A stretch of DNA of 53,474 bases from a virus. The notes below the pieces were generated by a model, which was not told the origin of the DNA, searched no databases, and was given only the letters and a program-made list of their open reading frames with translations. Location of the stretch: IMG/VR virus record IMGVR_UViG_3300021519_000014, positions 1-53,474 of that record; one strand, 5' to 3'. How positions within the stretch are numbered: the first letter of the stretch is position 1; every line of letters starts with the position of its first letter. Shown here piece after piece: positions 1 to 53,474 of the stretch. The position numbers were made by a program, and so were the translations under genes.

Positions 1-554
1 GGGGGCGTCAGGCCACGTGTCACCGTCTCGTGCGAGCGCCGGCGGCGGATGTTGGTCACCATCGTGTAGGTGACGCCGTATTTCGTGGCCGCCGTGCCGT
101 GGTCGTCGGGGTCGAGGTAGATCGCGCGCACCTTCTCGTCGTCGCGGGGGGCGCCGCGGGGGATGTCTCCCTTGAAGGGCACGCGCGCGCCGACGCGGCG
201 GTTCTTGACGTGCAGCACCATCTGGTAGCTGAGGCCGTACCCGGCCGCGATCTCGTCGTAGGCCCGGGGGTCGGCCAAGATGCCCTTCACGACCTCGGGG
301 TCGAGGGACTGCCGCGCGCCGCGGGGGATGTCCCCCCCGAAGGCGACGTCCCCGTGCAGGCGCCGGGACTTGATCATGGCGATGGCCTGATACGTCATCC
401 CGCAGGCCTCCGCGATCTCCCGATACGGGCGCGCGTCGGCCAGCACCTCCCGCACGGCGTCGGGGGGCATCCGCTGTTTGAGCAGGGCCGCGATGTCGGA
501 GGCCTCCATGACCTCCCCCGCGCCGGGGGAGCGGGCAATGATCCACGGGTGCAT
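1..554 (-). CDS. Triple helix-turn-helix DNA-binding protein (partial, runs off left edge)
   Basis: The minus strand is open from about 569 to the left edge with no stop, giving at least 184 residues. The protein holds three similar units of about 50 residues, each with the pattern EIAxxxGxxYQxVxxxKxRR followed by a linker containing GDIPRGA (seen in two linkers). Examples are REIAEACGMTYQAIAMIKSR and DEIAAGYGLSYQMVLHVKNR. These look like HTH units used in series to read DNA, as in phage regulators and in the DNA-binding tails of HNH enzymes. Start 554 is preferred because GAGG lies nine bases upstream; ATGs at 563 and 569 are alternatives. It is transcribed away from the early operon across the control region at 555-987, so a regulatory role is plausible but inferred. 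The C-terminus is outside the window, so a catalytic domain there cannot be excluded. Confidence 0.75.
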   Translation of the reverse strand, partial: MHPWIIARSPGAGEVMEASDIAALLKQRMPPDAVREVLADARPYREIAEACGMTYQAIAMIKSRRLHGDVAFGGDIPRGARQSLDPEVVKGILADPRAYDEIAAGYGLSYQMVLHVKNRRVGARVPFKGDIPRGAPRDDEKVRAIYLDPDDHGTAATKYGVTYTMVTNIRRRRSHETVTRGLTP

Positions 555-690
555 GTCGTTCATCCTCATGTTGGTTACGAAAAGTAAGAGACCGTCGGAC
601 TGAGTAGACGTGTTTTCGCAAACTTTCCTCTAAGGAGTTGCAAGATAGGCCGTCCGCCGCAGTGGCGCAACAGAGGGAAAGCGGTGCGGT

Positions 691-742
691 AATATATCTA
701 TATATATACTCTCTCTCTCTCTCTCTTTATATATATATATAG
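691..742. repeat. (TA)n-(CT)9-(TA)n simple-sequence tract, possible hairpin/unwinding element
   Basis: An AT-rich alternation (691-708) is followed by nine CT units (709-726) and a second TA run (728-742). The two TA arms are self-complementary and could pair across the CT loop. This is the most AT-rich and lowest-complexity spot in a strongly GC-rich genome. It lies between divergent transcription units. It could be an unwinding element, an intrinsic terminator-like hairpin or simply a microsatellite; the sequence does not decide. Confidence 0.7.
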
Positions 743-856
743 ACGGTCTCTTTTCACCCGATCGATGCCCGGTTTCATTGCTTTTCAGGCAGAGACAACC
801 CCATCGGAAAATTAACGCGCTCAGGCCGCTTTCCGCGCTCGGCGCGGCACCTCGGC

Positions 857-867
857 GACAGCCTGTC
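857..867. promoter_or_regulatory. Candidate operator 2, GACA-N3-TGTC
   Basis: The palindrome is GACAG-C-CTGTC. Its core GACA-N3-TGTC is the same as in the longer palindrome centred on 942, with centres 80 bp apart. It sits just downstream of a minus-strand TATAAT at 874-879, where a bound repressor would block leftward initiation. Operator function is inferred. Confidence 0.4.
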
Positions 868-873
868 AGGCCC

Positions 874-879
874 ATTATA
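874..879 (-). promoter_or_regulatory. Candidate leftward -10 box (TATAAT)
   Basis: Read on the minus strand, 879 to 874 is a perfect TATAAT. I see no good -35 box at the usual distance, so it would need an activator, or may be fortuitous. It is the only clear candidate for leftward transcription towards the triple-HTH gene. Confidence 0.3.
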
Positions 880-929
880 CGAAAACCCCAACATACAGAC
901 GACGAGACATACGCACAGAGCCTCATTTT

Positions 930-955
930 CCTGTTTGACAGATTGTCAAAACAGG
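930..955. promoter_or_regulatory. Candidate operator 1, long inverted repeat over the -35 box
   Basis: The left arm is CCTGTTTGACA (930-940), the spacer GAT, and the right arm TGTCAAAACAGG (944-955). The arms match except for one extra base. The core TTTGACA-GAT-TGTCAAA is perfect. The left arm contains the -35 hexamer of the early promoter, so a dimeric repressor bound here would exclude RNA polymerase. Confidence 0.6.
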
Positions 956-963
956 GGGTATAA
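935..963 (+). promoter_or_regulatory. Early rightward promoter, sigma70-like
   Basis: TTGACA at 935-940 is separated by 17 bases from GTATAA at 958-963 (or 18 bases from TATAAG). Transcription would start near 970 and read the first small gene at 988 and the operon behind it. The -35 lies inside the palindrome 930-955. Confidence 0.65.
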
Positions 964-987
964 GGGGGCATCAACAAGGAGATCGAG

Positions 988-1128
988 ATGGTTGTCACTG
1001 CCACCACCGCCGCCGAAGCCGCCGCCCTCGCCGCCCAGCTCCGCGTCCTCTACGCCAACACCGACTGGGCCGTCTGCATCCTGCGCCCCCTCTTCGAGGG
1101 TGAACTGTATCGCGTCATCGTCGGCTAA
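988..1128 (+). CDS. Small early protein, 46 residues, unknown
   Basis: ATG at 988 follows a good AAGGAG site (975-980) and the early promoter, making this the first gene of the rightward operon. The protein is Ala-rich at the N-terminus (TTAAEAAALAAQ) and ends LFEGELYRVIVG. No domain is recognised. The strong ribosome site, the position directly behind the promoter and the 5-base gap to the next gene support it. Function unknown. Confidence 0.65.
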   Translation: MVVTATTAAEAAALAAQLRVLYANTDWAVCILRPLFEGELYRVIVG

Positions 1129-1133
1129 CCGAC

Positions 1134-1391
1134 ATGCACACCCTCACCGCCTACTGCCCCCTCGGCCTCGGCGAGATCGCAGTCGAGATCACCTACCGCT
1201 TCACCCCCGGGCGCCCGGCGCGGGGCCCCTCCTACGCCAGCGGCGGCGAGCCCGCCGATCCCCCGGAAGTCGAGTTCATCTCGGCCAGCACCACGATCAA
1301 CGACGATCTCGTCAAGCTGATGGTGACCGAGTGGGCCGAGGAGTGGATCGGCAACGACGGCTTCGACGAGGCAGTTGACAGGGCCTCCTGA
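1134..1391 (+). CDS. Small early protein, 85 residues, unknown
   Basis: The ORF begins MHTLTAYCPLGLGEIAVEIT and has an acidic C-terminal half (VTEWAEEWIGNDGFDEAV). It starts five bases after the preceding stop, fitting a translationally coupled early operon. Its last codons contain a -35 hexamer (1375-1380) of a promoter for the next gene. No known family is recognised. Confidence 0.6.
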   Translation: MHTLTAYCPLGLGEIAVEITYRFTPGRPARGPSYASGGEPADPPEVEFISASTTINDDLVKLMVTEWAEEWIGNDGFDEAVDRAS

Positions 1392-1403
1392 CTGCCCCAT
1401 ATT
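1375..1403 (+). promoter_or_regulatory. Internal early promoter A, inside the end of the preceding gene
   Basis: TTGACA (1375-1380), 17-base spacer, CATATT (1398-1403). The spacer and downstream sequence through GACATCGAATAGGAGATA are almost the same as at 2725-2778 in front of another gene. Conservation of the whole block, including the ribosome site, indicates a duplicated regulatory cassette rather than chance. Confidence 0.6.
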
Positions 1404-1428
1404 CAGGACATCGAATAGGAGATAACGA

Positions 1429-2334
1429 ATGTCTGACCTCAACGACCGCCTCGACGACATCTTCGGTGACGACCTCGCCAACGTGCCCTTCGGCAAGCCA
1501 AAGGCCCTCCCGCAGGACGCCGCCAGCGTCCGCATCCGCGAGACGACCCCGGAATTCGCCGAGCGGTGCCCCAAGTGCCGCGGCACCGGCAGCTTCACCA
1601 GCTACTCCGGGCGCCCGCTGGGCCAGTGCTTCGCCTGCAAGGGTAAGGGCAGCAAGACCTTCAAGACCAGCCCCGAGGCCCGCACGGCCGCCCGCCAGCG
1701 CACGGCCGTCGCCAAGGCCTCGGTCGTCGCCGACCATCAGGCCGAGCTGAAGTGGCTGGGCGACACCCTCGCCCGCCGCGACCGGCTCCCCGAGGGCTAC
1801 GCCACGATGCTGGCCGACTTCCAGACGCGCCTGCTGGGCGGCCACGCGCTGTCGGACAACCAGATGGCGGTGATCGCCAAGGGCATGGCCCGCAGCGCCC
1901 AGTGGGCTGTGGAGCGCGTCCAGAAGCAGGTTGAGCAGGCGGTGGCCCTTGACGTCACGGCCATCCGCACGGTGCTCCAGACCCGCAAGAAGGTCATGGT
2001 GGCGCTGTTCACGTTCAGCCTCGCCCCGGCTCACGGCAACAACCCGGGCGCGATCTACGTCAAGGACAACGGCGCGTACGTCGGCAAGATCCCCGCGGGC
2101 GCCTCGACCTTCGCTCCCGGCCGCGACTTCGACCAGAGCCGCCTCCCGGCCCTCGTCGAGGCGATGGCGGACCCGGCAGCGGCCGTGAAGGCCGACGCCG
2201 CCCGCCGCGCCCAGCAGCTGCTGGAGGATCCCGGCATGAGCATCCCCTGCGGCTGCTGCGGCCTGACCCTCACGAACCCCGAGAGCATCGCCCGCGGGAT
2301 CGGCCCGATCTGCGCCGGAAAGTGGGGGTTCTGA
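1429..2334 (+). CDS. Zinc-ribbon phage protein with C-terminal DUF6011-like motif
   Basis: The 301-residue protein has a DnaJ-like zinc motif near residues 47-70 (CPKCRGTG and CFACKGKG). The central region is helical and Lys/Arg-rich. A second Cys cluster lies at the very end (IPCGCCGLTLTNPESIARGI, then GPICAGKWGF), the pattern of DUF6011. Proteins of this type are common in early regions of phages of GC-rich bacteria and are presumed nucleic-acid or protein binding; no enzyme activity is known to me. The start has GGAGA just upstream, and promoter A precedes it. It overlaps the next ATG by one base (TGATG). Confidence 0.75.
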   Translation: MSDLNDRLDDIFGDDLANVPFGKPKALPQDAASVRIRETTPEFAERCPKCRGTGSFTSYSGRPLGQCFACKGKGSKTFKTSPEARTAARQRTAVAKASVVADHQAELKWLGDTLARRDRLPEGYATMLADFQTRLLGGHALSDNQMAVIAKGMARSAQWAVERVQKQVEQAVALDVTAIRTVLQTRKKVMVALFTFSLAPAHGNNPGAIYVKDNGAYVGKIPAGASTFAPGRDFDQSRLPALVEAMADPAAAVKADAARRAQQLLEDPGMSIPCGCCGLTLTNPESIARGIGPICAGKWGF

Positions 2335-2555
2335 TGGCCCAACCCCCGCTCACCCCCGAGCAACGCCAGCGGCAGCGAGAGGGGATGCGCCGCTGGCAGG
2401 CCTCGCGCACCCTTGAAGAGAAGGAGGCCGCCAGCCTCAAGGCGCGAGAGAGATATCTCAAGACGCAGCAGGCGCGGCGCCAGAAGGCCGGCAAGTTGCG
2501 GGGGCGGATAGCCCTCCTCAACTGGGTCGTCTCCGACGACGAGGAAGACCGCTAG
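2334..2555 (+). CDS. Small basic protein, 73 residues (paralogue of the next gene)
   Basis: It begins MAQPPLTPEQRQRQREGMRR. A 'LTPxQRxxxMRRWxASRTxEExxA' pattern is shared with the gene at 2556, so the two are a tandem duplication. The N-terminal half is basic and helical; the tail is acidic (SDDEEDR). The start overlaps the previous stop as TGATG. Function unknown; a basic helix plus acidic tail would suit DNA or protein binding. Confidence 0.65.
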   Translation: MAQPPLTPEQRQRQREGMRRWQASRTLEEKEAASLKARERYLKTQQARRQKAGKLRGRIALLNWVVSDDEEDR

Positions 2556-2768
2556 ATGGCCAAGCTCACCCCCGGGCAGCGCGCGGAGAGCATGCGCCGC
2601 TGGCACGCCTCGCGCACCCCCGAAGAGCGGCGGGCCGTCGGGTTCAAGGGGTACATGACGCGCCAGAAGAACCGAGGCCTTACGGGGAGGCTGGTCGCCT
2701 CCAGCTGGGACCTCGACGACGAGGTTGACGACGCCTCCGGACTGCCCCATAATCGAGACATCGAATAG
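2556..2768 (+). CDS. Small basic protein, 70 residues (paralogue of preceding gene)
   Basis: It begins directly after the preceding stop with MAKLTPGQRAESMRRWHASR, matching its neighbour's N-terminus. The acidic end (DLDDEVDDASG) is encoded by DNA that also forms promoter B. The last residues (LPHNRDIE) are read straight through the promoter and TAG stop, so the 3' end of this gene may have been created by insertion or recruitment of the promoter block. No known domain. Confidence 0.6.
   Translation: MAKLTPGQRAESMRRWHASRTPEERRAVGFKGYMTRQKNRGLTGRLVASSWDLDDEVDDASGLPHNRDIE
2725..2753 (+). promoter_or_regulatory. Internal early promoter B, inside the end of the preceding gene
   Basis: TTGACG (2725-2730), 17-base spacer, CATAAT (2748-2753). 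It matches promoter A at about 38 of 42 positions through the ribosome site. It would drive the gene at 2780. Confidence 0.6.
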
Positions 2769-2779
2769 GAGATATCATA

Positions 2780-3046
2780 ATGGCTCAGATCAGCACCCGC
2801 CGCGTCACTTGGAGTTCCATCGTCGGCGCGGCCGCCTTCCGCGAGGGCATCGAGGACTATCAGGCGGGCCGCGCCCCCGACTACGACAGGGACAAGAACT
2901 TCTGGCAGTACGAGCGCGGCCGGCAGTACGCCGCCGCCTGCGCCGGCCTCGGCCGCGCGCCGCAGCCCACTCGCAGCGGGCGCAGTGTCAGCCGGTTCGC
3001 CATCGCCGACTTCGGCCGCCAGTACGGCCCCAACGGCATCCTCTAG
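2780..3046 (+). CDS. Conserved-looking small protein, 88 residues, FxxGxxDY/WQYERGRQ motif
   Basis: The core reads FREGIEDYQAGRAPDYD then NFWQYERGRQYAAACAG, a pattern seen in small phage proteins of unknown role. A clear GGAGA site precedes the ATG, and promoter B lies 26 bases upstream. Gene spacing on both sides is 12 bases. No function assigned. Confidence 0.65.
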   Translation: MAQISTRRVTWSSIVGAAAFREGIEDYQAGRAPDYDRDKNFWQYERGRQYAAACAGLGRAPQPTRSGRSVSRFAIADFGRQYGPNGIL

Positions 3047-3058
3047 GGAGATAGGATC

Positions 3059-3244
3059 ATGATCAATCTGCTTACCGCCATCGACTACGAGGCCACGTAC
3101 TGGAAGTGGCTGAGGTACACCGCGGCCGCGCGCCGGCTCGACGCCCAGAACCCCGACGACACCCGCAAGGTGTTCACGCAGCTCTACCGTGCGCTTGCGG
3201 GCGACGACGTAGTCGTCCGCTTCCCCGGCGAGAGGAGCCTGTGA
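3059..3244 (+). CDS. Small early protein, 61 residues, unknown
   Basis: It starts MINLLTAIDYEATYWKWLRY after a GGGAGATAGG ribosome site. The stop overlaps the next ATG as TGATG, indicating coupled translation. It is aromatic-rich at the N-terminus, with no signal peptide or recognised domain. Confidence 0.6.
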   Translation: MINLLTAIDYEATYWKWLRYTAAARRLDAQNPDDTRKVFTQLYRALAGDDVVVRFPGERSL

Positions 3245-3600
3245 TGGACTACGCAGAGATCTGGGCCGAGGCGTGGACGGCCGGCATCATGGCCGGCCTC
3301 GCCTGCCGCCCCACCCCGATGGTCGTCGAGTATCACAAAAGCAAGACCCTGTACGTCGTCGAAATCGTCGACGACGGCGCCTGCGGCTTCGCTTGGATCA
3401 AGATCCGGCCCGCCAATGCCAAACTGGCGCGCTGGCTGAAGGCGCAGAAGCTCGGCCACAAAGCCTACAACGGCGGCTGGGACGTCAGCGTCCACGACTT
3501 CGGCCAGAGCTTGGAGCGCAAGGCAAGCGCCGCGCGCGCCACGGCCGCCGTGCTGGTCAAGCACGGCATCGACGCAACCTCTTACAACAGGATGGACTGA
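3244..3600 (+). CDS. Early protein, 118 residues, unknown
   Basis: ATG at 3244 overlaps the preceding stop by one base, and AGAGGAG lies 8 bases upstream. The protein begins MDYAEIWAEAWTAGIMAGLA and has a beta-rich middle (TLYVVEIVDDGACGFAWIKI) then a basic helical part. The C-terminus carries VLVKHGIDATSYNRMD. No known family is recognised. It ends one base before the repeat protein at 3602. Confidence 0.6.
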   Translation: MDYAEIWAEAWTAGIMAGLACRPTPMVVEYHKSKTLYVVEIVDDGACGFAWIKIRPANAKLARWLKAQKLGHKAYNGGWDVSVHDFGQSLERKASAARATAAVLVKHGIDATSYNRMD

Positions 3601-3601
3601 A

Positions 3602-4936
3602 ATGGCCAAGATCGTTCGTATGCCGACGCAGGCGAAGGGCGGCATCACACCCGCCGAGAAGCAGTTGATGGACGAGCATGCGAAGCTCTGGATCTCCCGG
3701 GCGATGCGCACGGACCCCATCGAACCCGCCAAGATCGTTCCGGCAATCGAAGGCATATACGCCGCCGCCGGTTTGAAGAAGCCGCGCGTCGTCATCGTGC
3801 CGTCGCCTCTCGTCATGGCGTTCGCATACGGAGCTGCCGCCGCAATCTGGTACGCCCACACGGCGACCCGCGCGGCGACCCGCGCGGCGACCCGCGCGGC
3901 GACCCACGCGGCGACCGACGCGGCGACCGACGCGGCGACCGACGCGGCGACCCGCGCGGCGACCCGCGCGGCGACCCACGCGGCGACCCACGCGGCGACC
4001 TACGCGGCGACCGACGCGGCGACCTACGCGGCGACCTACGCGGCGACCGACGCGGCGACCCGCGCGGCGACCGACGCGGCGACCGGCGCGGCGACCTACG
4101 CGGCGACCCGCGCGGCGACCCGCGCGGCGACCCGCGCGGCGACCGACGCGGCGACCGACGCGGCGACCGACGCGGCGACCCGCGCGGCGACCGACGCGGC
4201 GATCTACGAGGCGACCGACGCGGCGATCTACGAGGCGACCGACGAGGCGACCCGCGCGGCCTGCTACGATCTGGCGGGGGCTTCTGGGTTAGCGTGCGCC
4301 TCTGAGTGGACGCGCGTTTATCAGGGTGGGAATACGTGGGCCCCATACGAGGCTTACTTGACCGCCGCCCGAGACATTTTGGGGCTGCGCCTGCCGCCGC
4401 ATACAGGCTACGCCGCGTGGGAACAGGCTGCGATCCACGGCGGCTTTCGGGTGATGCACCCGGAATTCTGCATTGTCTCGGACTTCCCTGAAATACTGAA
4501 GGTCGACGCGGAGAACCGGCCCCACTGTGAGACGGGCCCCTCGCATCGGTGGCGCGACGGGTGGTCGCTTTATCATTGGCACGGCGTGAAGATCCCGGCC
4601 GAGTGGATTGAAAACAAGGCCTCGCTCACGGCGAAGACCGCGTTGACGTGGCCCAACGTCGAGCAGCGCCGCGCGGCTTGCGAGATATTGAGCTGGGCCG
4701 TGGTCTTGAAAGAACTGAAGGCCAAGACAATTGACCGCGACGACGACCCTGAGATCGGCGAGCTTGTCGAAGTAACGCTCGAAGGCAGCCGCGAGAGGTT
4801 CATCAAAGTATTGTGCGGAACTTCGCGTGAATTTGCGTTGCCGGTGCCCCCCGAAACCAAAACGGCGTTGGAAGGGAATGCTTGGTCCTACGGCGTCGAA
4901 CCTGATCTTCTCAAGCACATCGAAGTGAGGACGTGA
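3602..4936 (+). CDS. DUF6745-like protein with an alanine-rich tetrapeptide repeat domain
   Basis: Three parts are visible. Residues about 1-85 form an N-terminal region. About residues 87-220 consist of some 33 tandem tetrapeptides of type A-A-T-X, where X is Arg, Asp, His, Tyr or Gly, ending in degenerate copies (AAIY, EATD). The C-terminal half (about 230-444) contains GPSHRWRDGWSLYHWHGVKI followed by PAEWI, typical of the DUF6745/leucine-rich-repeat-like family in phages and actinobacteria. The next gene (4939) belongs to a family I associate with this one. Function unknown. The repeat is coded by a 12-bp DNA unit, so copy number could change easily by slippage. Confidence 0.7.
   Translation: MAKIVRMPTQAKGGITPAEKQLMDEHAKLWISRAMRTDPIEPAKIVPAIEGIYAAAGLKKPRVVIVPSPLVMAFAYGAAAAIWYAHTATRAATRAATRAATHAATDAATDAATDAATRAATRAATHAATHAATYAATDAATYAATYAATDAATRAATDAATGAATYAATRAATRAATRAATDAATDAATDAATRAATDAAIYEATDAAIYEATDEATRAACYDLAGASGLACASEWTRVYQGGNTWAPYEAYLTAARDILGLRLPPHTGYAAWEQAAIHGGFRVMHPEFCIVSDFPEILKVDAENRPHCETGPSHRWRDGWSLYHWHGVKIPAEWIENKASLTAKTALTWPNVEQRRAACEILSWAVVLKELKAKTIDRDDDPEIGELVEVTLEGSRERFIKVLCGTSREFALPVPPETKTALEGNAWSYGVEPDLLKHIEVRT
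3859..4262 (+). repeat. 12-bp tandem repeat array, about 33 copies
   Basis: The unit is GCGGCGACC plus one variable codon (CGC, GAC, CAC, TAC or GGC). The first nine bases are nearly invariant to about 4198; then ATC/GAG variants appear. Variation is confined to the first two bases of the last codon. It lies wholly inside the gene at 3602-4936. Confidence 0.9.
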
Positions 4937-4938
4937 AC

Positions 4939-5277
4939 ATGAAGACTTTTAACAACCTCTGCGCGCAGGGTGACATTTTGATCCAGCGCGTCGACAAGCT
5001 GCCCCCCGGCGTCGTGCCGGTGGCCCCCGAGAACGGCCGTGTGATCGTGACCCACAGCGAGACGGGCCACCATCACGTCATGCTGGCCGAGCGGACCAAG
5101 GCCTACAAGCTGCCTGACGCGATCATGGACATCTTCCTCACCGTCGAGGAGGGCGACACGCTGGAGCACCTGCGGGCGCACGACACCCACGAGAGCATCC
5201 TCTTCAAGCCCGGCATCTATCACGTCCGGCGCCAGCGAGAGTACACGCCGGAAGGCTTTCGGCGCGTGGAGGACTGA
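4939..5277 (+). CDS. Conserved phage protein, 112 residues, unknown
   Basis: ATG at 4939 is preferred over GTG at 4933 because GAGG lies eight bases upstream. The protein begins MKTFNNLCAQGDILIQRVDK and contains HSETGHHHVM, a His-rich loop that could bind metal, then beta-rich segments ending YHVRRQREYTPEGFRRVED. The fold looks like a small beta barrel or cupin-like unit, though I cannot prove it. It directly follows the DUF6745-like gene, and the two probably act together. Confidence 0.65.
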   Translation: MKTFNNLCAQGDILIQRVDKLPPGVVPVAPENGRVIVTHSETGHHHVMLAERTKAYKLPDAIMDIFLTVEEGDTLEHLRAHDTHESILFKPGIYHVRRQREYTPEGFRRVED

Positions 5278-5280
5278 ATC

Positions 5281-5589
5281 ATGCGCGGACCTCACCCCCA
5301 CCTCAACCCGTGCATCATAGAGGGAAAGGAGCGCCAGCAGCTGCAGGCTGCCATCGACCGCCTTGAGCGGCTGAAGGACAAAGAGTGGTGCCACGACGCC
5401 CTGCTCGTCCTCGACGCCGCCCGGAAGCATCTGGAGACGCTGCCCCAGCCCGCTATCAAGTTCAGGGTGACGGCGACTCGCGGGGAACGGGCGCGGCGTA
5501 GAGATTTCGACACCCGGTATGACGCTGTCGCGTGGGTCACGACCAACCTCTGGGTCTACAACAGCTTCAGCATCGACGAGGTCGAGTGA
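5281..5589 (+). CDS. Early protein, 102 residues, unknown
   Basis: It starts three bases after the previous stop. An N-terminal helical part (KERQQLQAAIDRLERLKDKE) is followed by a C-terminal beta-rich part (FDTRYDAVAWVTTNLWVYNS). The stop overlaps the next ATG as TGATG. No domain is recognised. Confidence 0.55.
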   Translation: MRGPHPHLNPCIIEGKERQQLQAAIDRLERLKDKEWCHDALLVLDAARKHLETLPQPAIKFRVTATRGERARRRDFDTRYDAVAWVTTNLWVYNSFSIDEVE

Positions 5590-5846
5590 TGCTGACCATC
5601 CACGACTGCACTTTTCAGGTGAGCTGGAAAGGCTGGGGGCCGTTCACGCCGCACGCCGAGCGCGTGGCGGTGGGCATCATGGTCGAGCTGCAGGAGATGA
5701 GCCCCGAGGGCGTCCAGCGGCTCGCGCGGTCCCCGCGCGAGCTGACCCTGACCGGGCGCGTCGCGCGCGCCCACCTCGCCGTCATCCTCGCACACCGCAA
5801 GCGGGCCACGCCCAAGCACGCCGACATCGTTCTGGAGGCCCTGTGA
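5589..5846 (+). CDS. Early protein, 85 residues, unknown
   Basis: It begins MLTIHDCTFQVSWKGWGPFT. The 3' end overlaps the next gene as GTGA, and the 5' end overlaps the previous as TGATG, so it is embedded in a coupled string. A helical basic C-terminus (ARAHLAVILAHRKRATPKHA) is visible. No function can be assigned. Confidence 0.55.
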   Translation: MLTIHDCTFQVSWKGWGPFTPHAERVAVGIMVELQEMSPEGVQRLARSPRELTLTGRVARAHLAVILAHRKRATPKHADIVLEAL

Positions 5847-6082
5847 CCAGCGTCCCCGCGCCGGGCGACCCTCGCCGGCTTGCCCGGATTGGGCACCTGC
5901 TCTACGGCGCGCAGCACATCGAGTATCTTTCTCGCATCCTCGGTGTCGACCGCAAGACCGTGTACCGCTGGCGCCGCGGCGTCACGCCCGTCCCCGGCTA
6001 CGTCTGGGAGCCGCTCAAGGTCGCGCTGATGAAGCGCCGCAACGACATCGGCATCGTATTGGAGGGGATCGACAGTGAGTGA
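5843..6082 (+). CDS. Small HTH DNA-binding protein, 79 residues
   Basis: Start is GTG at 5843, overlapping the previous stop (GTGA). Residues about 25-50 read QHIEYLSRILGVDRKTVYRW followed by RRG, a Cro/C1-type helix-turn-helix in which the second helix would be DRKTVYRWRRG. The C-terminus is helical. It may control phage genes, including the palindromic sites at 857-955, but no direct link is visible. Confidence 0.6.
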   Translation: MTSVPAPGDPRRLARIGHLLYGAQHIEYLSRILGVDRKTVYRWRRGVTPVPGYVWEPLKVALMKRRNDIGIVLEGIDSE

Positions 6083-6308
6083 CAAGATCGTGACCCGCTT
6101 CGTCCTCGCCGCGGGCATCGTCCTGCTCTGCGCGGGAGCCAGCTGGCAGGTGCAGGAGTGGGACGGTGCGGCGTGGGCCCCGGCCGTCACGCCCAAGGGC
6201 CACACGGTGGTCGTCAACGCCGAGAAGACGGCCTGCGAGCTGGACCTCGCGAGCCTCTCGACGGTCAAGCCGTCGGGGACCCGCCTGCGGTGCGCCAAAA
6301 CGAAGTGA
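6075..6308 (+). CDS. Small membrane or exported protein, 77 residues
   Basis: The N-terminus has a positive residue and a hydrophobic segment (VTRFVLAAGIVLLCAGASWQ), fitting a signal anchor or signal peptide. The rest is short and soluble with two cysteines (TACELDL and LRCAKTK). It overlaps the HTH gene by eight bases. Role unknown; superinfection exclusion or envelope function are possibilities only. Confidence 0.55.
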   Translation: MSDKIVTRFVLAAGIVLLCAGASWQVQEWDGAAWAPAVTPKGHTVVVNAEKTACELDLASLSTVKPSGTRLRCAKTK

Positions 6309-6318
6309 GGAATACGTC

Positions 6319-6828
6319 ATGGCTTTGCATGAGCAATCCGTAGGTGCTTCTGACGAGTGGTATACACCGCCGCATGTTTTCGCCGCGCTGGGCGAACAGT
6401 TCGACGTCGACGTTGCGTCCCCCGGCGCTGGGATCGTGCCGTGGATACCGGCGCAGTCCTGTATAACAGCGCGAAGCTTGACCGAAACATGGGCCGGGTT
6501 TGTGTGGATGAACCCTCCGTTTGGCGGCCGTAATGGGCTGGTGCCGTGGCTCGATAAATTTGTGAAGCACGGCAACGGCGTGTGTCTGGTACCCGACAGA
6601 ACATCGGCGCCGTGGTGGCAGCAGTGGGCTCCTGTTATGGGCGCGGTTCTGTTTGTCAGCCCGAAGCTGAAGTTCATTTCCGCCAAAGGTGTCGCGGGTA
6701 AAAGCCCTGCGCAGGGAACGTGCCTCGGCGGAATAGGCCCTCGGGGTGTTGTTGCTGTGACGCGCGCAGCCGCTACTCTCGGGGTGTTGATGACCCCTCA
6801 AACACCGCGTCCTGCACCTCGGCTTTGA
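6319..6828 (+). CDS. dam: Phage DNA N6-adenine methyltransferase (Dam family)
   Basis: Residues 11-18 read SDEWYTPP, then FDVDVAS, then WMNPPFGG near residue 60: the two signature motifs of the phage Dam family (PF05869), where NPPF is the catalytic loop. At 169 residues it matches the usual family length. It transfers methyl groups to adenine in DNA, probably shielding phage DNA from restriction or marking it for regulation. Start ATG 6319 follows GAGG. Its last 56 bases overlap the 3' end of the convergent helicase gene, so its C-terminal tail (LMTPQTPRPAPRL) is read from DNA shared with that gene. Confidence 0.85.
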   Translation: MALHEQSVGASDEWYTPPHVFAALGEQFDVDVASPGAGIVPWIPAQSCITARSLTETWAGFVWMNPPFGGRNGLVPWLDKFVKHGNGVCLVPDRTSAPWWQQWAPVMGAVLFVSPKLKFISAKGVAGKSPAQGTCLGGIGPRGVVAVTRAAATLGVLMTPQTPRPAPRL

Positions 6829-8107
6829 ACGTGAGGCGCGGGTAGACCGTGTCCTCCTCGACAGTGTCGACGGCGACGGTCGCGTAGCTGATCGTCTCCG
6901 GGGCCTTCTGGCCCTCGCGGGCCAGCCGCATGATCGTCTGGTCAAAATGGTCGAGCGACCACGGCAGCGAACACCAGCAGACCACATGCCCGCCGAATTG
7001 AAGATTAAGCCCGTGGCTGAATGCCGCCGGATGCGCGATCAGCACGCGCAGCCGCCTTGCGTTCCAATCCTCGACGGCCGCAGCGGCGACCTTGCGCGTC
7101 GTGCCGCTCCCCAGCACCGGCGCATCAGGATAGCGCAGCCGCAGCTCGTCGAGCTGCTCCCGGTAGTCGTAGACGAGCAGCACGGGCGACGTCTGCACGT
7201 CCACAACATCGCAGATGGCGTCGACGCGGAACATGTCGAGGCGCTTGCCTTCACCCGTCTCGTCGTAGACGAAGCCGGCGCAGACCTGCCGCATCTTGTT
7301 GACGACCTGCGCCCGGCCGCCGGGCATCATGACCTCGCCCTCGATGTCGGCGACGCTCGTCTTGTCGAGTTCCTCGTAGACGCGCCGGATGTCGGGGGGC
7401 AGGTCGACCGGAACCTTGACGTGGCGCACGGGAGGCGGCGCCCAGTTCTCAGGCGACAGGATGAACGTCATGTCGGAGATCTTCGCGAGCGTCTTCTCCA
7501 GCGTCCCCTTGCGGCACTTCCACACGTTCTCCGTCTGCTCCCACATGTTCGCCGCGCGCCACTTGACCCAGTCGCGGCCGAGCCTGCGGCCGTGGTCGAT
7601 GATGCGCGTCTGCGCGAACAGGTCTTCGGGCCCGTTGGGTACGGGCGACCCGGTGAGGCCGATGCGGACCTTCATGTGATCCGTATGCTTCAGCGTCGGG
7701 CGCCACTTTGCGCTGGTGGGCCCCTTGAACTTCGACAGCTCGTCGACCACGAGACAGTCGAAGGCCTTGCTGTGCTTCTCAAGGAAGTCGACGAGGTTCT
7801 CATGGTTCACGACGACGATGTCGCCCTCGGCCGCATCACGCTCAGCAGGCGTGCCCGTCGCGACGGCGATCCGCAGGTGTCGCAGGTGTTCCCACTTCGC
7901 GCCCTCCTGCTGCCACACCAGTTCAGCGACGCGCAGAGGCGCCGTCACCAGCACACGGCGCACGGTGCCGTCGGCGAGCATCTCGCTCAACGCCGTCAGC
8001 GTAACCAAAGTCTTTCCGGCACCCGGGCGAGCAAAAATCATGCTCTCGTTGCGTTCGTAGATGTGTGTGATTGCCTGCTGCTGTACAGGCCTGATTGCTA
8101 CGGACAT
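6773..8107 (-). CDS. SNF2-like superfamily 2 DNA helicase/translocase
   Basis: The 444-residue protein has Walker A ARPGAGKT (about residues 26-33), motif II DELSKFKG (about 127), motif III LTGSP (about 153), and motif VI QTIMRLAREGQ near residue 400. This is the compact phage SNF2 type that normally travels with VRR-NUC, DUF2800, DUF2815 and PolA genes, all present here. It hydrolyses ATP to move along or remodel DNA during replication or recombination. It is encoded opposite to those partners. Its ATG overlaps the end of VRR-NUC by 10 bases, so the two form one leftward operon. Confidence 0.88.
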   Translation of the reverse strand: MSVAIRPVQQQAITHIYERNESMIFARPGAGKTLVTLTALSEMLADGTVRRVLVTAPLRVAELVWQQEGAKWEHLRHLRIAVATGTPAERDAAEGDIVVVNHENLVDFLEKHSKAFDCLVVDELSKFKGPTSAKWRPTLKHTDHMKVRIGLTGSPVPNGPEDLFAQTRIIDHGRRLGRDWVKWRAANMWEQTENVWKCRKGTLEKTLAKISDMTFILSPENWAPPPVRHVKVPVDLPPDIRRVYEELDKTSVADIEGEVMMPGGRAQVVNKMRQVCAGFVYDETGEGKRLDMFRVDAICDVVDVQTSPVLLVYDYREQLDELRLRYPDAPVLGSGTTRKVAAAAVEDWNARRLRVLIAHPAAFSHGLNLQFGGHVVCWCSLPWSLDHFDQTIMRLAREGQKAPETISYATVAVDTVEEDTVYPRLTFKAEVQDAVFEGSSTPRE

Positions 8108-8361
8108 ATGCTTTCAAAATCCAATACGTTATCGATGACGTGTACTTCAAATCCTAATGCACGCAGCCGCGAATGCCAAGCCGCCTGCAGCGGCGTCGGC
8201 TTCTTGCCGGGTGCCTTGAATTCGATGAACACGACGCGGCCGCCGGCGGACAGCATGAGACGGTCTGGGACACCCGGATACCCCTGAACTTCAAGTTTCC
8301 AGAACACATGCCCGCGGGCTTTGGCGAACTTCCGGCACTTCGCTTCTATGTGCTTTTCCAC
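8098..8361 (-). CDS. VRR-NUC domain nuclease
   Basis: The 87-residue protein is a complete minimal VRR-NUC fold: GYPGVPDRLML then VVFIEFKAPGKKPTPLQ, in which the Asp and the E-x-K form the PD-(D/E)XK metal centre. Such stand-alone phage nucleases act as Holliday-junction or flap-type enzymes with the adjacent SNF2 helicase. The start is GTG at 8361; no strong ribosome site is seen. It is divergent from the DUF2800 gene across a 71-base gap. Confidence 0.85.
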   Translation of the reverse strand: MEKHIEAKCRKFAKARGHVFWKLEVQGYPGVPDRLMLSAGGRVVFIEFKAPGKKPTPLQAAWHSRLRALGFEVHVIDNVLDFESICP

Positions 8362-8373
8362 GCTTCAAGTTAT

Positions 8374-8407
8374 CACGCTTGACGACAGCGTGTCACGAGG
8401 CGTAGCT
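8374..8407 (+). promoter_or_regulatory. Candidate promoter for the DUF2800 operon, with inverted repeat
   Basis: TTGACG (8379-8384) is followed 18 bases later by TAGCTT (8403-8408), a weak -10. CACGCT (8374-8379) and AGCGTG (8386-8391) form an inverted repeat over the -35. The divergent gene arrangement makes a promoter here necessary. Confidence 0.4.
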
Positions 8408-8432
8408 TCCCGCCATCAAACAGGAGACAAGA

Positions 8433-9551
8433 TTGCAACACGCACCCTTCGGATCGTCGACTGCCGAGCGCGTCATCAACTGCCCCGGCTCCGTCGCCCT
8501 CTCAGCCAAATCACCCGAACAGCCCGCGAGCGAATACGCCGCGAAGGGCAGCGCGCAGCACGCCCTGATCGAGCACCTCCTGCTTGAAGGCGGCGAGCCC
8601 AAGGACTTCATCGGCGCGATGTTCGCCGGCGTCGAGATCGACGAGGAGTTGTCCGACGGCGTCAAGATCGCGCTCGACGCAGCCGAGAAGCTCCTCGAAG
8701 ATTTCGCCGGCGACCAGCTCGTCGAGCAGCGGCTTGTCATCGTCGAGAACGAGATCTTCGGCACCGGCGACGTCATCGGCATTTCAGGCGACGGGACGCG
8801 CGCCCTGATCGCGGATCACAAGTTCGGCTACGTGGAAGTCTCCCCCGACAGTTTGCAGTTGAAGTTCCTCGCCGCCGCGCTGCTCGCGGATCCCGCGATG
8901 GCCGCCGTCGCGAAAGACATCGAGGAGTTCGAGTTGGCGATCATCCAGCCCGCCTTCGACCCGTGCGTCACGAAGGCGACGGTGACGCGCGCCGAAGTCG
9001 AGGTCTTCCTGCGCACGATCAAGCTGGCGCACTCGGCCAGCAAGGTACCCTCCGCAGAAGTCCGCATTGGCAAGTGGTGCAAGTGGTGTCGCGCCAAGGC
9101 GATCTGCCCCGCGCAGCGCCAGATGTTCGCGGACCTGATCGACGTGAAGGTTCACCCCGGCTGGTCGCCCGCGGAGCTGGGCGACATGCTGGTCAAGGCG
9201 AAGCAGGTCGAAGACCTGATCGAGAGCATCAAGGAGCGCGTGAAGCACGAGCTGGCGAACGGCAGGACCGTGCCGGGCTGGCGCCTCAAGGCGGGCTCGA
9301 CGCGCATGGCGTGGGCCCAGAGCGTCAAGGATACCATCGCCGCGCTGCGGGGCCTCGGGCTCAAGGGCGACAAGGCCATTCAACCCATCACCCCGGCGGC
9401 CGCCAAGAAGGCGCTGGGAGAGCTTCCCGACGATCTCGTCGTGAAGAACACGAGCGCGCCTTCGCTCGCTCGTGACACCGACGCCGCAGACGCTGTCCTG
9501 CCGGTGGCGGCCTTTGCAAAGGCAGCAGCACTGTTAGAAGGAACTAGGTAA
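8433..9551 (+). CDS. DUF2800 family PD-(D/E)XK nuclease (RecB/Cas4-like)
   Basis: The 372-residue protein begins at TTG 8433, six bases after AGGAG. N-terminal signature: SSTAERVINCPGSVALS. GTGDVIG and IADHKFG (about residues 110-132) supply the D...DxK catalytic residues. Four cysteines include RIGKWCKWCRAKAICPAQ near residue 210, matching an iron-sulfur cluster of the RecB/Cas4 type. It probably processes DNA ends during phage recombination or replication. It is followed without gap by the ssDNA-binding gene. Confidence 0.88.
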   Translation: MQHAPFGSSTAERVINCPGSVALSAKSPEQPASEYAAKGSAQHALIEHLLLEGGEPKDFIGAMFAGVEIDEELSDGVKIALDAAEKLLEDFAGDQLVEQRLVIVENEIFGTGDVIGISGDGTRALIADHKFGYVEVSPDSLQLKFLAAALLADPAMAAVAKDIEEFELAIIQPAFDPCVTKATVTRAEVEVFLRTIKLAHSASKVPSAEVRIGKWCKWCRAKAICPAQRQMFADLIDVKVHPGWSPAELGDMLVKAKQVEDLIESIKERVKHELANGRTVPGWRLKAGSTRMAWAQSVKDTIAALRGLGLKGDKAIQPITPAAAKKALGELPDDLVVKNTSAPSLARDTDAADAVLPVAAFAKAAALLEGTR

Positions 9552-10238
9552 ATGAGCAATCAAATGAGCCTCTTCTCGAACGGGGGCCTCCCCCCGGCTG
9601 ACCGCAACGCCTACAAGCAGTCGATCAAGGCGATGTCGGCCGCGGCGAAGTCGACGATGGGCGGCATGCCGTTCCTGCGCATGGGCAAGGACGGCGAGTG
9701 GGTCTACGGCGCCGACAACACCGAGGTCGAGGAGAACAGCCTCTGGGCCGTGAACCCGTTCTCGATGGCCCTCGGCTTCATCGCGTGGGGGACCGGGGCG
9801 CAGGAGGGCACCGTGCTGGGCGAGCAGCTGGCTCGCGTCGGCGAGGTGCCGGTGCAGCGGGGCAACCTGCAGGACGTCGGGGCCGAGTGGACGCCGTGCT
9901 GCGCGTTCGAGCTGGTCTGCCTCACCGGCGAGGATAAGGGGACGCACGTCCTCTACAAGACCAACTCGGTCGGCGGCCGCCGCGCGTTCGCCGACATGAT
10001 GCAGCTGGTTGCGGCAGCGATGGAGGACGAGGCCGAGGGCAAGTGCGTCCCCATCGTCAACCTCGACTGCGACAGCTACCCGCACAAGAAGTACGGCAAG
10101 ATCTACACGCCGATCTTCGACATCAAGAAGTGGGTCATGACCGACGCCGAGGAGCTTGGGGGCGCGCCGGCCAAGGAAGAGGTGGAGGCACCGGCGAAGC
10201 CTGCCGAGGAGGGCACGGTTCGTCGCCGCCGTCGCTGA
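9552..10238 (+). CDS. DUF2815 family ssDNA-binding protein
   Basis: The 228-residue protein resembles DUF2815, a family related to T7 gp2.5 single-stranded DNA-binding proteins. The core is an OB-fold beta barrel. Its tail is unusual for gp2.5: an acidic stretch (TDAEELGGAPAKEEVEAPAK) followed by a basic end (RRRRR-like). It starts immediately after the DUF2800 stop, so the nuclease and SSB are coupled. It should coat ssDNA and recruit the polymerase and primase-helicase. A strong terminator follows the gene. Confidence 0.85.
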   Translation: MSNQMSLFSNGGLPPADRNAYKQSIKAMSAAAKSTMGGMPFLRMGKDGEWVYGADNTEVEENSLWAVNPFSMALGFIAWGTGAQEGTVLGEQLARVGEVPVQRGNLQDVGAEWTPCCAFELVCLTGEDKGTHVLYKTNSVGGRRAFADMMQLVAAAMEDEAEGKCVPIVNLDCDSYPHKKYGKIYTPIFDIKKWVMTDAEELGGAPAKEEVEAPAKPAEEGTVRRRRR

Positions 10239-10247
10239 AGCCTGACT

Positions 10248-10280
10248 GGGGGCGGCCTATGGCCGCCCCCTTTTCTTTTT
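10248..10280 (+). terminator. Rho-independent terminator between SSB and polymerase genes
   Basis: A perfect 10-bp stem (10248-10257 with 10261-10270, G5CGGCC arm) with a TAT loop is followed by TTTTCTTTTT (10271-10280). The polymerase ribosome site follows immediately, so the stem may cut polymerase expression relative to SSB. Confidence 0.9.
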
Positions 10281-10292
10281 ATGGAGAATAGC

Positions 10293-12821
10293 ATGGGATT
10301 GATACTGAGTTTGGACTATGAGACGCAAAGCGCGCTCGACCTGACCAAGATCGGCGCTTACCGCTACGCCCAGAGCGCCAAGATCATGTGCGCCGGCTAC
10401 GCGATCTACGAAGAGAACACGTTCAAGCCCGAAATGGTGAAGCCGTGGCGCGCTTGGAAGGGCGAGCCGATGCCGGGCGACCTGCTCGCGGCGCTGTCCG
10501 ACGAGAGCGTCAGGAAGTTCGCGTGGAACGCCCAGTTCGAGCGCCTGATCACGCTGCACGCCGCGGGCCTCGCGGTGCCGCAGGAGCAGTGGTTTTGCAC
10601 CGCCGCGCGCGCCCGCGCCTCGGCCTACCCCGGCAAGCTGGACCTGTGCGCGAAGGCGCTGGCGATCCCGCAGAAGAAGGATCTGGCGGGCGGCAAGCTG
10701 ATGAAGAAGCTCTCGACTGAGGGCACCGGGACCGAGGAGGAGTACGAGCGCGTCCTCGAATACTGCATGCAGGATGTTGTCGTCGAGGCGACCATCGGCA
10801 TGGTCGTCCGCGACCTGACACGCGAGGAGTGGAAGGACTACCACGTCTGCGAGCGCATGAACGACCGCGGCATTCCCATCGACGCCGATCTGGCGCGCGC
10901 GGCGCAGAGCTATGCCGAGGTCGAGGCGGCAGAAATTGCCAAGGAATTAAATGCCGCGACGGGCGGCGCGATCACCAGCGCGAAGCAGTTCGCCCGCATC
11001 AAGCAGTGGGTCGCCGTGAAGGCGCCCGAGATTGCCGAGCAGTTTACCGACGAGGAGACGGGCAAGTTCTCGCTCGACAGGTCGGCGCGCACCGCCATCT
11101 TCGAGAGCGACCTGAACCTCAGCGAGGAAGTCCGCGAGGTGCTGGAGCTGATCGACGACGCCGGGCGCGCGAGCACGGCCAAGTACGCCGCCATCGAGAA
11201 CCGCACCGACACCGACGGCCGGTTGCGCGGCGCGTACCTGTTCAACGGTGCGGGGCAGACTGGCAGATACTCCGCCATGGGATTTCAGCCGCATAATCTG
11301 GTGCGCGACAAGCTCGACAACAGCGGCGACGTGATCGAGGCCGTGCTCGACGGGGCCTCTGCCGACGAGGTCACGACGCTCTCCGGGCAGAACATGCTGA
11401 CGACGCTGGCGCGCATGCTGCGCCCGACCATCGTCGCGGAGAACGGCAACGTGCTGGTCTGGGCCGACTACTCGGCCGTCGAGGCACGCGCCCTGCCGTG
11501 GCTCTCGGGGACACAGGACGCGGAGCCCCTGCTCGATCTCTTCCGCAAGAACGAGGACGTCTACAAGCACGCGGCGTCGGGCATCTACGGCGTGCGCGCA
11601 GACGCTGTAGACAAGGCGCAGAGGCAAATCGGAAAAATTTCCACATTGGCTCTAGGGTACGGCGGCGGAGCAAACGCCTTCCGCAAGATGGCGCGCGCCT
11701 ACGGTCTGAAGATCACCGACACCGTCGCAGAAGAGATCAAGGTCGCGTGGCGTCTGGCGAACCCGTGGGCGAAGACTTTCTGGCGCGATCTGGAGACGGC
11801 AGCGATCCTCGCTGTGCGCCACCCCGGCGACGTCGCAGAGGCGGGTCGCATCAAGTACCTGATGCACGGCGACATGCTCTACGCGCTGCTGCCCTGCGGG
11901 CGCCTGATCGCGTACCCGGAAGTCGAGCTGGTGGAGATCGAGGGCAAGTACGGCCCGCAGCCTCGCCTGACGGCGCTGAAGGCCTCGATGCACCCGAAGA
12001 AGGGCGAGACGGCGTGGCCCCGCGTTGCACTCTATGGTGGTCTGCTCGCCGAGAACTGCCTCGCCGGTGACACGGAAGTGCTGACGCCCGATGGATGGGT
12101 CGAACTGGCCGATGTGGGCGCGCGTCCCGTGTGGGATGGTGTCGAATTCGTGCGGCACGACGGCGTCATCGCCAAGGGTATTCGGTTGACCGGCAGGCTG
12201 GACGGGGTCCGCCTGACGTCGGATCATAAAGTGCTCACTGCGAAAGGATGGGTCGATGCCTCGGAAGCGGAAGGATTTGACAGGGCAAGTGTTCGGGCGC
12301 TTGACGGCTATAGCGCCGGTGGACAGCGCGCAGGGGTATGGGCCAGAGAATTGCCGCTGGGCTACGCGAGCGGAGCAGGCGCGGAATACCCGACGCTCCC
12401 GGTTCATCGACACACCATGGGGGCGCATGATGGTGGCGGGCGCAGCGGAACGGTCGGGCATCGGGGTGACGACATTGCTGTACCGTTTGGGGCGTGGGAA
12501 CCCGCTGTTCACGAAGCCGTCTACGACATCCTGAATTGCGGCCCTCGACAGAGGTTTGTTGTGCGCGGCCATTCGGGTCCTTTCATCGTGCACAACTGCA
12601 CGCAGGCATTCTGCGCCTCCCTGCTGCGCACCGCCGTGCGCCACCTCGACGACGCCGGGTGGCCCGTCGTCATGCACACGCACGACGAGGTTCTCGTTGA
12701 AGTCGGGGAGGATGAGATCGAGGAGGCCAAGGCAGCGTTGCAGGAGGCGATGCTGACGAACCCGTGGCCGGACTTACCCCTTGCCGCCGAACCGGAGTAC
12801 GGATACAGCTACGACAAGTAG
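10293..12821 (+). CDS. polA: Family A DNA polymerase interrupted by an intein
   Basis: ATG 10293 is chosen over ATG 10281 because GGAG lies between them. Residues 1-180 form a DnaQ-like 3'-5' exonuclease (DYET, WNAQFE, and EYCMQD with the third Asp). Polymerase motif A is VWADYSAVEARAL (about 388), motif B RQIGKISTLALGYGGG (about 443) and motif C THDEVLVEV (about 792). A 180-residue intein (12057-12596) separates motifs B and C; without it the enzyme is 662 residues, normal for phage PolA. Protein splicing is required for an active enzyme. It replicates the phage genome with the primase-helicase that follows. Confidence 0.93.
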   Translation: MGLILSLDYETQSALDLTKIGAYRYAQSAKIMCAGYAIYEENTFKPEMVKPWRAWKGEPMPGDLLAALSDESVRKFAWNAQFERLITLHAAGLAVPQEQWFCTAARARASAYPGKLDLCAKALAIPQKKDLAGGKLMKKLSTEGTGTEEEYERVLEYCMQDVVVEATIGMVVRDLTREEWKDYHVCERMNDRGIPIDADLARAAQSYAEVEAAEIAKELNAATGGAITSAKQFARIKQWVAVKAPEIAEQFTDEETGKFSLDRSARTAIFESDLNLSEEVREVLELIDDAGRASTAKYAAIENRTDTDGRLRGAYLFNGAGQTGRYSAMGFQPHNLVRDKLDNSGDVIEAVLDGASADEVTTLSGQNMLTTLARMLRPTIVAENGNVLVWADYSAVEARALPWLSGTQDAEPLLDLFRKNEDVYKHAASGIYGVRADAVDKAQRQIGKISTLALGYGGGANAFRKMARAYGLKITDTVAEEIKVAWRLANPWAKTFWRDLETAAILAVRHPGDVAEAGRIKYLMHGDMLYALLPCGRLIAYPEVELVEIEGKYGPQPRLTALKASMHPKKGETAWPRVALYGGLLAENCLAGDTEVLTPDGWVELADVGARPVWDGVEFVRHDGVIAKGIRLTGRLDGVRLTSDHKVLTAKGWVDASEAEGFDRASVRALDGYSAGGQRAGVWARELPLGYASGAGAEYPTLPVHRHTMGAHDGGGRSGTVGHRGDDIAVPFGAWEPAVHEAVYDILNCGPRQRFVVRGHSGPFIVHNCTQAFCASLLRTAVRHLDDAGWPVVMHTHDEVLVEVGEDEIEEAKAALQEAMLTNPWPDLPLAAEPEYGYSYDK
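12057..12596 (+). mobile_element. Intein (Hint domain) inside the DNA polymerase
   Basis: It starts at Cys after LLAEN with block A CLAGDTEVLTPDGWVEL. Block B is RLTSDHKVLTAKGW (T-x-x-H). Blocks F and G are VYDILNCGPRQRFVV and GPFIVHN, with the +1 extein residue Cys 12597. All residues for splicing are present: Cys1, block B Thr/His, the penultimate His, the terminal Asn and Cys+1. At 180 residues it is a mini-intein without an in-frame endonuclease. Its insertion site (LLAEN/CTQAF) is the conserved helix between motifs B and C, a typical choice for an intein. Confidence 0.92.
12256..12534 (+). pseudogene. Internally deleted HNH homing endonuclease ORF, out of frame within the intein
   Basis: The 92-codon ORF is in the +1 frame relative to the polymerase. 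It begins MPRKRKDLTGQVFGRLTAIA, the N-terminal signature of phage HNH/AP2-type endonucleases. It then jumps to GYGPENCRWATRAEQARNTR, the C-terminal part of the HNH core, and continues with the usual HTH-like tail (AAERSGIGVTTLLYRLGRG). The middle, about 80-100 residues with the zinc ligands and catalytic His, is missing, with the junction near PVDSAQ. As a nuclease it is probably dead, but the start, stop and DNA-binding tail are intact, so a small DNA-binding product is possible. Confidence 0.8.
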
Positions 12822-12829
12822 AGGTTGAT

Positions 12830-15109
12830 ATGGAATTGAATATATTCATGGGACACGTCTTCGGTGACGTGCCCGACGACGAAATCATCGGCATCGTCCA
12901 ACGCGGCAAAGATGGCCGGGGTTGGCAGGTTACACCCTACAGGCAGGGCCGCACGAAGCTGCGCCCCGACGCCGCCAGCTACTACTGCATCTCCACCCTG
13001 AAGAAGCCCCCCGAGGGCGAACCTCTGCGTCGGCTGATGCCGAACATGGCCCGGTGCCACGCCATCGTCCTCGACGACATCGGGACGAAGATCGACGCGG
13101 AGAAGTTCAAGGGCAAGGCCGAGCCGCACTACGTCATGGAGACGTCGGCGGGCAATCATCAGTACGGCCTGCTCTTCGACGGGACGTTGGAGGAGGCGCA
13201 GGTTCTCATCGAGGCCCTGATCGAGGCCGGCTACAGCGACCCCGGCGCCCGCGACGTTCACCGCCTCGTGCGCCTCCCCGGCTCGCTGAACTACAAGAGC
13301 GACCCGCCCTTCGTCGCGCATCTCGTCGGCGAGAACTGGGACCAGCCCGCGTGGACATTCAAGGATCTGTGCGAAGAGTTCGGCCTGACGCCGCGCGAGC
13401 CGACCAGCCTGCGCTCGACCAAGCGCGCGTGGAACGGCGACACGGGCGGCGACGTCATCCTGAAGTGGATCACCGAGAAGGGCATGGCCCTCTCGGAGCC
13501 CAACTCCGACGGCTGGCTGTTCATCGAGTGCCCGTGGGCCGACGAGCATAGCGACGGCCGGCGCGACGCGAAGTGGCAGATCGGGAACGGCACGACGGGC
13601 TCCTATCACTGCTTCCACGGATCCTGCCAGCACCGGACGCAGCGGGAGTTCTTGCTCTGGTGCTCGGAGAACGGCGCGCCCGACTTTGAGGCTGAGGTGA
13701 TCACGCAGGTCACCGTCATCGGCCAGAAGCTGGCGACGATACCGAGGGGTGCCTTCGCGCCGCCGGGCCCTTTGCAGCCCCCGCCGGACGGCACACCTGC
13801 GGGGGACATCCTTACTGGGCTCGTGCTGCAGTACGCCTCGCGGCTGGCGGTGGAGATGCTGCCGACGCTCGAAAAAACGTCGAAGACGAAGACGCCGAAG
13901 GACGTGCAGAAGGCCACCGTCGAGAACGTGCAGTATGTCGTCGCGGAATGCGGGTTCTCCGCGCTAAAAAATCACATGACCGGCGAGGTCGAGCTGACCC
14001 ACGCCGACGCGACTTTCAACGTGTTTAAGAACCCCATGGAGCGAGCCCTGATGACCCGTGAACTGCTGATATCGTTGGCGAACCGCGTCGGCATTTCGTT
14101 GCGCGCCACGCTCGACGAGCTGCTGCACACGCTGGCCGCCAACAACGGGTACCACCCGGTCTATGACTGGATAAAAAACAAACCGTGGGACGGCGTCGAC
14201 CGCTTTCCCGCGCTGGCCGCCGCGCTGGAGGTGCCGAACGAGAAGTGGCGCGACATCGTCCTCCTGCGCTCGTCCATGCAGTCGATTCTGGCTTGGACGA
14301 ACTGGATGCGCGAGACGCCCGTCAGCGTCCCCCACGTCCCCACCCTCAGCGGCCCGCAGGGTTGCGGCAAGTCGACGTTCATCGGGTCGCTGCTGCCGTC
14401 TCAGTGGCGCCTGCTGGAGCAGAGCGCGAACCTCGGCCACGCCAGCAGCAAGGACGACGAGCGCAGGCTCACGAGTTCCCCCCTCGTCGAGCTGTCGGAA
14501 CTGGAGACGGTCATCGGCCGCGTCGAGGCGGGGCACCTCAAGAGTTTCCTCTCGCGCCCCGTCGACAAGATGCGGCTCCCCTACGACCGCACGATCACTA
14601 CGCGCCCCCGCGGCACCACGTTCTGGGGCACCGTCAACGACGGCGTGTATCTCAACGACCCCACCGGGGCGCGCCGTTTCTGGCCTCTTGATGTGGTGAA
14701 GTGCAACGCCTTCCACGGCGTCGACATGCAGCAGTACTGGGCGCAGATGCTGCACCTGTTCAATCAGGGCGAGCCGTGGAACCTGACCCCCGACGAGGCG
14801 AAGCTCCACGCCGTCATCGCCGAGAAACACCGCGTCGAGAGCCCCGCCGAGGGGCGCCTGCAGGAGATGTACGCGCGCAGGAAACACATACCGGAGAAGG
14901 ATTGGACCTTCGCGACCGCGAGCGACATCTCGCGCTACTACCAGCTGCCGGACAACTACCCGACGTTGAGAGCCATCGGCAGCGTGCTGACGAAGATGTT
15001 TGGCGAACGTGCCAGCAATAACGAACGGAAAGGATGGAAAGTGCCGATAAAACAGGTTGAGTTCCGGGCGGGGTTTTCCTCCTACGCCCCTCCCGAGGGA
15101 TCGTCATGA
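12830..15109 (+). CDS. Primase-helicase: RepB-like primase domain plus VapE-type helicase
   Basis: Start ATG 12830 follows GAGG. The N-terminal third (about residues 50-190) resembles the RepB/prim-pol fold: CHAIVLDDIGTKID, YVMETSAGNHQYGLLF and RDVHRLVRLPGSLNYK. A Cys/His region follows (YHCFHGSCQHRTQ, about residue 265). The C-terminal virulence-associated E helicase has Walker A SGPQGCGKSTF (about 505), an acidic Walker B (VELSELE) and arginine-finger region TGARRFWPLDV (about 618). It should prime and unwind DNA for the polymerase. It lies eight bases after PolA and overlaps the next gene as ATGA. Confidence 0.87.
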   Translation: MELNIFMGHVFGDVPDDEIIGIVQRGKDGRGWQVTPYRQGRTKLRPDAASYYCISTLKKPPEGEPLRRLMPNMARCHAIVLDDIGTKIDAEKFKGKAEPHYVMETSAGNHQYGLLFDGTLEEAQVLIEALIEAGYSDPGARDVHRLVRLPGSLNYKSDPPFVAHLVGENWDQPAWTFKDLCEEFGLTPREPTSLRSTKRAWNGDTGGDVILKWITEKGMALSEPNSDGWLFIECPWADEHSDGRRDAKWQIGNGTTGSYHCFHGSCQHRTQREFLLWCSENGAPDFEAEVITQVTVIGQKLATIPRGAFAPPGPLQPPPDGTPAGDILTGLVLQYASRLAVEMLPTLEKTSKTKTPKDVQKATVENVQYVVAECGFSALKNHMTGEVELTHADATFNVFKNPMERALMTRELLISLANRVGISLRATLDELLHTLAANNGYHPVYDWIKNKPWDGVDRFPALAAALEVPNEKWRDIVLLRSSMQSILAWTNWMRETPVSVPHVPTLSGPQGCGKSTFIGSLLPSQWRLLEQSANLGHASSKDDERRLTSSPLVELSELETVIGRVEAGHLKSFLSRPVDKMRLPYDRTITTRPRGTTFWGTVNDGVYLNDPTGARRFWPLDVVKCNAFHGVDMQQYWAQMLHLFNQGEPWNLTPDEAKLHAVIAEKHRVESPAEGRLQEMYARRKHIPEKDWTFATASDISRYYQLPDNYPTLRAIGSVLTKMFGERASNNERKGWKVPIKQVEFRAGFSSYAPPEGSS

Positions 15110-15351
15110 AACTCCTGATCCACATGAATATGCCGTCGGGCAAGAACGACGGAACGCACCAGCTCATTCTGGAGATGCCCTCGGTGGCCGTGCTGGCCGA
15201 CCTGCCGTTCTTCTTTAAGCAGGGGTACTTGCACGGCACCCATCTCATCTACGACCGGGCTGACAACAACACCCGCGTGTGGTCGAGCCGGGGGACCATG
15301 ATCATCAACGTCGCGCACATCGGCAAGATTGCCGAATATTACGAGGGGTAG
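15106..15351 (+). CDS. Small protein, 81 residues, unknown
   Basis: It overlaps the primase-helicase stop as ATGA, so it is translated with it. The sequence has LPFFFKQGYLHG and a beta-rich end (TMIINVAHIGKIAEYYEG). No domain is recognised. Confidence 0.6.
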   Translation: MKLLIHMNMPSGKNDGTHQLILEMPSVAVLADLPFFFKQGYLHGTHLIYDRADNNTRVWSSRGTMIINVAHIGKIAEYYEG

Positions 15352-15353
15352 TC

Positions 15354-15629
15354 ATGAAGCATCTTGAGATCACTTCCGAGGCGCTGAGGCTTTTGGCGCC
15401 GCGAGGCGACGTCTACGGCACGGTGAGGGGGAACCACGAGCGCATCGCTCGCATCGCCAACGAACTCACGGGCCAGACTTTGCTTGCGCACGACATCGCC
15501 ATGGTGCTGGTCGCCGTCAAGCTCTCGCGCATCGCGCAGTCGCCCGGCCACGTCGACAGCTACGTCGACGCGATCAACTACCTCTCGTTTGCCGGGGAGT
15601 TCGCGACCGATGACGGCGGGGAAGGGTGA
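15354..15629 (+). CDS. DUF6378-like phage protein, 91 residues
   Basis: The pattern YGTVRGNHERIARIANELTG, then DIAMVLVAVKLSRIA and HVDSYVDAINYL, matches DUF6378, common in phages and sometimes near dUTPase/MazG-like nucleotide enzymes. The conserved K-x-x-R and D-S-x-x-D residues are present. Enzymatic role unknown. It starts two bases after the preceding stop; its 3' end overlaps the next HTH gene by 20 bases. Confidence 0.7.
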   Translation: MKHLEITSEALRLLAPRGDVYGTVRGNHERIARIANELTGQTLLAHDIAMVLVAVKLSRIAQSPGHVDSYVDAINYLSFAGEFATDDGGEG

Positions 15630-15813
15630 GGAAAACGCCTCCGCGCGTCTTACGGAGGCCGAAGTATACGCGATCCGGCGCGACACCCGCCGGTATAAAC
15701 AGATTGCGCATGAGTATGGAGTAGCGGTGTCGCATGTATCCAACATTCGCAATCGTCGGAAGTGGAAACATCTAAAAGAGGAGAATGAAAATGACGCACG
15801 TAGTAACGACTGA
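15610..15813 (+). CDS. Small HTH protein, 67 residues, related to the left-end triple-HTH protein
   Basis: ATG 15610 lies within the previous gene, with GGGGAG upstream. Residues 14-55 read LTEAEVYAIRRDTRRYKQIA then HEYGVAVSHVSNIRNRRKW, the same single HTH unit that is repeated three times at 1-554. It is probably DNA binding. Its 3' end overlaps the next gene and supplies that gene's ribosome site (AGAGGAG). Confidence 0.65.
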   Translation: MTAGKGEENASARLTEAEVYAIRRDTRRYKQIAHEYGVAVSHVSNIRNRRKWKHLKEENENDARSND

Positions 15814-16594
15814 ACATGTAACGCCCGAGATGGCGCGTCGCTGGTTGGACCCGGAGATCAACAAGACCAACCGTAAGCTGAAGCCCGTGGTCGTGCGGAA
15901 GTACATCGCCGACATGGGCGAAGCTCACTGGATCTTCAACGGGGACTCTCTCAAGTTCGACTGGAACGGCAAGCTGCTCGACGGCCAGCATCGACTGCAC
16001 GCAGTCATCGCCATGGGACACCCGGTGGAGTTCCTGATCGTGCGAAACCTGCACCCCGACGCCTACCTGACGATTGATATCGGCGCCCGCCGCACGATGG
16101 GCGACATGATGCAGCGCATCGGCAGCAAGCAGTCCTCTGCCGCCGGCGCGGCCGCCAAGGTGCTGTACTGGTTTGAAACCGGGCAGACGTTGGACTTCAA
16201 CGCCACCTACTCCACCGCGCAGCTGCTCGACATCTATAAGGAGCACCCGAAGCTGGAGGAGTTTGTCGCGCAGTACACCGCCTCGTCGGTGCGCTGGAAG
16301 CTTCGCGCCGGCTCTGCGTGGCCCGTCGTGGCGTACATCGCCTCCCGCCGGTACCCCGTAGAGTGGGCCGCGTTTCAACAGTCCGTCGCCGATGGCAGCG
16401 GTATCGCGAAGGGCGACCCCCGGCACACGCTTCGTGAGTGGCTCCTGAACAGGGCCGCCTCCAAGCGGCAGGCTCGCAACGACGAGCGTTTCAACGTCTT
16501 CGCGAAGGCGTGGAACGCCCACCGCGCAAACCGCAAGCTCCTCGTGCTGGTGCATCGCGGCAACGAGGCCCCTGTGACCCCCGCGGGCGCCTGA
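15791..16594 (+). CDS. ParB/sulfiredoxin-fold phage protein with DGQHRL motif
   Basis: The 267-residue protein has WIFNGDSLKFDWNGKLLDGQ then HRLHAVIAMGHPVEFLIVRN, the ParB-like nucleotide-binding core (DGQHR-like). Relatives include phage ParB-type nucleases and DNA-modification-associated proteins. ATG 15791 is preferred over 15785 for its ribosome-site spacing. The C-terminal half is helical and basic. It could be a DNA nuclease or CTPase; no catalytic test is possible from sequence alone. Confidence 0.7.
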   Translation: MTHVVTTEHVTPEMARRWLDPEINKTNRKLKPVVVRKYIADMGEAHWIFNGDSLKFDWNGKLLDGQHRLHAVIAMGHPVEFLIVRNLHPDAYLTIDIGARRTMGDMMQRIGSKQSSAAGAAAKVLYWFETGQTLDFNATYSTAQLLDIYKEHPKLEEFVAQYTASSVRWKLRAGSAWPVVAYIASRRYPVEWAAFQQSVADGSGIAKGDPRHTLREWLLNRAASKRQARNDERFNVFAKAWNAHRANRKLLVLVHRGNEAPVTPAGA

Positions 16595-16791
16595 TGACCG
16601 AACTGGAACAGCACAGCGCCCTCTACTGGGCGCTGTGCCGGCACGTCCAGCGGAACCGCTGCTGGACTGCCAACGCCACAATCCTGATCACGCGGCTCTT
16701 GCACAGCCCGCACGAGCGTGTCAGGCTCCTCGCTTGTGATTTATGGTATAGGATAACAGCAGATGAACGCAAAGACGCGACGCACGATTGA
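16594..16791 (+). CDS. Small helical protein, 65 residues, unknown
   Basis: It starts MTELEQHSALYWALCRHVQR, overlapping the previous stop as TGATG. All helical, with two cysteines. It overlaps the next gene by 29 bases. No family is recognised. Confidence 0.5.
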   Translation: MTELEQHSALYWALCRHVQRNRCWTANATILITRLLHSPHERVRLLACDLWYRITADERKDATHD

Positions 16792-16993
16792 GCAGGCGGC
16801 TCAACGCGAGGGCGCACTCAGGGTCGAGTGGACGCAGGGCCAGACCCACACCATCGCCCGCTTCCACATGCCCGACGGCCTCATCGTCTCCATGCCGGTT
16901 TCAAAAAGCAGCAGCATCGACGAGTACAGGTACAAGGGGTGGACGCGGCAGTACATCCGCAACCCCTCCAAGTGGCATGTCAGGCCGCGCTGA
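16763..16993 (+). CDS. Small basic protein, 76 residues, unknown
   Basis: Begins MNAKTRRTIEQAAQREGALR, then a beta-rich middle (HTIARFHMPDGLIVSMPVSK) and a basic end. It overlaps both neighbours. The pattern resembles small phage proteins of unknown role. Confidence 0.5.
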   Translation: MNAKTRRTIEQAAQREGALRVEWTQGQTHTIARFHMPDGLIVSMPVSKSSSIDEYRYKGWTRQYIRNPSKWHVRPR

Positions 16994-17276
16994 CGCGATC
17001 CGGCACGCCGCCGCCAAGATCATGGCGCGGCGTGCCAAGTCGTGGCGTTATACGTTGGACGAGCGCGCCGCGATGGCCGGCGTGATCGGCCTGTTATCAG
17101 TTACAATATTCGGTGATGATCACGATGCCCGACGACCCCGCGCCGCCCGCTACGTTGGCGATACTGTTGGACGTGTAGCCGCCGCCGCCGCCCGAGCCGT
17201 AGGCGCTTGCGGCGGCACCGTTGGCATCGCCGGTGCCAAAAAAGGCTGCGGGGGCCGCCCCGCCGCCGAAAAGTGA
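16977..17276 (+). CDS. Possible small gene whose 3' part is antisense to the tail-fibre gene
   Basis: The N-terminal 40 residues (MSGRADAIRHAAAKIMARRA, then KSWRYTLDERAAMAGVIGLL) look like a genuine small basic helical protein. From about residue 41 the reading frame runs for 180 bases antisense to the end of the convergent fibre gene and becomes Ala/Gly/Arg-rich, as expected of a shadow. A lost stop codon would explain this. The start overlaps the previous gene by 17 bases. Confidence 0.4.
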   Translation: MSGRADAIRHAAAKIMARRAKSWRYTLDERAAMAGVIGLLSVTIFGDDHDARRPRAARYVGDTVGRVAAAAARAVGACGGTVGIAGAKKGCGGRPAAEK

Positions 17277-18515
17277 CGATCCGCCCGCCGCGCCAAAAAC
17301 GGAGGTGGCCGCCGTGTTCGCGGCGTAGCCTGAATTGCCACTGGCCCCCGCAGCAGCGATGCCTCCGGTCGCGGTCCCGGCAATGCCACCAGCGCCCGCC
17401 GCGCCAACGGACACAGCTGCATCCGTGCCGCCGCCGCCCGTGCCGCCCTTGCCGATGCACAGCACGCCGACCGACGTATCGCCGCCGTTGCCGCCCGCAT
17501 TTGGACCGGCAGCACCAGCAGTACCGCCCGCGCCAATAGTGACAGTCTTGGACGCTCCGATGTCCGCCGCCGTCGCCAGCTTACGAGAGTAGCCGCCCGA
17601 TCCGCCGCCGCCGCCGACATTGACCTGCGACCCCGTGCCATTTGAGCCGCCACCCGCACCGCCGCCGCCGACGCATTCGATGATGCAGGTGACCATGCCG
17701 GCGTGCGGTGTGTATGTCCCAGAAGAGGTGAATACCTGCTGAAATACGGCGGTCGTAATTGCCGCCGTCGTCTGGGTTGTGGCGTTGGGGAACACGAAGC
17801 CGCCCGTAGTCGATGCGACGGTGCCCGCCACGGTCAGCATGTTGCTGCCGACGGTCGTCGTGCCGATGCCAACCTGCGTGCCCGACGGCGACAGGTACAG
17901 CGTGTTGCTGCCCACATTCAGCGTATTCGGGATCGCCATCGCGTTCGAGTTGACCGTGAGCGTGTCGCCGCCCGCGTCGCCAAGTACGGTATTGCCGCTG
18001 TTGGTCAGGCCCGCGACGGCAAGCGTCGTTCCGTCGAAGGTGAGGTTCGCGCTGCCCGCCAGCACGCCCGCGTTGTTGTACTGGACCTGCGTAGTCGAGC
18101 CGCCCGCGGCGGCCGTCGTGTCGTTGCGGACCATGCCGGACGCCGTGCCGTCGCAGGAGATCTGGACGTTGTCGCCGGCGTTGATCGTGACGTAGGTGCC
18201 GCCCGCGGCCGACTGCACGCGCACGGCGTAGCCGCCCGCCGTGCCGTTGCGGACGACCCACTGGCCCCCGATGCTGGAGGGGACCGAGTAGGTGACGATG
18301 CCGCCGGGGGTGCCCGAGACTACGAGCGAGAGGGGGACGCACTGCGCCGCCGACAGGACGACCGTCGTGCCGCCCAAGCCGGTGGAGTTCAGCAGCGTGC
18401 TGGCGCCGAGGGCGGAGTCGAGGAGTCCGAAGTTGGTGTTGAGGGGCCCGGTGCCCCACGTGTTGGCATTGGAATTGTAGGCGGGCTGGTCGAGCCCCTT
18501 GTTGGCTGTGGTCAT
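17097..18515 (-). CDS. Tail fibre with glycine-rich C-terminal domain
   Basis: The 472-residue protein begins MTTANKGLDQPAYNSNANTW, a usual N-terminus of phage fibre or tail-end proteins. The middle is beta-rich with fibre-like repeats (GTTLAVAGLTNSGNTVLGDA). The C-terminal 150 residues are glycine-rich (VGGGGAGGGS, GAGGTAGAAG) and end SSGIVIITEYCN, resembling glycine-rich receptor-binding domains such as that of T-even gp38-type adhesins. It is the last gene of the late region. ATGA overlap with the 907-residue gene shows coupling. Host-range function is inferred. Confidence 0.7.
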   Translation of the reverse strand: MTTANKGLDQPAYNSNANTWGTGPLNTNFGLLDSALGASTLLNSTGLGGTTVVLSAAQCVPLSLVVSGTPGGIVTYSVPSSIGGQWVVRNGTAGGYAVRVQSAAGGTYVTINAGDNVQISCDGTASGMVRNDTTAAAGGSTTQVQYNNAGVLAGSANLTFDGTTLAVAGLTNSGNTVLGDAGGDTLTVNSNAMAIPNTLNVGSNTLYLSPSGTQVGIGTTTVGSNMLTVAGTVASTTGGFVFPNATTQTTAAITTAVFQQVFTSSGTYTPHAGMVTCIIECVGGGGAGGGSNGTGSQVNVGGGGGSGGYSRKLATAADIGASKTVTIGAGGTAGAAGPNAGGNGGDTSVGVLCIGKGGTGGGGTDAAVSVGAAGAGGIAGTATGGIAAAGASGNSGYAANTAATSVFGAAGGSSLFGGGAAPAAFFGTGDANGAAASAYGSGGGGGYTSNSIANVAGGAGSSGIVIITEYCN

Positions 18516-21235
18516 TGGAGGGCCTCTTCAGCTATGGAGAGCGCCTTGGTGATGGCCTCATCAGGCTGCTCTAGGAGGGGTTCTGTCGTCGTGTTGTGGC
18601 CCTTCTTGGCCTTCTCCGCGGCGCGGATCAGCGACATCGCGATGCTGCCGTGGTTGATCCCCCCGATCCGCCCGCCCGCCTTGCGCCCCGGACGAGGAGC
18701 CCCCGTTGGCGTGGCGTACATCGGGATCGTCAGACCTTGCGCAGGCTGCGGCGGCGGAGCGTCAAGATCACGACCGCCAAGGTAACCGTACTTTGCGCCG
18801 GCTGTCGCCGCATCCTGCGCATATCGCGCCAGCCCCGGAATTGAAAACGGATTTCGAATGTTTTCTACTGAAGGCGCTTTGAGAAGCTCCCGCATAACTT
18901 TCGGGTCTTCGAGCGCGGCTTGCAGCAGCTTCGTGGCGGCCGCCTGTACGTCGCCGTACATCAACCGCGTTGTTAGTTGCCCCGGCGTTCCCCCGAGATA
19001 CCCACCGAGCCCTGCGAGACCGGCCAATTCCGCGCCCGCTGTCAACGCGGCGGGCAATCCGGTGGCTTTTGCAGCGCCAAAGGCAAGCGCGCCTTGCGCA
19101 AGACGGCCCATTGCGACACCGTGGACTAGCGTGAAGATGTCGCCCTGTTTCAGCAGGTCAGTCAATCGACGCTCGTCAAGCGCGCCCTGCGGGATACGCG
19201 ACCAGACTTCAGCCGACCGTTGAAGTTGCGTCAGCGATTGAGGACTATGCCCCGGCAAGGCTGCGCGCAAGTCAGCAGCGTTGTTCTGGATGAAGTCCGC
19301 GATGCGCGTAGGGTTCTCGCTGTTGAGTACGTCGCGAAACTCACCAACGAGCCGCTCGCTGCCGGCGCGCGCCGTGACGGCGCGCAAACGACTTTCAAGC
19401 CCCGGCACTTCAGCAACCAGCGACGCGAAGCTGGGATCCTTCATGTACCGCTGCAAGTCGGTGTCAGTTATAATCTTCTGGCCGTTGTTCGAGAGCTTCG
19501 AGACGGCCCAGTCCGATACCGACTCCTGCAGATTACGCTGCATGCTCGCGCGGTCCCCCGCCGGCAGCCTTTCGGCAACCGCCGGGGAGTCAAAGAACGA
19601 CGCCATCCGCCTGTAGTTGCCCGCGGCGTCTTTACCCTTCAGCAGCGTGTCGAGCGTCGTCTCAGACGGCAGCACGTTCTCCCCGGCGCCTGCAACGCCT
19701 TCGCCGTAGCGTTTACGAAGCTGGCCGAAAACTTTATCGCTGCTATCGAAAAGCCGTTCGTACTCTCGCGTCTTTTTGACGGCATCCGTCCATGAGTCAG
19801 AGAACTGCCCGTAAGTCACGCCTTCCGGCATGAACCTCTTCGATACATTCTCAACGTTCTCCAGCACCGGGTTGAAAGCCTCGATAAAAGCTCGTGTGCT
19901 GCGGCTGTCGCCGCGCCCTTCCCGCAAGTTCTCTTTCGCCGTCGACAGCGCGTTTTGGACGTAGCGAGCAGGCACCGTACCCTTCGCCATGTCGAAAGCT
20001 TCAATATATGCCCGCAGGTTCGGGTCGAGGGCTGCTACACCCGGGCCGATTTTCTCCGCCATTGCTTGAGAAGCTGCGCGCAGCGGTGGAGTGTTGATTT
20101 CGGCCAGCTCAAGCACGGGGTGTTTCCACGCGAGATCGGCGTCGCCCTTCATCCGGTCGTGGATGACGTCGAAGGGTCCGCGTGCCCTGACCGACGCTGC
20201 CGCCTGCGGATTATCTCCTACGACCCGCAGCGTCTCGTGCAGCGGGCTTGGCGCTGGCGCCGCCGCCGCGAGGCGCGCCGCCGCGCTCCCAATTTCCTGC
20301 CGTGCCTCAGTTGTGAGGATGGAACTTCGCTCTGGCGCGATTTCTTTTGTGAGCCCTGCGAGTCGCGGGTTCTGCGCCATGAGCTGTCGCGAGATGGGTT
20401 CGGCCCCCGGGGTGTAGAGGTCCGGGGAGAGCCGCGGCACGTCAGTGACGCCTGCCTCTTTGCGCAGGATGTCGGCCGCTGTGCCTTTGGCGATGGCTTC
20501 GCGTTCAGCGCGCCCGGCGCGCAGCGAACCCGCCCGCGCGCCTGCCAGCGCCCCGGCGATCTCCGCGCCGGGTGTGTTAGGCAGCAGTTCACCGGCTGCC
20601 CCCGCACCGACACCTGCCAGCAGGTTTGCGGGGCTCGCGGTTTCACGAATTGCGCCGCGTGTGAGGCCGCCTACACCACTGCGGATTGCGCCGGGTACCG
20701 CACCGAATGCGGGCGCGCCGCCGATGAATTCACCGGCAGTACGCGCCGCGCGACCGTATCCCGTGGCGGGTTCGTATTGGAGCCCCGGCACACCCTGCCG
20801 CGATGCCCAGTCGACTGCTCCCTTGCTGGTCGGCAGATCGACGCCCAACACCCGCGCATGCGTGCCGGCGCGTTCTTCAGGCGTCGCGCTTTCGGCTGCC
20901 GCGCGTTTGGCGGTTTCTAATTTTTGCGCGGCCTCACCCGGCGCGGTGAACCCAAGCACTTCGCCGGCTTTACGCGCGGCAAACGGGACGTATTGTTCAC
21001 CCAGCCGGTAAAGTTGCGCGATGTCACCCGGCAGCCCCGCCGTCCCTACAAAACCGCGGCCGACACCGGACGCCGTAGCCTTGGCGACATCTTCAACTAC
21101 TCCCGGCGTTTCGCCCGGAGAGGGCGTCTCAAAAGTTCCTTGGCCTGTGGCCGTTACTCTTGCGCCGGGGCGCACCGCGCGTTCAGGGGCCCGCGAGGGC
21201 GCGGGCGTCTCAAAAAGAACTTTCTCATCAGTCAT
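18512..21235 (-). CDS. Large internal virion (ejection-like) protein, 907 residues
   Basis: Ala/Gly-rich helical protein with no catalytic motif that I recognise. It begins MTDEKVLFETPAPSRAPERA and contains a long glycine/alanine segment near 180-240 (LLAGVGAGAAGELLP, AGALAGARAGSLRAG) that could insert into membranes. The C-terminus has GRKAGGRIGGI. Length, composition and position between a lytic ejection-like protein and the fibre fit an internal core or ejection protein of a short-tailed phage. Inference only. Confidence 0.55.
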   Translation of the reverse strand: MTDEKVLFETPAPSRAPERAVRPGARVTATGQGTFETPSPGETPGVVEDVAKATASGVGRGFVGTAGLPGDIAQLYRLGEQYVPFAARKAGEVLGFTAPGEAAQKLETAKRAAAESATPEERAGTHARVLGVDLPTSKGAVDWASRQGVPGLQYEPATGYGRAARTAGEFIGGAPAFGAVPGAIRSGVGGLTRGAIRETASPANLLAGVGAGAAGELLPNTPGAEIAGALAGARAGSLRAGRAEREAIAKGTAADILRKEAGVTDVPRLSPDLYTPGAEPISRQLMAQNPRLAGLTKEIAPERSSILTTEARQEIGSAAARLAAAAPAPSPLHETLRVVGDNPQAAASVRARGPFDVIHDRMKGDADLAWKHPVLELAEINTPPLRAASQAMAEKIGPGVAALDPNLRAYIEAFDMAKGTVPARYVQNALSTAKENLREGRGDSRSTRAFIEAFNPVLENVENVSKRFMPEGVTYGQFSDSWTDAVKKTREYERLFDSSDKVFGQLRKRYGEGVAGAGENVLPSETTLDTLLKGKDAAGNYRRMASFFDSPAVAERLPAGDRASMQRNLQESVSDWAVSKLSNNGQKIITDTDLQRYMKDPSFASLVAEVPGLESRLRAVTARAGSERLVGEFRDVLNSENPTRIADFIQNNAADLRAALPGHSPQSLTQLQRSAEVWSRIPQGALDERRLTDLLKQGDIFTLVHGVAMGRLAQGALAFGAAKATGLPAALTAGAELAGLAGLGGYLGGTPGQLTTRLMYGDVQAAATKLLQAALEDPKVMRELLKAPSVENIRNPFSIPGLARYAQDAATAGAKYGYLGGRDLDAPPPQPAQGLTIPMYATPTGAPRPGRKAGGRIGGINHGSIAMSLIRAAEKAKKGHNTTTEPLLEQPDEAITKALSIAEEALQ

Positions 21236-24200
21236 TTACTCACCCCACTGCGCGCCGCCACCGGCGCTAGGGCCAAGGAAGCGTGCTTTCTGATACGTGT
21301 TGCCGTAGGGCACCATATACATCTGGCCAACCTTGAGTTTACGCGGGTCAGGGCCCGAAGATGTCATCGCAGTGTCGATGTCGCCAAGCACGGCGATATC
21401 CTTCTTCACCCGCGCAATCCGCTCGTTCAGGTTGTTACCGGGGAGCCGCGCCCACGCCTGCGCCGCGCCAGCGCGGTCAATGCTGGGGCCGTACTTGTTA
21501 GGAGACATCTGCTCATTAAGCCAATTGTCGCGCTCTTGAGCCCACTGCGCAGTCGCCACCAATTCAGATATGATAGCTTTATTGGCTTCTGGCAGAAGGT
21601 TCATGTCAGAGTTGGCGTTGCTCAGACCTCCATACCGGGTGTCTGACATCGCGCCAGCGTTTTTCAAATTGTCCATGATAAGTTTGTAGGCGTTCTTGCG
21701 CGCGATCTGGAAGGCGTCAGGGTCGGTGGCCGTGATGGTCTGGCCAGTGAAGCCCTGCACCAGCGCCGCCACGTTGTTGATGGCGCCACGCAGCGGGCCG
21801 GTCTGGGCTTCCTGCAGCGCCTTGCTCAACTCAGTCGCCGTTGAGAGCGAGTTCTCAAAATTCTGTTGGCGGTTTTCGTATGTGTTCTTCCACTGCGTGT
21901 TGTCGGCAGTGCGCTGCGTCTGCGCTTGCATGGAATTGAAACCGGGCAGCGTGATAAACCCGGTGCCGCCAATTACTGGTACCCGACCATTGCTACTGAT
22001 TTCAGCCTGAATTTCATCAGCTTCACGACGGCGTCTTGCAGACCCTTCGGCATCAAAGCGGGCCATTTGCCGCGCCTCTTCTCGCATAGTATCCGGGTTA
22101 CGCGCCGGGTCGATATTTTGCGCAACCCACTGTTGCTGCTCAGGCGTAATGCCGGCGGGGCGCGCCCAATCAGGCACGTCACCCGGCGGCGTAGCCGCTG
22201 AAGGTGCGGTAGCCCCGCCAGCCGCAGGCGCGCCGCCAGTCGCAGGCGCGCCGCCAGTCGCAGGCGCGCCGCCAGTCGCAGGCGCGCCGCCAGTCGCAGG
22301 CGCGCCGCTCCTGAGCAAATCCTGCATCTCGCCGGGTGACTTTGCATACCGGCTGAGCAATCTGCTAATGTATTGCCCAAGAATATCGTACTGCTTTTGC
22401 ACCGGGTTGATCAGGTCGGCTGAATCGCGATTGGCGATCATTTGGCCAAGTTTGGTACCGAGGTCCGTGCGAATTTTGAATAGTTCGCCCGCAGAGGATA
22501 TGTCAGCCCGCTGTTGATTTATGTCGAGGCCCTGCTGCTTATACGACATCATGGGATACATCTGCGCGGCTTCGCCAAGGCCCTGACCGATAGCGACGCC
22601 AAGGTACGGCGACGGCGACGCAAGCATCTTTCCGATGCCCCCCGCCAACGGCATCAGCCAGTTCTGGTTGTTTCCAATCCAGTCGCCGGCGCGGTCGAAG
22701 AAATTACGCTCCGCAAGGTTGGAGGCGTTGGGTGCCCTCAGAGCGTTCGATTCCACGGCAGGTGCAGGTGCGGGGGTATTGCCCCCCGGTGGCGTCTGCA
22801 CAGCTTGCGGCGGCGGAAGCGGGGGCGCGCTTGAGGGTGCCGTCCGCGCAGCGGGGGGCTGCGCAGCGGTGTTGTGGCCGACAAGATCGCTATCCCCGGT
22901 GGTGCGTTCAGCTCCCGCAGTGCTTTGCGGTGGTACAAGGCCCTGCGTAATTTCGGGCGGGTATACTGGCGGATTTGTCGTCGTCGTCGCCGGTTGCGCA
23001 GGCGGCGGCACAAGCCCCGCTGGGGTAGGCTCGGTTTGCGCGGCTGCCGCGCTACCCGTTGACGGGAACAGACTGCGCGTGAAATTGCCAATTGGATCGC
23101 GCGCAGGCGGCTTCATATTAGTAGGGTACGCAGGCGCGATTGAGTATGGGTCAACGCCTGTCGATTCGCGCGGCGGCGGTGGCACAAGCCCCACCGGGGG
23201 CTGCGGCTGCTCAGTCGCGCGCAACGTGTTTTCAAATCTGCGCTGACGCACGTTCTGGATCGTGGCGTCGCGCGCATAATCGCCTTCAGGGCCCCACATC
23301 GGCGGGGATGGTTCGCCAATCATTCGGTTTATGACGCGCGTCGTCTCCTCGTCGTCTGCCACGGCGCTTCCATCTGCGTAACCACGGCGCGGCACGAGGC
23401 CGCCCGAGGCAAAGCGGTCGGGCATCTCGAAACGGTCGGGCATCTCGAAATCGTCGCCCGTGTCGATGGGCTCAAGACCCGCGTGCATATCTTCAACATC
23501 GTGAAGCGGGGGCGCGAGGCCCGCGCTGCGCGGTGCCTCGGGGCGCATGTGCACCTCGGCCGGCGGCGCGCCGCCCATGATCTTGGCGACATAGTCGTTC
23601 GTCGACATGTTGACGTCGCGCCGTCCGAGGCGCCGCGCCTCGGACAACGGCACGCCGCTGTGCCACATCGAGGCGGCGTCGGCGAGGTTGCCGTGCTGGC
23701 CGAGATACTTGCCAAAATGGTGCTCGAAGACGCGCTCCTGCGCTTCCGGGCTCTTCAGAAACTCTTCCGGCGTCATGCGGCGCCCAAGGGCCTCTTGCGT
23801 CCACGACGGGATGTTTGCGCCCATGACCTGATACTTGCCGTGTGCGCGGTCGCCGCCGACTGACGGCCCCATGGCGTCGTATCGGCCGCCGCTCTCGATG
23901 CCCGCGATCCGGCGCTTGGCGTCGGCCATCATAGCCGGGTCAACGCGGCCGTCGGTGGCGTAGCCGACGCGGCCGCCGTCCTTCGCGAACGCAGAGCCTG
24001 CCATCTTGCCGGCCGCACCTCCTATCATGCCGCCCGCGGGACCACCCATTAGCGAGCCTCCGATAGTGCCTACGAGGCCCAGAAGGGCTCCCGCGGTTCC
24101 GTCTTTCTTTTGGCCGTCCTTATCGCCGCGCATGTCGAGCTTCGGCGCGTCGAGTTTATTCTGTTTTTGCGGGTCGTCGGCAAGGTCTTCAACTATTGAT

Positions 24201-26419
24201 TTGTCGTCGGTGCCCCCGGTGTACGGAAGCGCCGGGTTGCTGCCGACCAAGCCGCCGGGGTTGTATCCGATGCGTCCGCCGCGCGCGACAAACACAGAGC
24301 CGAGGCCCTCGCCAACACCCCCAAGGTCTTCTGCCGGAAGCTCGCCAAGCGACGCCGTTGTAATTTCAGAAGGCGCCGGTGCCACCTCGGCCGTTTCCAG
24401 CTTTGCTGCGCCCAGCCCCGGCGCCGGTGCCACCTCGGCCGTTCGCTGCGGCTCCGCTGCGCCCAGCCCCGGAGCAGCGCTCGTCCGCACGGGCGCCGGC
24501 TCCGGGGTGGCGGGAGCCGCGCTCGGCTGTGCGGAGGGAGGCAAATTTTCGGTCTTAACACTTCCCGGCGAAGTTGACGCCGTGTAGCCCGGTTGCGCCG
24601 GCTGCTGACTGGCGCGCTGCTCACGCCACCAGTCGCCAACCCCCTTGTATGCCTCCTCGCCGACCTTGTAGGCCTTCTCGCCGACCTTGTAGGCCTTCTC
24701 GCCCGTCTCGACGGCGCCGACGGCATCCTTGATGCCGCCCCCGACTACCTCGCCGGTTGACTTCGGCGGCGGCGGCGGCGGGGACAAGTTGCCTTTCAAT
24801 ATCGAAGGCGGGGTTATCGGTTTGGCGCTCCACCCCTGCTGCTGCCCCTTGGGCAGTGATTTACCCGCAATGCCGTAAGGCAGCGACCCTGCACCCGGGT
24901 TCGCAAGCATCTCAAGAATCTGCTGCGATCTTGCGTCGACACCCGGCGTCACCGCGCCCGATAATGCAAACGCGGGGCGAGGCGCGCCGAGGGCCGCCAT
25001 GCTCGGATGCACGGCGCCGCCCTCGGACGACGGCATCAGGCCGCCCCCGTAGGCGCGCTCGGCGTGCTTCGTCGCGGCGTCGTAGTCGACGGCCTTGATG
25101 CCCTCGGCCGTCTCGCTGACGGCCTCCGGGTGGTGCTTCTCGACGTCCTGCGCCGAGAGGCCAATCTGCGGCTGGTTCGATCCCTTGTACTTGAACTTGA
25201 TGATCTTCTGGCCGTCGTGGGTGCGGCCGATCTCGGTAATGTCTTCCTTGACGCGCTCGTCCGAGAAGAACGGCGTCGGCGAGCCGGTGACGCCCGACGT
25301 CGTGCTGCCGTAGAGCGGGCCGCCGCCGTAGGCGATGTTCGCGAGGAACTGGGCGATCTGGAACGGGTAGCCCTGCTGCTGCTGGTACTGGTTGTACAGC
25401 GCCGCGTTCTGCTGCTGCTGCGTCTGCTGCTCCAGCGTGCCGGCGCCAAGTAGCGCCTGCCCGCTCGCCAGCCCCGTCTGCGTGCCCTGCTGGCCTATTC
25501 CGGTCAGTCCTTGGGCCACATTCTGCCCGTAGCCGAGGAGGCCCTGCCCGAGGCCCTGCTGGGCCTGCGCGGCCGCCATCGGCTGCTGGAAGGCCTGCTG
25601 GCCGATCTGGAGGAGCTGGGGCGAGAGCTGCTGCATCGCCGCCCGGTTGGCCTGCCCCGCCTGAAGGCCCACACCCTGCTGCTGTTGCCCCGCCTGCAGG
25701 GCCTGCCCGTAGCCTTGCGAGAGAAGCCCGGCCTGCGTCTGCTGCGCGGCCAGACCCTGCTGGCGCGCCAGATTCGCGGCCCCAATCGAGCCTCTGTCGC
25801 CGCCGAAGGCGCCGCGCATCGCCTGCGAGCCCATGAGCTGGCTCTGCTGCTGTTGCTGCTGCTGGTACAGACCCTGCATCGTCGGTGCAACAACCGACTG
25901 CAGGTAGGGGTCCATGTACTGCCCGATGTTGAGCTGCCCCGGGTTCACCGCCTGCGCGCCGGCCAATCCCGCCATCGTAGCCGCGCCCGTGTAGGGCGCG
26001 CCCGCCGCCTGCGCCGTGTCGATATTCTGCCCCGCCTGCCCGTAGTAGGGGAGGGCGGCCTCGGCTGCGCCGGTCAGGGCCGTGGTCGCGGCCTGCTGAT
26101 AGGGCTGGTAGCCCTGCCCCGCGTTGGCGATCTGGGCAGTGCCGGCCTGCTGGGTGGCCGTCAGCGGCGCGACGAACTGGCCCGTGTACGGCTGGAACGG
26201 CTGCTGCGCGGCCGTCTCTGCGCGGGCGTTGACCGCGTCGTAGCGCGCCCGGACTTCGGGAGGGATTGTCGTCGTCTGCTGCTGGTAGGTCGTGCCGCCG
26301 GCACCACCCTTACCGCCGCCGAACGCAAGATGCCGGCGCGCAATCGGGGGCGCGCCGTCGAGGCCCATGAAGTCCTCGAAGGGGGCCCCGTCGTTCCAGA
26401 TCTTGCGTTCAGAGAACAT
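21236..26419 (-). CDS. Giant multidomain virion protein with S74-like chaperone and lytic transglycosylase domains
   Basis: The protein has 1727 residues. Residues 1-380 are Gln/Gly-rich (many QQ runs). About 383-460 is an intramolecular-chaperone/peptidase S74-like domain: FFSDERVKEDITEIG then QIGLSAQDVEKHHPEAV; the Ser-Asp...Lys dyad is present. About 828-948 is a lysozyme-like transglycosylase domain (IESGGRYDAMGP, HGKYQVMGAN). Short tandem repeats occur at about 572-592, 650-685 and 1370-1405. The C-terminal 300 residues are helical. It probably crosses the cell wall during DNA delivery. S74 domains are normally C-terminal, so the central position is odd. Confidence 0.75.
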   Translation of the reverse strand: MFSERKIWNDGAPFEDFMGLDGAPPIARRHLAFGGGKGGAGGTTYQQQTTTIPPEVRARYDAVNARAETAAQQPFQPYTGQFVAPLTATQQAGTAQIANAGQGYQPYQQAATTALTGAAEAALPYYGQAGQNIDTAQAAGAPYTGAATMAGLAGAQAVNPGQLNIGQYMDPYLQSVVAPTMQGLYQQQQQQQSQLMGSQAMRGAFGGDRGSIGAANLARQQGLAAQQTQAGLLSQGYGQALQAGQQQQGVGLQAGQANRAAMQQLSPQLLQIGQQAFQQPMAAAQAQQGLGQGLLGYGQNVAQGLTGIGQQGTQTGLASGQALLGAGTLEQQTQQQQNAALYNQYQQQQGYPFQIAQFLANIAYGGGPLYGSTTSGVTGSPTPFFSDERVKEDITEIGRTHDGQKIIKFKYKGSNQPQIGLSAQDVEKHHPEAVSETAEGIKAVDYDAATKHAERAYGGGLMPSSEGGAVHPSMAALGAPRPAFALSGAVTPGVDARSQQILEMLANPGAGSLPYGIAGKSLPKGQQQGWSAKPITPPSILKGNLSPPPPPPKSTGEVVGGGIKDAVGAVETGEKAYKVGEKAYKVGEEAYKGVGDWWREQRASQQPAQPGYTASTSPGSVKTENLPPSAQPSAAPATPEPAPVRTSAAPGLGAAEPQRTAEVAPAPGLGAAKLETAEVAPAPSEITTASLGELPAEDLGGVGEGLGSVFVARGGRIGYNPGGLVGSNPALPYTGGTDDKSIVEDLADDPQKQNKLDAPKLDMRGDKDGQKKDGTAGALLGLVGTIGGSLMGGPAGGMIGGAAGKMAGSAFAKDGGRVGYATDGRVDPAMMADAKRRIAGIESGGRYDAMGPSVGGDRAHGKYQVMGANIPSWTQEALGRRMTPEEFLKSPEAQERVFEHHFGKYLGQHGNLADAASMWHSGVPLSEARRLGRRDVNMSTNDYVAKIMGGAPPAEVHMRPEAPRSAGLAPPLHDVEDMHAGLEPIDTGDDFEMPDRFEMPDRFASGGLVPRRGYADGSAVADDEETTRVINRMIGEPSPPMWGPEGDYARDATIQNVRQRRFENTLRATEQPQPPVGLVPPPPRESTGVDPYSIAPAYPTNMKPPARDPIGNFTRSLFPSTGSAAAAQTEPTPAGLVPPPAQPATTTTNPPVYPPEITQGLVPPQSTAGAERTTGDSDLVGHNTAAQPPAARTAPSSAPPLPPPQAVQTPPGGNTPAPAPAVESNALRAPNASNLAERNFFDRAGDWIGNNQNWLMPLAGGIGKMLASPSPYLGVAIGQGLGEAAQMYPMMSYKQQGLDINQQRADISSAGELFKIRTDLGTKLGQMIANRDSADLINPVQKQYDILGQYISRLLSRYAKSPGEMQDLLRSGAPATGGAPATGGAPATGGAPATGGAPAAGGATAPSAATPPGDVPDWARPAGITPEQQQWVAQNIDPARNPDTMREEARQMARFDAEGSARRRREADEIQAEISSNGRVPVIGGTGFITLPGFNSMQAQTQRTADNTQWKNTYENRQQNFENSLSTATELSKALQEAQTGPLRGAINNVAALVQGFTGQTITATDPDAFQIARKNAYKLIMDNLKNAGAMSDTRYGGLSNANSDMNLLPEANKAIISELVATAQWAQERDNWLNEQMSPNKYGPSIDRAGAAQAWARLPGNNLNERIARVKKDIAVLGDIDTAMTSSGPDPRKLKVGQMYMVPYGNTYQKARFLGPSAGGGAQWGE
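22218..22307 (-). repeat. 18-bp tandem repeat, five copies, coding GGAPAT
   Basis: Five near-identical 18-bp units, each containing the palindrome GGCGCGCC, code for Gly-Gly-Ala-Pro-Ala-Thr in the 1727-residue protein. It probably makes a flexible linker. Confidence 0.9.
24644..24703 (-). repeat. 24-bp tandem repeat coding KAYKVGE-type units
   Basis: About two and a half copies of a 24-bp unit (CTTGTAGGCCTTCTCGCCGA plus four) code for GEKAYKVGEKAYKVGEEAYK in the 1727-residue protein, an amphipathic charged stretch. Confidence 0.8.
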
Positions 26420-27057
26420 CAGTGTTCAGCCTTGTTGGTGACGCCCGACGGCAGCCGGCGCCGCTTGGTGTTGTTGGCGACGGCGGTCAGAACTTGCAGG
26501 TTCCACGGCACGTGCAACCCTCGGCTATGCGTTCCTTTGATAGGATAGATGTGGTCGACTTCGTGAGCCACCCCGGTTTGCGTCGTCCGAGCCAGCGCGA
26601 TGTCGTAGAACTCGGCAACCTGCGCGCGCTGGATAGCGGTGAGCCACGACGGTGTCGCCTGTTTCACTGCGGTCTTTCGCGCTGCTTTTCCCGCGCGCAG
26701 TGCGTCGCGGTTTCGCGCACCCCATTCGCGTCCGTATTGTTTGCGTGCTTCAGCGTTACGTGCGTAACGAAGCTGCTCGACGGCCACGCGACACGCCTTA
26801 CACATCCGCCTAAGCCCGTCGGGGGAGTTTCTAACGCGCCCGAAATCCGCGCACGTTTTCATCTCGCTGCAGCGTGTGCACGCGCGCGGCGCGTCAGGTG
26901 ATACGGTCACCATTGCGGGGCGTGCGTGTTTTTTAGCGTAGTTAGCGCGTGCGCTCTTGTTGTGGCATTGCTTGCACCAAGAAGACGGCGATCCGTAGAC
27001 AGTCTTGTAGAAATGGTCGGCGTCTTTAGCTTCGCGGCATTTCGTGCAGGTTCTCAT
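26419..27057 (-). CDS. Free-standing HNH endonuclease with two zinc-ribbon motifs
   Basis: The 212-residue protein has C-x2-C pairs at the N-terminus (CTKCREAKDADHFY, WCKQCH) and again (CTRCSEMKTCADFG, CKACR). The C-terminal HNH core reads HEVDHIYPIKG, then GLHVPWNLQVLT, then N-N-T-K-R. It is the type often found as a free-standing homing endonuclease in phage late operons. Its ATG overlaps the GNAT stop (ATGA), and its stop overlaps the start of the giant protein (TGATG), so it is spliced neatly into the operon without breaking either neighbour. Confidence 0.85.
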   Translation of the reverse strand: MRTCTKCREAKDADHFYKTVYGSPSSWCKQCHNKSARANYAKKHARPAMVTVSPDAPRACTRCSEMKTCADFGRVRNSPDGLRRMCKACRVAVEQLRYARNAEARKQYGREWGARNRDALRAGKAARKTAVKQATPSWLTAIQRAQVAEFYDIALARTTQTGVAHEVDHIYPIKGTHSRGLHVPWNLQVLTAVANNTKRRRLPSGVTNKAEH

Positions 27058-27536
27058 TTGTTGGTCACCCCCGTCTCGGCGCCACACAACCAATAGGCAC
27101 CGGAGGGCTTACCGAAAATGCGCTCGTACAGGCGCACCTTCCCCTCCGTCCGGCTGTTTGACAGGATGCCAATCATCAGGGGCATCTCAAGTTTCGACGC
27201 CGCCGCCTTGGCGAATTCGCACAGTTTGCGCGCGCGGCCGCCCTTGGCGCTGCGGTACTCCGGGTGGACGAACACGCCGCGCTCCTCCAGCACGACCTGA
27301 TCGCTGTACCAGAGCTTGCAGGTGCGCATGAGGATGCCCCCCTCGAAGTGGTCGGAGCCGGGGGCCCCGATCACGCCGCAGATGCCGCCGTCGCGGTTGA
27401 GCGCGGGCCACACTTCTGCGAGAAGTTTCTGCGGGTCAGGATGCACGAAGCCGTTCTCCTCGCTCCCCTGCAGACAGAGGGACATGAATTGATGTATGTC
27501 GTCGGGTGTGCCGACGCGGACGTGGATGTCGGTCAT
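27054..27536 (-). CDS. GNAT-family acetyltransferase
   Basis: Start ATG 27536 is chosen because GAGGAG lies six bases upstream. The 160-residue protein has the N-terminal strand VRVGTPDDIHQFM and a motif A region (RGVFVHPEYRSAKGGRARKL), the acetyl-CoA pyrophosphate loop, followed by CEFAKAAASKLEMPLMIGIL. GNATs occur in many late operons of short-tailed phages of alphaproteobacteria; the substrate is unknown and could be a virion protein. Confidence 0.8.
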   Translation of the reverse strand: MTDIHVRVGTPDDIHQFMSLCLQGSEENGFVHPDPQKLLAEVWPALNRDGGICGVIGAPGSDHFEGGILMRTCKLWYSDQVVLEERGVFVHPEYRSAKGGRARKLCEFAKAAASKLEMPLMIGILSNSRTEGKVRLYERIFGKPSGAYWLCGAETGVTNK

Positions 27537-27577
27537 CTGCTTCTCCTCAAGCATTGACGGGGTTGCGGGAGTGCCCA

Positions 27578-28198
27578 CTAATCAACCTTTGGACCCGGAA
27601 GATTCTCAAGCGTCTTGATGGTCTTCGCCCTGAACCGCTTTACAAACTCGTCGAGGATCCTGTGCCCGTCGTCGAGCGAGCCCTTGCCGAGCCGCACGAC
27701 GTCCTCGGGGTGGATCACGTACTCGCCGCCGGCGGCGACGATGGGGACCGTTGCGCTGCCGCCTTCCGCCTTGCCCGGCATGGGCGCGTTGTAGGGCAGC
27801 ACGTCGTCGGTGTAGGGCTGGTCGCCCTCGGCCCCATACGGTTCGCCGGACTGGCCGTAAGGTGCGCCGGCGCCCGCCTTTGAGGCGTCGTAGAAGGGTG
27901 AGGTGAAGATCGACTTGGCGACCTTGAAGCCCGCCGTCGTGTTGCCCTCGCCCATGGCCGAGATGATATCAGCCGGAATGACATACGCCCCTGAGGGGAC
28001 GTGCATTGGGAGATGATCCGTTCTTCCGGCAACGGCGCTGTGGATCGCGCCGGTGTGGACCTTGCCCCCGGTGGCGCGCGTCTTGCGCGCCGTGTTCAGG
28101 GCGGCGGCGATGGCCTGCTCGCGCGGACGCCCGGCGTTGAGCATTTCGCCGATGTTGGCGCTGATCGTGGCCTGCGAGGAACCGCGCTTCAAGGGCAC
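27578..28198 (-). CDS. Virion-associated protein with MPLKRGSS N-terminus, 206 residues
   Basis: GTG start at 28198 with GGAG eight bases upstream. The N-terminus MPLKRGSSQATISANIGEML then RPREQAIAAALNTARK is a widespread phage motif (DUF6496-like), probably a small basic helical domain. The C-terminal part has GGEYVIHPEDVVRLGKGSLD, a pattern also met in phage tail-region proteins. It carries GGK/GGS motifs like other late proteins. Function unknown. Confidence 0.65.
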   Translation of the reverse strand: MPLKRGSSQATISANIGEMLNAGRPREQAIAAALNTARKTRATGGKVHTGAIHSAVAGRTDHLPMHVPSGAYVIPADIISAMGEGNTTAGFKVAKSIFTSPFYDASKAGAGAPYGQSGEPYGAEGDQPYTDDVLPYNAPMPGKAEGGSATVPIVAAGGEYVIHPEDVVRLGKGSLDDGHRILDEFVKRFRAKTIKTLENLPGPKVD

Positions 28199-28221
28199 TT
28201 AAATACTCCGGGTAACAGGCT

Positions 28222-28249
28222 ACTATACCGCGCCTTGTGAAGACCCCAA
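28222..28249 (-). promoter_or_regulatory. Candidate late internal promoter
   Basis: On the minus strand TTGGGG (28249-28244) is 16 bases from TATAGT (28227-28222). It lies in the 64-base gap before the gene starting at 28198. Confidence 0.4.
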
Positions 28250-28262
28250 AGATGTCACCGTG

Positions 28263-28733
28263 TCAGGATACCCGCAGCACTGTCACGATTATAGACGGCA
28301 TGCCGGGTGCCGCGGGGGGCCCCGCGGTGGCGGCGGCGGCGTAGACGCCCACCGACGTGGCAGTCCCGCCCATCCACAGCTGGTAGTAGTCGCCCACGGT
28401 GGTGCAGTCGAGCTTGATGCCCAACGCCAAGATCGTCGGCTCCGCGTTCAGGCATACTACTTTGGTGTTGCTGTAGACGACGTCCGAGCCGTTTTTGCGG
28501 AACCAGATCGAGCATATCTTGTTGGACGCCGTGGCCTGCACCACCGCCGACACCGAGAAGAAATACGTGCCTACGTTCGGCAGGGTTATGCGCGACGACG
28601 CGGCTAGCGTGATCCCGGCCGTGTCGCTCACCGTGTTGAACGTGAGGACTTGGGCCGTGTTGGTTGCCGCGATCAGTTGCGTCGTGGTGTCGTAGACCAT
28701 GCTGTGCGGCGTCGGACCCGTCCAGTATGACAT
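28263..28733 (-). CDS. Structural protein, C1q/fibre-head-like beta domain, 156 residues
   Basis: Start ATG 28733 overlaps the previous stop as TGATG. All-beta sequence: TAGITLAASSRITLPNVGTY then FFSVSAVVQATASNKICSIW and FRKNGSDVVYS. This looks like the jelly-roll (TNF/C1q-like) domains found at tips of phage fibres. It ends in an Ala/Pro-rich part and a terminal strand. Position next to the tail stabilisation protein supports a virion role. Confidence 0.55.
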   Translation of the reverse strand: MSYWTGPTPHSMVYDTTTQLIAATNTAQVLTFNTVSDTAGITLAASSRITLPNVGTYFFSVSAVVQATASNKICSIWFRKNGSDVVYSNTKVVCLNAEPTILALGIKLDCTTVGDYYQLWMGGTATSVGVYAAAATAGPPAAPGMPSIIVTVLRVS

Positions 28734-29122
28734 CAGATGATCCCCCACGCGGTGCCGGTTGAAACCAACGTGATGCTTTCGTATTGCACCGACAGGATCT
28801 GCGAGGCGCCCCCGTCGATGAACTCGCCACCGGCGGCGGCGACAGTGATGCCGCCTGCGCCGCTATTCTTGACGATGAACACCTGCCCCTGAATTCCCGC
28901 CGCCGTGGGCAGTGTCACCGTGAACGTGTTGGACGTGCAGTCGACGACGCAGTCGGTCAACGCTATCGTGTAGGTGCCGCTGATTGGCGTGTATTTGACC
29001 TTGAGGGCGGCCCCGAGCGAGGGCTGGATCAGCGTCAGGAAGTCCGCCATCAGGCGCTGGATGCCGTTGATCGCGACGACGCCGTTCTTCTGGACCGTAA
29101 TGACGTCGTCAAGCGATGCCAT
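28733..29122 (-). CDS. Structural protein, 129 residues
   Basis: Start ATG 29122 overlaps the previous stop (TGATG). The N-terminus MASLDDVITVQKNGVVAING is helical; the second half is a small beta domain (FTVTLPTAAGIQGQVFIVKN). Repeats of this beta domain occur in phage neck and tail appendage proteins. No specific function. Confidence 0.6.
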   Translation of the reverse strand: MASLDDVITVQKNGVVAINGIQRLMADFLTLIQPSLGAALKVKYTPISGTYTIALTDCVVDCTSNTFTVTLPTAAGIQGQVFIVKNSGAGGITVAAAGGEFIDGGASQILSVQYESITLVSTGTAWGII

Positions 29123-31452
29123 CAGAATTTTCCTGCCGGTGTGATGCGGTAGCGCGGGGCGCCGATGCGCCAGAACGTGTCGATGTCGTTGCTCTCGAAC
29201 TTGATCGACACCAGCCGCCCGCGCAGCCGGGGGGTGATGTACTGGGTCGCCTGTGTCAGCGTGTAGGGGCCGTGGACGCGCGGCGTCTGGCTGGGATAGT
29301 CGGCGACATAGAATGTCATCAGGAGCGAGGCGTTCTGGGCGCCGTTGTAGTAGCCCCACTTGAAGTCGGGCCAGACCTGATCAATGAACGAGAGCAGGTC
29401 ACCGTCCTGCAGCGTGAAGTAGCCCGTCTGGAAGCTGGCCGCCAGCGGCTGGCCGTCGGCGTTCGGCGACGTCTCGTGCTGGAAGATGAGGCCCGTCGGG
29501 GCGCCGCCGATGGGCGGCCCCAGTACCGACTGGTTGATCCACGCCGTGCGCGAGAGGTAGCCGTAGTCCCAGCTGCTGGTGCCCGCAGAGTATTTCACGT
29601 AGGCGTCGATCTCGCCGCCGCCCGCAGTCGTCGGGAAGAACCACGAGATTTCATTGAAACGTGAGTTGGGCGCGCAGCGGATCTTGTCGACGTTCGCCGT
29701 GTCGAGCTGCTGGAACACGAAGTCCCACACGGTGCAGGGAAGGTCGCGCACGCCGTCGCTGTAGATGTAGAACTGCGACGGGCCCATCCAGAACGTGACG
29801 TTGTTCAGGAAGCCGAACGCCTTCTTGGCGATCAGGCCGCAACCCGTCGCCAGCTCGTTGAAATTGTAGACGTCGGGCAGGTTGACGTACTGCATCGCCC
29901 AGAGCGCGAGGTCCGTCCAGAGCAGGCCCTGCTGCGGCCCCTGCGCGCCGCCGATAATGCGGCTGCCCTTGGTCAGGCGGTAGGAACCCGCCTGATTGAC
30001 CGGCGTAGCGATCCACGAGTTGAAATTGTTGAGGTCGCACCACCGGATCAGCAGGTGATCCTGCACACCCGTAAACGTCGAGGCGAGCGCCACGATCTGG
30101 CGCTGCGGCATCGCGAGGAAGACGCTGTGGTTCGTGATAGGCGCCTGCGGGATGATCTGGGCATTCTGCAGGCCTGTCGCGGGCCCCCACTGGAATATCG
30201 GGCCGCCGGGGTCGACGTCTACGGTCTGCGTCGGTGCCCCGTCGGGGGAGGCGATCAGGATTTCGCCCCAGTTATCCAGCGACCAGTCGTCGGCGGTAAT
30301 GGGGAAGCCCACGGCAGCCGAGGGGGTAGTCCCGGTCGAGTAGCCGCCGACGGAGTACCCGCCGGTCGAGTATCCCCCACCGGGGGGAAGTGGCCCATAG
30401 CTGATGTAGTAGACGTAGCGGGCGTCGCCGCCGTTGATCGATTCGGTTTCAGTAGTCTCCGGGTCTTGGGGCGCCTGAATTGTAAACGTGTCGACGGTTG
30501 GCACCGTCAGTACGGTGTAGTCCCCCTCCAGCGTCGTGCTGCCGACCACCGTCGCTATGAGGACAGGGTAGGTATCGCCAACTGCGTACCCGTGGTCGTT
30601 CAGCGTGACCGTGACGATGGATGTCCCTGAGGTCGTGTCGAATACGGCGACGTCGCCGCCGTTGGTGACAGTGGCGGTGGCGAGCGCGGGATCGCCCAGC
30701 ACGTCCGTCGCCGCGATCTGATACGTGGTGGAAGATGCAGAGATGCACGGGTAGACCCCGAACAGGATCAAGCCGCCGACGCTGATGTGCGCCGGGATGA
30801 ACACCGCGTCGTAGCCAGTGATATTGCTGCCGCCGCTGCCGACGGTCCCGGGGACAGTCTGCGCCCCGGTCGTGGCGTTGGCGTAAGACACTGAGCCGGC
30901 ACTGGAGGCCGTCACGGTCGCGGTGGAGTTGTAGCCCCCGGGCGTCACGCCCGCGACGACGACCGCCGCGCCGAGGGGGAAGACATACGTCCCCGCGTAG
31001 GTGATCGTGGCGGTGGTGCCGTCGCCCGAGGCGCCTGTCGTGGCGGCGCTGAAGCCGGGGTCGGCTATGGTGACGATGTCGCTCCCGAGTGTCGTCGTGC
31101 AGTCGACCGCAGTGTTCTGGACGTAGTACTGCGGGGTGATAGGCTGCAGCACACCCCCGTCAACGTCGTAGACGTACAGCGGCGCGCCGACTGCCGGCGT
31201 CGACACTGACGTCTCGCACCCGATGGCTAGGTAATCGTTGGCGAGGTTGTCGCGCCAAGCCCACAGGGCCCTCGGCACGGCAGGCACCGCAGTGGGGTAG
31301 AAGCGCGTCCAGCCCCCGAGCTTCTGCACGAGGCCGAGGTTCTCCCGGTCGCGCATGAAGCGGATCAGTTGGGTCTGGTTGATCGCGGCCTCGTTCAACG
31401 CGGGCGTGCGCTGCGTGTCGACCGTGGGGATCAGCTTCAGGCTGGCGTGCAT
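29122..31452 (-). CDS. P22 gp10-like tail/packaged-DNA stabilisation protein
   Basis: The 776-residue protein starts MHASLKLIPTVDTQRTPALN then QTQLIRFMRDRENLGLVQKL and GGW, the usual N-terminus of tail hub/stabilisation proteins of short-tailed phages. A beta-rich insert of about 200 residues (about 100-330) with repeated Thr/Gly segments interrupts it, then the beta-propeller-like part (WGEILIASPDGAPTQTV, IVALASTFTGVQDHLLIRWC) follows. It seals the neck after DNA packaging. The insert is longer than I would expect and may be a surface decoration. Confidence 0.7.
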   Translation of the reverse strand: MHASLKLIPTVDTQRTPALNEAAINQTQLIRFMRDRENLGLVQKLGGWTRFYPTAVPAVPRALWAWRDNLANDYLAIGCETSVSTPAVGAPLYVYDVDGGVLQPITPQYYVQNTAVDCTTTLGSDIVTIADPGFSAATTGASGDGTTATITYAGTYVFPLGAAVVVAGVTPGGYNSTATVTASSAGSVSYANATTGAQTVPGTVGSGGSNITGYDAVFIPAHISVGGLILFGVYPCISASSTTYQIAATDVLGDPALATATVTNGGDVAVFDTTSGTSIVTVTLNDHGYAVGDTYPVLIATVVGSTTLEGDYTVLTVPTVDTFTIQAPQDPETTETESINGGDARYVYYISYGPLPPGGGYSTGGYSVGGYSTGTTPSAAVGFPITADDWSLDNWGEILIASPDGAPTQTVDVDPGGPIFQWGPATGLQNAQIIPQAPITNHSVFLAMPQRQIVALASTFTGVQDHLLIRWCDLNNFNSWIATPVNQAGSYRLTKGSRIIGGAQGPQQGLLWTDLALWAMQYVNLPDVYNFNELATGCGLIAKKAFGFLNNVTFWMGPSQFYIYSDGVRDLPCTVWDFVFQQLDTANVDKIRCAPNSRFNEISWFFPTTAGGGEIDAYVKYSAGTSSWDYGYLSRTAWINQSVLGPPIGGAPTGLIFQHETSPNADGQPLAASFQTGYFTLQDGDLLSFIDQVWPDFKWGYYNGAQNASLLMTFYVADYPSQTPRVHGPYTLTQATQYITPRLRGRLVSIKFESNDIDTFWRIGAPRYRITPAGKF

Positions 31453-31455
31453 CGA

Positions 31456-32181
31456 CTACCCTCGCGTCGGCGTCGCGGCAACCGCCGGCGACATCGACGA
31501 CCACGCCCCCGCCTCAAACTTCTTGCGGGCCTCCTCGACCAGCGCGCTCTTCAGCAGGGTCTGGTACTGCGTCTCGTAGTTGATGGGCATGCCAGCGTCG
31601 TTCGGCTGGCTGGCGCCGAGGGCGAAGTCGCGCTGGTATCCGCTGATGAAGACCATGGAGGCCATGAGGAACAGGTCGGGCAGGTACGTGCTGACGAAGG
31701 TCGTCACGTTCGATGCCGACAACGAGTCAGGGCGAACGGTGCCGACGATCTCCACGCTGTAGTTGGCGTTCGGCCACGGCGCGATCAGAGCCGTGTTCTG
31801 GTTCAGCATCGCCATCCACTGCGGGACGCCCGTCGCGCTGGGGGAGGCGTAGACCGTGTCCATCCAGACTTTGGTCGTCGGCAGCAGGTTGACGCGCGTC
31901 CCCGCGTCGGGGTTCGCGGTGCCGACGGGGGTGATGACGTTGATCTCCTGCACCGTCACGAACTGGGAAATCGGCCACGTGATCTGGCGGCTGCCGGTCG
32001 CGCACGCGAACCCGGAGGCTGCGGTGACAGTCGAAAGCAGGTCGAGGTCGCGATAGATGCGGTTCTCAGCGTAGGTGATGCACTGCGGCAGGTTGGCGAC
32101 GAAATTGACGTCCGTCGGGTCCACGACCGCGAGGTTGGCTAGCTCCGTGACGTATTGCGTGTAGGTAAGGCCGGTGGTCAT
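31456..32181 (-). CDS. Head-tail connector (gp4-like) protein, 241 residues
   Basis: The N-terminal helical pattern TYTQYVTELANLAVVD, FVANLPQCITYAENRIYRDL is that of phage adaptor proteins binding the portal. The C-terminal helix (YETQYQTLLKSALVEEARKK) is also typical. A second adaptor-like gene at 38381 suggests two neck rings. The 3-base gap to the stabilisation gene fits joint assembly. Confidence 0.7.
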   Translation of the reverse strand: MTTGLTYTQYVTELANLAVVDPTDVNFVANLPQCITYAENRIYRDLDLLSTVTAASGFACATGSRQITWPISQFVTVQEINVITPVGTANPDAGTRVNLLPTTKVWMDTVYASPSATGVPQWMAMLNQNTALIAPWPNANYSVEIVGTVRPDSLSASNVTTFVSTYLPDLFLMASMVFISGYQRDFALGASQPNDAGMPINYETQYQTLLKSALVEEARKKFEAGAWSSMSPAVAATPTRG

Positions 32182-32184
32182 GCC

Positions 32185-32403
32185 CTAGTCCTTGTTCAGT
32201 TGGTTCGTCAAGTCAACCAGCTTGGCACGCTCGGCCGCGAGAAGAGCACCAAACGCCGCCAGCTCGTCGGCCGTCGTCGCCGCCGGGCTCTGCGACAGGG
32301 CCACGCCCCGGCTGACGATCTCGGTCACGTCCATGCCCAGTTTGATTGCCTGCGGCATGAACTGGATGGTTTCACCGAGGATGGCGATGATGGCGCCGAT
32401 CAT
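32185..32403 (-). CDS. Small helical protein, 72 residues
   Basis: It begins MIGAIIAILGETIQFMPQAI, a moderately hydrophobic stretch that might be peripheral or membrane-linked, followed by a charged helix (AAFGALLAAERAKLVDLTNQ). It follows a lipoprotein and sits at the end of the lysis cassette. Role uncertain. Confidence 0.5.
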   Translation of the reverse strand: MIGAIIAILGETIQFMPQAIKLGMDVTEIVSRGVALSQSPAATTADELAAFGALLAAERAKLVDLTNQLNKD

Positions 32404-32404
32404 G

Positions 32405-32785
32405 TCAGCCTCCCTTGGCCGAAGCGAGGATCGACTGGAGGACGGGGATGCCTTGCGTCGCGACTGCGATGGCCGCCACCACTTTGCTCTCGGTGACGCC
32501 GGGGGTCGAGGCGACGTTCATGGCGGCGAACAGCGCCTTGCTGATCTGGTCGTTTGCCGCGCGCAGCTTGGCGACGATGGTTGGATCGGAGCAGGTGATG
32601 ATCGTGCGCGGCTCCGTGCAGCGCGGTCGCTTGTTGTAGGCGACGGCGACGGTCAGGACCGCCTCGTAGGCGATCTCCGCTTCGAGCACCATCTTCTGCG
32701 CCGCCGCCGTATTGACGGTCGGCTGCGGCGACGGCTGGCAGGCCGCCAGCGCGAGGATCAGTATTAACGCTATTGAGTTTTTCAA
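32405..32785 (-). CDS. Lipoprotein of the lysis region, 126 residues
   Basis: The N-terminus MKNSIALILILALAAC ends in a lipobox (LAAC), giving an outer-membrane lipoprotein after about 15 residues. The mature part is helical with two cysteines (RCTEPRTIITCSD). It is too long and not Pro-rich enough to be a classic Rz1, but location suggests a spanin-like or exclusion role. Confidence 0.6.
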   Translation of the reverse strand: MKNSIALILILALAACQPSPQPTVNTAAAQKMVLEAEIAYEAVLTVAVAYNKRPRCTEPRTIITCSDPTIVAKLRAANDQISKALFAAMNVASTPGVTESKVVAAIAVATQGIPVLQSILASAKGG

Positions 32786-32799
32786 CTCATTCTCCTGCG

Positions 32800-33351
32800 C
32801 TAGGGTATATTTCCGCCGACGGGATTAGCCACGCCCGGAGCCGCCTCGGTAATCACCTTCGTCCCCGGCGGGATAGGGTTGCCGGACGGAGACTCGTTCA
32901 TCGGCCCGTAGCAGTCGGCCAGTTTCGCGCCGTTTGTCGATCCGGGGCGGATGACACAGGGGAACGACCACATGTTCGACATGCCGCCGCCGGGAGCCAC
33001 CGTCGTGACGAACGTGCGCGGCTTCGCGGGCGCGACAGCCCAGCTAGGGGCCTGCGGGTACGATAAGTAGGCCACCGAGAACAGCGACCAGACTTTACCC
33101 GGCCCCGGCGGGGCGCAGGAGCCGTTGGTCAGATTGAGGTCGGCAATCGCGGGTCCAGCCAGCACCGGGCAAACCGAATGTCCGAGCGGGTAGACTATAT
33201 CGCCCACCGTGATGGTTTTATTCGGGACGGGCGTCGTGCCGCTGGCCGCGCACAACGCGAACTCGCCGGGGCAGATCGCGAGCTTGATGCCCTGCGCTTG
33301 CGCGGTGGTGCCGATGGCGACGAGGACGAGCGCGAGGACTAGGCGTGTCAT
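32800..33351 (-). CDS. Secreted protein with signal peptide, 183 residues
   Basis: ATG 33351 overlaps the holin stop as ATGA. The N-terminus MTRLVLALVLVAIGTTAQAQ is a clear signal peptide (cleavage after AQA). The mature domain has five cysteines (AICPGEFALC, SVCP, GSCAPPG, DCYGP), so disulphide bonds are likely in the periplasm. No known family is recognised; a periplasmic lysis or inhibitor function is possible. Confidence 0.6.
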   Translation of the reverse strand: MTRLVLALVLVAIGTTAQAQGIKLAICPGEFALCAASGTTPVPNKTITVGDIVYPLGHSVCPVLAGPAIADLNLTNGSCAPPGPGKVWSLFSVAYLSYPQAPSWAVAPAKPRTFVTTVAPGGGMSNMWSFPCVIRPGSTNGAKLADCYGPMNESPSGNPIPPGTKVITEAAPGVANPVGGNIP

Positions 33352-33668
33352 GTTGGCGATACTCCGTTGTCGGCCTTGTCCATCGCCGCAGCGACGACGG
33401 TGGCGGGGGCGGTGGTGGTATCGACCCTCACGGTGACACCGGGCATTGCACCGACAGACAGGGCGATGTTCTTGGGCGAGCGCGTGATAATACCCCAAAC
33501 CACGGTGCCGACGATAGCGATGATCGGTGCCGCCTGCGCGACGAGGTTGGTAAGCTGCCCCGCCTGTTCGTTGGAAAGCCGCCCGCTGGAAACCAGCCAC
33601 GTCAGGCCGATGCAGGCGGCGGTGCGGAGAAGGGACTTCCACTGGTCCTGACTAAGCCCGAGGAACAT
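33348..33668 (-). CDS. Holin-like membrane protein, 106 residues
   Basis: Two hydrophobic segments are visible: LLRTAACIGLTWLVSSG (about 13-29) and AAPIIAIVGTVVWGIIT (about 46-62), then a soluble C-terminus. The pattern fits Pam3-gp28-type putative holins. It begins inside the endolysin gene's end and is followed by an exported protein, as in a lysis cassette. Confidence 0.65.
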   Translation of the reverse strand: MFLGLSQDQWKSLLRTAACIGLTWLVSSGRLSNEQAGQLTNLVAQAAPIIAIVGTVVWGIITRSPKNIALSVGAMPGVTVRVDTTTAPATVVAAAMDKADNGVSPT

Positions 33669-34389
33669 GATTGCCTCCTAAAGACATACGAGTAAGCACG
33701 CCCACGACTCCGTCAACGTCGCCGCACGCCGGGTGCGCCCGCTGCCACTCCATGACGGCTCGCTTGGTGTCGGGACCGAAGTCGCCGTCTGCCGTAATGC
33801 CGAGGGCTTTCTGGAGCGCCACAACGTCGGGGCCGGGGCTGACACCAATCATCATAAGCCGTGGTGGGGGCGGCGACGCCACGACGCCGTCCTCCGACAG
33901 ACGGGACTTGAACACGTTGACCGCGTCCAGAACGTCACTCAGTCGCTGCGCGTAGTTGGGGTCGGTGGCGTAGCCGTCCGCCGCCAGACGCCGGAAGTAC
34001 TCCTGATCCGACATGGTGTTGTCGTGGTCGAACACGTTCCTGTAGCGGCTGTTGTTCTTCAGGAACTGGAAGTGGTCCTCGATGCCATCCGCCAGAGTCG
34101 AGTAATCGCGGAAGGGTGCCACGATGTGGACGACCGCGCCGTTCTCGACCTCCCACGTTGGCCGCATCACAACCGCGCCCTTCCAGCCGGAAGACGCCTT
34201 GATCCCGAACACGTTGTTGCCGATGGCCGAACGTCCCCAGCCCGTCTCCTGCGCCGCCTGCGCCACGATGGCCTCGGGGCTGCATCCAATCTTGGCGGCG
34301 GACGCCTTGGATGCGCCAAGCATGCGCGCCACCCACTCCAACTTTTTCTGCATGCCGGGGTCGGTGTAGGGCTTGGCGACGACGTACAT
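33652..34389 (-). CDS. Endolysin: glucosaminidase plus peptidoglycan-binding domain
   Basis: The 245-residue protein has a GH73/FlgJ-type domain (AQAAQETGWGRSAIGNNVFG then IKASSGW), with the catalytic Glu in ETGWG, through about residue 150. The C-terminal peptidoglycan-binding domain reads DVVALQKALGITADGDFGPD then TKRAVMEWQ. It cuts the glycan strand to release progeny. No signal peptide, so release depends on the holin that overlaps its end by 17 bases. Confidence 0.87.
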   Translation of the reverse strand: MYVVAKPYTDPGMQKKLEWVARMLGASKASAAKIGCSPEAIVAQAAQETGWGRSAIGNNVFGIKASSGWKGAVVMRPTWEVENGAVVHIVAPFRDYSTLADGIEDHFQFLKNNSRYRNVFDHDNTMSDQEYFRRLAADGYATDPNYAQRLSDVLDAVNVFKSRLSEDGVVASPPPPRLMMIGVSPGPDVVALQKALGITADGDFGPDTKRAVMEWQRAHPACGDVDGVVGVLTRMSLGGNHVPRA

Positions 34390-34395
34390 GACGCC

Positions 34396-34599
34396 TCACA
34401 GTTTCAGAAAGTTCTTGGCCAGCGCGCCCGTGATCAAGGTCAGCGCACTAAAAATACCAGCCGCCACCACCCACGCGACGTTTTTCAAGGCGCGCAACTC
34501 ATGCCAGACCTGCCGGTTCTGGAGAAAGCACTCTTGAAGATGCGCCGCAAGAGTCTTGTCGATCTCGTGCATCTTTTTAGTGAGTTCAGTCTCGTTCAC
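34396..34599 (-). CDS. Small membrane protein, XhlA/holin-partner-like, 67 residues
   Basis: A charged helical N-terminus (MNETELTKKMHEIDKTLAAH) is followed by one membrane segment near the C-terminus (VAWVVAAGIFSALTLITGAL). This topology is like haemolysin XhlA-type lysis proteins. It sits directly in front of the endolysin. Confidence 0.6.
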   Translation of the reverse strand: MNETELTKKMHEIDKTLAAHLQECFLQNRQVWHELRALKNVAWVVAAGIFSALTLITGALAKNFLKL

Positions 34600-34610
34600 G
34601 GCGCGGTTCC

Positions 34611-34715
34611 TTACGGCTTAGCGGGCGTCGGCCTCGGCCTGCATGACCGCCATTTTGAACTGCAGGGCGAGGTCAGGGTGATCGGCTGCTCAAGCGAATT
34701 TTCGATCTCGGGCAT
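34611..34715 (-). pseudogene. Small frameshifted ORF upstream of the lysis cassette
   Basis: ATG 34715 with AGGA upstream begins MPEIENSLEQPITL. Reading then shifts: in frame it gives a basic unlikely tail, but the -1 frame gives DLALQFKMAVMQAEADAR and a stop at 34618, which looks like a normal small phage protein. A one-base loss near 34674 would explain it; a sequencing error is possible. Confidence 0.4.
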
Positions 34716-34742
34716 GTTTCATCCTCGTAGTTGCCACTCAAG

Positions 34743-34771
34743 AATATACCGCATGTCAGGAGAAGGGTAAT
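34743..34771 (-). promoter_or_regulatory. Weak candidate promoter before the lysis cassette
   Basis: TATATT (34748-34743, minus strand) with a poor -35 about 16-17 bases upstream lies in the 100-base gap before the lysis genes. The whole gap 34716-34819 holds nothing else that I recognise. Confidence 0.3.
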
Positions 34772-34819
34772 CTTGACATTATGGCGGGTGATATCTTCAG
34801 CCCCTCGGCAAGCAAGCGC

Positions 34820-35635
34820 CTAATAGACTCCTCGCTCGACAAGCACCGCTTTGTAGAGGTCCAGTGTGACGTCATCTATGGAGCTGATGATCAGCATCCC
34901 CTGTGAAGCCCATCCCGTTCCCGCGATGACAGTAGCCCCCGAGGTTACAAAACCATGATTGAACTTGGCGTCTGTGTATGGCTGCGGAATCGTCAAGGCA
35001 CTGGGTGTTTTTACAACTGTTTCGTCTAGCTCAATCGATCCTTGGATTGCCGCAGCGTTGTATTTGAAAACGACAAGATGATACGCCGTGTTTAGGACGC
35101 TCGCCGCTGTCGCAATAAAAGTGTTTGTTTGATAGTTGCTGTAAAAACGAATAACGCCAGCGGACGTGCAGGCAAGCGCCATGGCTTGCGTCGTGCTGTT
35201 TGTGCCCCCAAAGACAGTGAGGTTACCGGGGGTCAGCGCGCGAAGAAAATATGCCACCGTAAAATCGCCGCTGGGTATGTTCATAAAACTGTTACCCACC
35301 ATCTTTCGGTGGTTAAACCCGGAGATATTGGCCCCCGCCGCGTTCATGCCCGTGCGGAATTCAAATTGAGTTGGGTCGCTCGGATCGTAGCCGCCATAGG
35401 GGTAGTCGTTAGTGGTCAGGGCGTTGAATTGCGGCTGGTTTGCGCCAATAAGTTGACGGCTGCGCCATTGCGCAAGCGTAGCATCCCCGGCTAATTCGCG
35501 TTCATAGCCTTTGGCGTCGACCCAACAGAGAAGGTCTGCACGCGCTTTCAGCGCGCTTTCGGTCTGTGTAAGCGGCGATTGCGGGTAAGCGCCCGTTGCA
35601 ACCTGATCCGAAATTATGAGGCTTTGAATGCCCAT
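34820..35635 (-). CDS. Lectin-like (concanavalin/LamG fold) structural protein, 271 residues
   Basis: The second half has the beta-sandwich pattern of LamG/concanavalin domains: SGDFTVAYFLRALTPGNLTV, VLNTAYHLVVFKYNAAAIQG and SIELDETVV. The N-terminus (MGIQSLIISDQVATGAYPQS) may be an attachment segment. It follows the esterase fibre by three bases and likely forms part of the same adhesin. Confidence 0.6.
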   Translation of the reverse strand: MGIQSLIISDQVATGAYPQSPLTQTESALKARADLLCWVDAKGYERELAGDATLAQWRSRQLIGANQPQFNALTTNDYPYGGYDPSDPTQFEFRTGMNAAGANISGFNHRKMVGNSFMNIPSGDFTVAYFLRALTPGNLTVFGGTNSTTQAMALACTSAGVIRFYSNYQTNTFIATAASVLNTAYHLVVFKYNAAAIQGSIELDETVVKTPSALTIPQPYTDAKFNHGFVTSGATVIAGTGWASQGMLIISSIDDVTLDLYKAVLVERGVY

Positions 35636-35637
35636 GA

Positions 35638-37872
35638 TTAGCTGCTCCGGGGGACAGTGGAGTTGATAGGTGATCCGGGGCGGATGAACTGCCGCGCCAG
35701 ATACGGGTTAAGAGGTCGTGGGTTCTGCGTGGGGGCGGCAGGCGTCGGGTTAGACGGTGTTGGCGCTTCAAGGCCGTCCCAACCAATTGAAGAATACGCA
35801 CCCCGTAAGAGTTCAAAACAATGCCGCGCGCCGACGTGGGCGCCTGCGCCGCTGCGTAGGAATTGCGCGTAGGTTTGGGTTCCGCCGTACCCGCTGCCCC
35901 CGACCAGACCTGTGTAGCCCACTACTTGCCCCCCGGAAACGACAGAGGTAGCAGTGGCACCCGTGCCGGCGCCGCCGATAGCTATCTGATTTCCGTTAGC
36001 CCAGCTATTGCCGGGGTTGGTGATAATGATGTCAACCACAGACCCCCCAGACACTACGGCGTATCCTTCTGCCTGAAAACCGCCGCCCGTCCCCACATTT
36101 GCGTTCTGGCGCATGCCAAAACCAAAACAATATCCGCTGGCGGGGCCCGTAGGGGGTGCTGAAAGGGTCGCGCGAAGAATGGTTCGTTGAGGCGCAGTTA
36201 TCGAGGTGTCCAAAACCGAAAAGCCGGTGATTGTTGGCGGCGAGCCGCTGCCGTCAGTAAACTCACACCCGTAATAACCTTGAATACCTACCAAACCGAT
36301 GACGTCACCCGTTTGATTAAAGTTCAAGGCGTATTGCGCGCCGATATCAAAATCAAAAGTGGTTGCGCCAGACTGCCAACAGTTATTAACTGCGGGCGTT
36401 ACCATACCGCCCAGAAAAAGGTGGTCAGCGATATCTTCGGCTATAAGCTCGCCTTCCCATAGATAGTTAAGGTTGGACTTGTGCGTGCCGTCTTGATTAT
36501 CGGTCTGCGTTCCCCCTCCGACTAAACAAACGCGTTCGTCGGCCATGGCAAGCCCGAGTTGCGCTTGCGATTGGCCGAACTCAGTCATGAAGTCGTCTGG
36601 CGCTACGGAATCCTGTCGCATGAACAGCATGACTTTTTCTGTCTGCCCTGTAAGACGCGGCAACTCTTCATTCCAGATATCTAGGAACCGAGAGCACATG
36701 AGCTGGTACCGCAATGTCTGCGTGATGCCCGCGTTGGCGTTGCCGTGGACTTGAATGAAGCCCCGAACAGCAACTCGCTTGCCGATGCTGGCCCCCCACG
36801 CCACTGCGCGTTCCACATTCTGCTTTAGTGCTTCACCATTAAAAGTGCCGGGGCCTAGTTCGGCCAGCGTCTGTCCTTGGACACCTTGCGTAATCACAGC
36901 TTGATGAATATGCCGTCCCGTCGCCTCATAAACCCTATCATGGAGACGTCCGAGCATCCGCACCCAGCCTGTCTCGCCTGAAGGGTTAATGCCGATAGAA
37001 AAGATTTGTTCGTATGCGTTCACCATTGAGGACCAGTAGTCGCCGTAGGGCACAACACCCACACTCGGCATCCAGCAATAAGGGTACCAACTCATTCCGG
37101 AGGCCACTGTCTGGTCCGTGTAGACGACCGGATTGATGAGGCCGCCGCCAAGCGTCAAGGACTGCCCGAACACAATATACAGCCACACGGTATCACCCGT
37201 GGTGGTGACACGCATCGGGGTTTGGAGCTGATACGAGCTGTCGTATTGCGCGGCAATTTGCGTGGCCTGCGACAAACCCCCCTGCGGAGGAGCTTCTCCG
37301 AGAATCGTCCCGTCGGCATTTAAAAACCACGGCCCCCTGAAGCCGTAGCCGGGCCAGTCGTCTAACACATTTCTATTGGCTCCGGTCGCCTGCAGCGCGG
37401 CAATTTCCTCGTTCGTCGTCTGCGCCGACCAGATCAATTGGAAGTTTGCGTCCAACAGCGCGACATCGGGGCCGACATACGGAGCCACGAAGCCCGGCCA
37501 ATCGTCAGTCAAAAACTCTTGATTAAGCGCCCCCGCCGCCGCCGTTGCGGCTATGCCGGCGGAAACATCGCTTGCTGCCGCCGAAATTCCCGAAGCATCA
37601 GCGGACGCCTGCGAGGCGTTGGCTGATGTCTGCGCGGCGCCAGCGGACGCCTGCGAGGCGTTGGCTGATGTCTGCGCGGCGCCAGCAGAAGCCTGTGCTG
37701 CGGCTGCCGCCGCCTCGGCTTCCGCTACATATGGGGTAACTTCCGAGATGTTGTACGCGCCGATTTGCGCGGCCGTTACTTTAACCGATACTCCTGCCTG
37801 AACAGCTTCAAGTTGTTCGCTACCACTCAGGGCAATCGCTGCAGGTAGATTCGGTATCTGAATGTTGCTCAT
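35638..37872 (-). CDS. Tail fibre/spike with SGNH (acetylesterase-like) domain, 744 residues
   Basis: Residues 1-110 begin MSNIQIPNLPAAIALSG and then form an Ala-rich coiled coil (repeats of AQTSANASQASAGA) that would trimerise. Residues about 220-480 look like an SGNH hydrolase: LYIVFGQSLTLGGG (Ser nucleophile in GQS) and GFIQVHGNAN, where the usual block with W-x-Q-G is altered. The C-terminus is beta-rich. It probably deacetylates or binds host polysaccharide. The coiled coil contains an exact 42-bp tandem duplication. Confidence 0.7.
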   Translation of the reverse strand: MSNIQIPNLPAAIALSGSEQLEAVQAGVSVKVTAAQIGAYNISEVTPYVAEAEAAAAAAQASAGAAQTSANASQASAGAAQTSANASQASADASGISAAASDVSAGIAATAAAGALNQEFLTDDWPGFVAPYVGPDVALLDANFQLIWSAQTTNEEIAALQATGANRNVLDDWPGYGFRGPWFLNADGTILGEAPPQGGLSQATQIAAQYDSSYQLQTPMRVTTTGDTVWLYIVFGQSLTLGGGLINPVVYTDQTVASGMSWYPYCWMPSVGVVPYGDYWSSMVNAYEQIFSIGINPSGETGWVRMLGRLHDRVYEATGRHIHQAVITQGVQGQTLAELGPGTFNGEALKQNVERAVAWGASIGKRVAVRGFIQVHGNANAGITQTLRYQLMCSRFLDIWNEELPRLTGQTEKVMLFMRQDSVAPDDFMTEFGQSQAQLGLAMADERVCLVGGGTQTDNQDGTHKSNLNYLWEGELIAEDIADHLFLGGMVTPAVNNCWQSGATTFDFDIGAQYALNFNQTGDVIGLVGIQGYYGCEFTDGSGSPPTITGFSVLDTSITAPQRTILRATLSAPPTGPASGYCFGFGMRQNANVGTGGGFQAEGYAVVSGGSVVDIIITNPGNSWANGNQIAIGGAGTGATATSVVSGGQVVGYTGLVGGSGYGGTQTYAQFLRSGAGAHVGARHCFELLRGAYSSIGWDGLEAPTPSNPTPAAPTQNPRPLNPYLARQFIRPGSPINSTVPRSS
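37601..37684 (-). repeat. Exact 42-bp tandem duplication in the fibre coiled coil
   Basis: Two identical 42-bp copies (37601-37642 and 37643-37684) code for 14 residues, that is two heptads. Perfect identity implies a recent duplication that lengthened the coiled coil while keeping its phase. Confidence 0.9.
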
Positions 37873-38372
37873 GTCAGCGGACCTGTCTCGGGGACGTCGG
37901 TGTTGTTGTACGGCAGCCCCGGATCGTCGTTACCCGGCGCGTTGGGGTCGGTGCCCGGCTGCTCGTTGAGACTGCCCGGCGCCGCGCCCGTCTGTTGCGT
38001 GACGCGAGTGTCGTCGTTCTGCGTGATGCGCCCGTCGTTGCCGGGGATCGGAATGCCCGTCCAGAAGTCGACCGTGTCCTGACCGCTGGTCGTGCGCCGC
38101 GTCGTGGACGCCGCCGCGAAATCCTGCACACGCGAATTCATGATCGGCACCGGATCCGCGGGGATCACGATGGCGCGAAGCTGCTGTTGCTGGTCATCGT
38201 TACAGGTACGGCAGACGAGAACGCGCGTGTTCTGCAGCGTCGCGCCTCGCCAATCCATTTGCCACTCAAGGGCGTTATGGTTGTAGCGAAAGCCGCAGCG
38301 ATCACAGATTGCATGCGCAGCCGGCGATGACGGGCTAGTGCGAGCGCGGCCAGAACGGGATGCGTAGCCCAT
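37869..38372 (-). CDS. Zinc-finger phage protein, 167 residues
   Basis: C-x2-C pairs ICDRCGFRYN and LVCRTCNDDQQQQ define a zinc ribbon at residues 20-65, a family regularly placed between connector and fibre genes in such phages. The C-terminus is disordered (Pro/Asn/Asp/Gly-rich). The 3' end overlaps the fibre gene by four bases. Role unknown; may be structural. Confidence 0.7.
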   Translation of the reverse strand: MGYASRSGRARTSPSSPAAHAICDRCGFRYNHNALEWQMDWRGATLQNTRVLVCRTCNDDQQQQLRAIVIPADPVPIMNSRVQDFAAASTTRRTTSGQDTVDFWTGIPIPGNDGRITQNDDTRVTQQTGAAPGSLNEQPGTDPNAPGNDDPGLPYNNTDVPETGPLT

Positions 38373-38380
38373 GGATCACC

Positions 38381-39073
38381 TCACGGCCGGTAATAGCCGA
38401 AGATCTGCGGAGAAATATACTGCTGCGCCTGCTCGATGTTCTGTTCTGCCGCGATCTTGTAAGTCTCGTCAGCGACCGCCTTGAGGCCCACCGCGACCTG
38501 CGGGTTCCATACCTTGGCGAGCCTGTACGCGAGCCCGTCGGCGAAGGCTTCGAGCCAGAGATACGGGATCTCGGCCGTCTGCCCGCTTGTGAAGGCCGAA
38601 TCCTGCAGGCGGCGCACGCGGTAGTATTTCAGCGTCGTCGTGCTGGCGCCGTCCGGCACCGGCCACAGCGTGACGGTGGGGTTGATCAGGCGGTCGAACC
38701 AGAAAGACGTGGGGAAGCCCTGCTGCTCCTTGTTCGGGTACGTCGCGTACTCTGAGCGGCTGACGGGCATGATGATCCGGTCGATGTTCGAGCCGCTGCT
38801 TGACGTCACCATGTAGGCGTCGAGGATCATCACCGTGTTGGCGTCGACCGCATACGTCGAGACGCCCTGCGTCACGGGGGTCGTCACGAGGTCGACAGCC
38901 CACAGGTTGACGCCTTGGTTCGACCACGTCGCCAGCATCATGTTCGTAGCCATGCGGGCGCTTTGCATGTGCTCCTGCACGAGCGACGTCGGCCTGATCT
39001 GGCAGAGGTTGAACGCGTAGAGCGTCAGCTCGCCGAGGGAGGGGTCGAAGGTGTAGGTGGAGCTGGTGGTCAT
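38381..39073 (-). CDS. Connector/neck protein (gp4-like), 230 residues
   Basis: Start ATG 39073 overlaps the preceding stop as ATGA. The sequence LVQEHMQSARMATNMMLATW then WAVDLVTTPVTQGVSTYAVD and a C-terminal helical region (EAFADGLAYRLAKVWNPQVA) matches phage head-tail adaptor families. Together with the gene at 31456 it probably builds the neck. Confidence 0.7.
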   Translation of the reverse strand: MTTSSTYTFDPSLGELTLYAFNLCQIRPTSLVQEHMQSARMATNMMLATWSNQGVNLWAVDLVTTPVTQGVSTYAVDANTVMILDAYMVTSSSGSNIDRIIMPVSRSEYATYPNKEQQGFPTSFWFDRLINPTVTLWPVPDGASTTTLKYYRVRRLQDSAFTSGQTAEIPYLWLEAFADGLAYRLAKVWNPQVAVGLKAVADETYKIAAEQNIEQAQQYISPQIFGYYRP

Positions 39074-39975
39074 ACGTTTGCACCGACAGAAGTTGCCCAC
39101 GCCTGAATGGCGTTATATTGCGCCAGTTCCTGCGCGCCGGAGAGCGGGCCACCGACCACAACGAAACCGACAGAGGACGCCCGGAAAGAGGCCGCCGTGC
39201 CCGCGTTGTTGAGCGCCCCAATGTAGACGGACCGCGTCGGCGCCAGCGCCTCAACAGCTGCCGCCGTACCGTTGGCCAGCGCCACGCCGCGATTATACAT
39301 CTGTACCGTTAAACCGCCGTTCGCGCGGCTTGCGGTCTTGAGGCCGCGACTGTCGGTTGTGGCGAGCGTGAAGTTTAGTGTCGCGCAGTTCGCGCGGGCA
39401 GTGGCAAGCAACGCGTTCCGACAATTGACGACTGACAGCGCGCGCGTGGTGGTGTCCAAAGTGCCGGCGGAAACCCCCGCCGAAGACACATGTGTGCGCT
39501 CGTAGGCGCCGATGCGCTGGTCTGTGCCTGTGCAGTTGAAACCGTCAAGCGAGGGCACGAATCCTGTGTCGATGTACTGCGTCGTTCCGTTGAAGACGTA
39601 GCCCCTGTCTGTCGTAAAGGTCGGCGTGGCCACGGGTGTAGCAAGGCGTCGTTGCTTCAGGCTGGTCAGTGCCTGCGCTGCGTTTTCAGCCCACAGCGAA
39701 CAGTAGTCGTCAGTCAACCACCATGCGCCAGACGCCATATCGGAGGTTATGAACTGACGAATGATCACCATGCGGTTCGCCGACACGCTTCCGCCGTTGG
39801 CAACCACGGCGGATCCGTACAGGTCAGCGATGCTGTTCACCGACGTCGTACCGAACGTCGTGAGGCCATCGCCGTACAGGTCGCGGCCGTTTGCGTTGAG
39901 GGTCAGCCTGTTCGCGCCCAACGTCAGGCCGCCGCCTACTCCGAGGCCTGCGCCATCGTTAGAGAACCCGACCAT
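39070..39975 (-). CDS. Structural protein with lectin-like segment, 301 residues
   Basis: Gly/Asn-rich beta N-terminus (GLGVGGGLTLGANRLTLNAN). The middle has RGYVFNGTTQYIDTGFVPS, a concanavalin/LamG-like start. The end is a helix (GAQELAQYNAIQAWATSVGA) seen in similar phage appendage proteins. Probably a surface decoration or fibre-associated protein. Confidence 0.55.
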   Translation of the reverse strand: MVGFSNDGAGLGVGGGLTLGANRLTLNANGRDLYGDGLTTFGTTSVNSIADLYGSAVVANGGSVSANRMVIIRQFITSDMASGAWWLTDDYCSLWAENAAQALTSLKQRRLATPVATPTFTTDRGYVFNGTTQYIDTGFVPSLDGFNCTGTDQRIGAYERTHVSSAGVSAGTLDTTTRALSVVNCRNALLATARANCATLNFTLATTDSRGLKTASRANGGLTVQMYNRGVALANGTAAAVEALAPTRSVYIGALNNAGTAASFRASSVGFVVVGGPLSGAQELAQYNAIQAWATSVGANV

Positions 39976-39984
39976 TCAGGAAAC

Positions 39985-40638
39985 TCACTTCGGCACCGCG
40001 CTCGCCTGCAAGAACGTAGACGTCACGGTTCCCGTGCCGCTGTTCAGGAGGACGCGCGCGAATACCGGCGTGAAGTTGTAGTTGGTCTGCTGCGTCGTAG
40101 TTGCGCCCACGACGTTGATGTCGGAACTCGAAACCCATGTCATCGTCGCAGGGGTCATGGTGGCTCCGGGTACATTCGGGTCGTCCAAGGTCTGCTGGAC
40201 AGTGTAGTTGACCGTTCCGCTGACCGTACACTGGATCGCGACGCCGTGGGGCGCGTAGTCGTCGAGGCGCACCCACGGGCTGGCGGCTACTCCGTTCGTT
40301 CCGATGGATAGGTTGCCGGTCAGCGCCGCGCTGCAGTAGGCGCTCGTCACGGTCTTGTAGTCAAGGACGGACGCCACGGTGCTGGCATTGACCAGCGTCA
40401 CCGTCTCCGAAATCAAATCGCCGGCCCAGTTCGTGCCCGCCAGCAGGATGGTCTTCGTCGTCTCGTTGGCCGTCGTCGTGAACAGGACGCGGCGCGCGGC
40501 GTCAAGGATTGCGACACCGGCCGTGACCAGCGAGCCGTTCAGCGTCAGGTTGCCGGCGCCGGCGACACCGGACGCTGTGCGGATGTTGGTGGCGCTCGCG
40601 CTGGCGAGGGGGCCAACGGTGACAGTAATCGGGCGCAT
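39985..40638 (-). CDS. Structural beta protein, 217 residues
   Basis: All-beta, Thr/Ala-rich with ATMTWVSSSDINVVGATTTQ near the end. Proteins of this type with the same N-terminal MRPITVTVGPLASASATNIR pattern occur next to capsid genes in phages. Likely head or neck component. Confidence 0.6.
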   Translation of the reverse strand: MRPITVTVGPLASASATNIRTASGVAGAGNLTLNGSLVTAGVAILDAARRVLFTTTANETTKTILLAGTNWAGDLISETVTLVNASTVASVLDYKTVTSAYCSAALTGNLSIGTNGVAASPWVRLDDYAPHGVAIQCTVSGTVNYTVQQTLDDPNVPGATMTPATMTWVSSSDINVVGATTTQQTNYNFTPVFARVLLNSGTGTVTSTFLQASAVPK

Positions 40639-40649
40639 CTACGAGGCTC

Positions 40650-40925
40650 CTAGCATTTCACGTCCCACTTCTTCAGCGCAAGGTTGATGCGGCTGTTCGG
40701 ATCGTGGGCGGTTTTTGAGGAAGTCAGCTTTTCCTTCATCCCGCACATGCGGGCGCGGAAGCTGTCGCGGCGCGCGGCGGACGCCGGGCTGCCCTTGGCC
40801 TGCTCCGCGGTGACGGGCGGCTTGATGTTGTATCCGGTGGCGCGCAGAGACGCCCGGCCGGTGGCGTTCAAGCCGCCTGACGGGTTCTTTCCCTCGCGAC
40901 GCTGCCATGCCGGTGTGCGGGCCAT
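40650..40925 (-). CDS. DUF6321-like protein, 91 residues
   Basis: The pattern AWQRREGKNPSGGLNATGRA then RRDSFRARMCGMKEKL and TSSKTAHDPNSRINLALKKW is that of DUF6321, a basic phage protein of unknown function, often near capsid genes. A terminator separates it from the preceding gene, so it may start a new transcript or depend on readthrough. Confidence 0.75.
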   Translation of the reverse strand: MARTPAWQRREGKNPSGGLNATGRASLRATGYNIKPPVTAEQAKGSPASAARRDSFRARMCGMKEKLTSSKTAHDPNSRINLALKKWDVKC

Positions 40926-40935
40926 CAGGCACCTC

Positions 40936-40963
40936 GAAAAAGAGGACGGGGGCCGAGGCCCCC
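40936..40963 (-). terminator. Minus-strand terminator
   Basis: GGGGGCC (40948-40954) and GGCCCCC (40957-40963) form a 7-bp GC stem; on the minus strand it is followed by GTCCTCTTTTT. The T run is offset by six bases, so termination may be partial. Confidence 0.6.
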
Positions 40964-40971
40964 GCCGTAGG

Positions 40972-41271
40972 TCAGCAGCTGCTCTGCTTGCTGCTGCGGC
41001 CCCGAGCGGGGGTACCGCTATGAGCCGAGGAGAGCGGGTTCATGTTCGAGCCCGCGCGTCCGCCGCTCTTGCGAGGCATGCGGCCGGCGTTGAGCTTGGA
41101 CATCTTGCCCTGCATCTTCACGGTCTTGCCGCCGCGCTTGCGCTCTTCGGCGGCGTCCGTGACATCGTCGGCGCCGGGACCGTTGTACTTCCCGTTCTTC
41201 CGACTGAGGTCTTCCTTGTAGGCGGCGACGCCGCCGCCGGCTTCACGATTTTTGCGATGACGAGCCTTCAT
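40972..41271 (-). CDS. Small very basic protein, 99 residues, KSGGR motif
   Basis: ATG 41271 with AAGGAGG seven bases upstream. The protein is rich in Lys/Arg/Gly (KARHRKNREAGGGVAAYKED, RMPRKSGGRAGSNMNP). It likely binds nucleic acid or acts as a minor head protein. It shares the RKSGGR motif with the 519-residue basic protein. Confidence 0.6.
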   Translation of the reverse strand: MKARHRKNREAGGGVAAYKEDLSRKNGKYNGPGADDVTDAAEERKRGGKTVKMQGKMSKLNAGRMPRKSGGRAGSNMNPLSSAHSGTPARGRSSKQSSC

Positions 41272-41282
41272 GGCCTGCCTCC

Positions 41283-42314
41283 TTACGACGGGTTGACGGC
41301 GATGCCGCTGGTGGCCGCCGTAACGGTGCCGCCATCGACGTAGATCTGACCCAGCGAATTGGCGTCGGTGCCAAATTCGGAGATGCCGACGAGAGTGCAG
41401 TCCTTCATCAGCAGCAGGCCGCCAGCCGAGGCCGGGAGCGTCGCGAGGGCGCTCATGGTCGTCGAGGTCGACTTGATGTTGTTGATGAACGTGCAACGGT
41501 CGAACTTCTGCCAGCGATCAATGCCAGCCGCAGCCGCCACGATGATGCCCAACGTGGTAGCCGAGCTGGTCTGGAAGCTGAAGTTACAGCCCCTGAACGT
41601 GTTGCGCGCGGTGCCCCCGGAGAACGAGAGCGTGGCGTTTGCGACAGTGCGCGTCACGGTGTCGAGGCCAAACTCGCAGTCGTCGAAGGTATTCTCGCCC
41701 GTGCTGCCGCTGATCAGCAGCGAACGGCTCGACGTCGACTGAGCCGAGGCCGTGTCGCCCGCACCACCGAACATGACGTTCGAATAGTAGTTGCGACCGC
41801 CGCTGTCGGTCCACGCGATCTGGCTGGCGCCGCCGGTCGAGAAACCGTTGAACACCGAGAAGTTCGCGAAGATGCATCCCGTCGCCGACACCGTCACGAA
41901 ATTGCCCGACCCGAAGGTCGCCATCGTGTAGGTGCCCGTCGGCGGCGCGATGCGAGCGCGCTGGCTGACCATGGTCGGAGCGCACATGCCCACGATGTGG
42001 CATGCGTTCTTCGACCAGACGAGCGTGCCGGCGGTAGCCGTCGAGTCGAGAACCTGCGCATTGGCCAGCGACAGGCGCTGGGTGGCGGCGGTCCCGCCGT
42101 CACCGACGATCACGGCCACGTCGTTCTGGCCTGCCGTCATCTTGTAGTGCGCTCCGTAGAGCGTCTGGAGGGGGCTGTCTGCCGATCCGGTGTTGCCGTC
42201 GCTTCCGTTGACGTAGTCAACGAAGAAGACGCTGCCGGTGGTCAGCGGGAGGCCGGACATTCCCATGGTGGGAATGCCGGCTACCGCCAGCCCGCTCAGG
42301 TGCGTAATACCCAT
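41283..42314 (-). CDS. Capsid-proximal structural protein, beta-helix-like, 343 residues
   Basis: Repeated beta motifs with Gly/Asn turns (NYYSNVMFGGAG, NTFDDCEFGLD, NTFRGCNFSFQ, WQKFDRCTFINN) resemble a right-handed parallel beta-helix. The N-terminus has GSVFFVDYVNGSDGNTGSAD, the usual entry of such helices. It follows the major capsid protein by 15 bases, so a head fibre or decoration role is likely. Not an enzyme as far as visible. Confidence 0.6.
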   Translation of the reverse strand: MGITHLSGLAVAGIPTMGMSGLPLTTGSVFFVDYVNGSDGNTGSADSPLQTLYGAHYKMTAGQNDVAVIVGDGGTAATQRLSLANAQVLDSTATAGTLVWSKNACHIVGMCAPTMVSQRARIAPPTGTYTMATFGSGNFVTVSATGCIFANFSVFNGFSTGGASQIAWTDSGGRNYYSNVMFGGAGDTASAQSTSSRSLLISGSTGENTFDDCEFGLDTVTRTVANATLSFSGGTARNTFRGCNFSFQTSSATTLGIIVAAAAGIDRWQKFDRCTFINNIKSTSTTMSALATLPASAGGLLLMKDCTLVGISEFGTDANSLGQIYVDGGTVTAATSGIAVNPS

Positions 42315-42329
42315 GGTGAGCGGCTCCTA

Positions 42330-43244
42330 TCAGGTGGTCGGGAAGGATCCGAAGATCGAACGGAAGTTGTAGTACCCGAACGAGTACCTCTCGTAGCCCT
42401 TCACCAGCAGGTTGTCGGTGACGAAGTCGACCTGCATGTCCGTTTCGAACTTGATGCGCTCCATGTAGGAGAGCCCGTCGATGTTGGTCAGCAGGAACCA
42501 CGCGTAGGACGACGTCAGGAAGTCGTTGACCATGTAGCCTTCGGGCATACCGCCCGCCGTCGACATGATCGCGTTGACATCGTTGTCGGCCGTGCCGGGG
42601 CGCAGTTCCGTCTTGGTCAGGCGGATGGCGACCGGCTCAAGCTGCGGCGGCACGATGAGCTTCCGGGCGCGGGCGAAGACCTTGAGGCCCGCCTGATCCT
42701 TGAAGTTCGTCCGCACCGAGATCATCGCGTTCAGCAGCGACGCCTCGTTCAGGTCGACCTGAACCGCAGGCTTGTTGGCTACCGTGCCGCCGTCGATGGG
42801 GTGATCGGTGGCACAGAGTGCCTTGCCGTCGCCGCCGATGGAGGCATTGTAGGTCGTCGCCGTGTTCAGGATGTTCGCGCCGTAGATTTCCTTGGTCTGC
42901 TGAAAGCTTTCGATCAGGCCGAGGTTCGACGGGTGGAACTGCGTCTTGTACAGGTTGTCGTCGATGGCCTTGCGAGTGATCGCGTAGCCAAGAGCGATTT
43001 CCGTGTGCTCCTGATTGTAGACGAAGCGTTCGCCGGCGGCGTTGTCGAAGGCGGTCTGGCCGCCTTCGGTCTTCAGCTGGGCGAGCCCGAGGTACCGCAT
43101 TTCGGCGGTGCGTTCGAGAGCCATCTTCGAATCGTGCTTGGTGAAGATCTTGTCGTACTGAGACGGGATCATCTCGTACTTGCCCTCGACGCCACGCAGG
43201 CCGGGGAGGAGCAAGTCCTTGATGGCGGAAAGATTAACAGCCAT
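42330..43244 (-). CDS. Major capsid protein (HK97 fold, Mu gpT-like)
   Basis: The 304-residue protein begins MAVNLSAIKDLLLPGLRGVE. Conserved blocks include VYNQEHTEIALGYAITRKAI and a C-terminal KGYERYSFGYYNFRSIFGSF. This is the pattern of Mu gpT-like HK97-fold capsids, without an N-terminal delta domain, so scaffolding is supplied by a separate protein (44654). It sits next to the decoration-like gene at 43258. Confidence 0.8.
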   Translation of the reverse strand: MAVNLSAIKDLLLPGLRGVEGKYEMIPSQYDKIFTKHDSKMALERTAEMRYLGLAQLKTEGGQTAFDNAAGERFVYNQEHTEIALGYAITRKAIDDNLYKTQFHPSNLGLIESFQQTKEIYGANILNTATTYNASIGGDGKALCATDHPIDGGTVANKPAVQVDLNEASLLNAMISVRTNFKDQAGLKVFARARKLIVPPQLEPVAIRLTKTELRPGTADNDVNAIMSTAGGMPEGYMVNDFLTSSYAWFLLTNIDGLSYMERIKFETDMQVDFVTDNLLVKGYERYSFGYYNFRSIFGSFPTT

Positions 43245-43257
43245 TGGTCATTACTCC

Positions 43258-43887
43258 TTAGCTGATGCCGGTCGGGCCGGCGCCATTCGAGCGCAGCCAC
43301 TCGTTGTTGAAGCCGACGATGACCTGATTGTAGGCCGTGGTCGGATCAGCACCGGGGGCGCCCGGAGGGGCGGCGATCAGACCTCGCACGATGAACGGGA
43401 ACGTCGCCGTGGTGTTGGCGGTGTCGAGATACGCGCCGGACTGGCCGGTGCTCGCGTCGCCCGTGCCGATGGCGAACTGGGCGTACTGGCCGACCTTTGA
43501 GCTAGTGACCGTGGTCAGCGTGCCCGTGATGTTGAAGGTCGTGCTGGTGCCCATGACGATGAACTGCGCGTTCGGGTCGTCAACGATGTACGCCTCGATG
43601 TCGCCGCTGGCGTCGCTGCCGGGCCAGTAGCTGTTCCACACGGTGCGCTTCTGCGAAACCGAGAGGTACTTGCAGCCGACGAAGATGCCGGCGAGCGTGG
43701 TGGTACCGGCGGCGCCCTGCGTGATGTAGCCGTTCGCGGTCGAGATGACCGGCATCACCGGGTCGCCCGAGTAGATCGGGGTGCTGTTGGTGGACGCGAT
43801 CACGCGGGTCGACTGCGCGAAGGTGGGAGCGCCACCCGAGCCGCCGTAGTACTGCCGGAAACCGAAGGGCGAGTTCGTGTTCGCCAT
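43258..43887 (-). CDS. Head decoration-like protein, 209 residues
   Basis: Begins MANTNSPFGFRQYYGGSGGA, a common start of capsid-associated beta proteins, and includes VDDPNAQFIVMGTSTTFNIT. AGGAG lies upstream of the ATG. It is the first gene after the late internal terminator and promoter, directly followed by the capsid gene. A role on the capsid surface is inferred. Confidence 0.7.
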   Translation of the reverse strand: MANTNSPFGFRQYYGGSGGAPTFAQSTRVIASTNSTPIYSGDPVMPVISTANGYITQGAAGTTTLAGIFVGCKYLSVSQKRTVWNSYWPGSDASGDIEAYIVDDPNAQFIVMGTSTTFNITGTLTTVTSSKVGQYAQFAIGTGDASTGQSGAYLDTANTTATFPFIVRGLIAAPPGAPGADPTTAYNQVIVGFNNEWLRSNGAGPTGIS

Positions 43888-43981
43888 ACCGGAAACTCCT
43901 TTGTGAAGGAAGGTCCGCTAGCGTCCCGAGACGTTGCAAGAGCCGTGAAAATTGAAGCCTCACACCGAGGAGGCAGGATGT

Positions 43982-44011
43982 ATAATGCGCCAAGACGGCG
44001 GCGGGCTTCAA
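43982..44011 (-). promoter_or_regulatory. Candidate capsid promoter
   Basis: On the minus strand TTGAAG (44011-44006) lies 18 bases from CATTAT (43987-43982). The -10 has the same CAT-start form as early promoters A and B. It follows a strong terminator and precedes the decoration and capsid genes. The rest of the gap 43888-44072 holds only the terminator. Confidence 0.45.
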
Positions 44012-44025
44012 CTTGACATACTGAC

Positions 44026-44053
44026 AATAAAAAAGGGGGCCCTTCGGCCCCCT
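44026..44053 (-). terminator. Strong rho-independent terminator on the minus strand
   Basis: An 8-bp stem (AGGGGGCC with GGCCCCCT, 44034-44041 and 44046-44053) with a 4-base loop is followed on the minus strand by TTTTTTATT. It separates the portal-scaffold transcript from the capsid transcript. Confidence 0.9.
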
Positions 44054-44072
44054 CTCTCACATGTGTTGAACC

Positions 44073-44654
44073 CTAGTCGTCCTTCGGAATCGGCATCGCC
44101 TCAAAACTTTTCTTGATCGAGGGCCGCGTGCGCGCGTCGGAAAATTCGCGCTCCATCGTGCCGGGGGGTGCCGCATTGAGCTGCTGCTCCTTGGCCTTGA
44201 TCTGGTTGCGCGCCTTGCGCAGGTCCAGCTCCTCGATGCGCTCGGTGATTTCCCGCGGGCGCTGCATCAGGACCATGCCCTTGCGCTCGATGGTTTCACC
44301 CTTCCAGCCGGCGGGCATCATCTCTGGATGTCGCCGGGAGGGGACGGCCTCCCACCCGGTGCGCGCGAGCGCGACCTGATACGCGGGGTCTTCCTGCCCC
44401 ATGATCGTGCGGCGCTTCCACTCGTATGTCCAACCGTCAGGTATCTGGTCGGGCGAGAAGTAGAACTCGTCGACGCCCTCGTCCATGCTGCCAAGATGGC
44501 CAAGGATTACGGCGGCGCGGCGTTTGGCGGCGGCGCGGGGGTCGTCGTCGCGCAGCTCCGGGCGCATGTCCGGGCGAACCGTCTCTTCGACGGCTTCTTC
44601 GGGGCGGCGCGTGCGGCGGCGGCGGCCGCCGGCGGTCTGGGGCAGTGTGTCCAT
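44073..44654 (-). CDS. Late protein of unknown role, 193 residues
   Basis: The middle has PDGWTYEWKRRTIMGQEDPA then YQVALARTGWEAVPSRRHPE, a pattern conserved in phage head-region proteins. The N-terminus is Arg/Glu-rich. C-terminal charged helix (LDLRKARNQIKAKEQQLNAA). It shares one base with the scaffold-like gene and lies before the terminator. Possibly a capsid assembly factor. Confidence 0.6.
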   Translation of the reverse strand: MDTLPQTAGGRRRRTRRPEEAVEETVRPDMRPELRDDDPRAAAKRRAAVILGHLGSMDEGVDEFYFSPDQIPDGWTYEWKRRTIMGQEDPAYQVALARTGWEAVPSRRHPEMMPAGWKGETIERKGMVLMQRPREITERIEELDLRKARNQIKAKEQQLNAAPPGTMEREFSDARTRPSIKKSFEAMPIPKDD

Positions 44655-45460
44655 CAGTTCAACCGTCCTTCCTTCTTGAGCGCGACTTTGTTCTTCGCGT
44701 ACTCCTCGGGGGTCATCTTCATCATGTCGGCCATCTCACGCTCCTCGGAGGTGAGACGCACCACATTGCCTCCCCGTGTTTCACGGGAAACAGGCGCCGC
44801 AGGCGGCGGCGTCGAGCGCCGCGAGGCGGACGACAGCGGCTCTTCGGCGGCGGGAGCCTTGCGGACCCCCAGCAGCCCCTCGACGTTAGCGAAATAGTCT
44901 TCGCTGTCGGCAGCGTGGCCGTCGGCCACGGTCATGTTGTGCGCCGCGATCATCTTCTGGTTCAGGCGCGGGTCCGTCACGAACTGCGGGTGCCTGCGCA
45001 CCCACTCGGCCGAGCGCGACGAGAGCTGCGAGGCAAACGCCTCGACAGGATCCGACGGGCGCGACACGGGCATCACGGGTTGCGGGGCGTTCTCAAGCGC
45101 CTGCTTGCCCTGTTCGAGCTGCAAGAGCTTGGCGGCGTGCGTCCCCATCTCCTCCTGATAGCTCGCGGCGGCGTCGTAGTCGCCGTTCGACATGGCCGCC
45201 TTGTAGTTGGCCTTGGCGATCTCGTTGCTCTGGCGCAGCGTGTCGATGGCGTTGGACACGAGGTGCAGGTTCGTCTCCTGCACCGTGCCCCGCGCCTCGT
45301 GCGCCGCGACTTCGGCGCTGTGACGCGCCGTCTCGGCCGCCTTGGCGCGAGCCTCCGCGGCCTCCAGCCTCTGCTTCAGGTCGTCGACGCCTTCCTCAAG
45401 CGTGAGTTCCTTCGGCGTCGCGTCTTCTTCGACGACGATATCTTCGTTTTCGGTGCTCAT
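44654..45460 (-). CDS. Scaffold-like protein, 268 residues
   Basis: ATG 45460 with GAGGA upstream. The acidic N-terminus (MSTENEDIVVEEDATPKELT) is followed by a long coiled coil (VDDLKQRLEAAEARAKAAET, about 30-120) and a Pro-rich linker. It ends with a basic segment (YAKNKVALKKEGRLN) as in scaffolds that bind capsid subunits. Position between portal and capsid genes supports scaffolding. Confidence 0.7.
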   Translation of the reverse strand: MSTENEDIVVEEDATPKELTLEEGVDDLKQRLEAAEARAKAAETARHSAEVAAHEARGTVQETNLHLVSNAIDTLRQSNEIAKANYKAAMSNGDYDAAASYQEEMGTHAAKLLQLEQGKQALENAPQPVMPVSRPSDPVEAFASQLSSRSAEWVRRHPQFVTDPRLNQKMIAAHNMTVADGHAADSEDYFANVEGLLGVRKAPAAEEPLSSASRRSTPPPAAPVSRETRGGNVVRLTSEEREMADMMKMTPEEYAKNKVALKKEGRLN

Positions 45461-45467
45461 TGTGTCC

Positions 45468-45860
45468 TCACCACACACGGTCGGGCTGGTCGACCTTGCC
45501 CCTGATCGCCGTATCGTCGATCAGTCTGCAGGCGACGCCGTTGACGTTGATTGCCCAGCCATCGCTGGGGCGGAAGATGACCCAGTCGCCTTCGGCGATG
45601 CCGGCATCGACGAACCACTCGCCGCGCTCGTCAACGAAGGCCCTCGGACCCTTCTTCACGACGAGGCCCGCCTTGCCCTGAATGCGGTCCTCGGAAGTGT
45701 AGCTGTCCGTCAGGTAGATGCCGGATTTAGTTCGGCTCGGCCGCACGTAGATCGCGACCAAAACCGAATTGTTGAAGACATCGACACCGCTCGTGTCGCC
45801 AAGTGTCGCGAGCAAGTCCTTTTTCGGGTCGACGTCGTGCTTCATTGCCATCTGTGGCAT
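45468..45860 (-). CDS. GroES-like phage protein, 130 residues
   Basis: ATG 45860 with GAGG upstream is chosen over the longer frame. The chaperonin-10-like pattern is NNSVLVAIYVRPSRTKSGIY then LTDSYTSEDRIQGKAGLVVK and EGDWVIFRPSDGWAINVNGV. It would form a GroES-like ring co-chaperone to fold the capsid, as T4 gp31 does. The mobile loop (SGIYLTDSYTSEDRIQG) is present. Expected ring assembly is inferred. Confidence 0.7.
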   Translation of the reverse strand: MPQMAMKHDVDPKKDLLATLGDTSGVDVFNNSVLVAIYVRPSRTKSGIYLTDSYTSEDRIQGKAGLVVKKGPRAFVDERGEWFVDAGIAEGDWVIFRPSDGWAINVNGVACRLIDDTAIRGKVDQPDRVW

Positions 45861-45861
45861 G

Positions 45862-46062
45862 TCAGCTCCTCTCTGCGCCTTTAGTGATAGCCTCCGCTTC
45901 CTCATAGATGTCGAGCGCCTCGCGGAGGCCTTGGAAGCGCCCGGTTTCCCGTGCGTACTCACGCTCGGTCATCGTCCCGTTCATCACGTTGTGTGTGATG
46001 ACGGTCATGCGTTCGGCGGCAAGGTCATTGAACTTGCGGCCAAGTCTCGTGTCGAACTTCAC
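45862..46062 (-). CDS. Small conserved-looking late protein, 66 residues
   Basis: GTG start at 46062 with GGGAGGAG upstream. The pattern FNDLAAERMTVITHNVMNGT then MTEREYARETGRFQGLREAL is conserved in phages next to head genes. All helical. Role unknown. It ends one base before the GroES-like gene. Confidence 0.65.
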   Translation of the reverse strand: MKFDTRLGRKFNDLAAERMTVITHNVMNGTMTEREYARETGRFQGLREALDIYEEAEAITKGAERS

Positions 46063-46137
46063 TGGCTCCTCCCAGTGGCCGAAGGTGGGGCGCCGCGCCG
46101 CGAGGAGTCAGCGCAGCGCCCCGTCGCCGGCCGGCGA

Positions 46138-47697
46138 TTATTTCTTATGCTTCTGGATCGCGATCTTCTCGATGCGGCCCATGCCGCCCAGAGCGCCTGC
46201 GTCCATGTCCTTGTAGGAGCGCGCGCGGCCGCCTGACAGGCGCCCCACACGCTTGCCGTGCTCGATCTCGACCTTCTCCAGACGTCCCATGCCGCCCAGA
46301 GCGCCCGCGTCCATGTCCTTGTAGGAGCGGTAGGCGCGGCCGCCGCTCTTGCGCGGCATCGGGGGCATTCCCGGCGGGCCACCCATCGGCGGCATGCCCG
46401 GGGGCGGGCCGGGCGGCGGCATCGGCATCGGGGGCATGCCCGCGCCCATGCCCGGGGGAGCAATCGGCGGGACAGGCATCGGCGACGGCGTCGGCATCTT
46501 GGGCATCATCGCCTGCTGATCGTCGGGCTTGCCGGCGTTGATCGAGATGACGATGTTGGTCTTGCCCTTGGTGCGGCCGCCGCTCTTGCGCGCTTTGCGG
46601 TACGAATTAGCCTTTTCATCCCACTCTTCAAGATTCTCACGTTTTGGGTCATCCGTGCTGCGCGCGGCCTCCCGCATGGCATCATCGTGATCCTTTGCGC
46701 CGATCATGATATGGCCGTACCGGCCCTTCAGGCGGTAAGACTTCAGCCCTTTGTCGGCTAGCGGGCGGTCCTGCATACTACCGCCGTCGGCCTTCGGCAT
46801 GCGGCCGCCGGTGGGGCGTGTGCCGCCGTAGTAGGTGCCGCCGCCCTTGGCCTTCATGGGCATCATCGTGCCGCCCGGCGGGCTCGTCTTGTCGCCCTGA
46901 CCTTCGGGAGGGCCCTTACCCGTCTGGAGCTTCTGCCAGTCTTCGTACTTGGTCTCGGGCGCCGCGCGCTCGCGGGGTCCTAACATCGTGGACGCTCGCT
47001 GCCCCGGCCCCATCAATGCCTGTTTTGTGAGGCTGTCTACGTCCATGCCGCCGCCGTCCTGCTTCTTGGTGCGGCCGCCCTTCGTGTAGCGGCCTGCGAT
47101 GCGGCGCCCCGACGGGGGCAGCGGCGTGTTGGACACGTCGCGCGGCATCGGCTGCTTCTCAGCGTCCGCGGCCATTTTCTCAAAATTGGCTATCTGGTAA
47201 GGCGTCATCTTGGCGTTGGGGTCCATCTTGCCGCCGTCGGCCTTCTTGGTGCGGCCGCCCTTCTTCAGCTTGATGTCCTCGTGCTTGCCGCCGTGCATGT
47301 GTTCGTCATGCTGGCGGAATGCCTTCTTGACCAGCTTCTTGTCCTGCTCGACGTCGCCGCCGCTCTTGTAGCCGCCGACATGGGCGTCGCCGCCCTCGCG
47401 TGCGAGGTTCGCCTTCTTCACGTTGCGATTGATCAGGTCCGTCACCAGCGAGCGGCCGCCGCCCTTACGCTGCTTGCGGTCGGCGCGCATGGCGGTGGGG
47501 CTGCCCTCAATGACCTTGCCGCCCTTCCTGTAGGCGCGGCGCGTCAGGGGGCGCATGCCCGTCTTCATGTCGGTGTTCATCATCTCGGGCGGCGACCAGC
47601 TCGACGCGTCGACCTTGGTCTTCGGATCGCCCTTGCCGCCCATGCGGGAGGCCTTGGCCTTCATGGCCGCGCGTGCGGCCTTCGACATCTCACTCAT
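46138..47697 (-). CDS. Basic repeat-rich protein with KSGGR/KADGG motifs, 519 residues
   Basis: Lys/Arg/Gly-rich, with repeated KKGGRTKKADGG-type motifs (at least eight GGR/GGK copies) and a Pro/Met/Gly segment (MPPMGGPPGMPPMPRKSGGR). Near the C-terminus two copies of the unit SYKDMDAGALGGMGR(L/I)EK occur. The composition fits a DNA-associated internal head protein. It begins next to the polyvalent gene's stop. No enzyme motif is seen. Confidence 0.6.
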   Translation of the reverse strand: MSEMSKAARAAMKAKASRMGGKGDPKTKVDASSWSPPEMMNTDMKTGMRPLTRRAYRKGGKVIEGSPTAMRADRKQRKGGGRSLVTDLINRNVKKANLAREGGDAHVGGYKSGGDVEQDKKLVKKAFRQHDEHMHGGKHEDIKLKKGGRTKKADGGKMDPNAKMTPYQIANFEKMAADAEKQPMPRDVSNTPLPPSGRRIAGRYTKGGRTKKQDGGGMDVDSLTKQALMGPGQRASTMLGPRERAAPETKYEDWQKLQTGKGPPEGQGDKTSPPGGTMMPMKAKGGGTYYGGTRPTGGRMPKADGGSMQDRPLADKGLKSYRLKGRYGHIMIGAKDHDDAMREAARSTDDPKRENLEEWDEKANSYRKARKSGGRTKGKTNIVISINAGKPDDQQAMMPKMPTPSPMPVPPIAPPGMGAGMPPMPMPPPGPPPGMPPMGGPPGMPPMPRKSGGRAYRSYKDMDAGALGGMGRLEKVEIEHGKRVGRLSGGRARSYKDMDAGALGGMGRIEKIAIQKHKK

Positions 47698-50600
47698 TTA
47701 TTTTCTCCGTGTTATCGCGAGCGCACGCTCGACAATGTTGGTTGCGCGCCCACCGCGTTTAAAGTCGCCCGAGCCGGTGCCGTCGCCGCCCAGTATCTCG
47801 GTCGGTGAGGGTCCGTAGTTCGTCTGGTAGTACGGCATTGCATCGGCGGCGGGTTGTACCGGCGCGACGGCGGGTGCGGGCGCGGCGACCTTCGGGGTCG
47901 TCGGGAACATCTCTTCGTAGGTCTTGCCGTTCAACGCATTATACATCAGGGCACGGCTGGCATCGTTGGGGGCATCCCCTCTCGCCTGCGCATCCATGCG
48001 CTGGTAGGCCCCGTAGGGGGCCCGCTGCGGCATGGCCTGCTGCTGCTGCGGGGCCTGCGCTGCGACCTGCCGGTTGAGGTCGCTGAAGGCCCCCCGCAGG
48101 TTCTGCTGGAGCTGTTCGACGCCGCCGCCGGGTGTGTAGCCGGCGCGGCGATTAGCTACTTCGCGTGTGGGTGCACGGCCGGATCGCGTCGAAACATAGG
48201 GGGCAAATCCTCCTCTTGCTCGGCCGACAGGCGCGAGGGCGGCTTGCCCGCGTACAAGAGGTTCAGAAAGTGCTCCCTGTCCAGCGGGACTTTGGTTGCC
48301 CTCATCAGGTCCAGAAGACCCTCCCACGAACCATGTCGGGGCTGGGATGCCGTGGGGGGCTGATAGATTGACGATGCGCTGCTGGGCTTCATGTTGGTCT
48401 ATCTTTCCGTTGCGGTATTGCTTCCAGACATCGGTCACACGCGCATTATGCGCGGGGGTCTTGGCGGTGTCGGGAAAGAGCCCTCGCACCGCTTCCCACG
48501 TAATCGACTGCATTTCGCGTGGCAGGATACCACGCGACGCCGCCGCCTTGCGATATGCATCTGCGTACAGTGGGTACGTGCCTTGGATGCCGGTCATCGC
48601 CGTCCCGCGCGCGGCGGGCAACCCGACGCCGGGGTGGTTGGCGAAGTTGTGGGCCACTTCTAGAGAGTTGCCCGATAACGGGCGCAACAACCCCGCCGCT
48701 ACAGCGTGCGTGTCGATGGTGACGTCGCCGTGAGGGGACTGCGGCGCCAGAATGTTGTTGTAGAAGTTACGGACTTTATGCTTCTCGCCCATCAGCTGAG
48801 AGAGCGCCTCCGGGTTTCCCGCGTTCTCAATAGCTTGAATAGCTTTTCCGATTTCCGTGAGCGACCCCCACCCAACCTTTGCCTTCGCGCCTTTGGCGGT
48901 GGCCACGAAATCGCCGTCTCCGCCTTCCGGTGTAATGATGCGATGCGCCGGGTCGCTGTGCGCTTCGTCGTGCATCCTGATCCATAGCGCCTTGGCCTGC
49001 GCCTTGGCTGCTGGCGACAGGTCAAGGCCGTCAAGATCCGCCAATGAGCGGCCATTCATAAGCTGCCGCACGCCTTCATACGCCGGTTTGTTGAGCGACG
49101 GGCGCGACGTGAACGTCTTGGCCATCTTGTCGTCGAAGGCGAAACCCTTGTAAAAATTTTCGTTGCCGCGCATGGCGTTAAGGACGCGCTCGGCCAGCGA
49201 GACGTTCTGGTACCAATCTTTCTGCGGTGACAGCGCGGCCAGTGCGCCCGCGATGCTATGATCCGGCAAGCCGTACTTCTGCGACCAACGGTCGGTGATT
49301 GCCCGCGCGCCGTCGTACCAGAGCTTGCTGCGCTGCCGGATGTGCTCGGGCACCGCGTCGTGCAGGGCCAACAAGTTGTCCGTCACGTGGTTTATAAAAG
49401 CATCGGCTACTTTGTCGTGGTTTTTATACCCCGCAACTTTGGCGGTCGTGTTTGGATACGCGCGCACCAAATCAACATTTGAACGGAATACATCAGGTGT
49501 TTGTTTCATAGATGCCACATCAACAATGTGGCGTTCACCTGCGGTGGGGGTGTGTTTCTTGCTAGTGATCAACCGCGTAGGAATCCACGCTGGGTGGTCG
49601 CCTGTGGCTTCGCCACCGTCAGCGTAACGCTGGTGCACCCCTACATCTCCGCCGCGCTTGAATGAGTTGAAGCCGTTGGCCTTGATGCTGTCGCGCATCT
49701 GCGGCGTGACGTCGAGGCTGTGAAGTCGAGATACGTCAGTCGTGGATGGGCGGTAGTTGGACGGCGTCACCAAGTCGTCGCGCTCTTCATCGGTCAACTC
49801 TTCAAAGGGGCGCGAGGACTGCATCTCGTGCGCGTGCAGGTTGACCTTCGCCTGCGGGTCGTGCTGCTGCGCGAGGGCCTGCAGGCGCTTCGGGAGGATG
49901 TTGTCGTAGTAGCCGCGCATGCCCTCGCCGCCGACCTTCAAGCCTTCGCCCTCAAGCTCGTGGTAGAACTCGCCGCCCAGCTTGCCGCGACCCTCGTAGC
50001 GTTGCATCCCCTGCTTCAGGATCCGGTCGGCGGCCTCCTTGCCGATGTGCTTCGACAGGTCCTCTGGCTTCACGTTCTCATGTTCGACGCCTTGGTTGTC
50101 GTGCGTCGTCGCGTGAAGGTAGCCGAGGTCGGGATAATACTGGATGTTCTTGACCTGACTGCTCAGGTCGTACCGCTTGTTCTGCTCGTCGCCCGGCGTG
50201 ACGACGATCTTGTCGTAGCCGCCGTGCGCGGCCTCGTGCAGGACGCGCTTCAGCGCGAGGTCGGTCCACTTCTGGGTGTTGTCGACGTAAGGACCAGAAG
50301 GAACGCCCTTGTCGCCCTTCGCCGCCATAACATCAATCTGGCGCTGCAATGCTTCGTGCTCTTCTGCAGTGCTAGTAGCATCGCGGCGGTGCAGCAAATC
50401 TTGAAATTTTGCCTCGTTGTCAAATCCGCGTTCACGGCCCTGCTGGCCCCAGTCGCTCTGGGCTTCCTCAAGGTGGAGGATCTTCTCGCCGTTCGGGCCT
50501 TTACGGTCGGACATGCGGACGTGCGCGAGGACGTTAGGCTCGTCCCAGTGGCCGGATTTGTAGTTTTGCGTGCCGTGTCTGGCTTTGAGTTGCGTCAACT

Positions 50601-51255
50601 CTTCGCCAGCCTGCATAGCTTCCCGCTCGCGTAGATCGTGGTCTGCACGAGACGTTTGCGAATTGCCGCCGAGTTGATCAAGTAGTGAAGCATCGAACGC
50701 GGCAAGTGCTTGCTTGTGGCGTGCGCGCGCGGCGTCTACCGCGGGATGGTCTTTTGAAGGCGCGTGCAGCAGCACCTCGCGGTAGTTCTCGCCGCCGGGT
50801 AGCGCGGTCTTCTCTTCGCCGTATCGACGCAGCGCCGATTGCTCGTCGTCCCCAGTGTAGACCGTCTCCTGCAGCGGGGCGGCATTGTCCTCAAGGTGCT
50901 TGATCACCTCCTCTCGGGGAAGGGCCTTCGAGCCCAGCGTGTCGAACTTGGAGTGCTTCAGCTCATCGGGCTTGATGCCCGGCATCGCCGCGTACTGCTG
51001 CGGCGTCGCCTTGGCCTGTCCCTTGGACTTGATGATCTTGGCCGCGCCGCTGTAGAGCTTGAAGGGCGGGACCTTGCCGCCTTCGGCATAGCCCGACGGG
51101 CCGATGTACTTGCCGCCGCCGGGGCCGCTGTAGCCGCCGCCGCCGGGCGACGGGTCCATGCCCCCGCCGGGCCCCGGGTAGATGTTGGCCACTCGCCGCA
51201 GCAGGGCGCGCTGGTCGCGGGCGATCATCGTCGCGCGTCGAATGTTATCAGCCAT
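47698..51255 (-). CDS. Large polyvalent-type virion protein, 1185 residues
   Basis: Residues 1-60 are Gly-rich. About 225-340 include GEKILHLEEAQSDWGQQGRE then DNTQKWTDLALKRVLHEAAH and GGYDKIVV, a domain common to polyvalent phage and plasmid proteins. About 545-980 form a second conserved domain (AGALAALSPQKDWYQNVSLA, then VTIDTHAVAAGLL and REMQSITWEAVRGLF), which may be a DUF7178 or HhH-glycosylase-like fold. The C-terminus ends KRGGRATNIVERALAITRRK. It overlaps the portal stop by 8 bases. It may be injected to protect phage DNA; this is inference. Confidence 0.6.
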   Translation of the reverse strand: MADNIRRATMIARDQRALLRRVANIYPGPGGGMDPSPGGGGYSGPGGGKYIGPSGYAEGGKVPPFKLYSGAAKIIKSKGQAKATPQQYAAMPGIKPDELKHSKFDTLGSKALPREEVIKHLEDNAAPLQETVYTGDDEQSALRRYGEEKTALPGGENYREVLLHAPSKDHPAVDAARARHKQALAAFDASLLDQLGGNSQTSRADHDLREREAMQAGEELTQLKARHGTQNYKSGHWDEPNVLAHVRMSDRKGPNGEKILHLEEAQSDWGQQGRERGFDNEAKFQDLLHRRDATSTAEEHEALQRQIDVMAAKGDKGVPSGPYVDNTQKWTDLALKRVLHEAAHGGYDKIVVTPGDEQNKRYDLSSQVKNIQYYPDLGYLHATTHDNQGVEHENVKPEDLSKHIGKEAADRILKQGMQRYEGRGKLGGEFYHELEGEGLKVGGEGMRGYYDNILPKRLQALAQQHDPQAKVNLHAHEMQSSRPFEELTDEERDDLVTPSNYRPSTTDVSRLHSLDVTPQMRDSIKANGFNSFKRGGDVGVHQRYADGGEATGDHPAWIPTRLITSKKHTPTAGERHIVDVASMKQTPDVFRSNVDLVRAYPNTTAKVAGYKNHDKVADAFINHVTDNLLALHDAVPEHIRQRSKLWYDGARAITDRWSQKYGLPDHSIAGALAALSPQKDWYQNVSLAERVLNAMRGNENFYKGFAFDDKMAKTFTSRPSLNKPAYEGVRQLMNGRSLADLDGLDLSPAAKAQAKALWIRMHDEAHSDPAHRIITPEGGDGDFVATAKGAKAKVGWGSLTEIGKAIQAIENAGNPEALSQLMGEKHKVRNFYNNILAPQSPHGDVTIDTHAVAAGLLRPLSGNSLEVAHNFANHPGVGLPAARGTAMTGIQGTYPLYADAYRKAAASRGILPREMQSITWEAVRGLFPDTAKTPAHNARVTDVWKQYRNGKIDQHEAQQRIVNLSAPHGIPAPTWFVGGSSGPDEGNQSPAGQGALSEPLVRGQAALAPVGRARGGFAPYVSTRSGRAPTREVANRRAGYTPGGGVEQLQQNLRGAFSDLNRQVAAQAPQQQQAMPQRAPYGAYQRMDAQARGDAPNDASRALMYNALNGKTYEEMFPTTPKVAAPAPAVAPVQPAADAMPYYQTNYGPSPTEILGGDGTGSGDFKRGGRATNIVERALAITRRK

Positions 51256-53474
51256 CAGGCTTCGCCTTCAGCGCCGCCAGCATGCGCTCGTGGCCGTGCT
51301 GCGCCTCGCGCTCGGTCGTCGCGTGCGCCTGCGCCGTCTTGGTCTTCATCAGGTCGCCCACCAGCTTCAGGTTGGCCTCCTGCAGGCTCGTTTGCCGTTC
51401 GAGGTCGCGGTTCTCGTCTTCCTTGAGCGCACGCTCCTGCTTGAACTGCACGTCCTTGGCGTTCGATGCGACCTCGGCCGCCTTCAGGGCCAGCTCTTGG
51501 CTCTTGTCCTCGGGCGGCGCCAGCCCCGTCGGGGGCTTGCTGGCCTCGATCTGCAGCTTGGCCTGCCCGAGCTGGCCCTCCTGCTGCAGTTTCGCCTGCT
51601 CAAGCTGCATCTTGCCGGCGTCGGCCTGCGCCTTCTGCTGGAGCGCCTCGCGCTTGATCTGCTGCTCGCCGTGCTTGAGCTTCAGCTCCTCCATGCCCTG
51701 CTGGACTTCCAGAGGCGGCTTGTTCATGGCCGCGGGCGGCACGAAGAACTGCTCCGGGTTGTTCCAGCCCAGCGCCTGCAGGGCCGCGGTGTCGACGGCA
51801 ATCGGGTCGTACAGGGACGGGCTCGAACTCTGCAGCTGCTTCAGGGCCATGACCTTGATGATGCGCTGCGTGTGGCTCGCCGTGTTCGGGTCGGCCTGCG
51901 GCACCAGCGACTGCGAGTACATGTCGAGCGCGTCGCGGAAGGTCTTCTCGTCCCACGCGAAGGCCGGCTTGCGGTTGCGCTGCCAGAAGCTCTCCGGGTT
52001 CTCCTTGAAGCACTTGACAAGGAGCTGGAACTCCTCGGCCTGCGCCGCGTGCATGCGCTTGTGGACGCTGTTCAGGATCTTCTGCGCCTGCTCGATCAGG
52101 GCCAGCGTCGTGCCCACCGGCGCGTCGGCGCGGCCCTCGCCGACCTGCTGCTCGCTCGTCCCGCCCAAGCGGGCGCCGGTCGTGGCGATGTTGTCGACGA
52201 GCGTCATCAGGGCCGCGCTCGGCTCCTTGTACGGGAGCGGCATGATCGCCTGACTGAGCGGCATGCCGCCCGTCTTCACGAGCGCGCCGCCGCCCGGCGG
52301 GACGCGGAAGATGTTCGTGTTCTGGCGGCCGCCGGCGTCGCTGAAGAGAAATCCGGGGAAGTTCGCGTACATGCCCGCGTCGAGCAGCTCGCGCCACGCC
52401 GCGGTGATGGCGTTCGTCGTGTTGCCGAGGATGTGCAGCAGGCCGATGGGGTAGAAGCCGAAGCCGGGCACGAACGTGTACGGGACGAACACGGGCCGCG
52501 CCTCGGGCAGCTCCGCAGTGTCCTCGTCGTAGTTGCGGACGATGGACAGGATCTGTCTGGAGCTGACGTCGAGGGTCACGCGCCACGGGATTTCGAGGCC
52601 GCTCTCCTTGCCCTTCCACTTGTGCTCGTAGCCCTTGATGTTCAGCTCGCAGTAGCACTCGTAGATTTCGCGGTCGCGGTCGTCCGGGTTCAGCGCCTCG
52701 GGCTCGACGCCCTGCTGCGACTTCTTCTCGCGCTGCGCGCTGTCCAACGTCTGCGGCATCGGCGTCGAGAGCGGCACGTCGCGGTAGGCGCCCAGAATCT
52801 GCAGGCGCTTCACCGTCGAGGGCCGCATCTGGACGCGGTGCGTCACGCGCTTGGCGCTGCGGATGTCAGTCGCCGCCGCGTTGACGATCAAGTCCTCGGC
52901 GTCAACCGTCTCGCTGATCGGCCGGTTGCGGAGCGGGCAGAAATACACCTTCTTGAACGAGAGGCCGCCGAAGCCGAGCATCAGCAGCATGCGGTCGGTG
53001 TCGGGGTAGTACTCGGACGCCGTGACCGTCAGGTAGTGGTTGAGGTCTTTCTCCAGCGCGTCGGCCATGCGGTCGGTCTGAAACGTGCCGTTGTTGTCGT
53101 CGACCCGGATCTTGACGGGGCCGTCGGTCGGGAGCAGCTCGGCGCGCGCGTTCGCCTGAAAGCGCAGCACGGCTTCGAGCAGCAGCGGGTGGCGGACGCG
53201 GTTCATGCCCTCGACCGGCGCGCCCTCGGCGGCGCCGCCGATGCCCGGCACTTCGATCTTCAGGCCCAGCAGCTTGATGCCCTGCGCGCGGTCCTCGATC
53301 CACTCCTTGCGGCTGTCGAGGTCGTCGCCGACGCCCCTGATCAGGTCGTCGGCAATGCGCGACAGCTCGGCGTCGTCGATCTTGTCGATCAGGTTGTTGA
53401 ACCAGCCGCCGGTGCCTTCCTTGGCGCTCTCTTCGACGGGCTTGCCGTCGAGGCTGATCGTGATGCTACCGTCG
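51248..53474 (-). CDS. Portal protein (partial, open at right edge)
   Basis: At least 741 residues; the start lies beyond the window. It reads through position 53251 (a GTG codon) from LIRGVGDDLDSRKEWIEDRA then QGIKLLGLKIEVPGIGG, typical of portals of P22-like phages. Then ELNIKGYEHKW, PVFVPYTFVPGFGFYPIGLL and the C-terminal coiled coil (EELKLKHGEQQIKREALQQK to about residue 660 of the visible part) follow. It forms the dodecameric DNA channel. The long Gln/Lys-rich coiled coil corresponds to the barrel domain. The terminase should be upstream, outside the window. Confidence 0.82.
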   Translation of the reverse strand, partial: DGSITISLDGKPVEESAKEGTGGWFNNLIDKIDDAELSRIADDLIRGVGDDLDSRKEWIEDRAQGIKLLGLKIEVPGIGGAAEGAPVEGMNRVRHPLLLEAVLRFQANARAELLPTDGPVKIRVDDNNGTFQTDRMADALEKDLNHYLTVTASEYYPDTDRMLLMLGFGGLSFKKVYFCPLRNRPISETVDAEDLIVNAAATDIRSAKRVTHRVQMRPSTVKRLQILGAYRDVPLSTPMPQTLDSAQREKKSQQGVEPEALNPDDRDREIYECYCELNIKGYEHKWKGKESGLEIPWRVTLDVSSRQILSIVRNYDEDTAELPEARPVFVPYTFVPGFGFYPIGLLHILGNTTNAITAAWRELLDAGMYANFPGFLFSDAGGRQNTNIFRVPPGGGALVKTGGMPLSQAIMPLPYKEPSAALMTLVDNIATTGARLGGTSEQQVGEGRADAPVGTTLALIEQAQKILNSVHKRMHAAQAEEFQLLVKCFKENPESFWQRNRKPAFAWDEKTFRDALDMYSQSLVPQADPNTASHTQRIIKVMALKQLQSSSPSLYDPIAVDTAALQALGWNNPEQFFVPPAAMNKPPLEVQQGMEELKLKHGEQQIKREALQQKAQADAGKMQLEQAKLQQEGQLGQAKLQIEASKPPTGLAPPEDKSQELALKAAEVASNAKDVQFKQERALKEDENRDLERQTSLQEANLKLVGDLMKTKTAQAHATTEREAQHGHERMLAALKAKPDG

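Follow-up and report, generated by a model that had tools for sequence, protein, structure and literature searches.

A predicted operator dyad at early and late promoters in a clade of phages with no detected integrase

Described regulators of phage promoters and the locus studied here

Lambda CI and Cro and the regulators of phage 434 bind palindromes whose half-site centers are about 10 bp apart, and the same site can repress one promoter while activating a different one. The stoperators of mycobacteriophage L5 are a short motif found at many intergenic places; they are asymmetric and tied to immunity. Aca1 is a phage repressor that acts on palindromic promoter DNA (PMC9410881, PMC9410906), and its site, as given in a probe, reads like GGCACA-N-TGTGCC (PMC9410881). 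Aca proteins repress via inverted repeats: the core promoter contains one, and another sometimes lies next to it (PMC9410906). In phi29, the inverted repeats on which protein p4 acts lie between the early promoters and the late one, and p4 represses the former and activates the latter (PMC3100819).

We analyzed a 53,474-base virus record (here, the window) and its relatives, in which the dyad TTGACA-N3-TGTCAA recurs at promoters. The resemblance to lambda and 434 lies in a Cro/C1-type HTH candidate and in half-site centers about 10 bp apart in the palindrome; in contrast to lambda, the sites also serve late structural operons, no integrase was found, and no CI-like repressor carrying a C-terminal domain was seen. 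As with the L5 stoperators, one short motif is spread over intergenic places of the genome, but here it is symmetric, sits at promoters, and occurs in a phage with no detected integrase. Aca-type repressors place a dimer on a palindrome over core promoter elements (PMC9410906), and here a dyad covers a -35; Aca1 itself, from Pseudomonas phage JBD30 and others, shares a small HTH fold with one candidate binder, HTH2. However, the Aca1 sites differ in sequence from TTGACA-N3-TGTCAA, and Aca controls one acr operon, whereas the sites described here stand on several operons. The likeness to phi29 p4 is that of an early-to-late switch, with the dual sign here suggested by promoter geometry; p4 differs in that its sites are CTTTTT-N15-AAAATG, it works with p6, and it serves one promoter cluster, while the present sites are spread over the genome. 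We treat the relation to the p4-like and Aca groups as a likeness only.

The window has no end repeats. Early genes, including those for exonuclease, DNA polymerase, and primase-helicase, run rightward from about 1 kb to 17 kb, and late genes, for portal, capsid, tail, and endolysin, run leftward from 53 kb down to 17 kb. The record is cut within a triple-HTH gene at its start and within the portal gene at its end; in relatives, the DNA between these two ends holds a small ORF (CDS4495), a gene for a 63-amino-acid HTH protein (HTH2), TerS, and TerL. Gene order in relatives shows that the left arm opens the late/packaging operon, in which triple-HTH is followed by small ORFs, TerS, TerL, and portal. 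Searches of IMG/VR with the gene at 1429, the triple-HTH gene, the exonuclease, and TerL yielded several dozen related contigs. Among cultured phages, the first 24 kb of the window had no megablast match, and a distant blastn search with the first 3 kb returned only a match of about 70 bp, inside the 1429 gene. No Phage_integrase was found in 10 relatives, one of them a 57-kb contig, and the phage is apparently strictly lytic.

The early promoter and its neighboring site

A perfect 17-bp palindrome, TTTGACAGATTGTCAAA (positions 934 to 950; operator A), lies in the divergent intergenic region between the early and late arms and is the sole exact palindrome of the TTGACA-N3-TGTCAA type in the window (26.5 bits by PWM). 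The first-pass annotation had put it in a divergent region and proposed that it masks the -35 of a near-consensus rightward promoter, and both points fit: the dyad, centered at about -29, covers TTGACA (935 to 940), which forms a good promoter frame with the -10 hexamer TATAAG (959 to 964) across an 18-bp spacer. The first ORF of the early operon, encoding 46 amino acids and with homologues in two relatives (L046 and L059), follows on the same strand (988 to 1128). Operator A is found at the same place in 12 relatives with a varying N3, and the -35 hexamer is invariant among them. At the same spacing, their -10 hexamers read TAAAAC, TAGAAC, TACAAG, or TATAAG, mostly TAAAAC or TATAAG, and 11 of 13 phages keep the arrangement TTGACA-18 bp-TAnnAN at this site while N3 changes. 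We predict that the 934-to-950 palindrome is an operator. Since it contains the -35, binding of a dimer should silence this promoter (935 to 964) and with it the early operon.

Several other sequence features lie near this promoter. In a 94%-identical relative (L020), about 770 bp of extra early sequence (4836 to 5607) sits right behind the -10, between the equivalents of window positions 963 and 965, which suggests a gene-swap hotspot behind the early promoter. Four relatives (L060, L038, L042, and L074) carry CTCCTCAGACAGGAG or a close variant directly behind the early -10, where the early transcript is predicted to begin; there it could form a hairpin hiding the ribosome-binding site; the leader of the window is different. 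Within the window, positions 1375 to 1432 and 2725 to 2782 are near-copies, each with a TTGACR-17-CATAWT promoter and then a GACATCGAATAGGAGATA leader before an ATG. The leader TCGAATAGGA is also found in the late leaders of relatives and resembles start-associated sequences.

The first-pass annotation also paired operator A with a second operator at 857 and read the two as a classical divergent early/repressor switch. The shared core was confirmed, as GACA-N3-TGTC is present at both 857 to 867 and 937 to 947, and the 937 site stood as a conserved perfect palindrome. In contrast, the site at 857 to 867 (GACAGCCTGTC; site B) consists of the 11-bp core without outer arms, overlaps another palindrome (GCCTGTCAGGC, 861 to 871), and scores 7.8 bits, against 16 to 30 for the training sites and a background of about 1.25 matches of at least 8 bits in shuffled windows. 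The leftward TATAAT beside it (874 to 879, leftward strand) has no recognizable -35 and is replaced by TGTAAA in L046, a 94%-identical relative; with site B limited to its core, the paired geometry is therefore doubtful. In most relatives, neither site B nor its leftward promoter is conserved, the site being either missing or decayed. Four contigs (L041, L043, L079, and L100) have a second site 56 bp from operator A. In L042 this second site has decayed. Some members of the clade may thus have a genuine second operator. A divergent lysogeny switch would combine a repressor divergent from the early genes, shared operators, and an integrase module; here the left operon is the late/packaging operon, and the absence of an integrase from the ten relatives makes a lysogeny switch unlikely. 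We consider the reading of two operators forming such a switch improbable. The leader of the leftward operon also contains AT and CT simple repeats (586 to 752), enclosed by the arms of a perfect inverted repeat of 11 bp (AAGAGACCGTC, 586 to 596; GACGGTCTCTT, 742 to 752).

Recurrence of the dyad at early and late gene blocks

A scan of the window for GACA-N3-TGTC found few copies, as the switch proposal had required, namely, at 857 to 867, 937 to 947, and 8384 to 8394, all intergenic between divergent genes. The number alone is not significant, with 0.75 copies expected and at least three in 8 of 100 shuffles. In 448,616 bases of clade DNA, however, the longer TGACA-N3-TGTCA occurs 39 times, in 37 distinct contexts, where base composition predicts 0.15; the contigs are related, so these counts do not represent independent events. 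The same half-sites at other spacers (0 to 2 and 4 to 11) were not found once in this DNA, and 59 control half-sites of the same composition averaged 0.36 copies. Between copies, the arms are constant while N3 and the flanks differ. This is one conserved dyad with a fixed spacer, present at several promoters and enriched above chance, as in an operator regulon, and we interpret it as a predicted clade-wide operator of an early/late regulator. A literature search found no mention of the TTGACA-N3-TGTCAA motif. A 17-mer scan of all viral contigs returned mostly unrelated, mostly AT-rich contigs. We set aside two TGACA-N3-TGTCA copies in a repetitive coding region of G038, one copy in G055 that appears to be coding, and a PWM match at 27160 within an acetyltransferase-like gene. 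L047, with a terL of 59% identity, has no dyad and carries an inserted ORF in its terL-portal gap.

The recurrent places of the dyad are the early promoter (site A) and the regions before the exonuclease (site C), before CDS4495 (site D), between terL and portal (site E), and before the capsid operon (site F). Site C (GACAGCGTGTC, 8384 to 8394) lies in the divergent region between the leftward VRR-NUC-like and helicase genes and the rightward exonuclease gene, at a promoter with TTGACG (8379 to 8384) and TAGCTT (8403 to 8408). More distant relatives keep this -35 and -10 and lack the dyad, so the dyad at site C is a subclade trait. Plausible -10 elements exist here for both divergent genes, and TTGACA-N3-TGTCAA has TTGACA on both strands; the dyad might then be two back-to-back -35 hexamers of divergent promoters, with no regulator involved. 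We regard this as very improbable, as the spacer is fixed at 3, site A has no clear -10 at 16 to 18 bp in the second direction, and site E has none in either direction while its dyad is still invariant. Site F (TTGTCAGTATGTCAA, 44013 to 44027, leftward strand) has one mismatch and follows a terminator upstream of the capsid operon; L044 has a perfect TTGACATAATGTCAA at this place.

Site D is mixed. In some relatives TATAAG or TACAAG lies 23 nt past the dyad, and in others the dyad overlaps a TTGACA-17-TAGAAC promoter; in L044 and L045 it overlaps the TTGACA -35, like the dyad of the early promoter. Two divergent relatives carry TGTGGATAA, a perfect DnaA-box-like 9-mer, a few bp past this late-leader operator (L060, 4431 to 4465; L086, 3494 to 3530).

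For site E, we compared contigs that hold the terL-portal interval and have a terL at least 88% identical. Among 25 distinct sequences, TTGACAnnCTGTCA is invariant, and about 26 nt after TGTC there is an extended -10, TGTGnTAnnnT or close to it, with no -35 hexamer, which puts the dyad center at about -44 of the portal promoter. The sequence upstream of the dyad differs between subgroups and is largely unrelated, so conservation begins at the dyad. A dyad over a -35 is typical of a repressor, in contrast to a dyad upstream of a -10, which is typical of an activator. By this comparison, site E would occupy an activator-type position, and a dimer bound there could recruit polymerase to a -10 that has no good -35. 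The late leader and capsid promoters have a similar upstream arrangement, less clear than that at portal.

A dimeric phage HTH regulator acting on TTGACA-N3-TGTCAA would thereby time transcription by host RNA polymerase across the clade; we favor this reading and hold it to be fairly probable, with HTH2 and/or the early HTH protein P0002 as the likely regulator. The dual sign, in which a 63-amino-acid Aca1-like HTH protein would be the global early-to-late switch of a lytic clade, repressing by overlap with the -35 and activating from -44, is a more tentative proposal. The small Aca-type HTH regulators of phages are, to our knowledge, repressors and not activators, which counts against it, as do the absence of a common spacing among the late-leader sites and the loss of the site C dyad in distant relatives. 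A purely repressive regulon is likewise possible: late promoters would be occupied early and released later, with the dyad at -44 causing occlusion or acting as a roadblock. The late-leader dyads of L044 and L045 fit this, and Aca-type proteins are described as autorepressors that act on inverted repeats within the core promoter (PMC9410906). At the portal promoter, however, the dyad is invariant and about 26 nt from the -10, with no -35, whereas a repressor would be expected more often to have its site over elements of the promoter.

Under either sign, one regulator probably times early and late transcription through a shared DNA code at the major gene blocks of dozens of related phages, and the operator would belong to a clade-wide regulon that couples the two in the absence of a detected integrase. 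For this uncultured clade, the dyad yields a testable regulatory map, predicting the sets of promoters that are switched off and on jointly.

Candidate binders

Operators lie upstream of both HTH genes, HTH2 and P0002. HTH2, a 63-amino-acid Cro/C1-type HTH protein (Pfam) of the late leader operon, is encoded outside the window, and every one of the 25 contigs that extend across its locus (CDS4495-TerS) carries it. Its AlphaFold model (pLDDT 94) has Aca1 as the best PDB fold match in Foldseek (TM about 0.75; E, 0.02 to 0.04), which relates this small Cro-like fold to that of Aca1; identity is 33 to 36% over about 60 residues, with a weak sequence E-value. For the product of the neighboring CDS4495, Pfam and PHROGs gave no clear match. 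Distant phages that lack the dyad mostly also lack HTH2, with the exception of L047, a pattern confounded by descent. A related HTH occurs in L047 and G010 without the motif, and the distant HTH2 relatives L267 to L272 have no such dyad. Because HTH2 and the operator are both clade limited, their co-presence is essentially one evolutionary event.

The triple-HTH gene (3 to 569, leftward strand, truncated), the first leftward gene, had been put forward as a binder, and it adjoins the strongest site in the window. Four contigs that carry operators and extend across its position (G044, G009, G034, and G031) lack it, however, against 25 of 25 with HTH2, and its only cultured-phage matches are mostly annotated as HNH endonucleases, so that this suggestion is disfavored and HTH2 is the better candidate. 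That the binder is neither HTH2 nor P0002, and is instead a host regulator or another phage protein, the triple-HTH product included, seems rather unlikely; the indirectness of the HTH2-operator link speaks for it, and the lack of any mention of the motif in the literature search speaks against it. The other protein named earlier, P0002 of the early operon (79 amino acids, 5843 to 6082, rightward strand), may still be the binder, but its paralogue HTH2, with which it has R-TVYRW--G-TP in common, is more tightly linked to the operator. A tblastn search with P0002 gave no match among cultured phages. We infer both the identity of the binder and the sign of its effect. If the binder is HTH2, then Aca1-type proteins would be genome-wide phage timers as well as the local repressors of anti-CRISPR operons that they are known to be. 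Elsewhere in the window, the gene at 3602 to 4936 contains a long tandem repeat of GCGACC-CGC/GAC/TAC-GCG (3850 to 4260), which encodes Ala-Thr-rich repeats.

What the first reader, a model, noticed from the sequence alone, without database searches (positions are those of the whole stretch)
12256..12534. HNH endonuclease remnant hidden in another frame inside an intein
Seen: the DNA between intein blocks B and F reads in the +1 frame as the two ends of an HNH/AP2-type endonuclease with the catalytic centre deleted, while the polymerase frame stays open. Known: inteins carry endonucleases fused in frame, and nested endonucleases have been proposed for some elements. Inference: an HNH gene invaded a mini-intein out of frame, then shrank, and the intein linker is now its out-of-frame translation. 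ATG, stop and DNA-binding tail remain, so a small DNA-binding product may still be made.
Basis: partly seen in the sequence, partly recalled or inferred. Interest (0 to 1): 0.9.

Follow-up and report, generated by a model that had tools for sequence, protein, structure and literature searches.

The report
Homing nuclease hidden inside an intein
In this phage, the DNA of a self-splicing protein insert (an intein) also carries, in a shifted reading frame, the two ends of a DNA-cutting homing enzyme; close relatives and dozens of other phages carry the whole enzyme hidden the same way, so one stretch of DNA appears to encode both the splicing element and the nuclease that spreads it.

Summary
Confirmed and extended. 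The +1-frame ORF 12256-12534, inside a 180-aa intein (12057-12596) of a phage PolA gene, is the N- and C-terminal parts of an HNH endonuclease with the catalytic core deleted (PHROG HNH model E=3e-12). A close relative (L003) has the same intein at the same PolA site with the complete ~204-aa HNH in the same +1 frame; its C-terminal part is about 94% identical to the window remnant. The layout recurs: 81 distinct intact phage or prophage inteins in PolA, SNF2-type helicase and terminase carry a full HNH out of frame (66 in +1, 15 in +2, none in frame). The HNH frame is the conserved one; the host frame has no stop in 81/81, against 2/142 free-standing relatives. The +1 genes usually have a Shine-Dalgarno plus start built from intein block-B codons (59/69; background 11%). 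In APSE phages the intein is present or exactly absent, with flanking differences clustered at the site: a homing signature. The window is a decayed member, now probably a mini-intein; whether its 92-codon remnant is translated is unknown. Closest prior art: the ShiLan out-of-frame HNH insertion, which lacks splicing domains. New variant of a known kind; one relevant preprint could not be read.

The parts
10281..12821 (+). Phage family-A DNA polymerase gene (host/extein ORF, frame 0), interrupted by the intein
   Evidence: Pfam DNA_pol_A E=5.6e-19; open frame
12057..12596 (+). Intein, 180 aa (Cys1 to Asn180), inserted at YGGLLAEN|CTQ; Cys+1 at 12597-12599
   Evidence: Block motifs; TIGR01445 E=0.0015, below cut-off; Hint fold in predicted model, best PDB hit Ssp DnaB mini-intein E=7e-6; empty site in relatives
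12057..12254 (+). Intein N-terminal splicing half, blocks A and B; only 65-77% identical to L003
12243..12248 (+). Shine-Dalgarno-like AAAGGA, made by the codons of block-B Lys-Gly-Trp, 7 nt before the nested ATG
   Evidence: sequence; conserved position in family
12256..12534 (+). Nested +1-frame ORF: HNH endonuclease remnant, 92 codons plus stop
12256..12318 (+). Remnant of HNH N-terminus (MPRKRKDLTGQVFGRLTAIAP)
   Evidence: HMM positions 3-23
12316..12321 (+). Approximate deletion junction; 336 nt (112 codons, HNH catalytic core) absent relative to L003
   Evidence: alignment; HMM gap 23 to 138
12319..12531 (+). Remnant of HNH C-terminus (end of HNH motif plus helix-turn-helix tail); 67/71 residues identical to L003
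   Evidence: HTH matches in family
12294..12479 (+). In-frame intein linker, predicted disordered (pLDDT about 50), the out-of-frame reading of HNH DNA
12519..12596 (+). Intein C-terminal splicing half, blocks F and G (VYDILN...FIVHN); its codons supply the HNH stop TGA at 12532-12534

Best explanation
The window holds a decayed member of a widespread class of phage inteins that carry their homing endonuclease gene out of frame. In intact members the intein splicing halves flank a complete HNH homing endonuclease read in +1 (or +2). The polymerase frame runs through the HNH DNA as a meaningless, stop-free, disordered linker that is removed by protein splicing. The HNH is probably translated from an internal start just after block B, using a Shine-Dalgarno formed by block-B codons, and stops inside the C-terminal splicing half. 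It would cut intein-less alleles at the insertion site, and repair copies intein plus HNH together. In the window lineage an in-frame 336-nt loss removed the catalytic core, perhaps through recombination with another intein, leaving a probably splicing-competent mini-intein that can no longer home by itself. Shown here: architecture, homology, frame constraint, HNH-frame conservation, start-site signal, presence/absence polymorphism with flank co-conversion (in APSE). Inferred: translation, cleavage, splicing, and non-function of the remnant.
For: HNH match of the remnant; full HNH in the same frame and site in L003. 81 inteins with full out-of-frame HNH, none in frame. Host-frame stops 0 in 81/81 versus open in 2/142 free-standing HNHs; synonymous permutation median P(no stop)=0 of 200 (+1). 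HNH aa identity 73% versus linker 44% at 70-85% DNA identity, changes concentrated at HNH third positions. SD plus start in 59/69 versus 11% background. HNH model pLDDT 93, matching predicted phage HNH proteins. HNH divergence tracks target flanks independently of the intein (partial r=0.24, 0/500). APSE: 918-nt intein exactly present or absent; full-versus-empty pairs 9-11 differences in the 114 nt beside the site, full-full and empty-empty 0-2; intein 1-5/918. Other remnants L120 and L101/L102, and mini-inteins without trace.
Against: No expression, cleavage or splicing data. The +2 group lacks a clear Shine-Dalgarno (2/15). Inteins were collected with the host frame open by definition, so 81/81 is partly ascertainment, though only about four broken cases were seen. 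The HNH model has no significant PDB match, and Pfam HNH models miss it. The homing signature is from APSE, not from the window's own group.
Confidence: 0.88

Rival explanations
1. The remnant is a functional small protein: the 92-aa +1 product is made and binds the polA junction, for example shielding it from competing HNH enzymes or tuning polymerase expression.
For: ATG, SD 7 nt upstream and stop are intact; the HTH tail is retained here and in L120 and L101; in the C-terminal part HNH aa changes are 4 versus 8 in the linker, and 6 of 11 nucleotide changes are HNH-synonymous.
Against: Phase is kept automatically because the polymerase frame must stay open; the selection signal can come entirely from the L003 branch, whose HNH is intact; the N part differs at 10 of 21 residues; other mini-inteins lost everything (L096, L116, L142).
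Confidence: 0.1
2. Chance: an ordinary mini-intein whose linker happens to look like HNH in another frame.
For: High GC makes long open alternative frames common.
Against: PHROG E=3e-12, 94% identity over 71 aa to a full HNH at the same site, 81 relatives with the layout.
Confidence: 0.01
3. The frames are joined by programmed frameshifting, so HNH is made as a fusion to the polymerase and N-intein instead of from its own start.
For: Frame is nearly constant (+1) in the main clade; the +2 group lacks an SD.
Against: Start codon plus SD conserved at fixed positions in most +1 members; the HNH frame is usually closed by stops a little upstream (open only from 12217 in the window). I did not search for slippery sites systematically.
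Confidence: 0.08
4. HNH is a dead passenger everywhere, and the intein spreads by ordinary recombination.
For: No activity data.
Against: Strong HNH-frame conservation across distant phages, co-conversion pattern in APSE, HNH covariation with target flanks. An HNH with an internal stop is seen (L112), but it is 1 of 81.
Confidence: 0.04

Closest known systems
ShiLan domain (Arsenault, Gosselin, Gogarten 2025, PMC11855218)
   Same: HNH homing endonuclease gene out of frame in an insertion that keeps the host frame open in a phage gene; disjunct distribution suggesting homing
   Different: ShiLan has no intein splicing motifs or fold, is thought to stay in the methylase, and has no detectable SD; here the insertion is a genuine intein with Hint fold, an SD-like site made by splicing-block codons, and several host genes
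Canonical homing-endonuclease inteins (PI-SceI type)
   Same: Splicing domain plus homing endonuclease moving as one unit
   Different: There the endonuclease is fused in frame and is part of the spliced-out polypeptide; here it is a separate gene in another frame
Fractured genes / split inteins with a homing endonuclease between the halves (Dassa et al. 2009, cited in PMC10448857; paper not held)
   Same: Separate endonuclease gene between N- and C-intein; I see this version in L151, L130, L105, L132
   Different: There the host gene is broken and needs trans-splicing; here the host frame runs through, so cis-splicing is kept
Mini-inteins
   Same: Window intein lacks an active endonuclease
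   Different: Its linker still carries a recognisable out-of-frame nuclease remnant
APSE-1 P45/P46 (NC_000935)
   Same: GenBank annotates HNH P46 overlapping DNA polymerase P45: a full member of the class
   Different: No reading of it as an intein-nested homing gene was found; annotators call the intein-less alleles partial
HNH ORFs in group I introns
   Same: A homing gene sheltered inside a self-removing element
   Different: RNA splicing imposes no open host frame; here both frames must stay open

Membership tests
Intein | Block A nucleophile, block B TxxH, block F, terminal Asn, Cys/Ser/Thr +1 | tested here: met
   C1, T54, H57, D157, H179, N180, C+1 present
Intein | Hint fold | tested here: met
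   pLDDT 95-98 for both halves; the significant PDB hits are all inteins, best E=7e-6
Intein | In-frame insertion at a conserved site, absent from homologues | tested here: met
   most close PolA relatives have an empty site
Intein | Protein splicing | not testable with these tools
   needs expression
HNH homing endonuclease (full-length relatives) | HNH family sequence match | tested here: met
   phrog_374 E=1e-52 for L003; no Pfam HNH hit
HNH homing endonuclease (full-length relatives) | Homing signature: presence/absence with flank co-conversion | tested here: met
   APSE set; not shown for the window group itself
HNH homing endonuclease (full-length relatives) | Site-specific DNA cleavage | not testable with these tools
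   needs assay
HNH homing endonuclease (window ORF) | Intact catalytic core | tested here: not met
   model positions ~24-137 absent; remnant only
ShiLan-type out-of-frame HNH insertion | No splicing domain | tested here: not met
   splicing domain present
Inteins with nested out-of-frame HNH (class described here) | Full-length HNH in another frame between blocks B and F | tested here: not met
   81 other inteins meet it, including the window's close relative L003; the window itself is a deleted derivative, so it descends from the class but is no longer an intact member

The most novel reading that the evidence does not exclude
Encoding the homing endonuclease in a different frame from the splicing domain is a common, repeatedly evolved way of building a mobile intein in phages: a fully overlapping two-gene selfish element in which intein block-B codons double as the ribosome-binding site of the nuclease and C-half codons as its stop. 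It is not limited to HNH, since a DUF559/Vsr-like nuclease is nested the same way in another intein type.
Probability: 0.7. Interest if true: 0.85.

Novelty: new variant of a known kind. Interest (0 to 1): 0.77.

Why it matters
It explains the apparently meaningless linkers of many phage inteins that have no recognisable endonuclease, and it makes such 'large mini-inteins' candidates for hidden mobile elements. It gives large, natural, fully overlapping gene pairs with a clear division of labour, in which one frame must only avoid stops, useful for testing models of overlapping genes. It shows how a selfish nuclease gene could enter a splicing element without an in-frame fusion, which bears on the old question of how inteins and endonucleases became partners. 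In the window's own PolA group several stages occur side by side: Ala+1 empty sites, a full element (L003), a degraded element (window), and Cys+1 empty alleles whose flanks are nearly identical to the invaded ones, as expected for a homing cycle.

Tried and rejected
Pfam on the remnant gave only HTH_8 at E=0.11, and Pfam on 51 full HNHs gave HTH families but no HNH model; PHROGs carried the identification. PDB sequence search found only I-HmuI at E=0.13, and Foldseek against PDB gave nothing significant for the HNH, so there is no solved template. Selection on the remnant itself: only one close comparator, so inconclusive. The Mantel correlation of HNH with the N-extein (0.65) is partly driven by different host genes, so it was repeated within PolA with partial correlation. 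Two apparent free-standing HNHs with an open shadow frame (L171, L175) group with nested ones; L171 is a truncated nested intein. Chance overlap and a canonical in-frame endonuclease were rejected. Prior-art papers not held: Gosselin 2025 preprint, Gorbalenya 1998, Dassa 2009.

Full report
Observation. The PolA-like ORF 10281-12821 contains a 180-aa intein at 12057-12596. In the +1 frame an ATG at 12256 opens a 92-codon ORF ending at TGA 12532-12534. It matches PHROG HNH endonuclease models at E=3e-12 and 9e-12, while the in-frame linker matches nothing. An HMM of full-length relatives matches it in two blocks, 3-23 and 138-210 of about 215 positions: the N- and C-terminal ends are there, the catalytic core is not. 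The finding is confirmed at its coordinates.

The decisive relative. Contig IMGVR_UViG_3300022179_001846 (L003; L002 is a second, partial copy) has the same PolA, the same insertion site and a 292-aa intein whose +1 frame encodes a complete 204-aa HNH. The part downstream of the deletion is 67/71 residues identical to the window remnant. The difference, 112 codons, is a multiple of three, as needed to keep the polymerase frame open. The window intein is a mosaic relative to L003: N half 65-77% DNA identity, C half 93-98%, flanking polA mostly 82-100%. One unequal recombination between two such inteins would explain both deletion and mosaic (inference).

A class of inteins. The same layout is in Caulobacter phages GB2A, RW, RLK and KcrB, Shewanella phage SFCi1 and Hamiltonella phages APSE. 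Searching IMG/VR with the N-terminal splicing half alone (no HNH sequence beyond the few overlapping codons) gave 79 loci, of which by my count about 68 have a full or near-full HNH out of frame; three more keep remnants (L120, L101, L102), three are mini-inteins with no trace (L096, L116, L142), and a few are broken or truncated. With the HNH search and GTDB genomes, 81 distinct inteins with a full out-of-frame HNH remained: 66 in +1, 15 in +2, none in frame. Distinct here means not identical in sequence; some are close relatives. Host proteins are PolA (two site regions), SNF2-type helicase and terminase large subunit.

Dual coding. In all 81 the host frame has no stop across the HNH (partly by how they were collected); the same frame of 142 free-standing HNH relatives has on average 14 stops and is open in two, at least one of which is really nested. 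Permuting synonymous HNH codons almost never keeps the host frame open. Between relatives at 70-85% DNA identity the HNH protein is 73% identical and the linker 44%, with changes mostly at HNH third positions. So the HNH is the conserved product and the linker is its by-product, constrained to avoid stops. AlphaFold agrees: HNH of L003 has mean pLDDT 93 with best matches to phage HNH proteins; in the window intein both splicing halves are confident and match mini-inteins, while the linker is disordered.

Expression signal. In +1 members a start codon with a Shine-Dalgarno sits at fixed positions made by block-B codons, either around Gly-Trp or GAGGT of His-Glu-Val, in 59/69 against 11% for out-of-frame starts in the extein. 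Note that 59/69 counts any candidate start near the HNH N-terminus; for the single nearest start it is 50/69. The window has AAAGGA, 7 nt, ATG. In about half of the +1 genes the stop lies in the Asp-Ile-Leu-Asn codons of block F, in the others further into the C half. The +2 members do not show this signal, so their initiation is unexplained.

Mobility. In APSE phages the 918-nt intein is present in most records and exactly absent in APSE-8, one APSE-7 and one APSE-2 record. Pairs that differ in intein state have 9-11 differences in the 114 nt upstream of the site, whereas pairs with equal state have 0-2, whatever their distance elsewhere; inteins differ by 1-5 of 918 (19/234 near versus 15/1830 far for APSE-1 and APSE-8, p=2e-10). 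This is the classical co-conversion mark of homing. Within PolA inteins, HNH divergence follows the 28 aa around the site after removing intein and distant extein divergence (partial r=0.24, 0/500), while the intein itself does not. In the window's PolA group the close relatives include empty sites with Ala+1 and with Cys+1; the nearest Cys+1 empty alleles (L252, L254, L256) differ from the window by 0-2 bases per 54-nt bin downstream, which suggests recent precise loss or a recent donor.

Origins. On the HNH tree the +2 genes form one clade (support 99) joined by a +1 gene from a double-intein polymerase (L131), the PolA and helicase +1 genes form a main group, and the terminase case (L180) lies among free-standing HNHs: probably three or more origins of nesting; deep branches of this quick tree are weak. 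Four split-intein PolA genes with an HNH ORF between the halves form another clade.

Novelty. The held literature describes the ShiLan domain, an out-of-frame HNH insertion without splicing domain (PMC11855218), and I found nothing on inteins with nested out-of-frame HNH. That paper cites a preprint on non-canonical actinophage inteins that I could not read, so novelty is provisional. From memory, APSE-1 DNA polymerase is listed as an intein in InBase; this was not checked.

What is inferred. Translation of nested HNH, cleavage, splicing and loss of function of the remnant are not shown by sequence. The most likely state of the window element is a splicing mini-intein with an inert, possibly leaky, 92-codon relic.

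Noticed in passing
L047 1340-1960 (intein starting near 1090); L093/L094 2281-3027: A second, unrelated intein in the same helicase gene carries in its +1 frame a different nuclease (DUF559 E=4e-5, Vsr/EDxHD-like), so nested out-of-frame endonucleases are not limited to HNH.
   Followed up: partly
L151 from 2218, L130 from 1823, L105 from 1287, L132 from 695: Fractured PolA genes: the N-intein ORF ends, an overlapping HNH ORF follows, then C-intein plus C-extein in another frame.
   Followed up: partly
L270 1891-4533: A close relative of the window PolA has no intein at the window's site but a different one at the motif-B site, with an HNH-like ORF in the +2 frame.
   Followed up: partly
LR794148, LR794146, LR794152 (L284-L286): GenBank notes call intein-less APSE polymerases 'partial, missing large internal portions'; these are empty-site alleles, probably intact genes.
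   Followed up: yes
L112 3501-4418: The nested HNH has an internal stop while the host frame stays open: decay of the nuclease before the intein.
   Followed up: no
L252, L254, L256, L263, L264, L271, L274 versus L253, L257 and others: Intein-less polA alleles fall into Cys+1 and Ala+1 types; several Cys+1 alleles share flanks with intein-bearing ones, hinting at precise intein loss.
   Followed up: partly
+2-frame nested HNH genes, e.g. L153, L160, L162: No Shine-Dalgarno at the nested start, unlike the +1 group; initiation unexplained.
   Followed up: no

Follow-up and report, generated by a model that had tools for sequence, protein, structure and literature searches.

A reduced S74 domain inside a putative fused ejection protein of a virus

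The 53,474-base virus contig IMGVR_UViG_3300021519_000014, analysed here over its whole length and called the window below, carries a portal gene and a major head protein gene as well as an open reading frame with an ATG start (21236..26419) that encodes a protein of 1727 amino acids. This frame lies on the minus strand, as do its immediate neighbours and all features for which coordinates are given within it. An endonuclease VII-like gene (26419..27093; PHROG 1035, E 3.5e-25), the stop codon of which overlaps the start of the frame, is inserted between the latter and an acetyltransferase-like gene (27054..27578; PHROG 1249, E 3.3e-6), the usual upstream neighbour. In the related contigs L020, L021 and L024 an acetyltransferase is likewise found upstream of the S74 gene, and the order acetyltransferase, S74 protein, ejection proteins is seen in all three and in the window. 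No endonuclease VII-like gene is annotated at that place in these three contigs. Directly behind the large frame lies a gene for a protein of 907 amino acids (18512..21235), which has no match in PHROG or NCBIfam; judged by position only, it would be the third ejection protein (the slot of P22 gp16). Elsewhere in the window, a 1185-residue protein with three DUF7178 stretches (47698-51255) adjoins an SU10-type portal gene, and a 776-residue virion protein (29122-31452) combines a strong match to PHROG 3287 with a weak, below-cut-off Pfam match to an endosialidase beta-barrel (E 0.022).

The 1727-residue protein is composed of distinct modules. Module 1 (residues 1-385; 25265..26419) is rich in glutamine and is delimited by profile comparison, by a match to PHROG 6121 (residues 125-452, E 7.6e-14) and by a structure model of residues 36-470 (435 residues, computed as a monomer), in which residues 36-385 are helical with modest confidence. 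It is followed by a reduced S74 domain (residues 386-452; 25064..25264), recognised by Pfam PF13884, a family profile, the model and a profile search of the PDB, with codons 25262-25264 for Ser386 and 25247-25249 for Lys391. The next module (residues 453-826; 23942..25063), defined by alignment with the relatives L035, L057 and L008, is a linker that corresponds to the stretch holding a second S74 domain in two-domain relatives. Residues 827-950 (23570..23941) form a lysozyme/lytic-transglycosylase-like domain. While a Pfam search of the window protein did not call this domain, its fold belongs to the lytic transglycosylase/lysozyme superfamily, with 116 residues aligned to Cj0843 (8gfc) by VIA-align at Z 12.5 and rmsd 2.7; PHROG 24990 matches it (E 1.2e-14), as do tape-measure and glycosylase proteins in tblastn searches, and the motif around Glu842 makes this residue the probable catalytic one. 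The transglycosylase that the first-pass annotation had placed somewhere in the C-terminal part is thereby located. Residues 951-1300 are a linker modelled with low confidence, and the C-terminal part (residues 1301-1727; 21239..22519) is mostly helical, with pLDDT values mostly above 80 and some weaker stretches. Short motifs of the form FAxGG and GYxxGG recur between modules in the window protein and its relatives.

That an S74-like domain with a Ser-Lys dyad lies at about residues 383-460, followed by some 1260 further residues, had been proposed from the sequence, and the proposal holds closely: Pfam PF13884 matches residues 386-434 above its cut-off (26 bits against 22, E 1.1e-5), Ser386 and Lys391 occupy the dyad positions (SDxxxK) and 1275 residues follow the domain. 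A search of the window's own record with the S74 profile gave one place (32.1 bits, E 8.6e-9), the family profile put the domain at residues 378-452 (121 bits), and a sensitive search for a second S74 domain in the window protein found none. In the PDB, the family profile matched MYRF (7dc3, E 1.8e-5) and a long tail fibre (6f45, E 4.7e-5), whereas the S74 region used as a single sequence gave nothing meaningful. In the alignment to 7dc3 the lysine is kept and the serine position is an alanine, from which we infer that the crystallised chain is an inactive mutant.

Structure prediction had been put forward earlier as a check on the domain. In the model the domain has high confidence (pLDDT 91-96), a hairpin of two long strands replaces the canonical helix alpha-1, only one short helix is present, and the domain ends in a helix of four residues with nothing resembling the alpha-4 coiled coil. 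A triple beta-helix is also absent directly upstream of the domain in the model, which has helices there (at modest confidence). Fold matches in a viral library covered 63-69 columns with rmsd 1.2-1.9 and presumably correspond to the S74 part; when the 435-residue model was compared with PDB folds, helical bundles took up the hits, so that these searches probed the helical part rather than S74. The reduction is also visible across the family, in which the distance from the dyad lysine to the glycine has a median of 29 in both terminal and central domains compared to 36 in canonical-type domains, and in which the median fraction of glycine and proline in domain tails is 0.29 for central domains (n=81) and 0.06 for canonical-type hits (n=21). 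Profile and dyad make the domain an S74, but the protein does not belong with the canonical C-terminal intramolecular chaperones, since a C-terminal position, alpha-4 and an upstream triple beta-helix were each looked for and each found to be absent.

A family-profile search over 157 sources, for which the viral-contig scan contributed the best 80 of 226 relatives, gave 179 domain hits. With two duplicate sources removed, 177 hits remained (68 terminal, 81 central, 24 low-scoring and 4 unclear); L019, which is the window itself, and L026, from the same contig as L003, were dropped before counting. Near-duplicates such as L005/L006, L015/L018, L053/L055 and L078/L079, among others, are kept in these raw counts, and clustering at 90% identity leaves 60 terminal and 62 central domains. 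Most of the low-scoring hits are canonical domains whose tails are helical. Canonical-type S74 proteins with a helical tail are also encoded on the contigs of L014:3-611 and L016:2-2521. With the window included, at least 63 proteins have a central S74 domain (3 of them open at the 5' end and 8 at the 3' end). This architecture is widespread and commoner than the earlier finding had implied.

At least 11 of the central-S74 proteins bear two S74 domains (L035, L040, L042, L049, L053, L055, L057, L058, L069, L095 and L106), although the second is partial in L042, the first is weak in L095, and L053 and L055 are nearly identical. Pfam independently finds two S74 places in one frame in L035, L040, L049, L057, L058 and L106. 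In a domain tree most second copies lie nearest to other central-class domains, which suggests an origin by internal duplication. L035 and L037 share 54% identity over most of their length while only L035 has the second domain; a second S74 can therefore be acquired or dropped as a cassette.

The central position of S74 can be understood from phages in which the parts of the window protein are encoded separately. In phiGT1 (Sulfitobacter), EBPR podovirus 2, RHph_N2 (Rhizobium) and ppBeUSDA76-2 (Bradyrhizobium), proteins of 326-367 residues end at the same S74 domain and are followed by putative ejection-protein genes; in phiGT1 and EBPR podovirus 2 the annotation gives the downstream protein a peptidoglycan hydrolase or muramidase-like domain. 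According to its record, the particles of phiM5 contain the S74 protein together with the three encoded behind it. PAE2 has coat and tail accessory genes of the P22 type, and its S74 protein sits where P22 has gp7. Outside S74, the N-terminal part of this PAE2 protein matches the 'DNA transfer protein p32' of phage DSL-LC05 (232 residues). In MW202496 the S74 gene and a transglycosylase gene of its own overlap at the start of the second, which in turn matches residues 621-743 of one fused protein from Rhizobium sp. BK316. In the relatives the gene boundary coincides with the C-terminal end of S74.

Profile comparison supports the same correspondence most clearly for the N-terminal part. With S74 excluded, module 1 of 59 fused sequences aligned to that of 71 separate sequences with a hhalign probability of 98.8% (E 1e-16, 249 columns), a match that low-complexity, glutamine-rich sequence may inflate. 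The C-terminal halves of fused and separate proteins matched weakly (E 0.04-0.08, hhalign probability about 1%), so that for this half the correspondence leans on gene order, on PHROG 24990 and on lytic domains. The scan for families covered 45 fused C-parts (window included, L016 left out) and the products, at least 400 residues long, of 29 separate genes that lie behind terminal-S74 proteins, four others having been dropped by hand as misplaced. PHROG 24990 matches 9/45 fused C-parts and 13/29 separate downstream proteins. Pfam finds an SLT domain in 9/45 of the former and a tail lysozyme in 4/29 of the latter, a minority of each set, and the lytic cassettes vary among relatives. The homology of module 1, the phages with separate genes and the comparison of MW202496 with BK316 together indicate that the window frame is very probably two neighbouring podophage genes for ejection proteins fused into one. 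The first would encode a DNA-transfer protein of the gp7 slot that normally ends in a reduced S74 domain and the second the ejection protein next behind, here with a lytic domain. The earlier idea that the two parts flanking S74 represent two proteins thus agrees with the products of two genes in other phages.

The gene occupies the same position, in the same order, as the ejection-protein genes of P22 (gp7, gp20 and gp16) and T7 (gp14, gp15 and gp16), and T7 gp16 likewise brings a lytic domain to the ejection proteins. In both phages these proteins are encoded by separate genes, unlike the fused protein of the window, and S74 is absent from the text of PMC8954989. Counterparts are found in phiGT1, phiM5, RHph_N2, EBPR podovirus 2 and PAE2: their S74 is reduced in the same way, and profile comparison of the two sets gives an N-terminal module of the same kind, but the protein stops at S74 and the next ejection protein has its own gene. 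Long proteins from uncultured Caudovirales phages in UniProt (A0A6J5SB99, A0A6J5N916 and A0A6J5LD05) are 42-88% identical to the modelled stretch and carry the name 'Intramolecular chaperone auto-processing domain containing protein', which is a database name only. Among the search listings of open-licence PMC papers, none dealt with these long proteins, with S74 in ejection proteins or with proteins that have two S74 domains.

S74 domains cleave their own chain at their N-terminal end. The motif that carries the dyad, SDxxxK, is invariant in its Ser, Asp and Lys in 149/149 reduced domains, a count in which viral contigs are represented by the best 80 of 226 relatives, and it is kept in 11/11 second copies. 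The viral-contig scan used two retrieval patterns, and as one of them includes SD...K and biases that scan toward the dyad, the domains of the genome scan (39/39 with the motif), which was run with a pattern free of these residues, are given separately, as are the 104 domains matched by the second viral-contig pattern. The 149 do not include three domains truncated by a contig end, a domain whose tail has 47 residues, or the 24 low-scoring hits. Among 11 close sequences S74 showed no extra constraint, with pN/pS at 0.242 compared to 0.278, 0.209 and 0.222 in flanking regions. A hydrophobic segment before S74 (best 19-residue mean of at least 1.6) was found in 2/71 terminal, 0/70 first central and 1/11 second domains, which speaks against a general membrane anchor at this place. 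With regard to virion proteomics, 'S74' does not occur in the main text of the phiGT1 paper, and a term search of the Ochrobactrum phage paper returned nothing.

Known S74 proteins differ in what surrounds the domain. Endosialidase NF and phage tail fibres share the S74 profile and the Ser-x4-Lys dyad with the window protein, but there the domain is C-terminal with a coiled-coil helix, and in the endosialidase it stands behind a triple beta-helix, whereas in the window it stands in mid-chain behind a helical part and has no such coiled-coil helix. The statement that S74 is normally C-terminal, made in the first-pass annotation, holds for endosialidase and tail fibres but not for human MYRF, which cuts itself into two pieces in mid-chain at a central S74 (PMC3742443). 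The ICA domain of MYRF (the 7dc3 profile match) is the nearest functional parallel, and the S74 of the window would work most like it, between two functional parts. MYRF, unlike the window protein, is a membrane transcription factor and keeps a beta-helical stalk and the alpha-4 coiled coil; this coiled coil is the main driver of trimerisation in MYRF, and cleavage requires the trimer (PMC8326128). Since the reduced domain lacks it, cutting is less safe than the dyad implies. Weighing the invariant dyad against the missing coiled coil, the helical surroundings and the unremarkable constraint, we put at about even the chance that the reduced S74 still cuts the chain before Ser386 and so separates the two proteins again. 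As S74 cuts N-terminally and the gene boundary of relatives lies at its C-terminal end, S74 would stay attached to the lytic half after such a cut.

The explanation that best accounts for these observations, and that we hold to be somewhat better than an even bet, is a fusion of two ejection-protein genes in which the reduced S74 most likely still cuts. Upon assembly of the subunits, the chain would be cut before Ser386 into a helical protein of 385 residues, probably part of a channel through the envelope, and a product of 1342 residues in which S74 comes first, with the domain that cuts peptidoglycan and the helical C-terminal part behind it. A further-reaching version, which we consider rather unlikely in its entirety, is a self-cutting ejection polyprotein in which the cut is tied to assembly or to ejection, so that the lytic part is released only when needed. 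One gene would then supply equal numbers of two ejection proteins, with a third in those relatives that have two S74 domains. The coupling would arise if S74, devoid of its own coiled coil, were triggered by the oligomer of the helical module at the portal or the envelope. The main rival is that S74 no longer cuts and serves as a docking or oligomerisation module in a protein that stays whole in the virion. The loss of alpha-4 and alpha-1, the missing triple beta-helix upstream and the lack of extra constraint among close relatives all fit this possibility, to which we give appreciable but lesser weight; in a module that merely binds, Ser or Lys should be free to vary, and neither has done so in any reduced domain or second copy.

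The remaining alternatives are far less probable. The coincidence of the relatives' gene boundary with the end of S74 would also be produced by a lost stop codon that joined two genes and left S74 to decay, but such a relic is very hard to reconcile with at least 63 central-S74 proteins, at least 11 of them with two domains, with an intact dyad and with a pN/pS of about 0.24, and conservation already makes it unlikely. Separate production of the lytic half from an internal start just behind S74 is scarcely more credible, as the Met codons present there in the window are not kept in relatives, which have for example GGLIPSS (L005) or GGLVPIES (L014) instead. Least probable of all is that S74 is misplaced in an otherwise ordinary tailspike or tail fibre: one relative does bear the name 'tail fiber domain-containing protein' and another 'putative tailspike protein', but gene order, homology to the gp7 slot, the helical upstream part and the lytic domain all speak against it.

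S74 is familiar as the chaperone of tailspikes and, in animals, as the release domain of MYRF. Here it occurs within ejection proteins of podophages, once or twice per chain, reduced in form and with its Ser-Lys pair intact. The central domain itself is real and conserved, and from the sequence its reading as part of a self-cutting polyprotein is plausible. If S74 does cut in these proteins, it would be able to work without a coiled coil of its own, and phages would make several ejection proteins from one gene at a fixed ratio.
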